64,000 nt of DNA from Hydractinia symbiolongicarpus (lineage: Eukaryota > Cnidaria > Hydrozoa > Anthoathecata > Hydractiniidae): NCBI RefSeq assembly GCF_029227915.1, contig NC_079875.1, positions 16,049,001-16,113,000 on the forward strand. Reading direction: 5' to 3'. The notes beneath the pieces are model-generated. The model ran no database searches and was not told where the DNA came from. It was given only the letters and a program-made list of their open reading frames with translations. Both the position numbers and the translations under genes were made by a program. Below, in pieces: positions 1 to 64,000 of this stretch (the stretch's first letter is position 1; every line of letters starts with the position of its first letter).

Positions 1-66
1 ATTATTGATTTAAAAAGTTTATGTCTAATTCCCAGTGCAATTTCTCATCATTGAATACTATTTTAG

Positions 67-3000
67 AAGTGACGGTGCAAGTTTCATGTAAGCTTGACAG
101 AAAATATACATTCGATTTAACACACGGTAAAATTCCATTCGCAAAGTTGGAAGATGAAATACGTCACGAAGTAAGTTTTGTACGCACACCTATGTTTGTT
201 AAAGGGACTACGGAACTGCTGTTGGTTTTCGACTTTAGTGACTTACACGAAAGTCGAGCTGATGGCGCAGAAAAACAAAAATTGCTATTTTTTCGGCATG
301 TATGTAATTTACAGACTCGAACATCTAGAATTTTTATCCTCTACAGCCTCGGTCATGTTTTCATCCAGAATGAGTCTTGCTGAAATATTTCTTTGTAATA
401 ACTTTTCAAAAAAAAATATTGAACCAGCAAGGAAAGTGCGCTGATCTGTTCATTGTGCAAAACGCGGTTGCCGGATTTTTAATATGTGCGCGGGGTATAC
501 GGAATGTGCGCATGTTAACCGGTTCGTAGCCCCTTTAATGTCGTTACTAGCTACCTCTTGAATAAACCTTTATAATTGAAGTTAAGCAATTTGAGTGACT
601 GAACTGAAACTGGAAAACGTGAGCAACACAACTTATAGCTTTTCTTTTCCGTTGGTTCTTAATTCCTGTCACTTCTCTGTGATTACTAGATAATGAGCGA
701 CAACACTATTGGAAATGTGGAAAAGGTTACCTTGTTAAAAGCATCGTATGTTATTTCTTAAATTTTAAAATAGTGTTAGCATATAGCTAGGTTACATTCG
801 TGTGATAGTTTATATTGTATGATTTATACTCGTTTAATAACATATTTAACTAGTAATAAGCCTGTGAAAAAATCCACAGGAATTTGCCTGCAACTTTGTC
901 TTACAGACGTATGGTCAGGTATTATGATATAAATAGTCATCGCGTTTCGTATGTTTTTCCCGCATTAGTATTTTGTGCGTCTTTGCTTTCCTTTTGGCTT
1001 TAAGTAATAAAATTAGAACTGCAGGGTGTACGAAAAACTGCTGTGGGATGCCATTTTGAACATACAGACAAAATACAGATATAAGAGATAGTGATTTCTT
1101 TCATTCTATAAATAATTGGTTATTCTAGTATTGCTTTTGCAATGATTAAAGGCTTTTCAGGAAAAAGTAAAAATTCTATAAATGACTTACCTGAACTTGC
1201 GAAAATGTTATTTTTTATGAAACTGTTCCACGTGCGAAAAGATAACTTCCAGGGAGCTTTTACAGAGTTAAAGTTGTTTTATCAGTAGCGTATTATATTG
1301 TAGACCCGGAAGCATTGACGTGGTGTTCTCCATTGAATTCACGAAACTGAATAATTTTGAACTCTTGTCGCTACAAGACAGCATAGATGTGAATCATGCA
1401 ATCGGAAAAATACCCATCGTTCCAAATACCATAGCTTCATTTAAAGCTGATAAAGGTAATTAAATTAAAATTCTAGAATGTTCCTAGCATCATGAAACGG
1501 AAATGGTTGTAATAATTCCATATGTTTTACAGAAAAAAAGTTTTTTGTGCGGAAGATATCAGATATTCTTGTAATAACATTTTACGAAAAATATTTTTGA
1601 AAAATATTTCAAATTAATTTTATATCGTTATGACTTTGCTCTCAATACAAGCTTAATACTTAATTATCTCAGTACTTGATAAAGAAAAAATGACGATTTT
1701 GAGCACTTTACCGTAAATCAATTAAATTCCACGCTTTATCAATTTTATACAATTTTAAATAAAGTGGTCTTTCCGTCTTTTTATTTAAAATTAACCCATA
1801 GCAGCAAATACAGAACGTTATATTTTTATAAACAAGAAAATTGCAAATGCCAAATCTTTTCACCATAGTTGCTGATATATAATCCTTCCCCCAAGATATC
1901 TTAAAAAATTAAAGAGTTAGCAGAGTATATTCAATTTTTAGTTCCTACCTCACCGCCAAGCAATATCACAATACGAACTTCATCGCCAAATTCGCTAACC
2001 ATATTATGGAAAGACGTCAACATACGTGGTTTGGAGATAACATCTTATATCCTGTTCTATCGAGAAAAATCCAAGGTCTCAAGCATGTATGATACATTGA
2101 GTACGAACCAAACATCCGCGGTTCTTTCTGGTTTAAAGGCTGGAACAAGATATGTGGTGAGAATATTGGCCAGCACCAAATCAGGAAATGGTATCGCCTC
2201 CAAGGAAATGGTTGTTCAAACAGAAGAAGATGGTAGGAATACTAGTAGCATGCTTGTGATTATTGACTGTTAACAAATTTTTGAAAATTTGGCTTTATTT
2301 ATTTTAAAAATAATATTTCGTCGGAAAACATTATTATCGAACGAAATATTTCGTTCGTACATATGTTGTTGGAATAAATTTTTCCTAGCTTAGAGGATAT
2401 TCGATACTGTTTTCTTTAAAAAAATAAACGTTTTTGCTTGAGCCTAAAATCATTTTCTATATTTCTTGTTTATAAAAATATAAAAATTATACCACAAATG
2501 TTAGACCTAAAACATTTTTGGCAATTGGTGCATTTATATGCGACAATTAAAAGAATTCTTCTTCACTTTTGGCGCAATTTATAAATATTTTAATGACGAC
2601 TTTCAAATCATTGCTCTTATATATAACACTGGTCATGGTTGATGTTCTCAAATATGTTTTAGTTCCAAGTCTTACGCCTGGTAATGTTACCGGTATCAGC
2701 ATATCTTTTGACAAGATATTCATCCAATGGAAAAGAGTGGACGAAGGTGCCATGAATGGAGTTTTAATTGGTTATGATATAATTCTTGATGAAAGTATGA
2801 ACAGGAAGAAAATATTTTTCCCGCATGAAAATACGAGTGTTATATTAGACAAGTTAAAGGGTGATACTCAATATGTTATCTCGGTGTGTGCGGTCACGAA
2901 GGCTGGCTCCGGACCGTGTGGAGTTACACAAGTGCGAACAAAAACTTCAGGTTTGTCGTTGAAGGATATTTATCAATCTTTACTTGTTTACTGTTCATGT

Positions 3001-6000
3001 TGGTAACTCCTCACTTCAGAAACTAAGTTCTAATTTTCGAGTTATTATATTGGCACATCTCGAATAAATTTTTACTGCAATTAAAATAATTTGAGTTTAG
3101 TAAAAATACCAGAAAAACAAGTCATCGTGTTTCTTGAGCTTTGTACTAAATCCTATCCTTATCATCCCTACATTACTAAATTAAAAAAAAAACAGCACAT
3201 GAGGTTTTTGTCTTACACTATGAATCTGGGTAACTTCACAAGTAAACACATGATTCGCTAGAAGTGTGTCGTAATAACAAGAGTAAAAACTACGATGTGC
3301 ACCATAAAACAATGCACTAGTCCGTGCCTTAAAAAGGTTTCACAGATTGAAGAAATGAATAGTAATTGCATTCATTTTTATACCTTAGCACCAACTGAAT
3401 CGCCGATGAATCTTACAGTAGTGAGGTACTTACACAATAGCCTTTCAATACAGTGGAGACCAATACCAGCATATGCATTGAACGGAGAACTCATCGGTTA
3501 TAAGGTACTATATAAGCCGATGGATACTCACGAAAAGGCCACAAGGTATTTAAGACTAGATGTTGCACCATGGCAGACATATGCGAAGTTAAATATTTTG
3601 TTACCTAATTCAAAGTACATGATACATGTGCTAGGTATTAACGCATACGGGGATGGCATTGGAGCATCAGTTACTGCCAGTAAGTTTTCGTTTAAACTTT
3701 CCTATGGCAGACACTACGTATTTTTTTCTCCTAATAAGATCGTGAAGGAATTATATTGACTAAATTTTTAAAACTGATTACTTTAGAAACTTGTAAATGT
3801 CCAGAAGTTATCTACAGTAACTATTACATAACTAAGCCATATACAACTCGTCTAAGAATGTTTTTTGATGGAATATTTCCCACAGTTATAAGAGATATGT
3901 TCACATTTGCTTGTGGGTTTTGTCCTGATGCCAACCAGAACACAACTACTGTTGACTTGACGTCAAATGGTAAATATGAATATGCCAGTAAATCAACGCT
4001 AGAGAGAGTTGTGGAAGATATTGATGATTTTACGCAATTAAGTTTCCCACTTTCAGCAAGTGTGAAAGCCAAAGATTCGATGGACATGGTTTACGTACCT
4101 ATATTGAAATATCCGGGTTCTTTATTTATTATTCGCCAGTACGACATACATGAACACGTGATGCACGTTGTGGTACAAATTCTTCAACTATGGCCCCTGT
4201 TTGTGATAAATTTTATGTTGATCGTGTTTGTGGGAGCTGCCATTTGGCTTTTGGTGAGTTTTCACAGTTATGTTGTTAATTTTCAGAATGTGATTAAAGT
4301 TGAGCAACAACATTAAAAAAGTCGTATTTATTTCATACTTTTCAGGATGTAACAGGTAGTGGAAAAAATCATTTTTCCTTAAACAAATGGGATGGTATAA
4401 GAGAGGGTTGGTACTATGCCTATGTTACACAAACTACCATAGGGTATGTCTGCGTGAATCTTTTTTGTTTGCTACTTTATTTTTGACACCATTCTCGTTG
4501 CCGTGGCGTCGTGGTAGTATTAGGTACAAAATGCGACACTTGAATACTCGCTTTCTTAACAGTTATTTTTAAGAAAAGCTTTCTTTTCTAGAACGTTCTG
4601 AAAATGTTTGCAAGAGATGTTGTGCCAGTTGGTTGTTAATGTGTAGCGGAAGGGGTAAAATGGCGCATTATGAAGGCAACTCAATTAAGAAAAATAAAAA
4701 TAGAAAAGCGAAGAGTGTTTTATTGATCAGTGTATTGTGGTGCAAGATTATATTACCACCACAAGGAACAAAATAATATTTACGTTACCCTTTGCGGCCT
4801 TAACCAATGTTTTTCTGGTGATATTGACACACAAGTGTGTGTTTTTGTTTAGATATGGTGACTTTACCCCCAAGAGGTTTCTTTCGAGGTGTTTTGCGAT
4901 CGGGTGGATGTTTCTAAGCATTATTATGTCATCAGTGTTGTTAGTAGGCGCACTTACCACAGCTTTTACCACTTCTGCGTTGGAGGAGGTACATACCATA
5001 TATGGAAGGAAGGTAATTTTTTCTCTCAAAGCTTGTTAAAAATTTTAGGATATAAAAGTGGTAAACTGGGCGCTTATAAAAAACGAAAGACAATGGAAAA
5101 TGGAGCACTAAGGTAGAGTGTCACTTTTTTTAAACTTTATTTTTTAGATTGCTGCGTTGTCTGGCTCTTTTGAAGAAAAGTTAGCTACGTTGAGAAATGG
5201 AAAGATTAACAAAAGTACGGTCAATTATTCTATTTATAAACTCATGCCTGCTAAAGTATTATGCCATATGCCTTATTATATATTAATAAATTATATATTT
5301 TTTGCATGGAGGAAATGCAGTGTTAAAGCCGGCAAATCAATTCTTGAAATTTTTAAGGGTGGGTGAGTGATAGGAAATCAATGTGAATAGTCGTAGATCT
5401 ACATTGTTCTAGGTGTTGTTTTTGCATAACAAACATTTCAAAAGTCGTTTAAACCAAAATAAGGGTGGGGCATGGCTTTTTGCCCAACCCTTTGTCTTCC
5501 CCGGATTGTGTCTTTGTATTTGTATCTATGAATACTACCGGTTAATTCTTATTCTATTTAAACATTCAAATATACTACGACCTTATTCAGGAAACAAAAA
5601 CAAAAACAATTTGATAATAAAAAATGAGAGTATTCAATCTGCCTCCCTAAAATACTTCCTCGAAAACTAGCATCCACCTTCCAAGTCGGCTTATAAGAAT
5701 TAAAATAAATAATCTAAGAACTAAAAACCGATTGAAATAACCTTATTTTCTAGATAAAACTTATTCAACAGTATCATCTTTGGTTAATTCACTTGTTAAC
5801 CATGAAGTCGATGGTATTCTATTAGATGCTTATACTTCAGGCTCATACAAATCCTTTTTAAAACAAGCTGGTGTTCAAGAAACGAGCTTAGTGGAATTTC
5901 CAAGAACTTATGGTGTTGTATTATCTGGTGGCCTAGCACGAGTAAATGAGGAAGTCCGTGATTATGTAGCTTCAAATGAAGACAAAATATTAAAAGTTCT

Positions 6001-7639
6001 GGAAATGTATACTACGAAACTTAACGTAAGTTCTCTTCTTTTATGTCAAATCAAAATACGTAATGATTAATAAATTATCCACTAACACACTGGCGTCTGA
6101 CACGAGTTATAGAAATACAGGGCAAAGTGTATTATTGCAAAATTAAAAATTTAAACATAAACAGATGCTGGATGATGTGGAACCGATTATCAAATATCAT
6201 TCAGTTGAGCTTGGCTGAGTTGAATATCATTAAAGCAAGACTAAATAAATTCGATATTCAATTTCACTGAATCCAGTATATGTTTTATAATTCTCCCAAA
6301 ATAAGAGAAAAGAAAAAAAGATTACTGCTTGTGAAACAAGTCTTTCACAACAAAGCTTAACAATGAAACATTTAACATATCAACAACATTATTTTTTACC
6401 GGCGTTTTCCTTAATTGAGTTTATTTCGGAATTATAGAATTGCTTCTCCTTGGAGTCTATAAAAAGATGAAGGATTGTTAAGTATTCGATATCGAATATC
6501 TAAAAATAACCGACAGAGCAATTTGCTAACGGGTGAATGATAATAACATATATAACATACGTTGTAATGGCACTATAATTGCTAATACGTGCTTTTATTT
6601 TCTATTTATTCCAGCCAAAAGAAGCGAAACCTATCAAATCCTTATTCGATCCTCACTCTGAGTTTTTGAAACGATCACTTGTCATCTTATCGTGTTTATT
6701 GTTCCTTTTTCTGATGTTTGGTTGTTTTATTTGGTTTTGTTTCTTAAGAAAAAGAGGTAGTAACTTCAAAATAGAACCAGAAGGTATGCATAATATATTT
6801 TTGCGTTTTGGTAGACAAGTTAAATAACAGTCGCATCTTAATTTTTTGACTAAGTTGTGTAACAGTTCTTTTATTATAGAAATTCCCGCTTGGAACAGGC
6901 ATACAAAACACAAGTATTTTAAGAGTTGTAAGCAAAAACTATAAGACTAGGTGCAAGACAGTGTGAAATCTATAGACAACGGTCAGCTGCAGCAAGGTTG
7001 ATCTAAAATATATGGCATTTGTTATTTGTAGCTAGAAAGTGTAGCATCACACTGTTTTGGCCTTAAAACGGACAATATGCAGCTATGATTACGGAGAAGA
7101 CTAGGCTAGGAGAAGACTAACCCTTAAAAAATCAACAGGAATTAATAAAAACATATCAAGTTTACTATTTAGGCAAGAATTAGTTCGTGTTTTCTTAAAA
7201 CGCGTGTCAGACCGATGACATGTATTATCAAATAAAGAGAAGAGGTAATCATCCTCGTAGAGTTTCGTTCCTGTATAAGACTTACTTTTTGTTCCTTTTA
7301 ATTTTTAAGCATTGTTTCAACTTTTCGTCAAGATAAAAATACAGTCTCTTCTCCGTATTTTTAGAACCAAACGAATTAGAGAATTTGAAGACATCAACAA
7401 ATCATTTTATAAAAGATTTTTACACTTCATTTACCAACAAGGTTAGACAAGTGTACCAACGACATGAGCTAGAGAGGATTAAATTACGGTTTGATCGTGG
7501 TGCAAGTAGCTTGCGTAACATAAACACTTTTTCACCAAACAAGCGGTATAAAACAAAAACAAAGACCTCTGATCGTAATGTATCTACCAATGGGAAAATA
7601 GAACTCAAGTTAGACGAAATCAAATACACAGCATGTTGA
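67..7639 (+). CDS. SEA-FN3 ionotropic-glutamate-receptor-like channel with K+ selectivity filter (5' partial)
   Basis: Predicted cell-surface ligand-gated channel. Exons: 67-170, 690-745, 1304-1455, 1942-2232, 2663-2950, 3389-3679, 3787-4253, 4346-4443, 4853-5012, 5148-5214, 5754-6025, 6615-6783, 7365-7639. All junctions are GT-AG, phases agree throughout, and they give 895 residues; earlier exons lie outside the window. Order: SEA domain (about 1-103, with PGSIDVVF like the SEA GS-hydrophobic motif); FN3 domains at about 104-200, 201-296 and 297-393; S1 lobe; M1 (FVINFMLIVFVGAAIWLL); pore; M3 (IIMSSVLLVGALTTAF); S2 lobe; M4 (VILSCLLFLFLMFGCFIWF); basic cytoplasmic tail. The junction 4443/4853 creates TTIGYGDFTPK, the K+-channel filter. 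Metazoan glutamate receptors normally lack this; bacterial GluR0 has it. The fold and filter are read directly; K+ conduction and ligand are inferred. Confidence 0.85.
850..935 (-). repeat. Diverged copy of the short hairpin-ended interspersed repeat
   Basis: It carries the CCTGTGAAAAAATCCACAGG hairpin followed by CAGACGTAT and TATTATGATATAAA, matching the order in the copies at 29119 and 35198. It lies in an intron of the channel gene. Confidence 0.5.
6880..6944 (+). CDS. Alternative terminal exon of the channel gene
   Basis: This lies between the M4 exon (donor at 6784) and the long tail exon (start 7365). A pyrimidine-rich tract ending in TTATAG precedes position 6880. Like the acceptor at 7365, it accepts a phase-1 exon. 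Joined to the M4 exon it adds about 21 residues (EIPAWNRHTKHKYFKSC...) and stops at 6942-6944, whereas the distal exon adds 91. The gene could therefore make short-tail and long-tail channels, both starting with Glu. It is supported only by splice-site quality and phase. Confidence 0.45.
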
Positions 7640-7709
7640 AAGACAACAACGCATTGGAATGGTAGATGTCTATAAAAATGTAGATAGAACTGTATATGTA
7701 ATACTATGT

Positions 7710-7715
7710 AATAAA
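7710..7715 (+). promoter_or_regulatory. Polyadenylation signal of the channel gene
   Basis: AATAAA, about 70 bases after the long-tail stop codon. The same stretch is recognisable in the duplicated block near 14310, which helps to define the duplication. Confidence 0.6.
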
Positions 7716-8106
7716 ATTCAGCATTTATTTTTCATGATAATCCTGTAAAGCGGTAGAAGTTTCGAGGAAGGAGACTAGTTATGGCTAAACCCAAAATGTT
7801 TGTGTGAAGCATAAGCCTTATTACATCCCTAGATTTCAGCCCCAAGATGCGCTTTCATATCCTTCCCGTGATTAGTTTTTAGTACTACTAGTAGTGAGAA
7901 AAACGCAATACATGAAAGCGCGGGAAGAGAGCTTTGTAGAACGTCTGTAGACCTTTTTGCAAAAATTATTTCGGCCAAGCAATGTAAAAAGGGTAAAATA
8001 AATAACAAAAAAACAAAACATTATTTTAGATTGTTGTTTTTATATTAATTCTGAAAATACATCGAATCAATGTTAACAGACACCAAAATATACCATCTGG
8101 TTAAAT
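7716..8106. other. Gap between channel gene and gene A1; left edge of the duplicated block
   Basis: No gene seen. From about 7700 the sequence matches 14300 onward (for example CTGTAAAGCGGTAGAAG at about 7743 and again near 14364), marking the start of the block shared by the two divergent gene pairs. Confidence 0.6.
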
Positions 8107-8813
8107 TTATGCGTTTTCAGTCTTTTTTGATAATTTTTCACTTTGTCGTCGGAGCCGCAATCTGATACCTCTAAACACACGCAAAGCTGTTCGATCACTT
8201 GCCACTTGTCGTCTTAATATGTTTGCTTGTCTCGTAGTTGCCACAAGCCTGCAGGCGAATCGTCTGATAATAATTCTGATGCGTGTTCTTAAGCTTCTGA
8301 CCAAATTGGCTAGCCTTCTGAGAGCCCTGTTGACTACTCTAAGTCTGTCTTCCGTCCCTTCGGTTGCTGTACCTAAAACAAATTCAAATGGTATTCTTAG
8401 AACGGCCATAAAATATGAAAAATTATGCAAATTAGCAACCCCAAATGTGTTGCTTACTATCAAGAAATGTATATGCAAGATTAATAAGTACTTACTGGCC
8501 AAAAATAAATTAGTTGTTCTTATCACTCGATTCGACGTTCCTAGAGCTTGATCAATGTTTTCAACAGTAGGGGCTAGCGGAACGGCTGGGACATTGGTGC
8601 AGTTAAGTGGAGCGGTGGTAGGAATGATAGATGCTGTGGTTTCTGCAGTTGTTGATACATCTTGTGAAAATGTTCCTATTCAAAGAACAAAAAAAAAAAT
8701 GAAAAGTGTACAGTCATAGATCTTATCAGATTGTTTACGTTATTAAGTTAGTACGTACCTGCTATGAAGGAAAATACAACAATCAAAACACATGATACAG
8801 CTTTAGAAGCCAT
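8107..8813 (-). CDS. Gene A1: small secreted arginine-rich two-cysteine protein
   Basis: Minus-strand exons: 8813-8759 (55 nt), 8675-8496 (180 nt), 8372-8107 (266 nt), giving 166 residues. The signal peptide (MASKAVSCVLIVVFSFIA) is followed by a Thr-rich neutral stretch, a conserved core (LNCTNVP, IDQA, SNRVIR), then a strongly basic C-terminal exon with about 22 Arg in 88 residues and a second Cys (FACRL). The Arg/Leu spacing suggests long amphipathic or coiled-coil helices. I recognise no family. A secreted cationic helix would fit an antimicrobial or matrix/polyanion-binding role, but that is inference. It is 72% or more like A2 by eye, shares exon layout with B1 and B2, and points away from B1. 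A non-coding 5' exon lies at about 9048-9090, and a second 5' UTR part at 8814-8881. Confidence 0.82.
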
Positions 8814-9113
8814 TTGTTTTTATCCAGGTAAGATATCGGTTATTGGTAGCAGAGTTATCAAAACAAAACAAGCTGTTGCTGCTAAAACAATGATAAAATC
8901 AATATAAAGGACATGCCGTCGTAAGAACTAATTCGCTTGAAAATAAAAGAGTCTAAAATATCTTTATTACAACGTCGTTCGCGTTTAAAATATTGTAATA
9001 TCAAGCTACAACACACACCATATGCATAACCAACAAGTAATATTTACCTCTTCACTTTGTAATTTTTCGATTGTACAATAACCGCGGTCGATGTTTACAT
9101 TTCATCAAGATCT

Positions 9114-9124
9114 CTTTTTATACT
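9114..9124 (-). promoter_or_regulatory. TATA box of gene A1
   Basis: On the minus strand this reads AGTATAAAAAG. It lies about 30 bases before the inferred untranslated first exon, whose donor (GTAAATA) abuts 9048. The same promoter block occurs before A2. Confidence 0.6.
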
Positions 9125-11595
9125 ACATCATTACCATGGCAACCGGAGATGTTACAATCCAAGGCATGACCATGCAAATTATTTTTATTGCAACTTAAGT
9201 GGTAACAAAATAACAAGAAACATGACTATTTACTAATTGGAGGATATTATTAGGATGTTGGACGATTTCTATACAACCACTTCCGTAATCATAAATTTCT
9301 TGTTACGATAATTCAGGATTTATCAGACCTTATGTGCTGACTCATAATTAAATTGAATGTTTGGTATCCTAGGTGACCACAAATGAAATATTCGCTTCGG
9401 ATTAAAATAACTAGTTTTAGTGTAAAATTATTGCAAATTTTAGCCAAATTCGCGGAAGCTTTCGCCGCCATATTTTTATAACATAAATGAAAACCCCCCA
9501 AAAAATGACGGCCTTAAGTTTCATTTCTATAATTTGATAGTTTAATCTTTGAATTGTTTTAAAAAATAAACTTTTTGTCATTCGCGAAAGTTACTACTTG
9601 CAAAAACCACGGATTTTCTGCACTTAAAATGCGTTGATACTTGTTCTACCACAGTTATCGCTGATTGTCACAAAAAATTTTGTTACCGTTTTGTTTGTGT
9701 AACTTTACTTGTTAAAAGACATCTTCTGAAGTCTCAGGAGACAGTAAAATATCTCATTAGATATTTGTCAAATAAATTTACCTAATGCATGTAAACTATT
9801 TTTTAATAAAACGGTAATTCGTCTTTGTGGTACTTATAAATCAGTATCCTGAATCAGTATCATGATTTCCTTACCATGAAAGGATTTCAAAGATTCTCAT
9901 TTTGTTTTAGAAAACATATCTCTATGCTATAGTATAGACCTTAAAAAGAACAAATATTTCGAATTTATAATACTGAAATTAACTTGTGGCTTAATTCAAC
10001 ACGATTGTATGGCACAAAACCATGTTAATTCATCAAACTCGCACAGTCTATATCAATCCTTTTAAAACTTTCATTTCGTTCACGTATCATTTAAATCTAG
10101 TGAAACAGTTTCAAAAGGCCTTGTGGTAATATTGGTTACATAATGTTGAGGTTATTGACTCTCTATTTTAAATGTAACTGTCACACACAACAGCAGGTAA
10201 TGATTCAGCATACATTGCATTTCAAAGACACGACATAAAAATAGTATGTGCCTCCTACGCAGAGTGTGTTAAGAATAAAATTACGTCCGCCCATTTTGTG
10301 CAATTGTTCCTTTATTAATTATCAAGCCTTCTTCGTTCCTTTAAATTTATGAGTTACTATACTAAATATAAACGTCTTTCTTATGGTTTTCTCCATCACT
10401 GTAGTAATAGCCGTTGTCCGTCTTTATGGTTGTAACAGTGTTTACCAGGAAATCGCGAAGATACAAAAAACAAATAAAATATAGTTTTATTTACTTGGCT
10501 GTTAATTGTAAACTCCTGTGAACTTTAACAGCCTAGTACTATAGTAACAGCCGTCGCGTATCTTTTGCTGCGCGAAATGGTACCTTAGTAAACCACACGA
10601 AATACGGCATGTAAAAGACGGAAAAACCCTTTGTAAGGCTCGCCGTCTATCTGTGAACCAAGGGTGCTGACTGCCAGTAGCGACGGGTTAATTACCATGG
10701 ATTTTCCGATGAATAAATTCCTGTAGATATTGTACGGCTTTTCGACTAGTATTGACAAATACAATTTGTGTGTCAAAAGAATCAAAACAATTAGAATTAT
10801 AATAGTGCCTGATTTTATTTGCCCTTTGCTGATTTTTAGTAAACCCTTTGTGTCCTGAATAAACCCTTTGTGTTACGAAAAAAATTAGGCCAAAACAGTC
10901 TCAAGGGACCGCCATAACTCCTGAGGATTAGGCTGTTTGAGGAAAGTGCTCTTCAAGAATAAGTATAAGTTGAGATAGCCAACAGTACCAAGCATGAAGC
11001 AACTAGTTGTTTTCCGTAGCCAACAATTAAACTTAAATTTAGAAATCTAATTATTTTTTGATCAAAAATGGTCAACAGGTGCAATTTCAAGGGTTAACAT
11101 ATAGTTTTATTTCCCGTTTTAGGATACCTTAAAAAGTTTTTGTTAAAGGAACTCAAGAATGGAGAAAACCAATTCGATTCAAATGTTTTTTAATAGCAGA
11201 CAAAAGTATTTTCAACATGCTAAATTACCATTCAGGACCAACAAAACCATAAATAGTTTTTATGCTTATTAATGTTATCATTATTCCGTTTCTTTTTTCG
11301 TTGCCATAAATCACCATGACATTACCTTATCGTCAGACAATTATCATCCATGCGCGTGCTTTATCAAAAAAAAAAAAAAACAATTAGTGTTTACCGTTAA
11401 TTGGTCTAGCTAATGAGTGATGTATCGGTGGTGAAGGATTTCCTATATTGAATGTAACAGCAACAACTTCAAATCCTTTTAGTAACAGGTATAATTATAC
11501 TTAGATTGGTTACACATTTGATTGCCATGGAAACATATCCTAGATAAAGTGTTTAGTCATGTTTGTTTTTCATAATCTTTCCAGCACTGCTTTAG
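9125..11595. other. Shared upstream region between divergent genes A1 and B1
   Basis: No gene seen. 9125-9680 and 11100-11590 align with the shorter interval in the second pair (15880-17090). About 1.4 kb (roughly 9675-11110) has no counterpart there, so it was inserted here or lost there. That extra part holds a diverged trace of the hairpin repeat near 10545-10640. Motifs of the type TTCGCGAAAG (about 9580) recur near 16400 and at 41000-41340. Confidence 0.5.
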
Positions 11596-11603
11596 TATAA
11601 AAG
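11596..11603 (+). promoter_or_regulatory. TATA box of gene B1
   Basis: TATAAAAG, followed about 25-30 bases later by an untranslated first exon ending at 11688 (GAAGAAAG before GTAATG). The next exon starts at 11858, 32 bases before the ATG. Confidence 0.65.
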
Positions 11604-11889
11604 CTCATCTTTAGTTGTTGTATTCACACACTAAGGATTTTAACATCAGCTTGCTTCATATCACATTGTAGAATCACAAAGAAGAAAGGTAATGATAAAA
11701 CTTGGTTGCATAATTATTAGCTATAATTAGATTGTAAACATTTGATCAAAGCAAACATCATATATTTTGACTAATCTTGTTTTATTTTGTACCCATTACT
11801 GTGTATTAGTAACTTCTTCCAATCGTCATTAATTCATATTTCCCTTTTTATCCATAGTTTTGTTTGATACATTTGTCCGGACAAACAAG

Positions 11890-12779
11890 ATGGCGTATAA
11901 ACTTGTAGCATGTATTTTGGCGGTTGCATTTGCATTTATACCAGGTAAATTATATGAAAATTGATATTGTTAGAGAGCAATTACTTTTCGATCGATATTC
12001 AAAAAGACAATTTTTTTAAAAAAACTTTAATTAATATTTAACATATTTCTTCAACAGAAACAATTGCACAAGATGTATCAACAACTATGGAACCTATGAT
12101 GTATACAAAGCCCATGGATTCTCAACTCAACTGCACCAACATTCCTAATGTCCCACAAAGGCCCACCGCAGATGATATTGATCAAGCTGTAGTAGCCTCT
12201 AATAGAGTGATCAGAGCTACTATTTTGTTTTTGTCTAGTAAGTAGATATTGTCTTACTTTGAACAGTTTACACAATAAATTAATAAAGAATGAAGTTATT
12301 TATCTTGATAAAATCATTATTAATTTCGGAGAGTGATTTGAAAGCCAATTTTTTTGCTGCATCATTTTTTTTTGCTATTGTTACTGTTTTTCAAGTTTAA
12401 ATAGGTCTTTTAATTTCAAAGTCTTTTGTAATGAAAAAATTCCTTTGTTATTCAGTAAAAGTTATTCCAGTTAATGTTTCATTGGGTAAAGTTAAGGAAA
12501 TTATTTCAATCTTAATTTTCAGGTAACACAACAGAAGGAGTGCGGTTGAGAGTTAGGACAATAAACAGAGTTCTCGCTCTTCTTACTGATTTACTACAAA
12601 GTTTAATCAGGCGAATTAGAATTGTGAACAGGCGACTTAATTGTGGACTGGTAACAACTCTGGCACAAGCTACTCGCTTGGAGGCTATTAATGACAGAGA
12701 CACAAGATCTGTTCGTTCTCTCAGAGATTTAAGACGGAGGCTTCGAGAATTGAGAGAAAGGTTACAGAAGCTAAACTGA
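11890..12779 (+). CDS. Gene B1: small secreted arginine-rich two-cysteine protein
   Basis: Exons 11890-11944 (55 nt), 12058-12237 (180 nt) and 12523-12779 (257 nt) encode 163 residues. The signal peptide (MAYKLVACILAVAFAFIP) is followed by ETIAQDVSTT, the family core LNCTNIPNVP / DIDQAVVASNRVIRAT, then a basic helical exon (LLQSLIRRIRIVNRRLNCG; RSLRDLRRRLRELRERLQKL). The final part has heptad-like Leu spacing and alternating Arg/Glu, suggesting a coiled coil. The phase-1 exon plan is identical to A1, A2 and B2, so all four are paralogues. Function unknown; secretion is well supported. The start ATG follows ACAAACAAG, the same context as in B2. Confidence 0.85.
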
Positions 12780-13003
12780 ACTACTCTCGGTTTTGATTTG
12801 TGACAGGTGTGGATATTTTGGGAATGGTTTGAGATAATATATATGTTCAAAGAGAAACGTTTGTTCTTTTTTTTCCCAATTTAAGTTGTTGCCTTGTTTT
12901 CACTTAAAAACGAAAAACGGATGACTAAATCTATCAAGAGATAAGTAAACATTCGTTAGTGTATAAAGCAAAAGTTAAGAAAAAAAGCCTTATTTTAAAG
13001 TAA

Positions 13004-13007
<4 letters not shown>
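12780..13007. other. 3' flank of gene B1
   Basis: AT-rich 3' untranslated and flanking sequence. The first 80 bases resemble the region after B2, so the duplicated block extends past the stop codon. Confidence 0.5.
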
Positions 13008-13034
<27 letters not shown>

Positions 13035-13350
13035 CAATTTATTTAAAGTCGATTATTCACATATTTACAATAGTTTCCAAAAAAAAAGTAATTAAGAAAA
13101 CTAATCTAAATCGACTAAATTTTTTTTATGTTTACAATTAAATAAAATCATTTTTTTTATATATATAAACAATAATAACAACAAAGTTCTATAAAGGGAC
13201 CTTACATTCATCACAGTTACATTTAGATCCGTCCCACATTTTAATCATGCTTTTAAAAACTTTAAGGTTGTCACATCGTTTCAAATGTGATGGTAGGTTA
13301 TTCCAAATCTTTGGTCCCAGGGCTGAATCTTCACTAAATCTTCACTAGAC
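13008..13350 (-). mobile_element. 3' end of a non-LTR retrotransposon (LINE fragment)
   Basis: On the minus strand 13330-13189 reads ALGPKIWNNLPSHLKRC, NLKVFKSMIKMWDG and CNCDEC before a stop. This is the C-terminal tail typical of LINE-type reverse transcriptases (GPK-WN-LP... followed by a Cys-rich end). The 3' tail continues to a run of about 26 T on the plus strand (13009-13034), the reverse complement of a poly(A) tail. The element is truncated on its 5' side, as is usual for LINEs. Confidence 0.75.
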
Positions 13351-13885
13351 ATAGGGCGCTTTTCGAGAGTAACTTTATTGATTGGAGTTATCTTCGATAC
13401 TCTGTGCTTAAAAGTGGTGGTGATTTTGAAGTCCTAATTTTTTTAAATAACAAGAGTGAAACACTTATGTTATACTATCATACCCATCTTTTGCCTGGTA
13501 TTACCTTCAACGTCCATGTCGTCTAACTCTACATCCTTAATCACATCTGGAAACATTTCTTTTTCCCTCGTGTATGAGATATTTTTATTTATTTTTCTTA
13601 GGATCCGTTTATTTCCGCGGTTATTGCTCGAATTATAAATTCTCGGAAATGTTTGCTTTTACAAAATGCTGCTTAAGATTTTTAGCGGGACACATATCCT
13701 ATATTCCTTAAGATTTTTAGCGGGACACATATCCTATATTCCTTTATACGTCAGTCTGCTTTTACTGAGAAGAAGTTTCATGTACGTGTCCAAGAAGATG
13801 ATGTCAGATTGATTTAAGTTCACAATTTTATGAAATTTTAAGAATCCAATAAATCCTATTAAGCATATCACTAGTGTTATTAAAT
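13351..13885. other. Gene-free spacer between LINE tail and FN3 relic
   Basis: No gene supported. It contains the 35-bp tandem duplication listed separately, and possibly frameshifted remains of the LINE near 13350-13440. Confidence 0.4.
13672..13741 (+). repeat. Perfect 35-bp tandem duplication
   Basis: Two identical adjacent copies, 13672-13706 and 13707-13741, each starting CTTAAGATTTTTAGCGGGAC. The lack of differences indicates a recent local duplication. Confidence 0.9.
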
Positions 13886-14115
13886 TCTTACAGTAATGAG
13901 GTACTGACAAAATAGCCTTTCACTACAGGGTCTTCCCTGTAGTGAAAGGCTATTTTGTCAACACCAGGATATGCATTAAATGGTTTCAATATTACTATAT
14001 TGGCCGATGGATACTCACAAAAGTGCCACAACGTATTTCAAAATAGGTGTTGTGACATGGCTGACATATAAAAAGTTAGATATTTTTTTACCCAACTCAA
14101 AGTATCTGATATACT
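13886..14115 (+). pseudogene. Decayed copy of the third FN3 exon of the channel gene
   Basis: The order of matching segments follows the functional exon at 3389-3679: CTTACAGTA-TGAGGTAC, AATAGCCTTTCA, CAGCATATGCATTGAA, GCCGATGGATACTCAC, ACATGGCTGACATAT and CCAACTCAAAGTA. The copy has frameshifts, stops and a small inverted duplication inside it. It lies directly before sequence matching the channel gene's 3' UTR, so the duplicated block once included channel sequence whose intervening exons were lost. Confidence 0.75.
13905..13960. repeat. Perfect 26-bp inverted repeat with 4-base loop
   Basis: The arms 13905-13930 and 13935-13960 are exact reverse complements around TCTT. The arm sequence is part of the FN3 exon relic, so exon sequence was copied back in inverted orientation, as expected from fold-back template switching. 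Confidence 0.92.
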
Positions 14116-14853
14116 AGCTAGAGGAGATGGAGACTATGGAGATGGCAGGGCCTTTTTCTCTTTTTGCCGTCCCGTAATAAAAAAGAGATATAGAGTCGAA
14201 GGTTGGATTGTGAGTTTTAAAAATTCAAATTACTATGTTGTATGTTTTTCTTTGGTGTCCCTTACATGAATTCAATGACAGATTCAGCTAGTATGTAATA
14301 TTATGTAATAAAATACTGGTTATCAAGTACATCGTAACCAAAATTTATTTTTCATGGAAATACTGTAAAGCGGTAGAAGGTTCTAAGAAGGGAACTACTT
14401 TTGGCTAAACACAGAAGTTCATGTGAAACATGAGCCTTATTGCATTCCTAGACTTTACGCTCTAGATGCAAAAATCTGTTTGTGTGGTGGGCAAGTAAGT
14501 TAGAGCAATGCTATATGTATCTCTAGCTGGCAATAATGCAACATTTTACAGTCGAAGGGGAGGAAGACTAATCGTTAGGATGAAGCCCTTAAAGACAATA
14601 AAACTTCCCTTCAGTTACTTACATACTTACAATATTTTTGCCGTGATTAGTTTCTGGTGCCAATAGTGAGAAAAACGAACTATTTGAAGACGCGGGAAGA
14701 GAGCTTTTTAAAAAAACCTGTAAAACTTCCCCCAAGCAAGTCAAAGGTTAAAAAAAGCAAATAAAAAAGATATCATTATCGATTGTGTTTTAATAAACCA
14801 CGAAAATAAAGCAAATTAATGTTAACGGACACCAAAAATACAATCTGGTCAAT
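14116..14853. other. Duplicated 3' flank of the channel gene and spacer before A2
   Basis: From about 14290 this matches 7700-8100 (poly(A)-signal region and following flank). It is interrupted by a SINE tail at about 14489-14625 that is absent from the first block. No gene seen. Confidence 0.55.
14489..14625 (+). mobile_element. SINE tail fragment
   Basis: It matches the 3' half of the tRNA-derived element at 34681-34945: GGCAAGTAAGT-AGAGCAATGCTAT, ACAGTCG-A-GG, then GACA-TAAAAC-TCCC. It lacks the tRNA-like head. The corresponding place in the first duplicated block (about 7860) has no such sequence, so it entered after the duplication. Confidence 0.6.
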
Positions 14854-15562
14854 TTATGCGCTTTCAGTCTTCGCCGATAATTTTTCACTTAGTCTTCGGA
14901 GTCGCAATCTGATACCTTTAAATACACGCAAAGCTGTTCTATCACTTGCTACTTGTCGTCTTAATCTGCTGGCTTGTCTCGTAGTTGCCACAAGCCTGCA
15001 GGCGAATCGTCTGATAATAATTCTAATGCGAGTTCTTAAGCTTCTGACCAAATTGGCTAGCCTTCTGAGAGCCCTGTTGACTACTCTAAGTCTGTCTTCT
15101 GTCCCTTCGGTTTCTGTACCTATAAAAAATCAGAACAGCTACAAACCATGAAAAATTTAAACGTTTAGCACAAAAGATCAAATGTGTTGGCTACTATCAA
15201 TTGAGATGTATATGTAAGATTAATGAGTACTTACTGGCCAAAAATAAATTAGTTGCTCTTATCACACGATTTGACGCTCCTAGAGCTTGATCAATGTCTT
15301 CAACAGTAGGGGCTTGTGGAACAACGGGGACATTGGTGCAATTAAGTGGAGCGGTCGTAGGAATGATAGATGCTGTAGTTTCTGCAGTTGTTAATACATC
15401 TTGTGAAAATGTCCCTATGTAACAAACGAAAAGAAATGTAAAGGTGTGCTTCGAAAGAATAGCCAAAAATAAACAAAGACTGTTTAAGATATTAAAAATG
15501 CAAATACCTGCTATAAAGGAAAATACCACAATCAAAACACGTGCAACGACCTTAGAAGCCAT
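14854..15562 (-). CDS. Gene A2: small secreted arginine-rich two-cysteine protein
   Basis: Minus-strand exons 15562-15508 (55 nt), 15414-15235 (180 nt) and 15119-14854 (266 nt) encode 166 residues, the same exon sizes as A1. Signal peptide MASKVVARVLIVVFSFIA, then GTFSQDVLTTAETTAS, LNCTNVPVVP, DIDQALGASNRVIRATN, and a basic C-terminal exon with RIRIIIRRFACRL. Two cysteines outside the signal peptide are shared by the whole family and could pair. Substitutions relative to A1 keep the frame and character, which suggests both are functional. A 5' untranslated exon (from 15766) and a second 5' UTR part (15563-15627) can be placed by comparison with A1. Function unknown. Confidence 0.82.
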
Positions 15563-15832
15563 TTTTCTTTATCCAAGTAAGATATTGGTTGAGGTTAGTG
15601 GAGTTTTCGAGACAAATCAAGCAGTTGCTGAAACAATGATAAATCAGTATAAAGGACATGTCATCGTAAGTCTAAAACATCTTTATCACAACGTCTTTGT
15701 GTTCAAAATATTGTATTGTCAAGCTACAACACAACGCAAATGCATAACCAACAAGTAATATTTACCTCTCTCACTTTGTAATTGTTTGATTGTATAATAA
15801 CCGCTGTCGATGTTTACATTTCATCAAGACAT

Positions 15833-15843
15833 CTTTTTATACT
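15833..15843 (-). promoter_or_regulatory. Proximal TATA box of gene A2
   Basis: Minus strand AGTATAAAAAG, in the same position relative to the untranslated exon as in A1. Confidence 0.6.
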
Positions 15844-16040
15844 ACATCATCACCATGGCAACCGGAAAGGCTACGATCTAAGGTATGACCATGCAAATTA
15901 TCTTTATGGCAACTAAAGTGGTAATATAATAGCGAGAAACCACCATTAGTAATAGGAGGCTATTAACAAGATGTTGGACAAATTCTTCACAGCCACTTCC
16001 GTACTTATTACCGTCACTAATTCATAAATTCTGTTAGGAT

Positions 16041-16130
16041 ATTATACAATGACCGCTGTAGATGTTTACATTTCATCAAGACCTCTTTTATACTACATCA
16101 TTACCATGGCAACCGGAAAGGCTACGATCA
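16041..16130 (-). promoter_or_regulatory. Second, upstream copy of the A2 promoter block
   Basis: This repeats 15791-15881 about 250 bases further upstream: a block with ACCGCTGT-GATGTTTACATTTCATCAAGAC, a TATA box (16086-16094 on the minus strand) and ACCATGGCAACCGGAAAGGCTACGATC. A1 has one copy only. Confidence 0.7.
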
Positions 16131-17090
16131 GGATTTTTCACGAAAACTGGCCTTATGTGCTGACTCATGATTAAATTTGAAATTTATTATCCTAGGTGAT
16201 CACAAAACGAACATTCATTTCTGGATAAAATAACTACTTTAAGTGTAAAACGTTTTGGGAATTTTAGCCAATATTGCGGGAGCTTTTGTCGCCTTATTTG
16301 CAAGCAAAAAATAAATACCTGACAAGAATGATCGCCTTAAGTTTTTGTCGTATGCTTTGATAGTCAATCCTTGAATAATTTAAAAAAAAAAAACTTTTAG
16401 TCATTCGCGAAACTTACTACCTGCTAAATTATGCTAGAGCATTAATTCGCATTAGTTTATATTCTCGTTTGCAGACGTATCTGGCCGCGGATTTTTTGCA
16501 CTTAAAGTGCATTGATACTTGTTTTACCACAGTTATCGCTGATTGTCACAGGTTGTAGAAGACGTAGTTCTGTAAAATTCTTCATCAAAAGAATTAAGCT
16601 GCGGATAATACTTTCCAATTTTAGAATACCTTTAGACGATTTTGTAAAAGGAACTCCAGAATGGACAAAATCAATTGAATTTAAATGTGTCCTAATAATA
16701 GCAGACGAAAGTACTTTCAACGTTTTAAATTACCATTCAGGACCAACGTTGCCGTAATTTGTTGTATTGCTTATTCACGTTATAATTTTTCCGCTTGTCT
16801 TTTCGTTGTCATGAATAACCATGAAATTAACTTATTTTTGTCAGAAAATTATCATCTATACGCCTAATTTATTAAAAGGACAATAAGCCTTAACCGGTAA
16901 TTAGTCTGGCAAATGAATAATGGTACAGTAGTGGAGGATTTCCTATGTTGAACGTAGCACCACTTTATACAATTTTAGAACAATTATGGTTTTACTTAGA
17001 TTAGTCACACATTTGACTGCTATGGAAACATATCCTAGATAAAGTGTTTAGTCATGTTTGTTTTACATATTCTTTCCAGTACTGCTTCAG
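16131..17090. other. Shared upstream region between divergent genes A2 and B2
   Basis: No gene. It is the shorter counterpart of 9125-11595; for example ATTCAGGACCAAC and CCATGGAAACATATCCTAGATAAAGTG-like stretches occur in both just upstream of the B TATA boxes. Conservation over several hundred bases may mark regulatory sequence or may simply reflect recent duplication. Confidence 0.5.
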
Positions 17091-17098
17091 TATAAAAG
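17091..17098 (+). promoter_or_regulatory. TATA box of gene B2
   Basis: TATAAAAG, followed by an untranslated exon ending at 17187 (AAGAAAG before GTAATG) and a second 5' exon starting at 17379, as in B1. Confidence 0.65.
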
Positions 17099-17410
17099 CT
17101 CGTCTTTATCAGTTGTATTCATTCACATACGAAGTGCTTTAACTTCAGCTTGTTTCATATAACATTGTTGAAGCACAAAGAAGAAAGGTAATGGCAAAAT
17201 TTGGTTTTACAATTATCAGCTATACTATTAGATTGTAACATTATTCGAAGCTAACATCAGTTTTTATCAAACTAAACTTAATATATTGTCTATAATCTTG
17301 CTTCCTTTTGAGCTATTATTCTGTCTCAGTAACTTGTTCCAATCAAATATAAACATTATTACCCTTTTTCTTTCATAGTTTCATTTGATACATTTGTCTG
17401 CACAAACAAG

Positions 17411-18511
17411 ATGGCGTGTAAAGTTGTGGCGTGTACTTTGGTGGTTTTCTTTTCTTTTATAGCAGGTAAATTATTTGAAAACTGACATTGTTAGAGAATA
17501 ATTAACTTTTCAATCAATATAAGCAATAAATCAATAAAAACCTTGATTTATATACATTTGGCATGCTTCTTCAACAGGAACGATTGCACAAGATGTATCA
17601 ACAACTATGGAACCTACGAAAATGCCCATGGATTCTAAACTCAACTGCACAAACATTCCTAATGTTCCACGAAGGCCCACCACAGATGGCATTGATCAAG
17701 CTGTAGTAGCCTCTAACAGAGTGATCAGAGCTACTATTTTGTTTTTGTCTAGTAAGTACACATTGTCTCTTTTTAAACATTTTGCAAAATGAATGAATTA
17801 TAAGTGAAGTTGTTTATCTTTATTATAATGATTGCTACATGTCTTTGAACGTATAAACATACAATTTTGTAATTGTAAGAAGCGTTATAATCGCACCTAT
17901 ATCCATAGTATTACCACCCTCCAAAAAACTTTATTATCTCATGCTGATAGTTGGGCAAGGATTCACGAAATAACGATGCGGACAAACTTTTGTAGAATAC
18001 TCCATCGACTATTAGTTTTTCAGAAAAAATAAGGAAGCTTGATCAAATCATTTTTTAGTTGGGAGAGAGTTTCTTGATATGAAATTATAGAACCAATTAT
18101 TTTGCTGCCCCATTTTTTATTTACTTATGTCATTGTTCTTTCCTCTTTATATAGAAAGGCCTTTTAATTCTAAGTCATTTATAATTAAGAAATTACTTTG
18201 TTAATCAGTAGAAGTCTTTAATGTTTCATCAGGTCATCAAAATTTTTTTTTTAGGCAACACAACAGAAGGAGTGCGGTTGAGAGTTAGAGCAATAAACAG
18301 AGCTCTGGCTCTTCTTACTGATTTACTACAAAGTTTAATCAGGCGTATTAGAATTGTGAACAGGCGACTTAATTGTGGACTGGTACAAACTCTGGCGCAA
18401 GCAACTCGCTTAGAGGCTATTAATGACAGAGACAGAAGATCTGTCCGCTCTCTCAAAGATCTAAGAACAAGACTTCGAGAATTAAAAGAAAGGTTACGGA
18501 AGCTGAACTAA
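17411..18511 (+). CDS. Gene B2: small secreted arginine-rich two-cysteine protein
   Basis: Exons 17411-17465 (55 nt), 17578-17751 (174 nt) and 18255-18511 (257 nt) encode 161 residues, two fewer than B1 because of an in-frame 6-base difference in the second exon. Signal peptide MACKVVACTLVVFFSFIA, then GTIAQDVSTTMEPTKMP, LNCTNIPNVP, IDQAVVASNRVIRAT, and a basic helical exon nearly the same as B1 (LLQSLIRRIRIVNRRLNCG; ATRLEAINDRDRRSVRSL). The last exon is the best conserved part between B1 and B2, while introns have diverged, which fits purifying selection. Unknown function; secreted. Confidence 0.85.
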
Positions 18512-19489
18512 ATGGTTTTCGGTTATTTGTGACAAATGTGGATATCTTGAGAGAGTTTTGGGGAAATATATATATATATGTTCGAAAAGGAACTTTTGTT
18601 TTTTGTTTCCCCTATTTTTCTTGTTGATTTTTCACCTAAAAACAGGTAAATGATGACCAAATCTAGGATAACGAAAGTCACTACTTCTGAAAAATTGATG
18701 TGCCAAAAAAAGTGACGAAATTTTTGATCCACGTGTTATTTATTAGAATACTCACTGAGAACTATTATCTAGAGTTGTTTTAACCCTATTCAGTCTAGTC
18801 CCATACCTCTCAGAGTCTTTAATGTTGGTCATTACTCGAAACTTCCCTTAAGTTTCTATGACATTCTTACAATCGGGAAAACTTAATAATATTTCTTAGG
18901 GTATCTTCAGAACTTGAAACTCACAACACAACTTCATCAAGGGAAAGCACTGCGTTAATCTTAGATACGTCATTAATCCGAATTGTCGATTCGTTTGGAA
19001 TTTATCTAAAAATTTACTAAAATCATATTTTCGAGCGATTTTTGGCCTTTACCATGCGAATTACGTAAAAAACGGAGACAATATCGTGGCCCAGAGCGGC
19101 CACGCTAAAAAAAACTAATTTAAAACGTCTTGAACTAAAAATCAAAAAAAAATAAGTATTAAATTTATTTTGTAGTATTTTTCATTTAAAAATACGAATT
19201 CAAGTTAAAATAAAAGCATAAATAACATCTAAAATTGTTCTAATTTAATTAAAAGAATAAAAAGTGATACGTCAAGGTGGGAACAAAATGGGTGAAAGAG
19301 TGCGATGTGATTGCAAAGTATTACATCACGCGCTTTGTTGAATATCACACGTTCGAATGAGTAATTTTCGATAATCAATCCACCTGATTCAGTTTATGGT
19401 TGTAGCTCTCGATTTTGCATTAATAGACTTTGCCTTATATTTCTTCTTATTTAAAGTTTTCATTTTGTGTGTGTTTGTGGTTTGGGGAT
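18512..19489. other. Gene-free flank with a dispersed repeat
   Basis: The B2 3' flank resembles that of B1 up to about 18620. Positions 18800-19000 resemble 48715-48905 in the same orientation (CATACCTCTCAGAG-CTT, ATTACTCGAAAC, AACTTACAACA, ATCAAGGGAA), so both are copies of an unnamed interspersed repeat. No coding sequence seen. Confidence 0.5.
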
Positions 19490-19612
19490 TTATAAAGGTG
19501 CCCGTGTATTTATATTAAATGCTCGTATACGTCTGTCGGTCCGTCCGTCTGCCTGTCACGCAAAATGGTAGCTTAGCTACGACGGGCGGACCCGTGGATT
19601 TTCCACGGGCTA
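19490..19612 (+). repeat. Short hairpin-ended interspersed repeat
   Basis: It reads from the GTATACGTCTGTC-GTCCGTCCGTCTG region through GTCACGCAAAATGGTAGCTTAGC to a terminal hairpin CCCGTGGATTTTCCACGGG (19590-19608). Reverse-complement copies lie at 29119-29230 and 35198-35309, with diverged relatives at 850 and 39815. Non-coding; it is probably a small mobile element of unknown class. Confidence 0.75.
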
Positions 19613-19990
19613 AGTATGTTGAAATACTTCATCACTCATTTGCTTCATAAAGTAAAACTATTGACTGTACTTTTGTTTAACTTTTCATTTCTCAACGTTT
19701 TTCGTTTTTTAATAAGCGCCTGGTGTATGTAATTCCCGCCACGTAGAGCTAAAGTTTTTTCCATCAAATTTTAAATTCTTAAAACACGTATATGTTTTGT
19801 TGTACACTGCTATAACGTAATTACTAGCGTAAGAATAAACATCTATTTGTGTAATTCTATAGGGAATGATGTCTCTTTTGTGGAACACTTTATAATTATC
19901 ATGCCAAAATATATTTTCCTTGAGAACCTGATCTTTTTCTTTTAGAATAATTTGAGAATCCCAAGATATTCACACATCAATGATTTTGTT
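19613..19990. other. Gene-free spacer before the reverse transcriptase fragment
   Basis: AT-rich sequence with no open frame of note. It may contain decayed 3' parts of the neighbouring retroelement. Confidence 0.3.
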
Positions 19991-20770
19991 AAAAATTTTT
20001 AGATTTTAACTTAATTAATTTTTTCATAACAAGTTTCATAGAAACAATTTTGCGATACAGCCTTGATAAATTTATCGCTTTGAATACGGTAGGCTTTGAC
20101 TTTATAAATACAATCTGAGATGGAGTTAAGTCTTTAAGGGATAGTGAAAACACTTCTATGCAAATCTGCTTTAACCAGACCACTTCTTTTTGTGTATTTT
20201 AGATAGAACTTGTTAACAACGAATCTGCTTTTATATGAAGTCTTTGAACTATTCCGGCTGTTCCAAACGTGTTTTGCATGAGCTTGCGACTCCTCAGCTG
20301 TCGCCCAGGTACACAGAGATACATTTCGCTCCCTCCATCCAATACTTAACCAGACAACGCAGTATTTTTGTAAAATAAATGGGGCAGATGTTAAGCCAAA
20401 AGTTAGAACAGTAAAAACGAAATATTTCGTTATCCCATTGAAATTCCCAGAAAATCCGTTTAATGTTCTTTGAATTTCGCAATATAGTGATAACCTTGGC
20501 TTTAGATCAAACTGCAGGTATTAAATATTAAGTATTCTTTCGTGTCTCTCCAGTCCTTAAATTTTACTTTGTCTTTTATGTTTATTTACATGTCTCAATC
20601 CAAGACTTAAGACTTTCTTACCATTATCTTGAGTAGAAACAAAAAATGGGTTTAGCTATAACTTGAGGAGTGAATTCAGTTTCCCGAATCCTTCCGCACT
20701 CAAGCAGATCCTTCATTGAATCATTAACGAATTTTTTCTCCATAAGTAAAAATCGGTGGGAATGTTGTAC
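19990..20770 (-). pseudogene. Degenerate reverse transcriptase (DIRS/Ty3-like retroelement)
   Basis: Reading the minus strand from about 20745: KKFVNDSMKDLLECGRIRE, FTPQVIAKPI, then after a frameshift VSTQDNGKKVLSLGLRHVNK, then FDLKPRLSLYCEI, FRF/FVFTVLTFGLTSAPFI, ILRCLVKYWMEGAKCISVYLGDS, and finally RLYRKIVSMKLVM. This is the standard order of reverse transcriptase blocks (G-I--V-----V-NPLSVS--GKKRLILDLR-VN, FDLK, FTVLPFGL--APYIFTK-LRPLVKYWR, VYLDD). The last catalytic Asp pair is changed to Gly-Asp and several frameshifts and stops interrupt it, so it is dead. The block spacing resembles DIRS-type elements; Ty3-like is the alternative. Confidence 0.75.
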
Positions 20771-21701
20771 AGGCGTATTGAGTCGCATCTGTATTTTGCC
20801 TCGATTACTACGATTACTACGAAAATAAGTTACAATATATTTTTAAATGAGAGATTATATGACGTCATTTCTGATCTCTCTGACGTGCTCACAATATTAT
20901 TGTGTACCTGAGATGAGTTTGTATAAAGATTTTCGTCAACTGTGACAAGTGCTATGACTTGAGCATACGTAGATCGGGATATACAGGATATAGGCCTGGA
21001 TATATAGCATTTTAAGTCTTTTTTTCACTTCTACAAAATTTTCTTCTGAACATGCGTACTTAGAAAGGTATCCATCACGTGAGTAGAAAATTTTTCTTTC
21101 AGCCCCCTTACTGGAAAAGTAGAATTGAGTTCAACGTTTTCTTTGCGTTCTATACAGGTACAGGTGGAAAATTATTTCGCCAATCAGATTAATTTGCTTT
21201 TAACATTCAGAAGTGGAAATTATCGGCGGAAGTCAAAAATTAATTTTATTCTGTTCAGTTTTAAATTTTAGGGTTTTGTGTACTTATATACATATTTTCT
21301 TTTGTAGCTACTAAATACTGACATTTAAACAAAAAATAAAACATTAGCACCAAAAAATCCAACACATATAGCTTGTCTTGGTATCTGTGGGGTCAAGAAT
21401 ATGTTCTGAAGTCCAAATTTAAGTTCGTTACCATACAAAGACACCTGTGTAACAATTTTTGTAATGAACATTATATGAACCAAGCATAAAATGATTTTAT
21501 CATGCACGTACGGCGGGTGCGTCTGACGAAATATTTTATTCGTGCAGTCGTTAGCGGAGAGTCGAAGATCTCAGCAGATATCCGATATCGAGTCGTTATT
21601 CTGTTATAGATGGAAGAATTGCTGATTTGTGTTAACCGAAATGAATTATTTTGTCATCTCATTCCCTTCCAATAGTGCATGATTAAACAGATATACAGCG
21701 G
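20771..21701. other. Gene-free stretch
   Basis: No gene, RNA gene or clear repeat recognised. It may contain further remains of the adjacent retroelement. Confidence 0.3.
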
Positions 21702-21788
21702 GGTAAAATCGGATATCGCAGTTATTTAGTTTCGCTTTGTTGATATTTGATAAGCTCGACTGAATAAATACGGATATCCAATTTTACC
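21702..21788. repeat. 87-bp inverted-repeat mini-element
   Basis: GGTAAAATCGGATATC (21702-21717) pairs with GATATCCAATTTTACC (21773-21788) at 15 of 16 positions around a 55-base spacer. It lies about 20 bases from the left end of the Harbinger-like element. Confidence 0.65.
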
Positions 21789-21807
21789 TTCCTGAATGTC
21801 TATTTAA

Positions 21808-22482
21808 GTCCGGGGCAAATCGATCAACATTCTCGGTCAACATTCTCGTCAACATTCTCGTCAACATTTTGAGCAACATTTTTCTGAAACATGGTCATCC
21901 ATTCTCTTTTTTTAAAATGGCAGCGAAGGAAGCTGCAGCATGTTTATTGCTGGCATTGTTAATAGATGACGATGAAAAAAGAAAGCGAGGTCCTACCAGA
22001 AAATGGATTCAAAGAAAGGAAGAGGAAGGAGGTCAATCAGTTTCTCCATTAATTCATCCTTCCATTTAAATTTTTTTTTATCAGCAGTGGTAGTTGCAGG
22101 ATCAGCTGAAGCAGTGACTTCCGCTATTTTCAAAATAAATATATCTGTATGTTTTGATCTTATTTTCATGGAAGTTGTGATACACACGAACAAAAACATT
22201 CGAATTTGTGCTAGAACATTCGAATTTGCAATTAAATGATTCGAAATTACTGAAAAATGTTGCCAGAAATGTTGATGGCTATAGCAAATCGTAGCAACAT
22301 ACAAAAATCATCAACAATGTTAATCAACATTTATAAAGAAGTTAATAAATGTTGATCAACATTTCCAGAGGCTTTTATTCTTCCTCAATATGTTGATGCC
22401 CGTACCAAATCGAGTCAACATTTTCATCAACAATTGTTGAGGGATAATGTTGCTCAAAAATTTGCCTCCATTTGCCCCGGCC
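21808..22482. mobile_element. Internally deleted Harbinger-like DNA transposon
   Basis: The ends are inverted (CCGGGGCAAAT at 21810 and ATTTGCCCCGG ending near 22480). Next to each end are arrays of TCAACATT motifs in opposite orientation. Inside, a plus-strand frame from 21917 (MAAKEAAACLLLALLIDDDE, then RKWIQRKEEEG) looks like the N-terminus of a Harbinger transposase. A minus-strand frame from 22169 ends KKFKWKDELMEKLIDLL, which resembles a Myb/trihelix protein. Autonomous Harbinger elements encode these two proteins, so this is a copy with both starts kept and the middle deleted. No clear target-site duplication was found. Confidence 0.65.
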
Positions 22483-24876
22483 TTCAGTACTTGATACAAT
22501 CAGTAGAATATTGTTCAATTTTAGTCATGTATCATGACGTTTTTTGACAGCAAATGAAATTGTTGCACGACAATATGTGTGATCGTGTTATTTAGTTCAT
22601 GATAAATTTTCTTATCTTTAATGATGACGTTACATGCATGTCGCCAATGTGTTTTTAGCTATCTATAAAATGACAGGTGATCAATCTCGGCGGTGGAGTC
22701 CTTAATGACTATGTGCGAACAAAAAAATAACTGAATTGTGAATATTTATGTTCTTTCTTAAAACATCTGGGTTTTTTTTAGAAGATTTCGGAATAAAATT
22801 CCCCGTCAAAGACATTGTGTTTCAAGAAAACAATGACTTTTTTCAACCAATCAGGAACATAAATATAAGCCATTTCAGCCGATCAGAGAAAATTTTAGGC
22901 TTTTTCACTGTAGAATTGAAAAATATGTAAAAATTGCACTCGTTTCTTGATAGAAAATAAAAACATAGCATGTATTTCGTGTAGATTAGCCAATCAAATT
23001 GCGAAACCAACTCAACCATGTGATAATCAGTAGTAGCTAGATATTTTCTACAGCGCTATTACATGCATCCTTGCCACCTGTTTACACAAAGTACCGAAAT
23101 TTGCATATCCTTATAATTTTCGATTACAAACCCCCCGGTTTTTAACTTAGTTCACAAACAGACAGCGATTATTGTAGTATAGTTAAAATACAACAAAAAT
23201 CTCTCATGTACTAATCTCCCTAGTGTTGATGATACCGAGTATTGTAATAAAAACGATTTTTATATCTTCATTGCGCTGTCAATTCTGATCCTAACAACGT
23301 CATCAAAAAATATTTTACAAGTGTACCCTGTAGCAGGTTATATTAGATTGTTGTTTGTCTTCATACGCCGGGATGACGAAGGAGACATTATTTGCCACAA
23401 AACATGTTAAACATGTATGTTACTACAGTGGATGACGTTACTATACATTTCCGAATTTGAAAGTGATTTAAAATGATAAAAAATCATCAAATTACAATTC
23501 CAAAAACGGTGTGCTTCAGAATATCTTACAGGCAATATGGGGAGGGGCGCTGTTTCAGACCACTCCTTGTCCCCCATCCTCACCTAGTTCAAATATGCTG
23601 GTATTGTTGGGTGTCTCACTAGTTCGTACTATTTACAAATTGAAGTAAAAGGTTGTTTTGCAAAAATGAAATTGTAGAAAATGCTGAGACTTGTTCATTG
23701 AAATGAAAGACTTGAGTATCATGTGAAAAGATTTGAACTTGTCGAAATTCAGTTGTCAATGCTACTTAAAATATACTAAATGTTGATGACGTCAGCACGA
23801 CCATTTTCCTGAATTTTGCGACTTCCGTGCGCGGCGTGGATTATTTTGTACTGAAATGCGCTAAAGAATGCTACTAGCGAATTCCACACTCTCTACCTGA
23901 CCTAGGTGTGCGTAAAAGCAGCGAGGTTTTAGCTTGCCGGCTGCAGCGTAGTGACTATTTCACGCTGTTCTTCGTGTTTTAAAACTGACAAAACAACTGC
24001 CTTTTAATTTTGACTATAATTGCAGTAAGCAAACAAAATTTGCACGCAAACTGATCTAAGGATAATGGTTAATCACGTGTTTTAATGATGTGTTCATATA
24101 GCTGGATCATTGAAAAGCTATTTTTAGAGCCTTTAAATCCAACAATTTGCCAGGTTTTATAATACCTGTAAAGCAAGGAGAGGAAGGGAATTTAGCGCAA
24201 TTTTACTTCCTGGAGTGGCATTAGGTGAACGAAATGAGAAATGGTTGTATTTTTTTCAATTTAAGGCAGAGATGTTGTTTGTTAACAAAATTTTAAAAAA
24301 AAATTGATTAAAAAATTAGTTTCTGTCGAAAAAACATTTTGCGTAGAAATTTTTGTTGATCAAGCGCAAATAAATGTTAGTTAGCCTTGCACGAGGAATG
24401 ATAGGTTTGTGAAACGTCTGTTTGGATTAGAATACATCATTTCAAAACGGCAGAAAACTTTAGTATTGGCTTCCATGTTGTCATGACAATAATGTTTCTT
24501 GACAAGCATGCACGAAAGTGTCTCTAAGTGATTACTAAAGTTAAACTTTTTGTGGATGAAAAAAAAAGCCACAGAAATTCATTTATCGTACACGATTTGA
24601 ACATCACCACAAATTTGTGATTTTGCAGCCATTTTAAACAGAAGACGGGTATAATTCAAAAAAGATAAATGATGGCATAAGCTGTCCCATAATACAAAAC
24701 ATCACCATCTTTAACAATAACATATACATATACATAATTAGTGCATATAAAATCAGGACCGTAACCAAAAGTTTCTACTTATTCGAGAGAGCACAATTCG
24801 TTAGAAAGTGGAGAAAAATTCAGCTTTGAAAACACAATGAGTCTGAAACTTATATAAGGCTAATTAAATGGTGGCT
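22483..24876. other. Gene-free region left of the tandem duplication
   Basis: Inspected for long frames, spliced exons, tRNA-like boxes and terminal repeats; none could be supported. Open frames here are short and lack family signatures. Confidence 0.4.
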
Positions 24877-25697
24877 CATCAGTCTTCGTATTGGTTACGA
24901 CACACTGAAAACAGAAATATTGTTTAAGAATAAAATTAGTGCGGTATTTTTCAAGTAATGATAACTTAATATATTGACTAGATGTTTGCCACTGGAAAAT
25001 CTACGGGAATTCACACATTTACAGCAAAGTCGATAAAAATATACCGCATTGTTATTCACAGCTTGAAGATTTTGTGCGTAAATAAGCATGCCCCTAGTTT
25101 CGCTGACAGACAGGTGGCGACTTTTATTATAGAGATAAATGCAGGCAGATAAGGCTCAAATTTAATTCACTTTCGACCGTAAATTTTTTACTAAAGAAGG
25201 GAAGCTCACATAGATACTTATCAAAAAAAGTCATATAGTCTTTTCATGACAGTATTTTTCGGACTGACCTTTCTCTGATGGGTGAGACAACCAACTGAAT
25301 ATCTCCGTTCTTAAAACCTGCCAGTCGTAAAGTGCAATATAAAAACTAGTTTGTGCAAAAAAAATTTTTTACTTAAAAATGGTATAATACTAAGTGATAC
25401 TAATGTTATAATACTTAATGATAATAAAAGCCAAATAGGAAAAATACACAGGAAGAAAAAAATATGTCTTGTTGTTTACGCCCCATTAACTATAGGTGGT
25501 GAGTTGTACTGAATGTTCAGAATAATAAAAAAAGTATTAACTATAAAAAGCATCTAACGTAACGTTCGAAAACCATCCAAATTTAATAGCCTGGATCCGA
25601 AGAAAAAAACGTTTAAATGTTTCTTTATAAAATGAAAGAAGAACATTGGCGAATATAGGCCAATGTATCCTACAAAAAAAGCAAATTACCTAAGAGT

Positions 25698-28600
25698 TCA
25701 GTTTGGACAAGCACCTTTGTCAATTGAAATATCATCAATTGCACGATCTGCCAATTTGCCCACAGCAATTGCATAGAAACGAACCTAAAGACAGATGTAA
25801 ATTCTAAAGATATTGAAATGTCCTCACTTAACTGACGGTAATGATTGGATTTGAGGTAATTTAACGAAAATAAATAAGTAAAAAACAAACAAAATAAATA
25901 TCGAATAATATGTGAAGAGATTTATACCTCGTAAGCAACATCTGGAGAAGAGGTCAAATTGATTTGTGTTTGGTGCCATTTATCATTAGGCAAACTTGAG
26001 TTTCTTGTAAAAAGAACAACTTCAATTTCCCTAATAATTTGTACTACCCAAAATGAACCCCACTTAATCGGAACTGCGGATGTTTCATTCATTTGTAACC
26101 AAAATGTCAAACATCCAGCGCCATTAACTGGTGGTAAGTTTGGCATAGCAAAATAGGATTCAGAAGAAGAATATTTTGTTGTTGTATCAGGTGGGCCAGA
26201 CGATGATTCAAAATATACGTAGTATCCTGAAGAGTTACCTAGAGGAATGAAGTAAGTTATATCTCACTGTGATGTACGAATAATAAACTGTTATCAATTT
26301 TTATTTTCATTAATAATTTACTTTTTAACCAGGATAGCTTTTTCAGCTCCTTATTGTACTGCTATCGACGAAGGGGGCTTAATGCATTTCAAGCTTTCTT
26401 TTTGAACTCCCAAAATGGTACAAACACAGAAATGAATTAACTACACAACTGCCTAAAATATCAGTTCTAAACGCTAATAAGAATGATCGATTCACTGGCA
26501 TTACTCAGTCGGGGTTTGAACCCACAACCTTCTGCGCTGAAAGCGAGTGTCCAGCCGCAAGGATGTATAACAACGTACCTAATGTATGATCATAGGATGG
26601 ACCAGTATAAGGAGAAGTAGTAGGGCCGTTGTTTATTCTCCATCTATTGTCATCTCTGCCGGGAAATCGAAAAAAACAGCTTGTCGCTCTGTCTGGGGCA
26701 TTTTCAAAAGAGCATGCTAAATTAAAAAAACTACAACACTTAATAAACAAACAAAGGAAATATAAATAACTTTATGATCAAAAGATCTGGAGAAAATAAC
26801 ACAAGCCAACATGAAAGCGATGTAATAACATTGTCTAAGCAAGAACAATGACACTGATGAAACCATTTAAATGTGAAATTGCGTCGGACAAATTCGTAGG
26901 AAATCATTCAAATTTTAAAAAGTTCTAAATACATATAATCATAAATTTTTATTTGCCTACGTTTACTACTTTTGTGGAACAAAAAACTGTATTGTTCTTT
27001 TTAGTAAGTTTAATAAAAGTTTAATAAAATCTAAATGTTGGACAGGACTAAAGGTAGTACGGCGTATGTTAAGTACCCTTAAAAATTAATGCATTCTCTA
27101 CCTGCGCAACCTTGTGTTGCGCATGGCTTTTTGTAGGATTCAAGAACCCCCATTCCACTACCAATATCACATTCATTGCCACCAAAGAGAGGACTTGGAT
27201 TAGTACATGTTCTGCTTCTTATGTTTGTACCAGTACCACAAGTAGCTGAACAAGCGGTTATAGACCATCTTGACCAGCCACCATGAACTAAAAGCATAAA
27301 AGGTAAAATAGCATGTGATGTTTACCGTAAATAAACGATAGAGTTTATAGCATAAAAAAGGACAAGAAATTCGCTCCAATTTTGAAGACTTTGATTATTA
27401 TCTAATTTCGCAATATTTTGACAGCGCGGTCGATGTATTAAATATCTATGTATTCAACCGCATTAACTGGGAGTTTTGGTCAAAATAATTTCTTTTTTTT
27501 AATAATTTTTAGTGCTTAAACATTAGAAATTTAAGTGCTGAAGATTGCTTTCTGAAGGACAGCTAGACACAATCAGGACATTTTCTTAAGCGTTCAACGA
27601 AATTCCATTATGCTAAGGTGTCGTAACCATTACTTATATTGGATGGCGTGCAAAGTGAAGAAAGCCAATTTAAAAAAAAATGAAAAAGCATTCGAAAAGC
27701 ATAGGTATTCAAATTAACCAGATTACTCGAATTCCACTATGCCATGACAAAGGATGACCTACGCTATACAAATTGTTTAACTATTGCATCCCATGCGATA
27801 TGTTGACTATTATCGCAAGTTTTCTTAATATTGTTAAAATAGTTTTCATTAAGATATAAAATAATAATAAAAGGGAGTCTAACTAGAAATTCAAGTTATT
27901 AACTATGATTTCCCTTGTTATTTGTTAGAACATTTGTGTTTTAAAAGGAAATATATTGCTATGTATGCTGATATCTCCTAAAAATAGCGTCACTACTATT
28001 GCAAAACAGGTAAAGTTTGAGTTTTGTATTGCTGCTCAAAAGTAAGCGCAACGGTAATTTAACGTCATATAGATGGATTGTTGTGAACTCGTATTAAAGC
28101 TTACTTTTCATATTATAAGTTTTCCCCCGCCTATCCGGAAATGGAAACTACACTTTTTAGTTTGTAAAATTAGAAAACCTGGACATCTTGGGCATTGAGC
28201 AGTGTCTGTTTCAATAAGTGCTCTCTTATTGTTCAGATCTAAACACATGCTGCCATTTCCAATTGGTGCAGGATGGTTGCACGTTCTGTTTCTTTCATAT
28301 GTTTCATTACCACAAGTTTGCGGACAGCTGGTGATATTAAACCATTCGCTCCAACCACCTTGGCCTAAGAATATATTAGAACTTAAATATATGTCAATTC
28401 TCATACTAATTACATAGTATAATTGGAAAGTACACTTACGGTAACACGGTGTTGTACCACAATATCTCTTTTCTTCTTCTTCTAGCCCCATTGTACCGTT
28501 AGTTCGAGTGCAATTACCCCCTCCAAACTCAGGTGGAGGATTGTGGCATTCTCTTAAACGGAACTGGGTCCCATTGTCGCATGTTTTAGAACATTGCGTC

Positions 28601-30126
28601 CAATTCGACCATTGAGACCAGTTACCATGAACTAAGAAATAATTTATGATAATAACTCAAAATGTGCCGCCAAATCTTGTCTTTTTATTGCTATCTGTGC
28701 GTTTAACTTTTTTCACAGTACCTTTACACAGTACCATTTTTACTTCGTAACATTGCATACACAAACCTTGAAGAAAACCCAACAGACACAGGATAATTTA
28801 AAATCGCATATGAAATTGCCTTTAATTGTAGAATATTATGCTACAAAAGGATAGATTATGCAACATCCTTGACTTGCACTTACCAGGACAAGGAATGATC
28901 ACTGGACACGGTCCGATCATTGTCGCGCTACCAGAACAGTTGTCGAACTGCAAAATGGCGTAAATGAGCTTAATTTTAAAATAGGATTATTGTCCTAGGG
29001 CGATAATGGGTATCAGTAACAAAGGACGTTAACTATTTGAGCTATTATGTACGTACAAGCACATTAATTTTGAACTTTCTTAAAATAAGCAATAACATGT
29101 CAAGAAATATAAAGAACTAGTCGTTAGCCCGTGGAAAAATCCACGGGTTCGCCCGTCGCAGCTAAGCTACCATTTTGCGTGACAGACAGACGGACGGACG
29201 GACAGACGTATACGGGCATTATAATATAAATGATAATACTATTTATAATGGACGTTGCATACCACCTGCTTGAAGTTCCAGGTATATTTGGTTACCAGTT
29301 CTAATTTTATCAACGAAAGTACTTCGGTTAAGGCACCCCGTGGCCTGAGTAAAATTAAACACAAAATTTCTCTCGTCTTTTCTGTTTCTGCGAGAAATGA
29401 GAAATTGGAATAAATTGTTTTGATATCTAGGATGTCACACTTAGACAAATTAATTTCACAAAAGTATACCAACCAGGACCAGTGCATTGTCCAGCAACCA
29501 ATGTACCGTCATCAATTGCAATATCAGAATTGTATCCAAATCCTTTAACTGCTTTAAAGAGGAACTAAATGGGAAAAAAATGTTAACTAATTGTGAGAAT
29601 GATAATACAGTTGAGTTAAATCTGTCAAAAAGGATGTGTGTCTGTGAAGAATTTTTAGAAATATCTTAGACAGCATAAATGTTATTCTAATATTGTTTTC
29701 TGTTCGGGGATTCGATTTGAGAATCTAATTGGCGCGTAAAAAATCTATTTTTATGAGATATTGTTATATATTTGTTATATCTTTTATCTTATATATTACA
29801 TATTACATATTAAGTTCTTACAGTCCTGTAGTCGGATAATTGTGTAGCTACAATAGCTGCAATTTGATAATTGTACAAGCTTCATATTGACAGAGAAATT
29901 TTATATTATTGCCTAACAAAGTCGCAACCAAAAAAAAAAGAATATACAACAGTTTCTATTAGATTACTTACTGACATATTTGTACCACCAACAACAACAT
30001 CAACATCAATGTTAATATTCATCCAATGTGATGCATTGTTTGTCAGCACTCCGTAGTTTTCCCAAAGAAGGGTTTGCGAATATGTAAGGCCATTGACCAG
30101 ATAAACATGTAATGAACCCATATAGC
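25698..30126 (-). pseudogene. Truncated duplicate of the TSP1/MAM gene
   Basis: Exon copies, 5' to 3' on the minus strand: 30126-29972 (end part of a MAM exon, cut at the duplication border), 29564-29474, 28946-28884 (TSP1 exon whose 5' two thirds are deleted with its acceptor), 28631-28440, 28364-28179, 27287-27102, 26716-26579, 26238-25928, 25784-25698. No signal-peptide exon or promoter is present. Transcription could reach it only by read-through past the stop codon and 3' end of the intact gene. It could supply alternative 3' exons to that gene, but the intact copy's own stop makes this unnecessary. An assembly artefact is a serious alternative. Confidence 0.75.
29119..29230 (-). repeat. 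Hairpin-ended interspersed repeat (copy in duplication copy 1)
   Basis: It begins with the hairpin CCCGTGGAAAAATCCACGGG, followed by CCCGTCGCAGCTAAGCTACC and the GACAGACAGACGGACGG stretch. It lies in an intron and is inverted relative to the copy at 19490. Confidence 0.75.
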
Positions 30127-30950
30127 ATACATCAGTCTTCGTATTGGTTACGACACACTGAAAACAGAAATATTGTTTAAGAATAAAATTAGTGCGGTAT
30201 TTTTCAAGTAATGATAACTTAATATATTGACTAGATGTTTGCCACTGGAAAATCTACGGGAATTCACACATTTACAGCAAAGTCGATAAAAATATACCGC
30301 ATTGTTATTCACAGCTTGAAGATTTTGTGCGTAAATAAGCATGCCCCTAGTTTCGCTGACAGACAGGTGGCGACTTTTATTATAGAGATAAATGCAGGCA
30401 GATAAGGCTCAAATTTAATTCACTTTCGACCGTAAATTTTTTACTAAAGAAGGGAAGCTCACATAGATACTTATCAAAAAAAGTCATATAGTCTTTTCAT
30501 GACAGTATTTTTCGGACTGACCTTTCTCTGATGGGTGAGACAACCAACTGAATATCTCCGTTCTTAAAACCTGCCAGTCGTAAAGTGCAATATAAAAACT
30601 AGTTTGTGCAAAAAAAATTTTTTACTTAAAAATGGTATAATACTAAGTGATACTAATGTTATAATACTTAATGATAATAAAAGCCAAATAGGAAAAATAC
30701 ACAGGAAGAAAAAAATATGTCTTGTTGTTTACGCCCCATTAACTATAGGTGGTGAGTTGTACTGAATGTTCAGAATAATAAAAAAAGTATTAACTATAAA
30801 AAGCATCTAACGTAACGTTCGAAAACCATCCAAATTTAATAGCCTGGATCCGAAGAAAAAAACGTTTAAATGTTTCTTTATAAAATGAAAGAAGAACATT
30901 GGCGAATATAGGCCAATGTATCCTACAAAAAAAGCAAATTACCTAAGAGT

Positions 30951-33900
30951 TCAGTTTGGACAAGCACCTTTGTCAATTGAAATATCATCAATTGCACGAT
31001 CTGCCAATTTGCCCACAGCAATTGCATAGAAACGAACCTAAAGACAGATGTAAATTCTAAAGATATTGAAATGTCCTCACTTAACTGACGGTAATGATTG
31101 GATTTGAGGTAATTTAACGAAAATAAATAAGTAAAAAACAAACAAAATAAATATCGAATAATATGTGAAGAGATTTATACCTCGTAAGCAACATCTGGAG
31201 AAGAGGTCAAATTGATTTGTGTTTGGTGCCATTTATCATTAGGCAAACTTGAGTTTCTTGTAAAAAGAACAACTTCAATTTCCCTAATAATTTGTACTAC
31301 CCAAAATGAACCCCACTTAATCGGAACTGCGGATGTTTCATTCATTTGTAACCAAAATGTCAAACATCCAGCGCCATTAACTGGTGGTAAGTTTGGCATA
31401 GCAAAATAGGATTCAGAAGAAGAATATTTTGTTGTTGTATCAGGTGGGCCAGACGATGATTCAAAATATACGTAGTATCCTGAAGAGTTACCTAGAGGAA
31501 TGAAGTAAGTTATATCTCACTGTGATGTACGAATAATAAACTGTTATCAATTTTTATTTTCATTAATAATTTACTTTTTAACCAGGATAGCTTTTTCAGC
31601 TCCTTATTGTACTGCTATCGACGAAGGGGGCTTAATGCATTTCAAGCTTTCTTTTTGAACTCCCAAAATGGTACAAACACAGAAATGAATTAACTACACA
31701 ACTGCCTAAAATATCAGTTCTAAACGCTAATAAGAATGATCGATTCACTGGCATTACTCAGTCGGGGTTTGAACCCACAACCTTCTGCGCTGAAAGCGAG
31801 TGTCCAGCCGCAAGGATGTATAACAACGTACCTAATGTATGATCATAGGATGGACCAGTATAAGGAGAAGTAGTAGGGCCGTTGTTTATTCTCCATCTAT
31901 TGTCATCTCTGCCGGGAAATCGAAAAAAACAGCTTGTCGCTCTGTCTGGGGCATTTTCAAAAGAGCATGCTAAATTAAAAAAACTACAACACTTAATAAA
32001 CAAACAAAGGAAATATAAATAACTTTATGATCAAAAGATCTGGAGAAAATAACACAAGCCAACATGAAAGCGATGTAATAACATTGTCTAAGCAAGAACA
32101 ATGACACTGATGAAACCATTTAAATGTGAAATTGCGTCGGACAAATTCGTAGGAAATCATTCAAATTTTAAAAAGTTCTAAATACATATAATCATAAATT
32201 TTTATTTGCCTACGTTTACTACTTTTGTGGAACAAAAAACTGTATTGTTCTTTTTAGTAAGTTTAATAAAAGTTTAATAAAATCTAAATGTTGGACAGGA
32301 CTAAAGGTAGTACGGCGTATGTTAAGTACCCTTAAAAATTAATGCATTCTCTACCTGCGCAACCTTGTGTTGCGCATGGCTTTTTGTAGGATTCAAGAAC
32401 CCCCATTCCACTACCAATATCACATTCATTGCCACCAAAGAGAGGACTTGGATTAGTACATGTTCTGCTTCTTATGTTTGTACCAGTACCACAAGTAGCT
32501 GAACAAGCGGTTATAGACCATCTTGACCAGCCACCATGAACTAAAAGCATAAAAGGTAAAATAGCATGTGATGTTTACCGTAAATAAACGATAGAGTTTA
32601 TAGCATAAAAAAGGACAAGAAATTCGCTCCAATTTTGAAGACTTTGATTATTATCTAATTTCGCAATATTTTGACAGCGCGGTCGATGTATTAAATATCT
32701 ATGTATTCAACCGCATTAACTGGGAGTTTTGGTCAAAATAATTTCTTTTTTTTAATAATTTTTAGTGCTTAAACATTAGAAATTTAAGTGCTGAAGATTG
32801 CTTTCTGAAGGACAGCTAGACACAATCAGGACATTTTCTTAAGCGTTCAACGAAATTCCATTATGCTAAGGTGTCGTAACCATTACTTATATTGGATGGC
32901 GTGCAAAGTGAAGAAAGCCAATTTAAAAAAAAATGAAAAAGCATTCGAAAAGCATAGGTATTCAAATTAACCAGATTACTCGAATTCCACTATGCCATGA
33001 CAAAGGATGACCTACGCTATACAAATTGTTTAACTATTGCATCCCATGCGATATGTTGACTATTATCGCAAGTTTTCTTAATATTGTTAAAATAGTTTTC
33101 ATTAAGATATAAAATAATAATAAAAGGGAGTCTAACTAGAAATTCAAGTTATTAACTATGATTTCCCTTGTTATTTGTTAGAACATTTGTGTTTTAAAAG
33201 GAAATATATTGCTATGTATGCTGATATCTCCTAAAAATAGCGTCACTACTATTGCAAAACAGGTAAAGTTTGAGTTTTGTATTGCTGCTCAAAAGTAAGC
33301 GCAACGGTAATTTAACGTCATATAGATGGATTGTTGTGAACTCGTATTAAAGCTTACTTTTCATATTATAAGTTTTCCCCCGCCTATCCGGAAATGGAAA
33401 CTACACTTTTTAGTTTGTAAAATTAGAAAACCTGGACATCTTGGGCATTGAGCAGTGTCTGTTTCAATAAGTGCTCTCTTATTGTTCAGATCTAAACACA
33501 TGCTGCCATTTCCAATTGGTGCAGGATGGTTGCACGTTCTGTTTCTTTCATATGTTTCATTACCACAAGTTTGCGGACAGCTGGTGATATTAAACCATTC
33601 GCTCCAACCACCTTGGCCTAAGAATATATTAGAACTTAAATATATGTCAATTCTCATACTAATTACATAGTATAATTGGAAAGTACACTTACGGTAACAC
33701 GGTGTTGTACCACAATATCTCTTTTCTTCTTCTTCTAGCCCCATTGTACCGTTAGTTCGAGTGCAATTACCCCCTCCAAACTCAGGTGGAGGATTGTGGC
33801 ATTCTCTTAAACGGAACTGGGTCCCATTGTCGCATGTTTTAGAACATTGCGTCCAATTCGACCATTGAGACCAGTTACCATGAACTAAGAAATAATTTAT

Positions 33901-36900
33901 GATAATAACTCAAAATGTGCCGCCAAATCTTGTCTTTTTATTGCTATCTGTGCGTTTAACTTTTTTCACAGTACCTTTACACAGTACCATTTTTACTTCG
34001 TAACATTGCATACACAAACCTTGAAGAAAACCCAACAGACACAGGATAATTTAAAATCGCATATGAAATTGCCTTTAATTGTAGAATATTATGCTACAAA
34101 AGGATAGATTATGCAACATCCTTGACTTGCACTTACCAGGACAAGGAATGATCACTGGACACGGTCCGATCATTGTCGCGCTACCAGAACAGTTGTCGCC
34201 GTTATTAGTTGCTTCGGGCATGGTACAATTTCTGGATCTTGATCTTGTACCACCTGGACCACAATCAACCGAACACGCACCCCAACTTTCCCATAGAGCC
34301 CAATTTCCATGCACTGTAGATAAGAGAATATAACTGTACTATTATGTTTTCGTGCTGTAATCGTACTAAGGCTTAGCCTATGGGTGGAGGTTCGGGGGTT
34401 GGGGTTGCGGTGGAGGAAAATGTACAAGCACCAAAACGCCTTTTATGATTGGTAGTAAGTCAAAAAATTACGCAATTTCTGGAACAATAACTGTAACATG
34501 ACAATTAAGTATCATGTCTCAAATGATGACTATCTGCAATAACTTTTGTTGACTTTGATAGTAACACTGAGAATATTGAATTGTTATATTGATATTATAA
34601 ATGGTATTGTAATAATATAGCCGTGCTCCAATTTAATGAGAAGCCGATTAGACTTAGATCAGAAAAATTTGATGCATGTTAGCAGAGATGGTGTAGTGGT
34701 AGCGCATTCGAATTGTAATCATAAGTTTTTAAGTTCGAGTCCCCACGTCGACGCACTTTAAATATAGTGTTGGCAGACCATAAGTGCAATCTACTGACTG
34801 CTAACTGACTTGTACGGCAAGCAAGTAGGTGAGAGCAATGCTATGCCTAACTTTGGCGGTAATGTAACTTAGTTACAGTCGGATGGAAGAGACGGCCAGC
34901 CATTTGATTGGGCTTCTCAAGGACATTAAAACATCCCGTTACGTACATGTTTTTAATAAGATGTTGTGTTTATTTACCTTTGTATTACTTTGGATACAAA
35001 TTTCACTTAGTCAAAACATGTAAAAACTGCAAAATGGCGTAAATGAGCTTAATTTTAAAATAGGATTATTGTCCTAGGGCGATAATGGGTATCAGTAACA
35101 AAGGACGTTAACTATTTGAGCTATTATGTACGTACAAGCACATTAATTTTGAACTTTCTTAAAATAAGCAATAACATGTCAAGAAATATAAAGAACTAGT
35201 CGTTAGCCCGTGGAAAAATCCACGGGTTCGCCCGTCGCAGCTAAGCTACCATTTTGCGTGACAGACAGACGGACGGACGGACAGACGTATACGGGCATTA
35301 TAATATAAATGATAATACTATTTATAATGGACGTTGCATACCACCTGCTTGAAGTTCCAGGTATATTTGGTTACCAGTTCTAATTTTATCAACGAAAGTA
35401 CTTCGGTTAAGGCACCCCGTGGCCTGAGTAAAATTAAACACAAAATTTCTCTCGTCTTTTCTGTTTCTGCGAGAAATGAGAAATTGGAATAAATTGTTTT
35501 GATATCTAGGATGTCACACTTAGACAAATTAATTTCACAAAAGTATACCAACCAGGACCAGTGCATTGTCCAGCAACCAATGTACCGTCATCAATTGCAA
35601 TATCAGAATTGTATCCAAATCCTTTAACTGCTTTAAAGAGGAACTAAATGGGAAAAAAATGTTAACTAATTGTGAGAATGATAATACAGTTGAGTTAAAT
35701 CTGTCAAAAAGGATGTGTGTCTGTGAAGAATTTTTAGAAATATCTTAGACAGCATAAATGTTATTCTAATATTGTTTTCTGTTCGGGGATTCGATTTGAG
35801 AATCTAATTGGCGCGTAAAAAATCTATTTTTATGAGATATTGTTATATATTTGTTATATCTTTTATCTTATATATTACATATTACATATTAAGTTCTTAC
35901 AGTCCTGTAGTCGGATAATTGTGTAGCTACAATAGCTGCAATTTGATAATTGTACAAGCTTCATATTGACAGAGAAATTTTATATTATTGCCTAACAAAG
36001 TCGCAACCAAAAAAAAAAGAATATACAACAGTTTCTATTAGATTACTTACTGACATATTTGTACCACCAACAACAACATCAACATCAATGTTAATATTCA
36101 TCCAATGTGATGCATTGTTTGTCAGCACTCCGTAGTTTTCCCAAAGAAGGGTTTGCGAATATGTAAGGCCATTGACCAGATAAACATGTAATGAACCCAT
36201 ATAGCGTGGATAGCGAGTGTACATTGATACGTAAAATGAAAAGCAATACTGACTTTGCATAGGAACAAACATGAAGGTGGCTAGATAAGCCGCATGACCC
36301 TTAGCTCGATAGCTAGCCTCGTAATAAGCGAAATGTCCACAACCTTAAAACAAAGTATGAATGTCATGTTTGGGGCTACTAGAAACATGTAAACACAATT
36401 ATTGACTGACTAAGTAGGGAGAAGAAGAAGAAGAAGAAGAGAAAGAAAAGGAAGAAGAAGAACTTACATGTTTGAGTAGGGTCACGCTACGTCTATTTTC
36501 TTCAATATTTATTTCTGATATCGTTTTTACTATTGATTTCACCTATTTCTATTCTTCTCAGAGTTTTTTGCTTAGTTTTTTTACAGTCTATATACTTACA
36601 ATATATGAAATACTGGCAATACCTGATGGAAAAGTATGATCTACATCTGGTCCGGTACTTGGCGAAGGAGTGTAGGTGTCAATCACCCATTGTCCAGTTT
36701 GATCTGATAGCCAGCATGGAGTTTCAAAATTGCAATCGAACTGACTGACTTTAATTGGACATTCTGAAAGGCGACAACCACCATTACAATTCTCTGTATT
36801 TGTTAAGTTGCCTTGGCAATTGTTGTTTGAACACGTTCTTGCTTGAGTTCGGTATCCGACACCACAGGTTCCTTGGCAAGTTGTCCATCTGGACCAAGAC

Positions 36901-39900
36901 GACAAAACACCAATTTCTAATGAGCGTCAGTAAAAATAAGTGATTATTCAATACAAGTGTTTTAAGTACATGTTTTTTTGAAAGATATTTAGCTAGTTAA
37001 AAACATAAAATGCAGACATTAAATGTGTTTAATAAACAACATGTAGAGAGCATCGCCATATAGAAAAATTTGCATTACCTGAGCATGGTGTGAGAAAACA
37101 AACTTTTGTTTTGTATCTACGTCCATTGCATGGTTGAGCCGTACAAGTCCTGGTGCTGCTTTTATAACCATGAGCACATGTCATTGAGCATTCTGTCCAT
37201 GATGACCAATCAGACCATTCGCAGTTAACTGAAAGAAATATTCAGGACAGGTTCATATTAATTCAAGCCAGATTTGTGTGATAAAAGTGCCCGGCGTAAA
37301 TCGTCCTGTTAACGTCTTGGATCATTATAAAAATGTTGAACGTATTTCAATTATCTCATGAAAGGATTTTATTATTTACGAAGAAAAGACTTCTATCGCA
37401 CTAAAAGTTTTTTCAATGAATTTAGAATATAGTCAGTGGGTAAAAGATTCCTGCTGTAACTCGGTACACTAGGTTCAGTTGAAAGAATTCATAATAGTAA
37501 AACCACGTATGTTTATGTTTAGAATGTTAATTTTTTCAATATTACCATGGAAATGCAAAAACTGCGCAGTTTAAATTTTTTTTTTGAACAAAGAATGCAT
37601 CGTGTGGAATATTTATTTATTTGATGTATGTTTTTTCAGTAATTATACTCTGTATGAACATCGGGAGTGCTCATTACGGAGTTTCATACCGCGCAGCTCT
37701 GGGCACTAGCGAAGCGCTTGTAGGGACAAATTTTTATATCCCCCGCAGAGCGTAAGGCATTTGCTAAGAAAAACATGCAGTACGAAGAGAATTATTCACT
37801 TTTTCCTTTGTATTTTTATTTTTTAAACTGGCGCGATAAATCGATTTTACAATTATTTAAAGGAAGGATACTCAGTATTGACATAAGATTGTATATTATG
37901 AAAGTTCAAGACCTAAACTTGGTTATTATAATTGCTTCAAGTTGTGGGGTACACTCATCATGAAAAGTTGGCAGTCAAAAGAGAAAGAAACCTTATTTTG
38001 GTAGCTAGTTACATCACAAGTTTTAATATTGTCTTAAAAATATCACAGTGTTGATCAAAGAGGCATTGATAGTATGTCATTCAAGATTTACATAGATAGT
38101 AGTACAGCCAAAATAATGTAGCTCATTAAACACTGTAAAGAAAACAATGGATTTTTTTCCAAAGTAATAGTTTCATGCTCATTAAACAGATACATAGCTA
38201 GCTATAATATTTAAAAACAATTCCAAAATTTCTTATTTTGTGTTTGCTAGAAACTTTATTTAACTAACCAGGGTGGAGTTCCCTACATTTTTTATAAACC
38301 AAATTAAAAATTGTCAAAAAGCTGGCTGTATCTGTCTTGTTGTAGTTTTTGTTAGCTAGGGGTCACACTGGGCCATATATATCGTAGCCTTATTCATACA
38401 GTAATGAGATATATAGGTTGGTAAGTGGCCAGATGCTAAAAATAGGATCATAAAAACTCATTTCTAATATCACTCAACTTAACAGTGCAGTTCAAACACC
38501 AACTTAGCCTTAAAAATTGCTACGCTTGCATTGGAATAATTTTAATCTGTAAAGTACAAAGTTTCGACCGCTGCAAAATATAAAATAAAATAACGTACTG
38601 TGGTTAAAATAAACACATTTAATGGAAAACAACTTTTTAAACAAATTTAGTGACTTTAACTTTTTTCGTCAAATATTTTTGGTTTCCACATTTTTCTTAT
38701 GTCAATGTACCAAAATTACTATAGCTATCACAAAATTGTAAAAGTGGACCTTGCCTAAATTTATTCTTGCATTTTACCAAAATTAAGAACGCGGTAATAT
38801 AGTGTAACATGCTATTATATATATCCCTTCCTAGCTAGCTATGTTATATTTATATACAATAATTTCTAACGAAAAGTCAAAGCCAGTCATTATATCATTG
38901 AAGTGTGTATTTTATTTTCAGTCGATTTCATCTATGCTCTTTTTTATATAACTAGTTAGCTATACTTTGCAAATAAATCCTTTATCAAATGCTTTTCCAC
39001 GTTAATCCATGTCAAACTTGCAGATCCATATATAGCTAGCTAGCTATAGCTTACTGTAAAAAAACTTCCTTTAAGTCTTTCTATAGCTAGCTGTAATTTT
39101 TATTTCTTCTTGCCAAAGTGCACTGATAATGATAGAATAGTGTTTCGTTTTAACCATTACTTTATTCCCCACAACACAAAATGTATGGTATATGTAGCTT
39201 GCAACTTCAGAAAGCTAACCCCTAAAACCAACATCAACAATATGTCTTCTCTTGCGTCTCTTTAAAAGTCAGTAAATTAAGTTTTCTCCGATTCCAACAT
39301 CTTACCCATGTCAATATACCACAAAGAGGGTTAGCAACACCATTTAAACGTGTTAATAAAAAAGCAAAACGTCAGTTAAAGTAAAAAATTATTTGAAGAA
39401 CCATCAGGCAGGAGTTTGCATTTCTGCCTCTTTTCGCAGCACTAACCAGAATAGTTGTGAAAAACTGACCATGAAAATTATTTGGGCTATCGAGACAAAT
39501 GAAAACATGCCAAAAATTTGTCCCTACAAAGCGCTTCGCTAGCGCCCAGACTTGCGCGGTATGAAACTCCGTAATGTGAGCCCGGTTGACCGGGCTGGCT
39601 CGGTGTGATATCAGCTCTTTTAGCCAATTCATCTAAAAATCAACAACCTGCCACATGATAAGCGACTCAGCCCGGCTGACCAGCATCTTCTTTTTTCAAC
39701 CAAGACTCCAAGGCCGGATGAATTTCTCCTATATGACAACTGGAAGTTTCTATTTTTGCGTATGGTAAAACACATGTTTTCTTTACATTAACAAGAAAAA
39801 CCTTAAGAAGTAGTCGGTGGTCTGTAGAAAAATCCAGGGGTTAAACCCGTCATTGCAATATCGCATTGCGTGCGTTTCGCTATTTACGGTACCATTTTGA

Positions 39901-42900
39901 GTGGCAGACAAATATACGAGTATTATAATTACGTAAGGTCACGAGGTAGCGAGTTGATTTCAGCCCGGAAAATCCCCCCATCGGTACACTTACAATGTTA
40001 TCTGTCTTATCAATTATTTCAATATAGTTTCTTGATCTTTTCTGCGCTGTTTGACTGAACGATATTTTTTACTGCATAACACTGCGTGCGAATTCTTTAA
40101 TTCAACTTTTGGCTGACATTTCAGTGTGGTTTTGAATTCCTTTCCTTATCAAAGTTGCTGTTTTTAAAGTTATTCACATACTCTGCCATTAGAGAGATGC
40201 AGAGCATAAAACAGTCCTTTAGGACGACCAGTTGTATCTTAGATTTAAATGCTATTTCAATTCAGTGCTTGTTCTATAGTTAATTTTTTTGCCTAATTTA
40301 ACTTTTAGCAAGCAAAAGAAACAATATCTTATGCATCAGATTCCTTATCACACAAATCTTCGAAAAGTTATCCACTGCTAAACAAGACCAATGGCCTTCT
40401 ATTCTCTGATTACTGCCTGAGAGTATAAATAAAAAGCTTTCAAAACAGCCACAAAAAAACTTTCTGATCTACGATCACCTATGATGCAACGTGGAATAAG
40501 CGACAAATCATTAATTAGTCCTTGTAGTAGGTCGTGCTCGTTTGTGCTTGCGTCGCGATACCACAATGTTTTTCTTTTATAAACTATTATGACCCCCTAC
40601 GCGACGATAAATTATGAACTTAGCCTATCGTAGAAATCAATGTACCACAGATAATATGTTCCTACTGCAGCGTAAAGCTGTCCCATCAATCGCTCTGACT
40701 GTTGCATTTTCACGCCTTCAGGGTCTCATGATTTTCTCCATCAACTGTCATAGCCAATATGCCATGTTCTTAAGGCATAGATCCATAACCAATGCAATTT
40801 TTGATGTTCAATAATGTTCATAGATGTTTTATTGCGCTAACGAAATAAAGCTTCCTCTCGTACAAGACGATGTAACTGTCGGAGACGTGTTTTTTTTAAT
40901 TTTTCCGTAGAACAAAGCCGTGAGAAAGTAACGTTTTATACTTTCTATTTTGGCTAACGCATTATTCGTGTTTTCCGGTTATTTTCGCGAAAGTTATGCT
41001 TCGGAATTTATTAATTAGCAAAAAGCTAAAGTTTTTTCACGCGAAGTCATGAGTATTTTTCGACAGGTGTAGTCTTTTCACCACAAGAAAGGGGAAATCT
41101 CATAGTTGGTTATTCATTTCTTCTTTGGTGCTTTTATTCTTCTTTGGCGCTACAAACATTTCTCGGATGTCCAAAATCCTTGAAACAGTAATGGATATAG
41201 ACTTTTGATTACTGATGAAAAAAGAAAAGAAAAAACAAATTTTGTCATTCGCGAAAGATTTTCACTTGCAAATGAAGTGATATTTATTTTTGCGGTAGTT
41301 TTTTATGCAAAATTTGTCCCACAATTACAATTCGCGAAAGACTTTGTCGCCAAATTATTTACACGACCAGCATTGACTACTTCGTCGCCACAATTCACCG
41401 ATATTGAACGGATAGATTTGCTTCCAGCCGAGATATTTGTTACTTAATTTTTTATGGCGAATAAGTTGCAAATATCAAACCTAGTAGAGAATGTGCCATC
41501 ATTATCACACTTCTAACGTAGATGTTTCTAAAAAACATCTTCTTTGATCTAATTATACTTGGCCTTGACATATTAAGTTCAAATTAGGCAAATATCAATT
41601 GATGCGCTGAAAACGTCCGCTTTTGGGGAAAAGTATGATGTCAGAAGGAAATAATGATGATAGGCAATCATTCTCTGACTTATAATTCAGCAACGTTTAT
41701 TTGCTTGAGGTTAAGAAAGAATGTTGCATGTTGCTTTTCAGAATTTTCATAATATTTAATATGAAAGAATAGTACGGAATAATTTTTTTTAAATAAGATA
41801 AATTTATGACTCCGGGGAAAAAATTCATAAGAGGTGCTATTATGATCAACATTTTAACAAATTTTAACTTTTTATCTCATATCTCTATAATAATAGCCGT
41901 ATTTTGTCTGTTACCGATATTCCTTTGATCTTTCCCCGAATTTTTAGAAACCAGGGGGTTGTTTAATTGGAAATCTTATGATATATCAAAATAAATTACA
42001 GAAATTAATTTATTTTGTTACATAATTTAATTAATTTAATTGATAAACCTCTAATTTAAAAAACAAATTTAGTGATTAAAATGAATTCATTATTTAAATG
42101 CGCCATTTTTAATAATAATTTACCCCCGTGACCTTAATCGCTGATTTCGCCCAGGAGCCACAGAAAACAAATAGGATGGTTTTACCGACAGTTTAACTGA
42201 CTTTGTTTTGACCGCTCGCACGTGTATACCAATCAAAACGCCTGATTCTTTGAAAAACCAATCAAGACTTTCGCGGCCTAGACATGCCAACGAAGAAACA
42301 TGATGGCCATTTTTGTTTTTAAAAAGTAATGGTGGTCAGTGTTGTTTCTAAGTCTGTTTCACCTTTTTGTCTTCTATAAGCTTTTTAGCTACGTGCAGAT
42401 CTTAAACGCACCAGTTTTAGGATATTTGGATAGGAACGAATATTTTGAAGGCTACTAGCTAATAGCCGTTCTTTTTACTAATTTTGTTTGGTATAGGAGG
42501 TTTTTCTCCAACCCAACATTTATTTTTATGTTGAGGATATAGCCATTTAGCTATCTCATATATTTACCTAAAAAGTGATAATATAAAAATTCCGTTTGGC
42601 TATCAATATCACAATATTCTGAGCAATAAATCTTATGCTAAATGCAGTTTAGCTAGGTAGCTATACATCTTTAATTTTTTTCTTAAAAATTTTTTTGCAA
42701 ATAAAATGGCTGAGAAATTGCTTTAGCTGGAGGGGAAACGACAGGCTGTGTCCTGTGTTGTCATTTAAACCGAAGTTGTGATAAAGTTTTTTTGGAGAAG
42801 GGTACTGTTCCAGTCTGTTTAACTGTACTAAGCAGTCAGCTCAGTGTTAACACTAGCCTGTTTTTTTGGTAAAGGCTGTTTTTGCGGAATAAGTTTTTTT

Positions 42901-43724
42901 TTCACCTGACTGAGCGCTTAGTGCGTTAGGGTGCGTTAAAACTTATTCCGCAAAATAAAATAATATTGACCGATTGTTTTTGCTATGACGGAGTCACAAC
43001 GGTTGTAAACTGTGTTATTATTTCAGCCTTTGTCGCGGGAAAGTTATTTTTTAAAGAATATGTTACAGTCGCAACACTATAATGGTGTGTGCGCTTCACT
43101 TGATTTACGACATACTACATACCTGTACTAAAGCGCTCCACCTGACTGTGTCGTACAGTTTGCAGTTCTTTTTAAGCGCTCCTTAGGGCGTTCAACAACA
43201 GTTACTTGTGGCTCATCCCGGCGATTTGACGCCGGGTTTCCACGCTAGTATATATATATATGTATTATATATCACTAGATTTCAAATTAATTGGAGAAAT
43301 TAGATTTGAAATCTAATTATGCTAAAAATTAACGCTAGGAAGTTACTACTTACCGGAAGATGGTTTAATTTTTGATCCTAGTGTAAAAAAATTCATGACG
43401 TCATCAAAAATGAAGATTTTTTGACGTCAATTTGTTGATAAGTAAAAGTACTATGCGCATACCAGTTTTACTAAAACACCATTTTTGGATCAGAAGTGAC
43501 AAAGAAGGCTCTCATCACCCCCACCCTCCTCCCCCTACCTTTTTAGTTTAGTAAACATCTTCCTTGTTTAAATTCATTTCAACCTTTTAAGCCTTTTGAA
43601 AGACGCAAATTAATTGTGTTGACTGCATGGTAGTTTGGTTAAAAATGTGAAATTGTAAAAAATACGTACCTAATGCGAGACTGATACACAAATAGATGGC
43701 GGAGTAAAATTTTTCTTTTATCAT
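30951..43724 (-). CDS. Secreted TSP1 and MAM domain protein
   Basis: Twelve minus-strand exons: 43724-43670, 37228-37079, 36916-36623, 36343-36051, 35643-35553, 34313-34137, 33884-33693, 33617-33432, 32540-32355, 31969-31832, 31491-31181, 31037-30951. They sum to 2160 nt with agreeing phases: 719 residues. Signal peptide 1-18 ([18 protein letters not shown]); TSP1 repeats 1-2 (19-121); MAM 1 (about 126-294, from [10 protein letters not shown] to [13 protein letters not shown]); TSP1 repeats 3-6 (295-541); MAM 2 (542-719, ending [12 protein letters not shown]). WxxW motifs (WSDWSSW, WALWESW, WSQWSNW) are candidate C-mannosylation sites, and CSxTC motifs fit O-fucosylation. There is no membrane segment. 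It is probably an extracellular matrix or adhesion protein. The donor at 35552 (GTTGGT) is weak but keeps the frame. Confidence 0.88.
31752..31828 (-). mobile_element. Possible tRNA-derived SINE head in an intron
   Basis: Minus strand: GGTTGTGGGTTCAAACCCC resembles a B box (GGTTCRANNC) with TpsiC-arm pairing, preceded by GGCTGGACACTCGC as a weak A box. The same sequence occurs at 26499-26575 in copy 1. It does not fold well as a full tRNA. Confidence 0.35.
34199..35024. other. 826-bp segment missing from duplication copy 1
   Basis: It includes the 5' 115 bases of the third TSP1 exon, its acceptor, and intron sequence with a SINE. Since the exon is intact here, the difference is a deletion from copy 1 rather than an insertion in copy 2. 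The joint in copy 1 (28945/28946) shows no notable microhomology. Confidence 0.85.
34681..34945 (+). mobile_element. tRNA-derived SINE
   Basis: The tRNA-like head has an A box (TGGTGTAGTGG, 34689-34699) and a B box (AGTTCGAGTCC, 34732-34742) at normal spacing. It is followed by an unrelated tail with GAGAGCAATGCTATG, ACAGTCGGATGGAAGAG and ACATTAAAACATCCC. The tail recurs at 14489-14625. The tRNA part is mispaired in the anticodon arm, so it is not a functional tRNA gene. Confidence 0.75.
35198..35309 (-). repeat. Hairpin-ended interspersed repeat (copy in duplication copy 2)
   Basis: Identical to 29119-29230. It is in the intron between the end of MAM 1 and the third TSP1 exon. Confidence 0.75.
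36419..36462 (+). repeat. GAA-rich purine microsatellite
   Basis: An interrupted run of GAA/GAAA units in the intron between MAM 1 exons. The coding strand of the gene sees it as a polypyrimidine run. Confidence 0.85.
37669..39582. mobile_element. Non-autonomous element with terminal inverted repeats
   Basis: The left end (37669-37736: GCTCATTACGGAGTTTCATACCGCG..., CTAGCGAAGCGCTT-GTAGGGACAAATTTTT) is the reverse complement of the right end (39512-39582) with only a few differences over about 68 bases. The interior is AT-rich without a transposase frame. No target-site duplication was obvious. Confidence 0.8.
39815..39935 (-). repeat. Diverged hairpin-type interspersed repeat
   Basis: It shows the order GTAGAAAAATCCAGGGG, AAACCCGTC, GGTACCATTTTGAGTGGCAGACA and ATACGAGTATTATAATTA seen in the copies at 29119 and 35198, with an internal insertion. 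Confidence 0.5.
42880..42955. repeat. 18-bp perfect inverted repeat
   Basis: Arms 42880-42897 (TTTTGCGGAATAAGTTTT) and 42938-42955 are exact reverse complements around a 40-base spacer. They may be the ends of a very short element. Confidence 0.85.
43276..43315. repeat. 12-bp inverted repeat
   Basis: TAGATTTCAAAT (43276-43287) pairs with ATTTGAAATCTA (43304-43315), just after an AT microsatellite (43250-43270). Confidence 0.8.
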
Positions 43725-43836
43725 GATGAGGCAACTTCAGTGTGTCTTGGGTAATTGTTACACCAGGACAAATTTTTGTCTTTTAAAGGACAGATTTGAA
43801 GGAGAATAAAAGAAACGGGTGGACAGATTAAAGAGG

Positions 43837-43844
43837 CTTTATAT
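43837..43844 (-). promoter_or_regulatory. Possible TATA box of the TSP1/MAM gene
   Basis: Minus strand ATATAAAG, about 115 bases before the ATG at 43724, leaving a short 5' untranslated region. It is a weak match in an AT-rich background. Confidence 0.35.
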
Positions 43845-45221
43845 TTCGCAAATGCGTCAATAAGATTTTCGCTAGTTGCTTTTGAACTCACGAGAGAGAA
43901 TGACGCAAAATAAAATTAAGCTGATAACCGAATTTTAATTCTTTTTTTAAACTATCAGGACCGTTTCTGTCAGATAAAACCGGCACGGCACTTGCTAATC
44001 ACCACCCCTTCCTCCTTCTCTCCCCGTAATTTCGTTTTAAGAAAAACCATAATGGTAAAACTTCGTCAAATATAAGTCCTACCTATTTTTCCAATATTGA
44101 AGACAAAAATGGGAGACATCTATAATAGCGGCTGTGACCTCATACCTGTTAAATCAACAGAGTACTCTAAGTTGAAAAGAAACCGAAAGTAATAAAAATG
44201 AGCGCAACTGTTCAATTTTATTTTGGGCCTTGTCACATGTCTTGTTTTTAACTATTAAAACAATAGAAGTACATGTGATGACAACACAAAGAAAGGGAAA
44301 TATTGATCACCTTCATTTATATCACACGATAAATGATGACTAAATGATGACACGGACCGATCCGTCAATAACTTTTTGAAATTTTTATGTTCAAAGGTTG
44401 AGTGAAAAAAACCGCGGGTATAAGCAGGGATAAAAGCATGTTAGTTAAAATTTAAATGTAACTGGCATGTACATATTTTTTATAATCATACTGCATCTTT
44501 TTCTCAGCCTCAGTATATTGAAGCTCCTACTTCATCCTTAAAACTTGCTTACAATAAACTTAATGATGTTGGTCAACCTGTTTCAGTTTGTGTACAATAG
44601 TCACTTGTTCTACCGACATTCAGATTATATCACTTTTAAAAAGACATCCGACTACTCAAAATGTATTCTCGGTAGTTTAAATCGATGTTGATTATAAACT
44701 TTATGTCGTTGAGTAATTACATCAAAGACCGATAGTTTTTCATTTTAAAAGTCATTCATCGGTATTTTTCAATAGGTTTCCACGTTAGGCCTTAATAATA
44801 ACCCCTTAGACTCCGAAGTACGCGAACTACCCGAGATTTTTTTCAAAAAAATGAGCAAAATAACTTTTTTATCATTAACCTTTAACAAATGTAATTCAGG
44901 CTAACAATGCAGGATTTCCTCGTCAAGCTTGTTGACAAGGAAACGAATATTGTATTTTTTAACGAAATTTGTATAACTATTGTTAACGCAGTAACATACT
45001 TCCATTGGCTATTTTATTTCAAATCTTTTAGTAACACGTCATCATGTAATATTTCTCTTGGTAAGATTTAGCCTTATTCAATCTGAAGTGGGGATGTCCA
45101 ACGTACTTTTTTATATCATGAAGTTATATACATACGTCATTTGTTCCCCGGCTATCTTTGAACGTTTCATTGACTTGCAACATAAACATGGTGCAACTTG
45201 TGAAAGCAATGCAGATCATAG
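43845..45221. other. Gene-free upstream flank
   Basis: No gene or clear repeat supported. Regulatory sequence of the TSP1/MAM gene would be expected here. Confidence 0.35.
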
Positions 45222-45225
45222 AATG

Positions 45226-45927
45226 TGAGGCTCGGGATTCAGAGACCCCAGAAAGTAGGACCCGGGGCCTAGGATACAGGAAAATTTTTGAATTTAACAA
45301 ATTACGAAGATCAGAATGCTCAAAACGTAAACGAGGCAATGAGAGAACGCAAGTGAGGAAGGATTTTCACGAGACTATGTTTTATGCAATGTTTTGTTTT
45401 TTCCTAAGGAGACACGAGTGTGCCAACATATTTACACGAAGATAAAAGTAACGAAGAAGATTTTTCCAAACTCAGTAAAGAACAAACAATGCGAGATAGG
45501 AGTGCAAAACTGAAGTTGTGTAAAGCTTTAGTAGCTAGTTTTGGACATGGTAAAAAAGACTGGATTAGTATAGTTAAGAAAATAAACAGTGAAGCTGAAT
45601 TTATTCTTATACTTCTCCGCTATGTTGTTCTTACAATGCAGCTCTTCTTGACTCTTTCTGCGGATTATTCTTTCACTTGTTTACCCTATTTCTACGTTTT
45701 CCCTAAGGATATTAAAATTGATCTCAACACTATATTTTTCCGATATTTCATCCTGTATAAGAATGGGTCGACTTCAAGAGTTACTCCAACTCGAATAAAT
45801 TAAAATCGATTTTTCTTTCGACCAAACATATTTCTAATGGAATGCCTGATCTTACTTGTATTTTTATTAATAAATATAACCTGCGACCCAGGTCCCACAC
45901 CTTCTAGAGTCGCGGAATCCGGGGCCC
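45226..45927. mobile_element. Degenerate inverted-repeat element with an open frame
   Basis: The left end (45226-45272: GAGGCTCGGGATTCAGAGAC..., GTAGGACCCGGGG) resembles the reverse complement of the right end (45880-45927) at about three quarters of positions over 45 bases. Both stand out as GC-rich islands. Inside, 45420-45803 is open for 127 codons (beginning MPTYLHEDKSNEEDFSKLS, with ASFGHGKKDWISIVKK). I recognise no transposase, and the frame may be the remains of one. Confidence 0.45.
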
Positions 45928-48900
45928 CACTTTTTTTACGTATGCTGAATGAAAACTAAACCATAATAATATTATAGTGTCACATGCAAGCCATTTTTAG
46001 ATTTTCGTTGACCTGTTTCTGTGTTTTCTATTAAGACGTACCAACGGTTTTGAAATAACCCCCTTCGAAAATTTGATTAAGATCTTCCAAAATGCTTAAA
46101 AGCAAAAAATGATGATTTATGGTATATCTTGTGCGCATTTCGTGCAGTGGCACTAATACTAATACACACTATGATGCATAAAGGAATTTGCGCTATGGTG
46201 ATATTAGCTACTATCTATAGATATGTCATGGGACAATCGGTCATCAAAGATGCGCATCCTGAAAACTTTTCATCTCGTGATTTACTTAACATCAATTTGT
46301 TACTGCTTACGCAAGAGTAAGCCACAGAAAATAAAAGAAACGTCCTAAGAATTAGTGCACAAAACAAAGAAAATAATTAAATTACAAATCTTAAATTCCG
46401 GCATGTATCTAGAAAAATTAGAAAAATTACCTGTGTCAAGAGAATGTGGGTTAACTAACTGCAAATCAAAATACATTGCTTATAGCACGATTCTTCATTT
46501 TGTGATTGTAACATTTTCCACCAATCAGAACATCTCACTTTCAATAGTGAAATCCTCTGTTTTCTAGCTATTTCAGACTGCGCAAGAAAGTAAGGAAAAA
46601 ACAACTTGGAGCATTGAACGTTTAAAACGTGCTGTTTCGTAAAAATAATAATACAGGAGATTTTTAATAGCTTTTAGCGCAAGTATCAATATCCAACTTT
46701 AGGAAAAAAACAAGGAAAATAAAAAAATACAAACGAATGCACATAAACAAATAGAAACACACAGAAAACAAATAACGCACAACAGGAAACTAAAATCCTC
46801 AGGTGCCATTTTTACAATCTCTGTGGTGTTTCTTGTCTCCAGAATGCATTTTATATTCTTGTTTACATTACCCCCGCGCATGAAACAAATTCTGTAATAT
46901 AATATTCTCTTACTCTAAAAAAAATTCTGCTTTAATTATCCACGATTTATATTTTTTTGTTTTGATTGTTTTTATCTCAAAACTTAGGTATCCTCTGGCA
47001 TAAAATGTTGATTTTGCTGACCAATCCAATGTTTAGTGAACGTCAATTGTTACATTTTGCATAGATGGGCAAACTAATTATCTTTAAATTGCAGTCAATC
47101 CCTGGATCATGCAAGAAAAGGTGGGAAACTTGAATGTAAAACCCTATTACTTACATTGCGAAGTACTTTTCAAAATGTCACTATGCATTAGTCGCGTGAC
47201 TATGTTCGCATTTTTGGCGATCCTACATAAGCTTTAAAGTCAGTCAAAAGTACATGAACCTATACATTGTTTGATTTGCGTTTCAAGCTCGATACAATAC
47301 TGGAGACTAATTACATGATTTCCAAACAAAATCTTTTATATATGGGAAGATCTTTGTTAATATTGGTTGATTGTCAATCTTGTCTATATCAATACGCTAA
47401 TTGCGTGTGTTTTTCAGTGACATGCAAAATTGATATGTTTATTTTTACTTCAGTTGGTCATGTTAGGTCATTTTTTATTTTACTTGATGTAACGGCACGT
47501 CCCTGCATTTCATTGCCATCAACACATTAAATAAAACCTTTCACGGCAATGCACTTTAAAGTTTCAGGCCAAATAATTATAAACGGGTGGAAACACTTTC
47601 TACGTGGGTCACTAAGGCTACATGGCACTAAAATTAAACTAAATCCCTAGCGCTGCGACAACCAATATGTTTCAGACTGGACAAGTTGAAGAAATCATCA
47701 CAAGACTCTAAACCCTAATTTATCCTATACGTTTTGTCAAAAACATGAGAGCTTCTACATTATTTTATTTCACGCTTCAAACAGAGAAAATAAGAGGTTT
47801 CTTTATATACCACGGGTTGCAGATAACGTCTTGAAAATGCAAGTCTGTAACAAAGTGCCTCCACATCAAGTAGATATGGGCCATTTTACTAGTTTGGTAA
47901 TAATTTGATATTTATAGCTGCAACATCTAGCTACACTATGCAAGAAAAACATTTGTTTTTACTTGTTTATAATCTCGTTTCAAGATCTTAGAAATTATTT
48001 CTATTTACTGCACAGCCCACTTTAATAAAAACTAGGAACATCAATTCCGGACGTCTCTCCTAATAAAACGTCTTATTAATATTGTCCTTTCCAAGGCTAC
48101 AATTCACTGGGCTGTTGCCATTGGCGTGTCATTTTAACTGATCTAATCTATTTTATTGGATTACAAGTAATGCCTTGTTCACAACAGCCGCCATATTAGT
48201 TTTTATTCTTCATTTTGTGTGTAAGAAATGTGACGCACAATGGAAATTAATTAATTAAAACGTAACATTACAAGACTTTACGTTATTGCAGAAAAGAACA
48301 GCAAAGATCACGTCACAAACTCCTAAAAAACATTAGGGCTACATACTTTTAATGTCTTTCTATTTGGTTCTATTTTAGGAGTTGTCATGGCACAGGTACT
48401 GCTAATTGAAATTCCAGAAAATAATTCTAATTTTGGGAATTATTTTTACTCACCTAGTGTATTGACTTGTAAGGTTACATTTTGAAAGGTAATGGGATAT
48501 GAGCAATTTAGCAAACTAATTCAATCAGCCAATAACGGTTAGCGGCGTTGACTTTAGCAAAATTTTATCCCCATCAATCAGCTTTTTCTGGTGCACTAAA
48601 GTCATGCCAGTAACATTACCATACCTCTCCCTGGCCAGTTTTTTTAAATAACTCGTTTTTGCTATGCCGCATGGTTATGGTACTCACTCATTTTTTACAT
48701 GTTTAAATGTTTAGGTCTCATACCTCTCAGAGCCTTATATATTAGGTATTACTCGAAACAACGCCTAAAAATCTCTATGAAATATTTTTAATCGGCAAAA
48801 TATAATAACTTTCGTTAATATTATCCTTATAATTTGAACTTACAACAAAAGTTTATTTTATCAAGGGAATCATTCCGCAAATCTTTGACACGTGATTAAA

Positions 48901-51900
48901 CCGATTTCCTGATATTTTTGACAATTTTTCATGCGAATTTTGTGAAAACCGCAAAATAATCATTTACCATGTTTTATTAGTCTGTCAGAAATTTTATACA
49001 CAATGTGAAAGTTGCTTTAGAACTAAACTATTTGTATTATAAGCAGACAGTGTTATCTTAGACAAATTTCAAGGTTCCAACACGTCACAGAAAAAGTGCT
49101 GCCATAAGCAAACTTTTATTAATTCCATTTTGCTTCTTTCATGACGTATAATATAGGCGTCAAGTTTGATTAAATTTGGACAAGCCTATGAACAGTTATG
49201 GAAGAACAAATATACTTTAGATTTCTGTTTTTCTTGCTTGAATATTCTTCAAGATCTTTTGCACCATCACTTCTTATGAATGAAATAACTAAAACTGCTC
49301 TACAACTGCCTCGTCACTATTTGTGATGACGCAGTTGTGTTAAAAAGATAGAGATGGAAAACAATAACACGGGTTTGTTAACGGAACAATAACATTGTTC
49401 TGCAATGAAAAATGTTTAACCAAAATCATAGCTACGGAATTGTTTATTTTGTTGCTATCTGCTTAACTTATCTGGCACTGGCCATGATGAACAGAGCAGC
49501 AAAAAACGAAAATTCTCTTGACTTTTCAGTAATGCTTTTGAGTAGCTAGGTATTCTACTAGCGTCGTTTTGATTCGGTAAGATAGTTACGGAGATCTATG
49601 AAAAGTATCAGGATAATGCTTCGCTAACCTTAATGAATAAATATAGATGTTTGCCATAAAAATGCCTCCAAGATGCAGTCAATGATTCAGAAAGATAAGT
49701 CACGTTTAATAGTCATTAAGTCCATTTCTCTATTTTTGATAGCGTGAGATAATCCAGGACAGTATTTTACTTAAAATCATTTATTAAGGCCATACACATT
49801 GGTGCAGACCAGCAATTTGCAAAAACTTAATTGATACAAAGCTGCGTATTTTTTTTTTATTTTTAGAGATTCCTTCGTTTTTGTTGCCACAAAGTATAGA
49901 GTGGTTTAATACGACAGTAATGTTAGGCAAAGAGCGAGAGTTGGATGTATTGCTGACTCTGCTGCCAAAGATTTCAACTGTTTTTTGTCAAACCGGTACA
50001 ACTAACATCGCTTGTTTATAACAGGAGCATAATGTATTGGGAACAAGAAACTGTCATGCTCGCAAACGTTCTGCGAAGTGGTGTGGGAATAAATGATCCA
50101 CAAAAAATATTTTTTATGTGATAAAAAAGGCTGGATAAAATTACTTTTGATCTAATTGTATTGTTACAACACGAAGCACTGTTTGAATGCTATGTCTTTA
50201 ATTCTCCCTACCTCCCGCAAAATTATGTGCCGCAACTCAAAGAGGTCATTTTCTAGATGTACTTCCTTTACTCTTGACGTTCACGTCAGTTGTTAATATG
50301 GGAATGAAAGGCACTCCTAAAAACATTCAGTTTTCAAGTTTAAACTATTTTTGTTATGCTTCCCTCATTTTATACTGGTTGCTTGCCTTGTTTTGAATTG
50401 TTTTGCTTGATTGTTTTTGATTTGGAAAATAACGTTCAAACAACATATCCTTTTCCACTATGTTTAGGGAAGGTAGCCTTTTACATAAAATAGAATGATA
50501 TGTAGCACGCTAGCAAATTGAGACATTTATACACTAGGATATAATTGACGTTGTTAGAATTGTTATTTTGTTAAATATATTAGGTTCAAACCTGCCCACC
50601 TGCTACTGTCCTTAATACACATAAACTACTTCATGAAAAGAACTAAAAGCCTGCTTATATACACATAAAATGTGCCAGCAATATTCAAACAGAGAGGACA
50701 GTGTGACGTGCTAAGCTAAAGTTTTTTTTAGCTTGATTAACAAGTTGAGAAGCAGTCGCTGATCGACAGTAAAAAAAACTTATCGACACTGTCATGCCGG
50801 CGACTGCAGTACTACTTTGACCTAAATTATCTCGAGAATTGACCCTCACAAATACAAAAATTTAACAAGTTCATACAATAATGAAAATTTTAAGCATAAC
50901 TCCTTATCAATCGTTAGTTCTTCTTTAACCGAATTCGGGCAAGCGGGAGCTAAAAAACGCTATTGTTATAGGATTAAATGTTGGTGGCATTTCAGCATCT
51001 TTAATTAGCCATATCATAGTCAAAAATTGATATGACGTCACTCTTGTTGCGATGGTGAGTCCTTGTTTAACCTAAAACAGTTTGCTCCGATATGAGGACA
51101 ATTTCTAACAGGTATTATACGAAAAATTATCAAATGTTTTCATATTTAACCTTTAGTAGCGTTTCTCGGATGTGGAATTTTGTGGTAAAATTTTAAAGCT
51201 ATTTTTACTCCTTAGTAACGAAACAGTTAAAGAACTTTCATTGATTTTTGTGGGTCGCCAAACTCATTATATAGGTAATTACAGCGGCATGGGAAAGGTA
51301 AACAAGTAGAAGCAATCGATAAACACATGTATATAAAAAAGAAAAAGATTATCTGGAAGATTAACCATTCTTAACATTACGTCGTTCACGACAATAAAGT
51401 CAACTGACAGTTACATTTCGTACACTAAAGGTGTCACAATTGTGACGTGCTATTTAGGGCTTTAAAACCATTCATAAAATGTAGCTGGAAAACAATGTGT
51501 GAAAATTGTAGGTAATAAATACAAGTTTCTTATTAGGTGAAAACGTATATAAACGAGATTGTTGTCTGATGCCATGTTTTAAAGTGTGTAGTGCTTGAGG
51601 CTATTTTTTTCAAAAAATATACTAGGGAACGTATATACACCCTAAGTTTATTAAGCTTTCGCGAACTTAGTAAGTTTTTGACGATTTTCGACAAGTAGTT
51701 TTCTTTAACAAAGTCTATAAAACATCATCTGAAAAACTGTTCTGTAATTTAAAAAACTGTGATGTCAAAAAAAATTGTAGTGTGTGAGAATTGTTAAATT
51801 CCTCGTTGCTGGTGAGTAACATATCGGAGAGTGAAGCTAAATTCAGGTTTAGGTTTTTCTTGCCCCAAACGTCGAAATCTAAAAATGTGCAAAGGCCCTA

Positions 51901-53841
51901 AACCTCTGAAATCACAAATTAGTAAATAAAAAAAATTTCAGCATTGTTGCAGCAACAGTAACTCCCGGTGTAGAAAAAGTTGTATCTCATGTGTGATATA
52001 GGGATAAACAGAATATGACGCTATATGTATGAAAAATAACCAAAAATTAATTATAAAAGCTCCGGGAACGTTTGTTTGTTTTCGTTGCACGTTTAAAACT
52101 GTTTCCCACGTGATTATGTAACAGGGGCGTATTTGCGGAATCCTAGACGCCGACAGTTGCATAATGGTTACGAATATGATAATAATCGTAACATGAATTG
52201 GCAGCATTGCAGCAACATCGTGACAACTCGACTTAATATTAATTTAACAGCATAAAAGCGATTTAATTGCAACATTTCATTTAAATGTTGTTAAAGCGTC
52301 GCAACAATATAGTTAAATATGCCTTAAAGTTCCCAAACTAAAAGACAACTAAAAAATATAATGAACAAGTACTAGCAAAATAAACCTATTTAGAAAAATA
52401 TTACGATGTTGTATACAGAGCATCGCTAACATGTTGTTTAACGACCGCAGTTTTTCGTAATTCCTAAGAAAATTTTTTGTGACAGTTTCAAACTAAGATC
52501 CGGCATAAGTGAATGTTTACTTAAGAAATTTTTCTTAAAGCTAAGTTTAAGGTCAAATGTAACACAGTGATAATGTTTGCTCGCAAGTGAAAGAAAGCAG
52601 ATTTTCAAATTTTATGCTTTAATATTTTACAGAATAGATGTTTAAGCAAGGTATACAGAATGCCTTAAAATTATTTTGAAAAAGCTCAAACTACACTGGA
52701 AAACAGAATATGTTGTAGCTATTGCTAAGTCTCTGAGCATTCTTTTGTCTTTTGGATGATCTCAGAAAGCGACTTAAAAGTGCCTTATATCGACCTATTA
52801 AGATTCTATTTTTTTTTTTTACCACATTTAGTTTTTCAATATAACTTTTATCCTCAGAGTTTTTTTAGCATTTTGTATGTGTGCTGGTGGAAAAAAAGTA
52901 GCTCTGCTACTGGATGACTACATTTTAAACTTAATGGGGTCTCTGATATCGCCAGTTGATGGCTACTTACATTGTTCCATATAGGGTTGAATAAATTTGT
53001 GTACAGTGTTGTGTTTAAGTTTTGCAAATATTTTCATAACTCTTAAACGTTTAGGTGGTTAAAGTGTATTCCTTTTCGGACATGTTACACAATATTTATG
53101 CAAAATGAGCTTGTGATAAACAAATATAAATATTATAAACCGCAAATTTTTATATTCCAATATCTGCTATGATTATGGTTGATTGCCTGCAAAACAACAT
53201 ACCGTAACTTAATTCAGCATAAATATTAGTTTCCAAGGGGAAATTTAAGTGGTTGGAATTTGCATTTTATGGTTAGACTCTCTAATTATAGGAGAAACAC
53301 ACAGTAGAATCATCACAAAGATTGTTATAGTGTGTATTAAGCTTTATAAGTTTTCTTTTCAAGTAGACAGACACTTAATAGATATTGCGCGCTAAGTCGA
53401 ATCACCATAATTATTGACTCAAGCGCCAAAAATCCATGGATTCTTTCTAATTCTATTATTACACATCTTCATTTACGAAATCGTAAGTGTCTAATAATAG
53501 CAGTAATAAAATAAATGCCGTAGACCCAAAGAGTTCATATATTGTGCTTCGTTTTGTAACTAAATGGAACAAGTTTCTGCTGATATACAAAAACATTTAC
53601 TAAATCCTGCAAATAATTTCTGAGGGTTGTATACGCAAAAACAAATGCAGAAAAGCATAAATTATTTTTCTATTGAAGCGTAAAATTTATCCAGCATTAT
53701 TTAGGCCCTGGTGTAAATATTTGAGCACCAAAAGAGTACACAGGATTCTTTAAGGCGAAGAAAAACAATGTTAGTGGGTAATGGCTGTGGGCAGTTCATA
53801 GATATATATTCTTTTTCTTTCTAGCTTTTCTGAATCTGCAT
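45928..53841. other. Gene-poor region of about 8 kb
   Basis: No gene model could be built. 48715-48905 is the second copy of the dispersed repeat at 18800. Short open stretches such as 46129-46320, 47267-47530, 51938-52207 (minus) and 52877-52984 have no recognised domain. Undetected introns or exons of distant genes cannot be excluded. Confidence 0.4.
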
Positions 53842-55732
53842 CTCAGCGAGCACACAACGTTTAATCAACGTTGATTTAACGTTAAATTCTGGTCGCGACG
53901 TCGCAACCATAAATTCAACGTCTTTTCAACGTGAGTTAGCAACGTCAATGCGACCGACGTAAATCCAACGTCTTTTCAACGTTGGTTTGCAACGTCGATG
54001 CAACCTGCGTAAATCCGACGTCTTTTTAACGTTGGTTTCTAATGTCGGTTCAACCGACGTAAATCCAATGTATTTTCAACATTGCTCCCGGATTTGAATT
54101 CAACGGTCGTAAGGTTGGTACAACGTCGAATACAAGACGTTGTTTTAACGACCATCAAAGATGTTTATTTAATAATTCCACCGAGAGCATTTTAATCAGA
54201 TTGTTTATTACTTTAGTTATCTCAACTGGTTTGCAAAGTTTTATTTTAAACAGACGTTCATAAAGTGTTATTCTAAAACTATCCAATAAAATGAAGAAGC
54301 GTACTCGATGTTATTGTGAAGATGGTAGAAACTAGGAATTAAAAGGATACTACTGACTATCCCATTTTTCACACACTAAAGCTGTCTTATTAACAACCGC
54401 ACACATATGACTTAATCATCAATTTGTCAGCCATTGAATATATTACGCCGACGTAATGATTTTATATATATATAAATATATATATAATCATCCTTTTTAC
54501 CGCAGTGTTTTTTATAAAAATAATAACATTTGTGTTCCAACTTTGCACAGTTATCAAACGAAACATACACAAACGTTCAATTTACAACAGAGCGTGCTAA
54601 ACATTCGTCTTTTTATTTTGAGCTTAAGAAATAGTTTAACTTGTATTTTGGGTGTTTAATATGTAAAATACAATCAATATTATCAAATTATAGTTTATTA
54701 TGCAACAACAACTCTTTATTTACTTCGTTCTCACATATTTACACACCTGCTTTGTCGCATGTAATAACCCTCGTAGGCATTGGCGGGAAACTTTCGTATG
54801 AACTGTGAATTTTGTATCCCTTCACAAAGCGAAGAGGGCGACAGACGATCCGCGAACATTTCTGCGCATATTTAACACTCCTAAAAAATATTATTACTCG
54901 GCTCTAGCAACTGATTTTGTTAACTTGCAAGATACTAAGGCTACAAAGTTTGAACATTTGTAAAAGTCCCTCTATAATTGATTTGTTAAAGAAACAAAAT
55001 ATTTATAAGGATCAGCATAATGGGATAGGTATTCTGCAGATTACGGAAGCTGGAGAAAAAATTATGCACAGAGAATTTTCTCCAAAAATTTCTCTCTATA
55101 TATATATATATATATAATTATAAGCTTGTATTAATTTTTATTCTGTGGCGGTGTGGATGCTTTATTAGGAAGTATGGTCTATTGGTTGTATATATTGCTG
55201 ATGTTTATGCTAAAGGAAATCGTATACAATGCAAATGATATTATTTTTGTTTGGAATAGTCATGCACAAAAACGTCCTGATCATGCTGATTTGACCAAAT
55301 CTCCGAATCAGTTGCTTAAACTTTGGAAAGAAGTTGAATAACGGTTGCGAAAACATTTCTAAACAACATAGAAACGACGTTGATTAAACGTCACAACGTT
55401 GAAAAGTTGAATAACGGTTGTGAAAACGTTTCTAAGCAACTTAGAAACGATGTTGATGATGCGTTGCAAGACGTTATTTCAAAGTTGAAAGGAGGCTGAA
55501 TGACGGTTGCAAGAACATTTCTAAAAACCATAAAAATGACGTTGATTACACGCTACAGGACGTTGCTTCAACGTTGAGACGAAGTTGAATAACTTTTGCG
55601 AGACGTTGTTGTCTGATGTTGAGAAGACCTCTGCAAAAGACGCAAAAAAAAATTTCATTTTCAACGCAAAATCAACGTCTATTCAACGTCGCATGCAACG
55701 TCTTTTCAACGTTACAGTGCTCACTGGGATAG
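53842..55732. mobile_element. DNA element with subterminal AACGTTG arrays
   Basis: The ends are inverted (left CTCAGCGAGCACACAACGTT; right ...AACGTTACAGTGCTCACTGGG). Both flanks inside carry many copies of motifs like CAACGTC/AACGTTG, in opposite orientation at the two ends. An 8-base direct repeat ATCTGCAT lies at 53834-53841 and 55733-55740, as expected for a target-site duplication, although the right repeat is four bases beyond the best terminal match. The interior has only short frames (for example 54917-55117 and 55153-55341) and is probably non-autonomous. Confidence 0.75.
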
Positions 55733-57664
55733 ATCTGCATAGATTTTGATTAAGAAATAGGTCAGTTGAGTGACTTCAACACAAGATGTTTATGGCGCCT
55801 AACACTGTAAAGATACAGACTAACAGCTCTGACAGTCAGGGCATTCCTGTATAGCCATACTTAATCAGTAATAATTCTTCTTTACACTTTTTTTTTTCAA
55901 TCTCTTTTTGCTTTAGTCCCGAATTTCAATTTTACTGGCTCTTTTTTCAGATTTATCAGAAAGATAAAAATTATCAATTTCAACACTGAAGTCAACATTT
56001 ATTTCATTGAAATCATCCTCAGTGTGAGTGTCACTTTAATTGTCATCAGTTAAATTCACAATAATATTGACAATCTCTTAAAATAGATAAAACATGCTCG
56101 ATGAGTAACAGCAGGAAACAGGAAAAAGATTAACAGCTTTCTTACGCGTGGTCATTAGCCTTAAAAAAGTAACTTTAGCGTTAAGCCTGTTACCAAAATG
56201 AAAACAGTTTGACGAGTTGTAATTAATTTTTTGAATAGATGAAACAGAGGATAGTGAATTTGTTCATCTTTTCCTTTTTATAGTGGCTTGTTTAATTAGG
56301 AGTTGTGCATTACGAGTTGTGCGTTGATTGATATTAAAACTGCGGGTTAAAAGTTGCGAATTGAAAATTACGAGTTGATTATAATTTTTTCAATTTCATG
56401 CCATGAATCTACGAATTGGTACATAAAATCAACGCGTTCTTACACAAATTGCACGAGTTGGTTTTAAAACGCAGGTTGCAGAAAAAGTGCGAGTTAAAAA
56501 ATTAAAATGCGAGTTGAAAAATCTTTAAGTGCAAGCAGAATATTAAAAGTGCAAATTCGATTATAAAATTTAAAGTACGAGTTGGACATAAGTGGTAATT
56601 TAAAAAAGAAAGAAAGAATGGTGGTAGCTTTACGCGAACACTTATCAAACACAGAACTTACTTCTTCATAGTCAGGGTTGTTATTTTTATTTTATTTTTT
56701 GAGAAACTTTCATTTAATTCGCACTTTTGCAACTGAAAACTATTAAAACAATGGTGAATTGCACTTTTATTAAATGCAGCATTTCGTAACTCTCGTAACG
56801 GGTAACTCGTAACTCGTATACAGCCTCAGCTTGCGATGTTAATTCGTTGACAGAATCCTATTTCTTAAGCTTGTACCTCTTTTGTCAAGGTGTGGACTAT
56901 TAATTCTATATACAAGAATTTAATTCTATTCCGTTAAGAATAACGATTAACTATCTATGTAACGAGCTATTTAAGTTTAGTAAAGTAGCCAATTGTTGAC
57001 ATAACAAACAAATTGTGAAAGATTTATTGTTTAGAATTAAAATATTTACATCATGCTAACCTACAACTAAAGGGCTACAAAATAACCCAAATTACGATCT
57101 CCATCATGGATGTTACTCTCTATCCTCGCACATTTTAAATAATATTGTGTAATGACCAGACCACCACTTAGAAGGTCGAGCTACAAAAAATTATAGCCCC
57201 TTTTTGCACCAACATAGACAATCTGTTAATAATTAAATACTTTCTCTATATGGTTTGCAACTTTGTTAATTTTAGTTTTTTCTAGAAATAGATACATTTT
57301 TTTAGTATTTTTTAGTGCGGTGAAATATGCTGCGGTCTGGAAAGTATAAGTTATAACTTTAAAATAAAAAGATTATTTTGACTAGCCAAGCCAAGACAAC
57401 ATGAAAGACTGTATTTCGTAGAAAATACTATGTTTAGTAGCCCTAAAAAGGTAATTAATACCCTCTCAAATGTTTTTAAAATCATTATTTCTGCGACAGT
57501 ACGGTCTTTCAAAGTAACTTATGCAGTTCAGTTTTCTTATGCTTAATTTGAACCATAATCTTGGAACTTCTTATTGATTAAGATAACCTACTGAATATCA
57601 AAATTGTGAGGGTCACCGTTGTCAGTTTGGTGATTTCTTTAGCAAAATTCATTATTACACAACT
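55733..57664. other. Gene-free stretch before the octamer array
   Basis: AT-rich. 56280-56830 contains scattered repeats of GAGTTG/CGAGTTG-type words (ACGAGTTG, GCGAGTTGAAAA, TACGAGTTGG), suggesting an old degenerate tandem repeat. No gene seen. Confidence 0.4.
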
Positions 57665-58125
57665 GCAAGGCTACAATGCTACAAGGCTACAAGGCTACAA
57701 GGCTACAAGGCTACAAGGCTACAAGGCTACAAGGCTACAAGGCTACAAGGCTACAAGGCTACAAGGCTACAAGGCTACAAGGCTACAAGGCTACAAGGCT
57801 ACAAGGCTACAAGGCTACAAGGCTACAAGGCTACAAGGCTACAAGGCTACAAGGCTACAAGGCTACAAGGCTACAAGGCTACAAGGCTACAAGGCTACAA
57901 GGCTACAAGGCTACAAGGCTACAAGGCTACAAGGCTACAAGGCTACAAGGCTACAAGGCTACAAGGCTACAAGGCTACAAGGCTACAAGGCTACAAGGCT
58001 ACAAGGCTACAAGGCTACAAGGCTACAAGGCTACAAGGCTACAAGGCTACAAGGCTACAAGGCTACAAGGCTACAAGGCTACAAGGCTACAAGGCTACAA
58101 GGCTACAAGGCTACAAGGCTACAAG
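57665..58125 (+). repeat. (CTACAAGG)n octanucleotide satellite
   Basis: About 56 uninterrupted copies of CTACAAGG from 57679, with imperfect units before that. Eight is not a multiple of three, so every forward frame reads the same eight-residue peptide repeat (GYKATRLQ) with no stop. The long open frame 57606-58160 is thus explained by the repeat. Confidence 0.97.
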
Positions 58126-58185
58126 AAGGAGTTTTTATCACGGAAGTTACAATCTCATAAACATCTAACAACAACTTGTACTTAA

Positions 58186-58589
58186 TTAATTTTTTACATT
58201 CATTAGATTGTAAAGGCTAAGAATAAAAAAGCATTTTCCTTCCCTTAAGGAAGCATTACTAGCAGAAATAAATCTGTTTTTCGTTTGCCTATTTGTATTG
58301 AGTCAACAATCTGTATGTTCATTTTTACAAGGTTAATCTGGGTTTTATCATATATAAATAATCTTAATAATAAGTATAGCTATAAATAATTTTTCGGAAT
58401 ACTATATTTTAAATTGTTTGTACGTAAACTCTCACATCCTTTGTAGTTTAATATGTCTCGTTTAAACATATAATGTTTTGGTTCACGCAGCGTTAATATT
58501 TTTTCAACACTTGAGTAGCTACTTGTGAAAATATTATGATAAAAACTTATCGATTTACAATTATTTTCTTTAAACATCGTTTTTGAACA
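58186..58589. other. 3' flank of the GTPase gene
   Basis: No gene. It separates the octamer array from the GTPase stop codon. Confidence 0.4.
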
Positions 58590-59288
58590 TTATTCTTCAA
58601 CCACATGTTCAACTGAAAGTCTGACAAGAAATTTAAAAGCTTCTTGTATACCATCATTCTCTTGTGCAGAAACATCAAAGTGTGGGTAATCGCGTAACAC
58701 TCCCTTTTCTTGCACGTGCGTTATGGCTTGTTTTAAATCGTTCTTATTCCCTAAAATGATGATGGGAATTTTCACCTTTTTTATTTTATGAATATCAGAT
58801 ATTAAATCGATCAATTTTATATAGCTTTGTCTGCTGTCCTTTGAGTATACCAATACAAATGCGTCAGTTTCCACAATCTTTTGTTTATATCTTTCTACAG
58901 ACCGTCTTCGGAACAACGTATCAGCAATGGACAGATTTAGTTCGTACTGTCTTACTTTTTCTTTCTTATTCTGCGGCGCTAAAAACACGCTACTTTCAAA
59001 TTCCTCGTTTTCATTTTTGATTTTGTTTGTTCCAAGCATGCTATCTGCGACATATCTGAAACATATTGAAGACTTGCCAACGTTGTGATCTCCAAGCATT
59101 AATATTTTTATTTTACCACAACATTCAATACCCATTCCAATCGATCCATTACTGGAACCTCTTGAGCTGCGTCGTGAAGATCTTCTTCTTTCACGCATCT
59201 TGTTAAATAATGTCCCGACTACCATTTTTACTTTTTCTATACAATCAAGGACAATCAAGGAGCACATGTAATATACTAGTGATGACAT
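58590..59288 (-). CDS. Intronless Ras-like small GTPase with altered switch II
   Basis: One exon of 232 codons. Starts at Met 22 (59225) or Met 31 are also possible; the first ATG has A at -3. A basic, Ser/Arg-rich N-terminus (MRERRRSSRRSSRGSS) precedes the G domain. G1 is GDHNVGKS (66-73), G4 NKND (181-184), G5 SAQ (207-209). Where Ras proteins have DTAGQE, this reads SIADTLFRRRS (120-130), lacking the Gly and the catalytic Gln, so GTP hydrolysis is probably slow or absent. The C-terminus (VEHVVEE) has no CAAX box, so it is not prenylated in the usual way. The N-terminal extension, altered G3 and missing CAAX recall RGK-type GTPases, but the RGK C-terminal motif is absent. Confidence 0.85.
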   Translation of the reverse strand: MSSLVYYMCSLIVLDCIEKVKMVVGTLFNKMRERRRSSRRSSRGSSNGSIGMGIECCGKIKILMLGDHNVGKSSICFRYVADSMLGTNKIKNENEEFESSVFLAPQNKKEKVRQYELNLSIADTLFRRRSVERYKQKIVETDAFVLVYSKDSRQSYIKLIDLISDIHKIKKVKIPIIILGNKNDLKQAITHVQEKGVLRDYPHFDVSAQENDGIQEAFKFLVRLSVEHVVEE

Positions 59289-62099
59289 TTAAATTGAACA
59301 TTACTATTTTTCCACATTTTTAATGACTTCCTTTAAATCAGCAAAAACAATTCTGATGTTTTAAACAAAAAACCTTATTGATCTTTTGTTAATCTCGACA
59401 AAAATATAAAATATTAGCTATGTTAAGGTCATAAAGTTCAAAAAACATTTTTGTACTATGCTTTACTTAAGCGAAAATGTCATCAGTTTGCAAATTAATT
59501 TTCCCTATATGTCGTTATTCTGAAGTCGCAACAATTTGTGCAATATTCTTTATAAAATTTCATAAAAAATTGATAATACGCCAGTACCATAGATCAACAT
59601 TATACACGTTCTACCAAGTAACACTATTCTTTAACCGGCGTGTTCTTTTACCAGTATTTATAATAACACTCTTCTGTAATGAAGTTACCCGGGTAACAGA
59701 GATTTATATAATCTGTGACGTATCCATTCACATAAAGAATGTGAATGGATAATATTGATAAACGATAGAGAAACTTATTGACGTCTTTTTAAGACAAAAC
59801 ATTTAAATGGCTATATTAAACCATACATCGGAAATGATCATTAACTGATTGTATTGTATTGACATGGAGAGTAACAATTAAGAAGTTATTATTGTCACCT
59901 ATGTTACATCGATTATTTTTATTTCTTCTTATTACGTTGCCTGTATACCGGTAATTTTCAAAAAGTTTTCAAATTGTAGAGCGGTCAGAAGATACCAATC
60001 TAAATTGTTCTATGCCACTGATTACATGGCTACAGTATTTTCTCTTCTTAATTCTCTACGAGATGTTCTACTAATTTTGAAAAGTGGCTACAAATTGTGA
60101 TGGCTTTTTGTGAGGGATGAATCTGTCTAGACTTTTCTTTGCAGCAGAAAAGCCTTCGTTTTTGTAGCACAAGTAGTCTATAATTTCTTAAACATGGTAG
60201 TTCAAGGGATGATAACTGTAACAATAATATGAACAATTATACAGACAAACAAAGGTAATAACTTAAATAGTAGCAAGTCGCAGTATTTGAGCTGATGACT
60301 TTACAAAAAAACTCACCGTAGCACTATCAACTCATGTATGATACTTTTAGTTATAAATCTATAAAAACATTCTTTCTTAAGGAGATTTTAAAATAATATC
60401 TACGTGGTTTACGAAAAAGTGCTTTCAACAGCATGTGGTTTCTAAATAATGAACTTTTAAACAAAATGGCTTTCTTACTGATAAAACGTATCAAATGCAT
60501 CTTGCAGTGCCCAGTCCAAATATAACAAGGGATTTAAAACTAGTCAATGTCTTGTTTGCTATCACAGTCTTAAATAAACAATTACTCGTTTCGTTTCACT
60601 AAAATCAACGTTGCGTTCACGCACATTAGCCTAATCAACATCCGATTCGGATGACGACAGATATCTGCATGAGAACAATATTAACATAATCAGTCATTAA
60701 TCATGAAACGCAACTTTTAAAGTATCTCCTTTAGCCCCTAATAGGCTTTTCACAGTTTTTAGGGCCAAGAGGTGGACTCCGCCCCCGCCCTTTAATAAGT
60801 TGAGTATATGCTAAAACTCTGAAGATTGGAAGATAAGAGGTGAAACCTAAAAAGCACCAAGTCAAAAAGACCAGGCAACAGGTCATGACGTCATCATATG
60901 ATTAATGAGTTCATCATAGTTTATCTCTGAGGTTAAAATTAGATGGTTTTATTCAGACGTATAATTTATAGCAACATCATCTATGACTTAACATAAATCT
61001 TTAGTTATGCATCTAAGTACCCTAGCAACCTTGTCCTCAAGCGTCCCTGTCTTTTTTTCATACTAAAGCCGGCGGCAAAGCAACCTCTGGTACAGGGTGG
61101 TAATTTCTGAAACATGGTGTACATTTAGCAGAGATAATTTATACGTGCGTCATAATATGTGCAAAAACTTTTAACAAAGATAGCGAATTCCTTACAAATA
61201 ACATTGAGAGTAAGGGTCGCTAGCTAAGTTCGAAATCTCAGTTAGCTAATACTCTACCTCAGCAGTAAATATTTTTTGAATGATATATTTTGGCAGACTT
61301 GTTATTGTTTGCTAGCATTTTATTTAAAATAAAGAATCTCTTTTACATCTAGAAGGCATTGCAATTAATTTAAGTGAGTAATGTCGTGCCCCACGTTGTA
61401 AGGCTTAAAAATGGTTTCTAATCTTTAGATTGAAGCAAGAAAGCCGATTCGTGTTGTAAGCGTAAATATGGAAGTGCAATACACGGGCTTCACAATAAAA
61501 TATTCTGCAAAATACACACAACAAATAGCGGCAAAAAAATTAATTTTGAGTTAACATGAAAACAAAATAAAATAGAAGAAAATCCTCAAAATATCGATTG
61601 AAGAACGAGTTGACATGGCTTTCTGGTCAAAATTGTTCTTTATGGATATCTCACTATTATTTACTTAACATCTGTATCAAAAGATGGCCATGGGGATTTA
61701 AAGAAGACATGGCCTATCTTCACCTCGCGAATGGGTTGTCGGGGAGTCACATATCAATTTGCTTGGCTATAAATCTAAATAGTGTATTCTAAAAACTAAA
61801 CGTTTGCCTAACAGGCAATACATAAAAAACAAGAAAAGCGTTTGTACGTGGTATAAAAAGATAAATGTGATAACCCTGGCGGAAAATCTGTTGCACTTGC
61901 GCAGCAGACGTTTTACAGAACCCCCGCAATAATCACAACGAAACAATTTTCCTGTTTTGCAGAACTTTTTTCCTATGCACAATTAAAAGATCAATCTTTT
62001 TTAAACACTCCATCACAGTGTTGTATTTGTGTTCTATTGCAGTAACTCAACGACATTGAATTTTTGTCTGTAATCAAGAGCATGACTCAAATTTTAAAA
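59289..62099. other. Gene-free region upstream of the GTPase
   Basis: No gene supported; several short open frames have no recognisable domain. The GTPase promoter should lie just above 59288. A small hairpin is listed at 59721. Confidence 0.4.
59721..59751. repeat. 12-bp perfect hairpin
   Basis: TATCCATTCACA (59721-59732) and TGTGAATGGATA (59740-59751) around the 7-base loop TAAAGAA. Confidence 0.85.
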
Positions 62100-62109
62100 T
62101 AAAATATTT

Positions 62110-62160
62110 ATTGAATTTCCGCGCCCGAAGGCGTAGGAAATTCTTTAAAACAGTCGTTTT
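62110..62160. repeat. Fold-back GAATTTCC...GGAAATTC
   Basis: TGAATTTCCGCGCCCGAAGGCG followed by TAGGAAATTC forms a nested stem (GAATTTCC with GGAAATTC, GCC with GGC). It sits at the left side of the region with the 127-bp minisatellite; a related GGAAATTC occurs near 62884. Confidence 0.6.
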
Positions 62161-62289
62161 TTTCTTTTGGAGCATTTTTTGAGAAAAAATCGACCCTGGG
62201 ATTACACGACGGAGTCACAGATGTAAACTTCGCACCCAAGCTCCCCAACTACTGGGAACTCATCTAAATGATGTTTCCGGACAAAATTA

Positions 62290-62650
62290 GTATTTGTTTT
62301 CAACAAAATTTGGCACAGTTAACAAAAAAAGTATGCTGAACATAATGGTGACATAATAATTTTGATTTTTGTCACCTAAATGCCATTTTAGGCCAAAATT
62401 GATCCAAAAATTAAAACCATTTCATTTTCGGCAAAATCTGGCACAGTTAACAAATAAAGTATGCTGAAAATGATGATGGTACAAAAGTTTGATTTTTGTC
62501 ACCTAAATGTCATTTTGGGCCAAAATTTAACCAAAAATTAAAACTGCTTTATTTTCGACAAAAATTGGCACAGTTAATAAAAAAAATATGCTGAAAATGA
62601 TGGTCACAGCAAAATTTTGATTTTTTGTCAACTAAATGCCGTTTAAGACC
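62290..62650 (+). repeat. Minisatellite, three copies of about 127 bp
   Basis: GGCACAGTTAA recurs at about 62312, 62440 and 62567, each followed by GTATGCTGAA (ATATGCTGAA in the third unit), TTTGATTTTTGTCA, CTAAATG and, in the first two units, GGCCAAAATT. The units are diverged by point changes and small gaps. Confidence 0.85.
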
Positions 62651-62924
62651 ATAAACGTTTCAATCGCAAGACTTACCATGAATGTTAGGCTGTATTTTTT
62701 GTTAGCAATTTATTTTAAAATGTGAGTTTATTATGACACGTTTCGTTTTGTTTGCGTTTGTTGTAAGATATAATGTCACTTGTGTAATTTATCTTCAGAG
62801 GTTCATGCACCAAACCTCCTCAAATGTTTAGCACAATAACACAACGAATTAGCAGGTTTTCATCAAATATTTTGGTAGCGAGCGGAAATTCTTAGAGCCC
62901 CCAGGGCTTCTTGTTTATTTATTT

Positions 62925-62990
62925 ATTCGTTCTTTAAAGTCGATATACAATATACAATATAACATGGTAGATACATTAAAAAAAAAAAAA
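62925..62990 (-). mobile_element. Possible LINE 3' tail
   Basis: TTATTTATT--TTCTTTAAAGTCGATATACAATATACAATA resembles TTTATTTAAAGTCGATTATTCACATATTTACAATAG beside the LINE tail at 13035-13080, suggesting the same family. Only the end is present. Confidence 0.35.
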
Positions 62991-63027
62991 ATAATAAACA
63001 AATAAAAAATAAATAAATGGTAACCAA

Positions 63028-63183
63028 TCATTTTTCAGCAAATGCATGATCTGCGCCAATGAAAACTATTAAAAATGTAAAAACGCATATTAGATTCTTA
63101 GCTGTCTGAAAAGACTCAGTGTTTAAAAACTTATACTTTATGGGAAGCTGAAGCATGTGGCAGAATTGCTTTTGCGTTAAAGC
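63028..63183 (-). CDS. Possible terminal exon, unrecognised
   Basis: On the minus strand a strong pyrimidine tract and CCAG precede 63183. The open frame then runs to a stop at 63028 (AALTQKQFCHMLQLPIKYKF ... a hydrophobic run VFTFLIVFIG ... HAFAEK). No upstream exon could be joined and no family is recognised. It may be chance. Confidence 0.2.
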   Translation of the reverse strand, partial: ALTQKQFCHMLQLPIKYKFLNTESFQTAKNLICVFTFLIVFIGADHAFAEK

Positions 63184-63512
63184 TGCTGGAAAAAACACAA
63201 AACAAGCAGGAAAATTAAGAAACATTTTATTAAATATAGATATAAACATAATAAAAAATTTACAATTAAAAAGAAAAATACACAACGTTCTTTAAAATGA
63301 AAGAATGTGAGTTTTACACCAGCACCTAAAATCTACAAAAAACTAGTTAAAAATCAATGTAAATAAAAGGGAATATATATTAAAAAGAAAAAAAGGTCAC
63401 TCAGTTGTTTCTATCTCAGTGTGTTATCAAAAATATACCTAGAATTCCGATGAATATTTCTGGAGAACTTAACGATAGCTGACACAACAGTCGTAGATAA
63501 AAATTTGATAAT

Positions 63513-63810
63513 TTATAAATCTCTGTCATCATTACAAGCTAGTTCTTCTACTATTAGGCCTATAGTATCATCTGCCACCTCTAAGGTGATAATTGATTTC
63601 GTGACGGTTTCTTCAGAATACGCACTAAACCTTGAGAGAAGTGGGGTCCATGTTTATTGTTGGGTCTGCAGTTGTTTATCCATCAATTAAGTATTGGCAA
63701 GCAAAAGCCTTTTTTTCTGCTTCATCTTTCAAATCGCTTACATTCTTAATTCAAGTTTTTCATCGATGTCGAAAAAGGGAACAAAACAAACGGTCAGACA
63801 CAAGGATAAT
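63513..63810 (-). CDS. Possible 3' end of a minus-strand gene (partial)
   Basis: Two exons fit together: one ending at 63742 (FFDIDEKLELR, donor GTAAGC, phase 2) and a terminal exon 63630-63513 (acceptor CTCTCAAG), joined through a split Met codon to FSAYSEETVTKSIITLEVAD, DTIGLIVEELACNDDRDL and a stop. The amino-acid composition is acidic and protein-like, and the phase agrees. The upstream border near 63810 is uncertain and the rest of the gene would lie outside the window. Family not recognised. Confidence 0.35.
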
Positions 63811-64000
63811 CTTTATCTTTTCTGTAAACGTGTTCGGTAATTCGCATTTGTTCAGTCAGTAAGCACTATTATCGCATGGAAATACTACAGAATGATAAGT
63901 TACTTCATCAGTGAAAAATACTAATAAAGAAAAATAAAAAGTAACGCTACTCACGCAATGCTCTTGATTTTCTTACACAAAATTTTGACAAAGTAACATC

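Follow-up and report, generated by a model that had tools for sequence, protein, structure and literature searches.

A predicted protein encoded at 67-7639 on the forward strand of the window, a stretch of 64,000 nucleotides from Hydractinia symbiolongicarpus, appears to be an animal GluR0-like iGluR that combines a K+-channel filter with FN3 domains and, likely, further TSP1 domains encoded upstream. We give a probability of roughly 0.6 to this reading, in which a likely K+ pore would be opened by a ligand closing the S1-S2 clamshell. The observation behind it, made in a first-pass annotation of the window, is confirmed, and the interpretation offered there, a ligand-gated, inhibitory K+ receptor that also binds neighbouring cells or matrix, is partly supported.

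Gene structure and the extracellular region

The gene model joins 13 exons in frame to encode 895 amino acids, all 12 introns being GT-AG with fitting phases and the sole stop being the TGA at 7637-7639; of the 13 junctions counted at first, 12 are introns and the thirteenth is the AG acceptor that precedes position 67. Rfam and tRNA scans returned nothing. The first three exons encode the beginning (67-170, with an in-frame GT donor), the middle (690-745) and the end (1304-1455) of a SEA-like stretch, the last of these with a tblastn match to residues 46-93 of the Hydractinia protein P0001 (39.6% identity). A SEA domain as such was dropped, since Pfam SEA gave no match at E<=10 in the window protein or in P0001, under HMMER filters that discard most weak matches. 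The three FN3 domains are borne out by Pfam fn3, which matches three stretches (E 3.2e-36; best stretch 107-193, in the first domain), each encoded by a single phase 1-1 exon (1942-2232, 2663-2950 and 3389-3679).

The SEA-like stretch and the three FN3 domains had been taken for the whole amino-terminal part of the protein, which proves to be an effect of the window edge, as in-frame TSP1 exons lie just upstream. One of these, at L019:8474-8644, splices in frame to exon 67-170, and Pfam TSP_1 matches four stretches upstream of the window (E 6.7e-33). Read from the sequence, the gene extends past the window edge with four predicted TSP1 domains, and C-type lectin domains probably also continue it upstream. 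It is conceivable, if unlikely, that the TSP1 and lectin exons form a separate gene and that the channel gene begins near the SEA-like stretch, within which isoform X2 of P0001 indeed starts. Against this, a run of five same-strand exons, each of phase 1-1, leads into exon 67-170 without a stop, in a joined reading frame of 1215 codons (one terminal stop counted in). Furthermore, X2 has no signal peptide by eye, and its name implies another isoform.

Filter, pore and iGluR-type core

The spliced junction 4443/4853 encodes VTQTTIGYGDFTPK, which contains TTIGYGD, with the splice joining GG to the A of a split glycine codon. The exon before it (4346-4443, GT-AG) carries the M1-P linker, the pore helix and the start of the filter (TTIG), while the exon after it (4853-5012) carries the remainder (YGDFTP) and M3. 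Three hydrophobic helices are present in the predicted protein, at residues 531-549 (M1), 595-613 (M3) and 769-787 (M4), and GYGD lies between the first two at residue 582; a weaker hydrophobic window at 518-536 overlaps the first. Pfam Ion_trans_2 matches above cut-off across the junction (E 1.3e-8), and P0001 keeps the filter, uninterrupted, as TTLGYGD within TQTTLGYGDITPR at the equivalent site. The in-frame splice, the Pfam match and this conservation uphold the earlier proposal that the junction yields a K+-channel filter.

M1 shares an exon (3787-4253; 41.9% identical to P0001) with a lobe that is S1-like by position. The S2 lobe begins in exon 5148-5214 (77% identical to P0001) and is completed in exon 5754-6025; a linker and M4 follow in exon 6615-6783, and the cytoplasmic tail and stop in the last exon, 7365-7639, whose motif ER-KLR-DRGASSLR is common to P0001. 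A short exon that ends in a stop, at 6880-6944, might serve as an alternative last exon; it consists of an acceptor and an open frame, with support from no relative.

P0001 is 45% identical to the window protein over 98% of residues 394-804 and has the same domain order. It is the only full-length relative among the homologue matches listed, the others being K+ pores, in searches of which two scored just the 7999 and 7992 candidates with the most words in common; distant cnidarian relatives may escape these. The idea that P0001 is an orthologue from another species was dropped because it appears to be a paralogue on the window gene's own chromosome; its locus is absent from C1:15,950,001-16,193,000.

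Evidence on the nature of the core comes from profile comparison with bacterial proteins. A core profile of the two hydrozoan sequences matches 10 bacterial iGluR-like proteins over 176 columns from M1 to S2 (E 1.6e-17), and the exons for M3 and S2 both fall within this match. A conventional K+-channel pore of two helices, attached to a further helix and to an extracellular module unrelated to it, with no iGluR clamshell at its flanks, would be an improbable explanation, although several observations fit it. Ion_trans_2 scores above cut-off while Lig_chan falls below (E 0.16 for the window protein; 6.1e-6 for P0001), PDB matches in a single-sequence search are K+ channels only, and M1-P-M3 alone scores 76.4 against K+ modules, nearly as high as the 90.7 reached against all the bacterial iGluR-like proteins. 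However, the core still matches the eight members of the bacterial set whose pores carry no K+ filter, from M1 to S2 in order (E 1.1e-11, score 88.6). On this set M1-P-M3 alone reaches 50.8 (only 34.7 with the window protein's own sequence) and S2 alone 35.9, against 31.3 for six K+-channel modules pooled and at most 29.5 for any one of them. As the iGluR homology outlasts removal of the K+-filter proteins, the M1-P-M3 resemblance goes beyond the filter.

The two lobes differ in what they contribute. S2 alone scores 38.6 against the 10 bacterial proteins (E 5.6e-5) and outscores all 100 of its shuffles (<=25.9), its reversed sequence (26.1) and six other pieces (8.1-14.5), which again speaks against a bare K+ pore. 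S1 shows no significant homology to the bacterial lobes, which suits the two-helix alternative: its score of 16.4 lies within the range of its shuffles (mean 13.5, maximum 19.2) and next to its reversed sequence (16.9), and in context it gives no gain over S1 shuffles; its position alone fits. S1 and S2 queried together in a single-sequence search gave no matches. GluA2 alone matches the core in 47 pore columns (E 0.0049). A GluA2 search of bacterial genomes and a search of viral contigs found no match, and in tblastn of the P0001 M1-S2 region against plasmids only 2 of 194 records exceeded 80% coverage, both encoding Rhizobium iGluR-like proteins. In a 13-row tree the hydrozoan pair groups with two GluR0 proteins (L001 and L002; support 92/90), on a branch under the starred level to which the filter columns contribute. 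Two structure predictions were both poor (pLDDT 43.8 and 38.5). The iGluR and K+-channel profile searches proposed as a check in the first-pass annotation gave a significant M1-P-M3-S2 match to bacterial iGluR-like proteins. The filter lies between the helices M1 and M3 of a protein that has an iGluR-type architecture, an M4 and FN3 domains, and the core of this protein is, by sequence homology, of iGluR type.

Ligand site and proposed mechanism

The acidic residue of S2 is Asp in the window protein (codon 5825-5827) and in P0001, aligned with Asp in nine of the ten bacterial rows. The S1 arginine that binds the alpha-carboxylate is Arg in all ten bacterial rows, Asn in P0001 and Ser in the window protein, in an S1 alignment that is itself unsupported; the amino-acid-binding arginine thus seems to be missing from the window protein, and the agonist is for this reason likely not glutamate. 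The large adhesive ectodomain and the apparent lack of this arginine would also suit an iGluR-like adhesion or scaffold receptor whose retained pore conducts rarely or never, as has been argued for delta receptors, but this is quite unlikely, as TT-GYGD is kept in both of two paralogues that are 45% identical, which argues for selection on conduction.

We tentatively propose the following mechanism for the K+-filter receptor. By analogy with GluR0, four subunits would assemble around an inverted pore with the filter mouth facing the cytoplasm, with which M4 and the positively charged P-M3 linker are compatible; the segment preceding M4 is likewise positive (5 to 3), contrary to the positive-inside rule. 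Closure of the outer lobes upon an agonist likely other than glutamate would pull M3 open, and K+ would exit through the filter and hyperpolarise the membrane, so that a signal from outside likely quiets the cell by K+ efflux. Given its TSP1, FN3 and probable lectin content, the ectodomain likely ties the channel to the matrix or to neighbouring cells. A more speculative and rather doubtful extension is that the lectin, TSP1 and FN3 domains took over sensing, so that the GluR0-type K+ pore opens when they bind matrix, a microbe or an adjacent cell; were this true, animals would have a channel family that converts adhesion directly into hyperpolarisation.

Comparison with known K+-filter receptors

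K+-filter glutamate receptors have been proposed to connect K+ channels with excitatory receptors (PMC12332018; PMC6385376, introduction), and outside bacteria the cited portions of the literature name only AvGluR1 of the rotifer Adineta vaga. The earlier view that no described family has this combination holds for the adhesion-type ectodomain and not for a K+-filter iGluR of eukaryotic layout. What is new is such an ectodomain on a K+-filter iGluR, in a cnidarian, K+-filter iGluRs themselves being known from GluR0 and AvGluR1. A second animal example of this kind, with at least two paralogues, in a genus termed a model organism (PMC10411563, abstract), would allow tests of what such channels sense and of whether they were retained, regained or acquired by animals.

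AvGluR1, set beside the window protein by description only, is likewise an animal iGluR that follows the eukaryotic layout, carries a K+ filter and is selective for K+ (PMC12332018, PMC12226733). It is activated by amino acids (PMC12226733), whereas the amino-acid site of the window protein seems altered, and the portions of these two papers cited here mention neither FN3 nor TSP1. GluR0 (topology in PMC13099474, section 6), from Synechocystis and cyanobacterial relatives, shares the filter between M1 and M3 and an S2 lobe with the conserved Asp and a G-S/T turn, and is nearest to the hydrozoan pair in the tree; it differs in possessing the S1 arginine, which seems to be missing from the window protein, and in lacking an M4, a tail and adhesion domains. 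Canonical animal iGluRs, of which GluA2 is an example, have the same S1-M1-P-M3-S2-M4 order and a short pore match, but no K+ filter and a different amino-terminal domain. Polycystin-1-type proteins resemble the window protein in that their long adhesive ectodomain includes lectin-type modules and is joined to a membrane part of channel type, although the membrane fold differs.

Homology of the pore and S2

To single-sequence tools the channel (67-7639, + strand) is a K+ pore with unrecognised flanks: Ion_trans_2 scores above the cut-off and Lig_chan below it, the PDB matches are K+ channels, and S1 and S2 joined matched nothing. Profile comparison reaches further. The cores of the window protein and of P0001, its Hydractinia relative, were compared with ten bacterial sequences, comprising two cyanobacterial GluR0 genes and eight further iGluR-like proteins (eight of 22 plasmid records). 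They align over 176 columns, from M1 into S2, with a probability of 98.9 and E 1.6e-17, and over 173 columns with the K+-filter pair removed (E 1.1e-11, score 88.6), these E-values being single comparisons of shallow profiles. Against the eight filter-less proteins, M1-P-M3 of the hydrozoan pair by itself gives 50.8 (54.8 for P0001 and 34.7 for the window protein taken singly) and S2 alone 35.9; a set of six K+-channel modules, drawn from P0002 and P0004, reaches 31.3 pooled and at most 29.5 singly against the same eight. S2 alone against all ten scores 38.6; 100 column shuffles never exceed 25.9, the reversed S2 gives 26.1 and six other pieces give 8.1-14.5.

Several results count against the iGluR reading. 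The hydrozoan M1-P-M3 scores 76.4 against the K+ modules, little below its 90.7 against the ten bacterial proteins or 90.8 against the two GluR0; the K+ modules themselves score 69.2 against GluR0; and GluA2 alone aligns with the hydrozoan core over only 47 columns, all in the pore (E 0.0049). In favour of it, in a tblastn search of plasmids with P0001 M1-S2, the highest coverage (83%, E 0.01) fell to a Rhizobium 'transporter substrate-binding domain' protein, the same locus as the iGluR-like L003, which with its duplicate record makes up the only two of 194 records above 80%. Among the best 15 of these 194, coverage is 36-56% for the four annotated K+ channels and 40% for two unannotated places, the latter at a marginally better E (0.009). 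A 13-row M1-S2 tree joins the hydrozoan pair to the two GluR0 at 92/90, a value under the tool's starred level; GluA2 has a long branch in this tree, and the grouping is aided by the filter columns. At the level of sequence, the profile comparisons establish homology of the pore and S2 with bacterial iGluR-like proteins.

S1 is assigned by position. Alone against the ten, it scores a non-significant 16.4 (shuffles mean 13.5, maximum 19.2). In context, one profile set extends the alignment into S1, as do 2 of 100 S1 shuffles, with the score (105.2) no higher than the shuffle mean (105.4); the other set does not reach S1, which 3 of 100 shuffles did. The iGluR-type layout proposed by the first-pass annotation thus stands for the pore and S2, with S1 placed by position. 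Two AlphaFold models of P0001 have mean pLDDT of 43.8 and 38.5; in the second, residues 631-680 take on an alpha/beta pattern (block means ~58-67). The input alignment of that model already included GluR0, and the pattern proves nothing.

The gene, its probable paralogue and its neighbours

The predicted gene model in the window joins 13 in-frame exons across 12 GT-AG introns into 895 aa and one stop. Intron 4444-4852 interrupts the Gly codon of GYGD, so that the filter exists only once spliced; P0001 carries the same filter uninterrupted. The K+ filter noticed at first pass is confirmed in the gene model. The long last exon (7365-7639, +) is backed by a tail motif in common with P0001, and a short alternative is possible at 6880-6944 (+).

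P0001 (LOC130634855 isoform X2, Hydractinia symbiolongicarpus) was the sole full-length relative found in a database of 5.8 billion proteins. We infer that it is a paralogue on the window's own chromosome; its locus is absent from C1:15.95-16.19 Mb, the part of the contig searched, within which the window occupies C1:16,049,001-16,113,000. The published assembly is described as 483 Mb in 15 chromosomes (PMC10411563), and the genome containing the window has 480.9 Mb in 76 contigs. Hydractinia has at least two paralogues of this channel type.

Roughly 6 kb downstream of the gene, the third FN3 exon recurs in degenerate form at 13887-14114 (+), with 46% identity and with stops. A small Arg- and Leu-rich reading frame recurs on both strands (~8.1-8.7, 12.5-12.9, 14.9-15.6 and 18.2-18.5 kb), at least two copies having a secreted-type start by eye, and constitutes a local putative gene family. 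A TSP1-like-repeat gene (-) contains a tandem duplication, its frames 25925-26263 / 31178-31516 and 28111-28656 / 33364-33909 being identical by eye at a spacing of 5253 bases. Further along are a tandem repeat of unit LQGYKATR with all three frames open (57582-58182, +) and a reading frame resembling a Ras-type small GTPase by eye (58593-59288, -).

An ectodomain probably extending upstream

All three FN3 exons are phase 1-1, as is usual for shuffled extracellular modules. Five further phase 1-1 exons lie on the same strand in L019, the DNA just upstream of the window (L019:5893-6117, 6523-6756, 7166-7321, 7738-7905 and 8474-8644). They read openly into exon 67-170, giving 1215 codons with the window exons, including one terminal stop and with the first codon incomplete; Pfam finds four TSP_1 stretches in them (E 6.7e-33). 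The first pass had an SEA domain and three FN3 domains replacing the amino-terminal domain. The SEA assignment falls away, with no Pfam match, and the apparent replacement is partly a window-edge effect, since in-frame TSP1 exons continue upstream.

Of four candidate exons of lectin-like appearance farther upstream, two match Lectin_C on the channel gene's strand (C1:16040902-16041261, E 1.5e-14; C1:16041585-16041980, E 1e-13), the third does so weakly (E 0.0043) and the fourth has no Lectin_C match. The sole signal-peptide-like start in the 7.5 kb scanned, MTAIIWLLIIIPFCAA (C1:16034376-16034424, same strand), is in frame with the two Lectin_C exons, which are likely part of the channel gene. 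Overall, L019:5893-8644 and C1:16034376-16044230 contain TSP1, cysteine-rich and C-type-lectin exons and a signal-peptide-like start, matching the channel gene in strand and phase.

Proposed mechanism and relation to known receptors

GluR0 is described as having a topology the reverse of KcsA, as in animal receptors (PMC13099474). In the hydrozoan channel, M1, M3 and M4 were placed by hydrophobicity; the P-M3 linker bears three positive charges and not one negative, the M1-P linker has no net charge, and RKR follows M4. Apart from a positive stretch ahead of M4, this is largely the pattern expected if S1 and S2 lie outside the cell and the filter opens towards its interior. Of the S2 residues, the hydrozoan proteins retain the Asp, present in nine of ten bacterial rows, and the S/T of the turn, present in all ten; at the S1 Arg of all ten rows, P0001 has Asn and the window protein Ser, in a poorly supported stretch of the alignment.

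On our best reading, drawn from sequence, a presumed ligand would gate the channel, K+ would presumably be conducted and the membrane hyperpolarised, and the ectodomain may mediate adhesion. The mechanism is supported in principle by a fusion of the GluA1 ligand-binding domain to a viral K+ pore, which is reported to yield a glutamate-gated K+ channel (PMC6385376).

The first pass knew of no described family combining these features. AvGluR1 of the rotifer Adineta vaga is described as a K+-selective iGluR that unites a eukaryotic layout with a K+ filter and is closer to bacterial receptors (PMC12332018, PMC12226733); a K+-like filter is also described for a bacterial group (PMC2950845). Among the records listed from the literature searched, with subscription journals mostly outside its coverage, there was neither a cnidarian K+-filter iGluR nor an iGluR with an FN3, TSP1 or lectin fusion. 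The filter is already known in iGluRs, and the adhesion-domain fusion is new within that literature. The sequence bears out what the first pass saw and part of how it was read, and the channel is classed as a hydrozoan K+-filter iGluR of the GluR0/AvGluR1 type. GluR0 and AvGluR1 share its K+ filter, whereas the adhesion-type ectodomain is the new feature of the hydrozoan channel.
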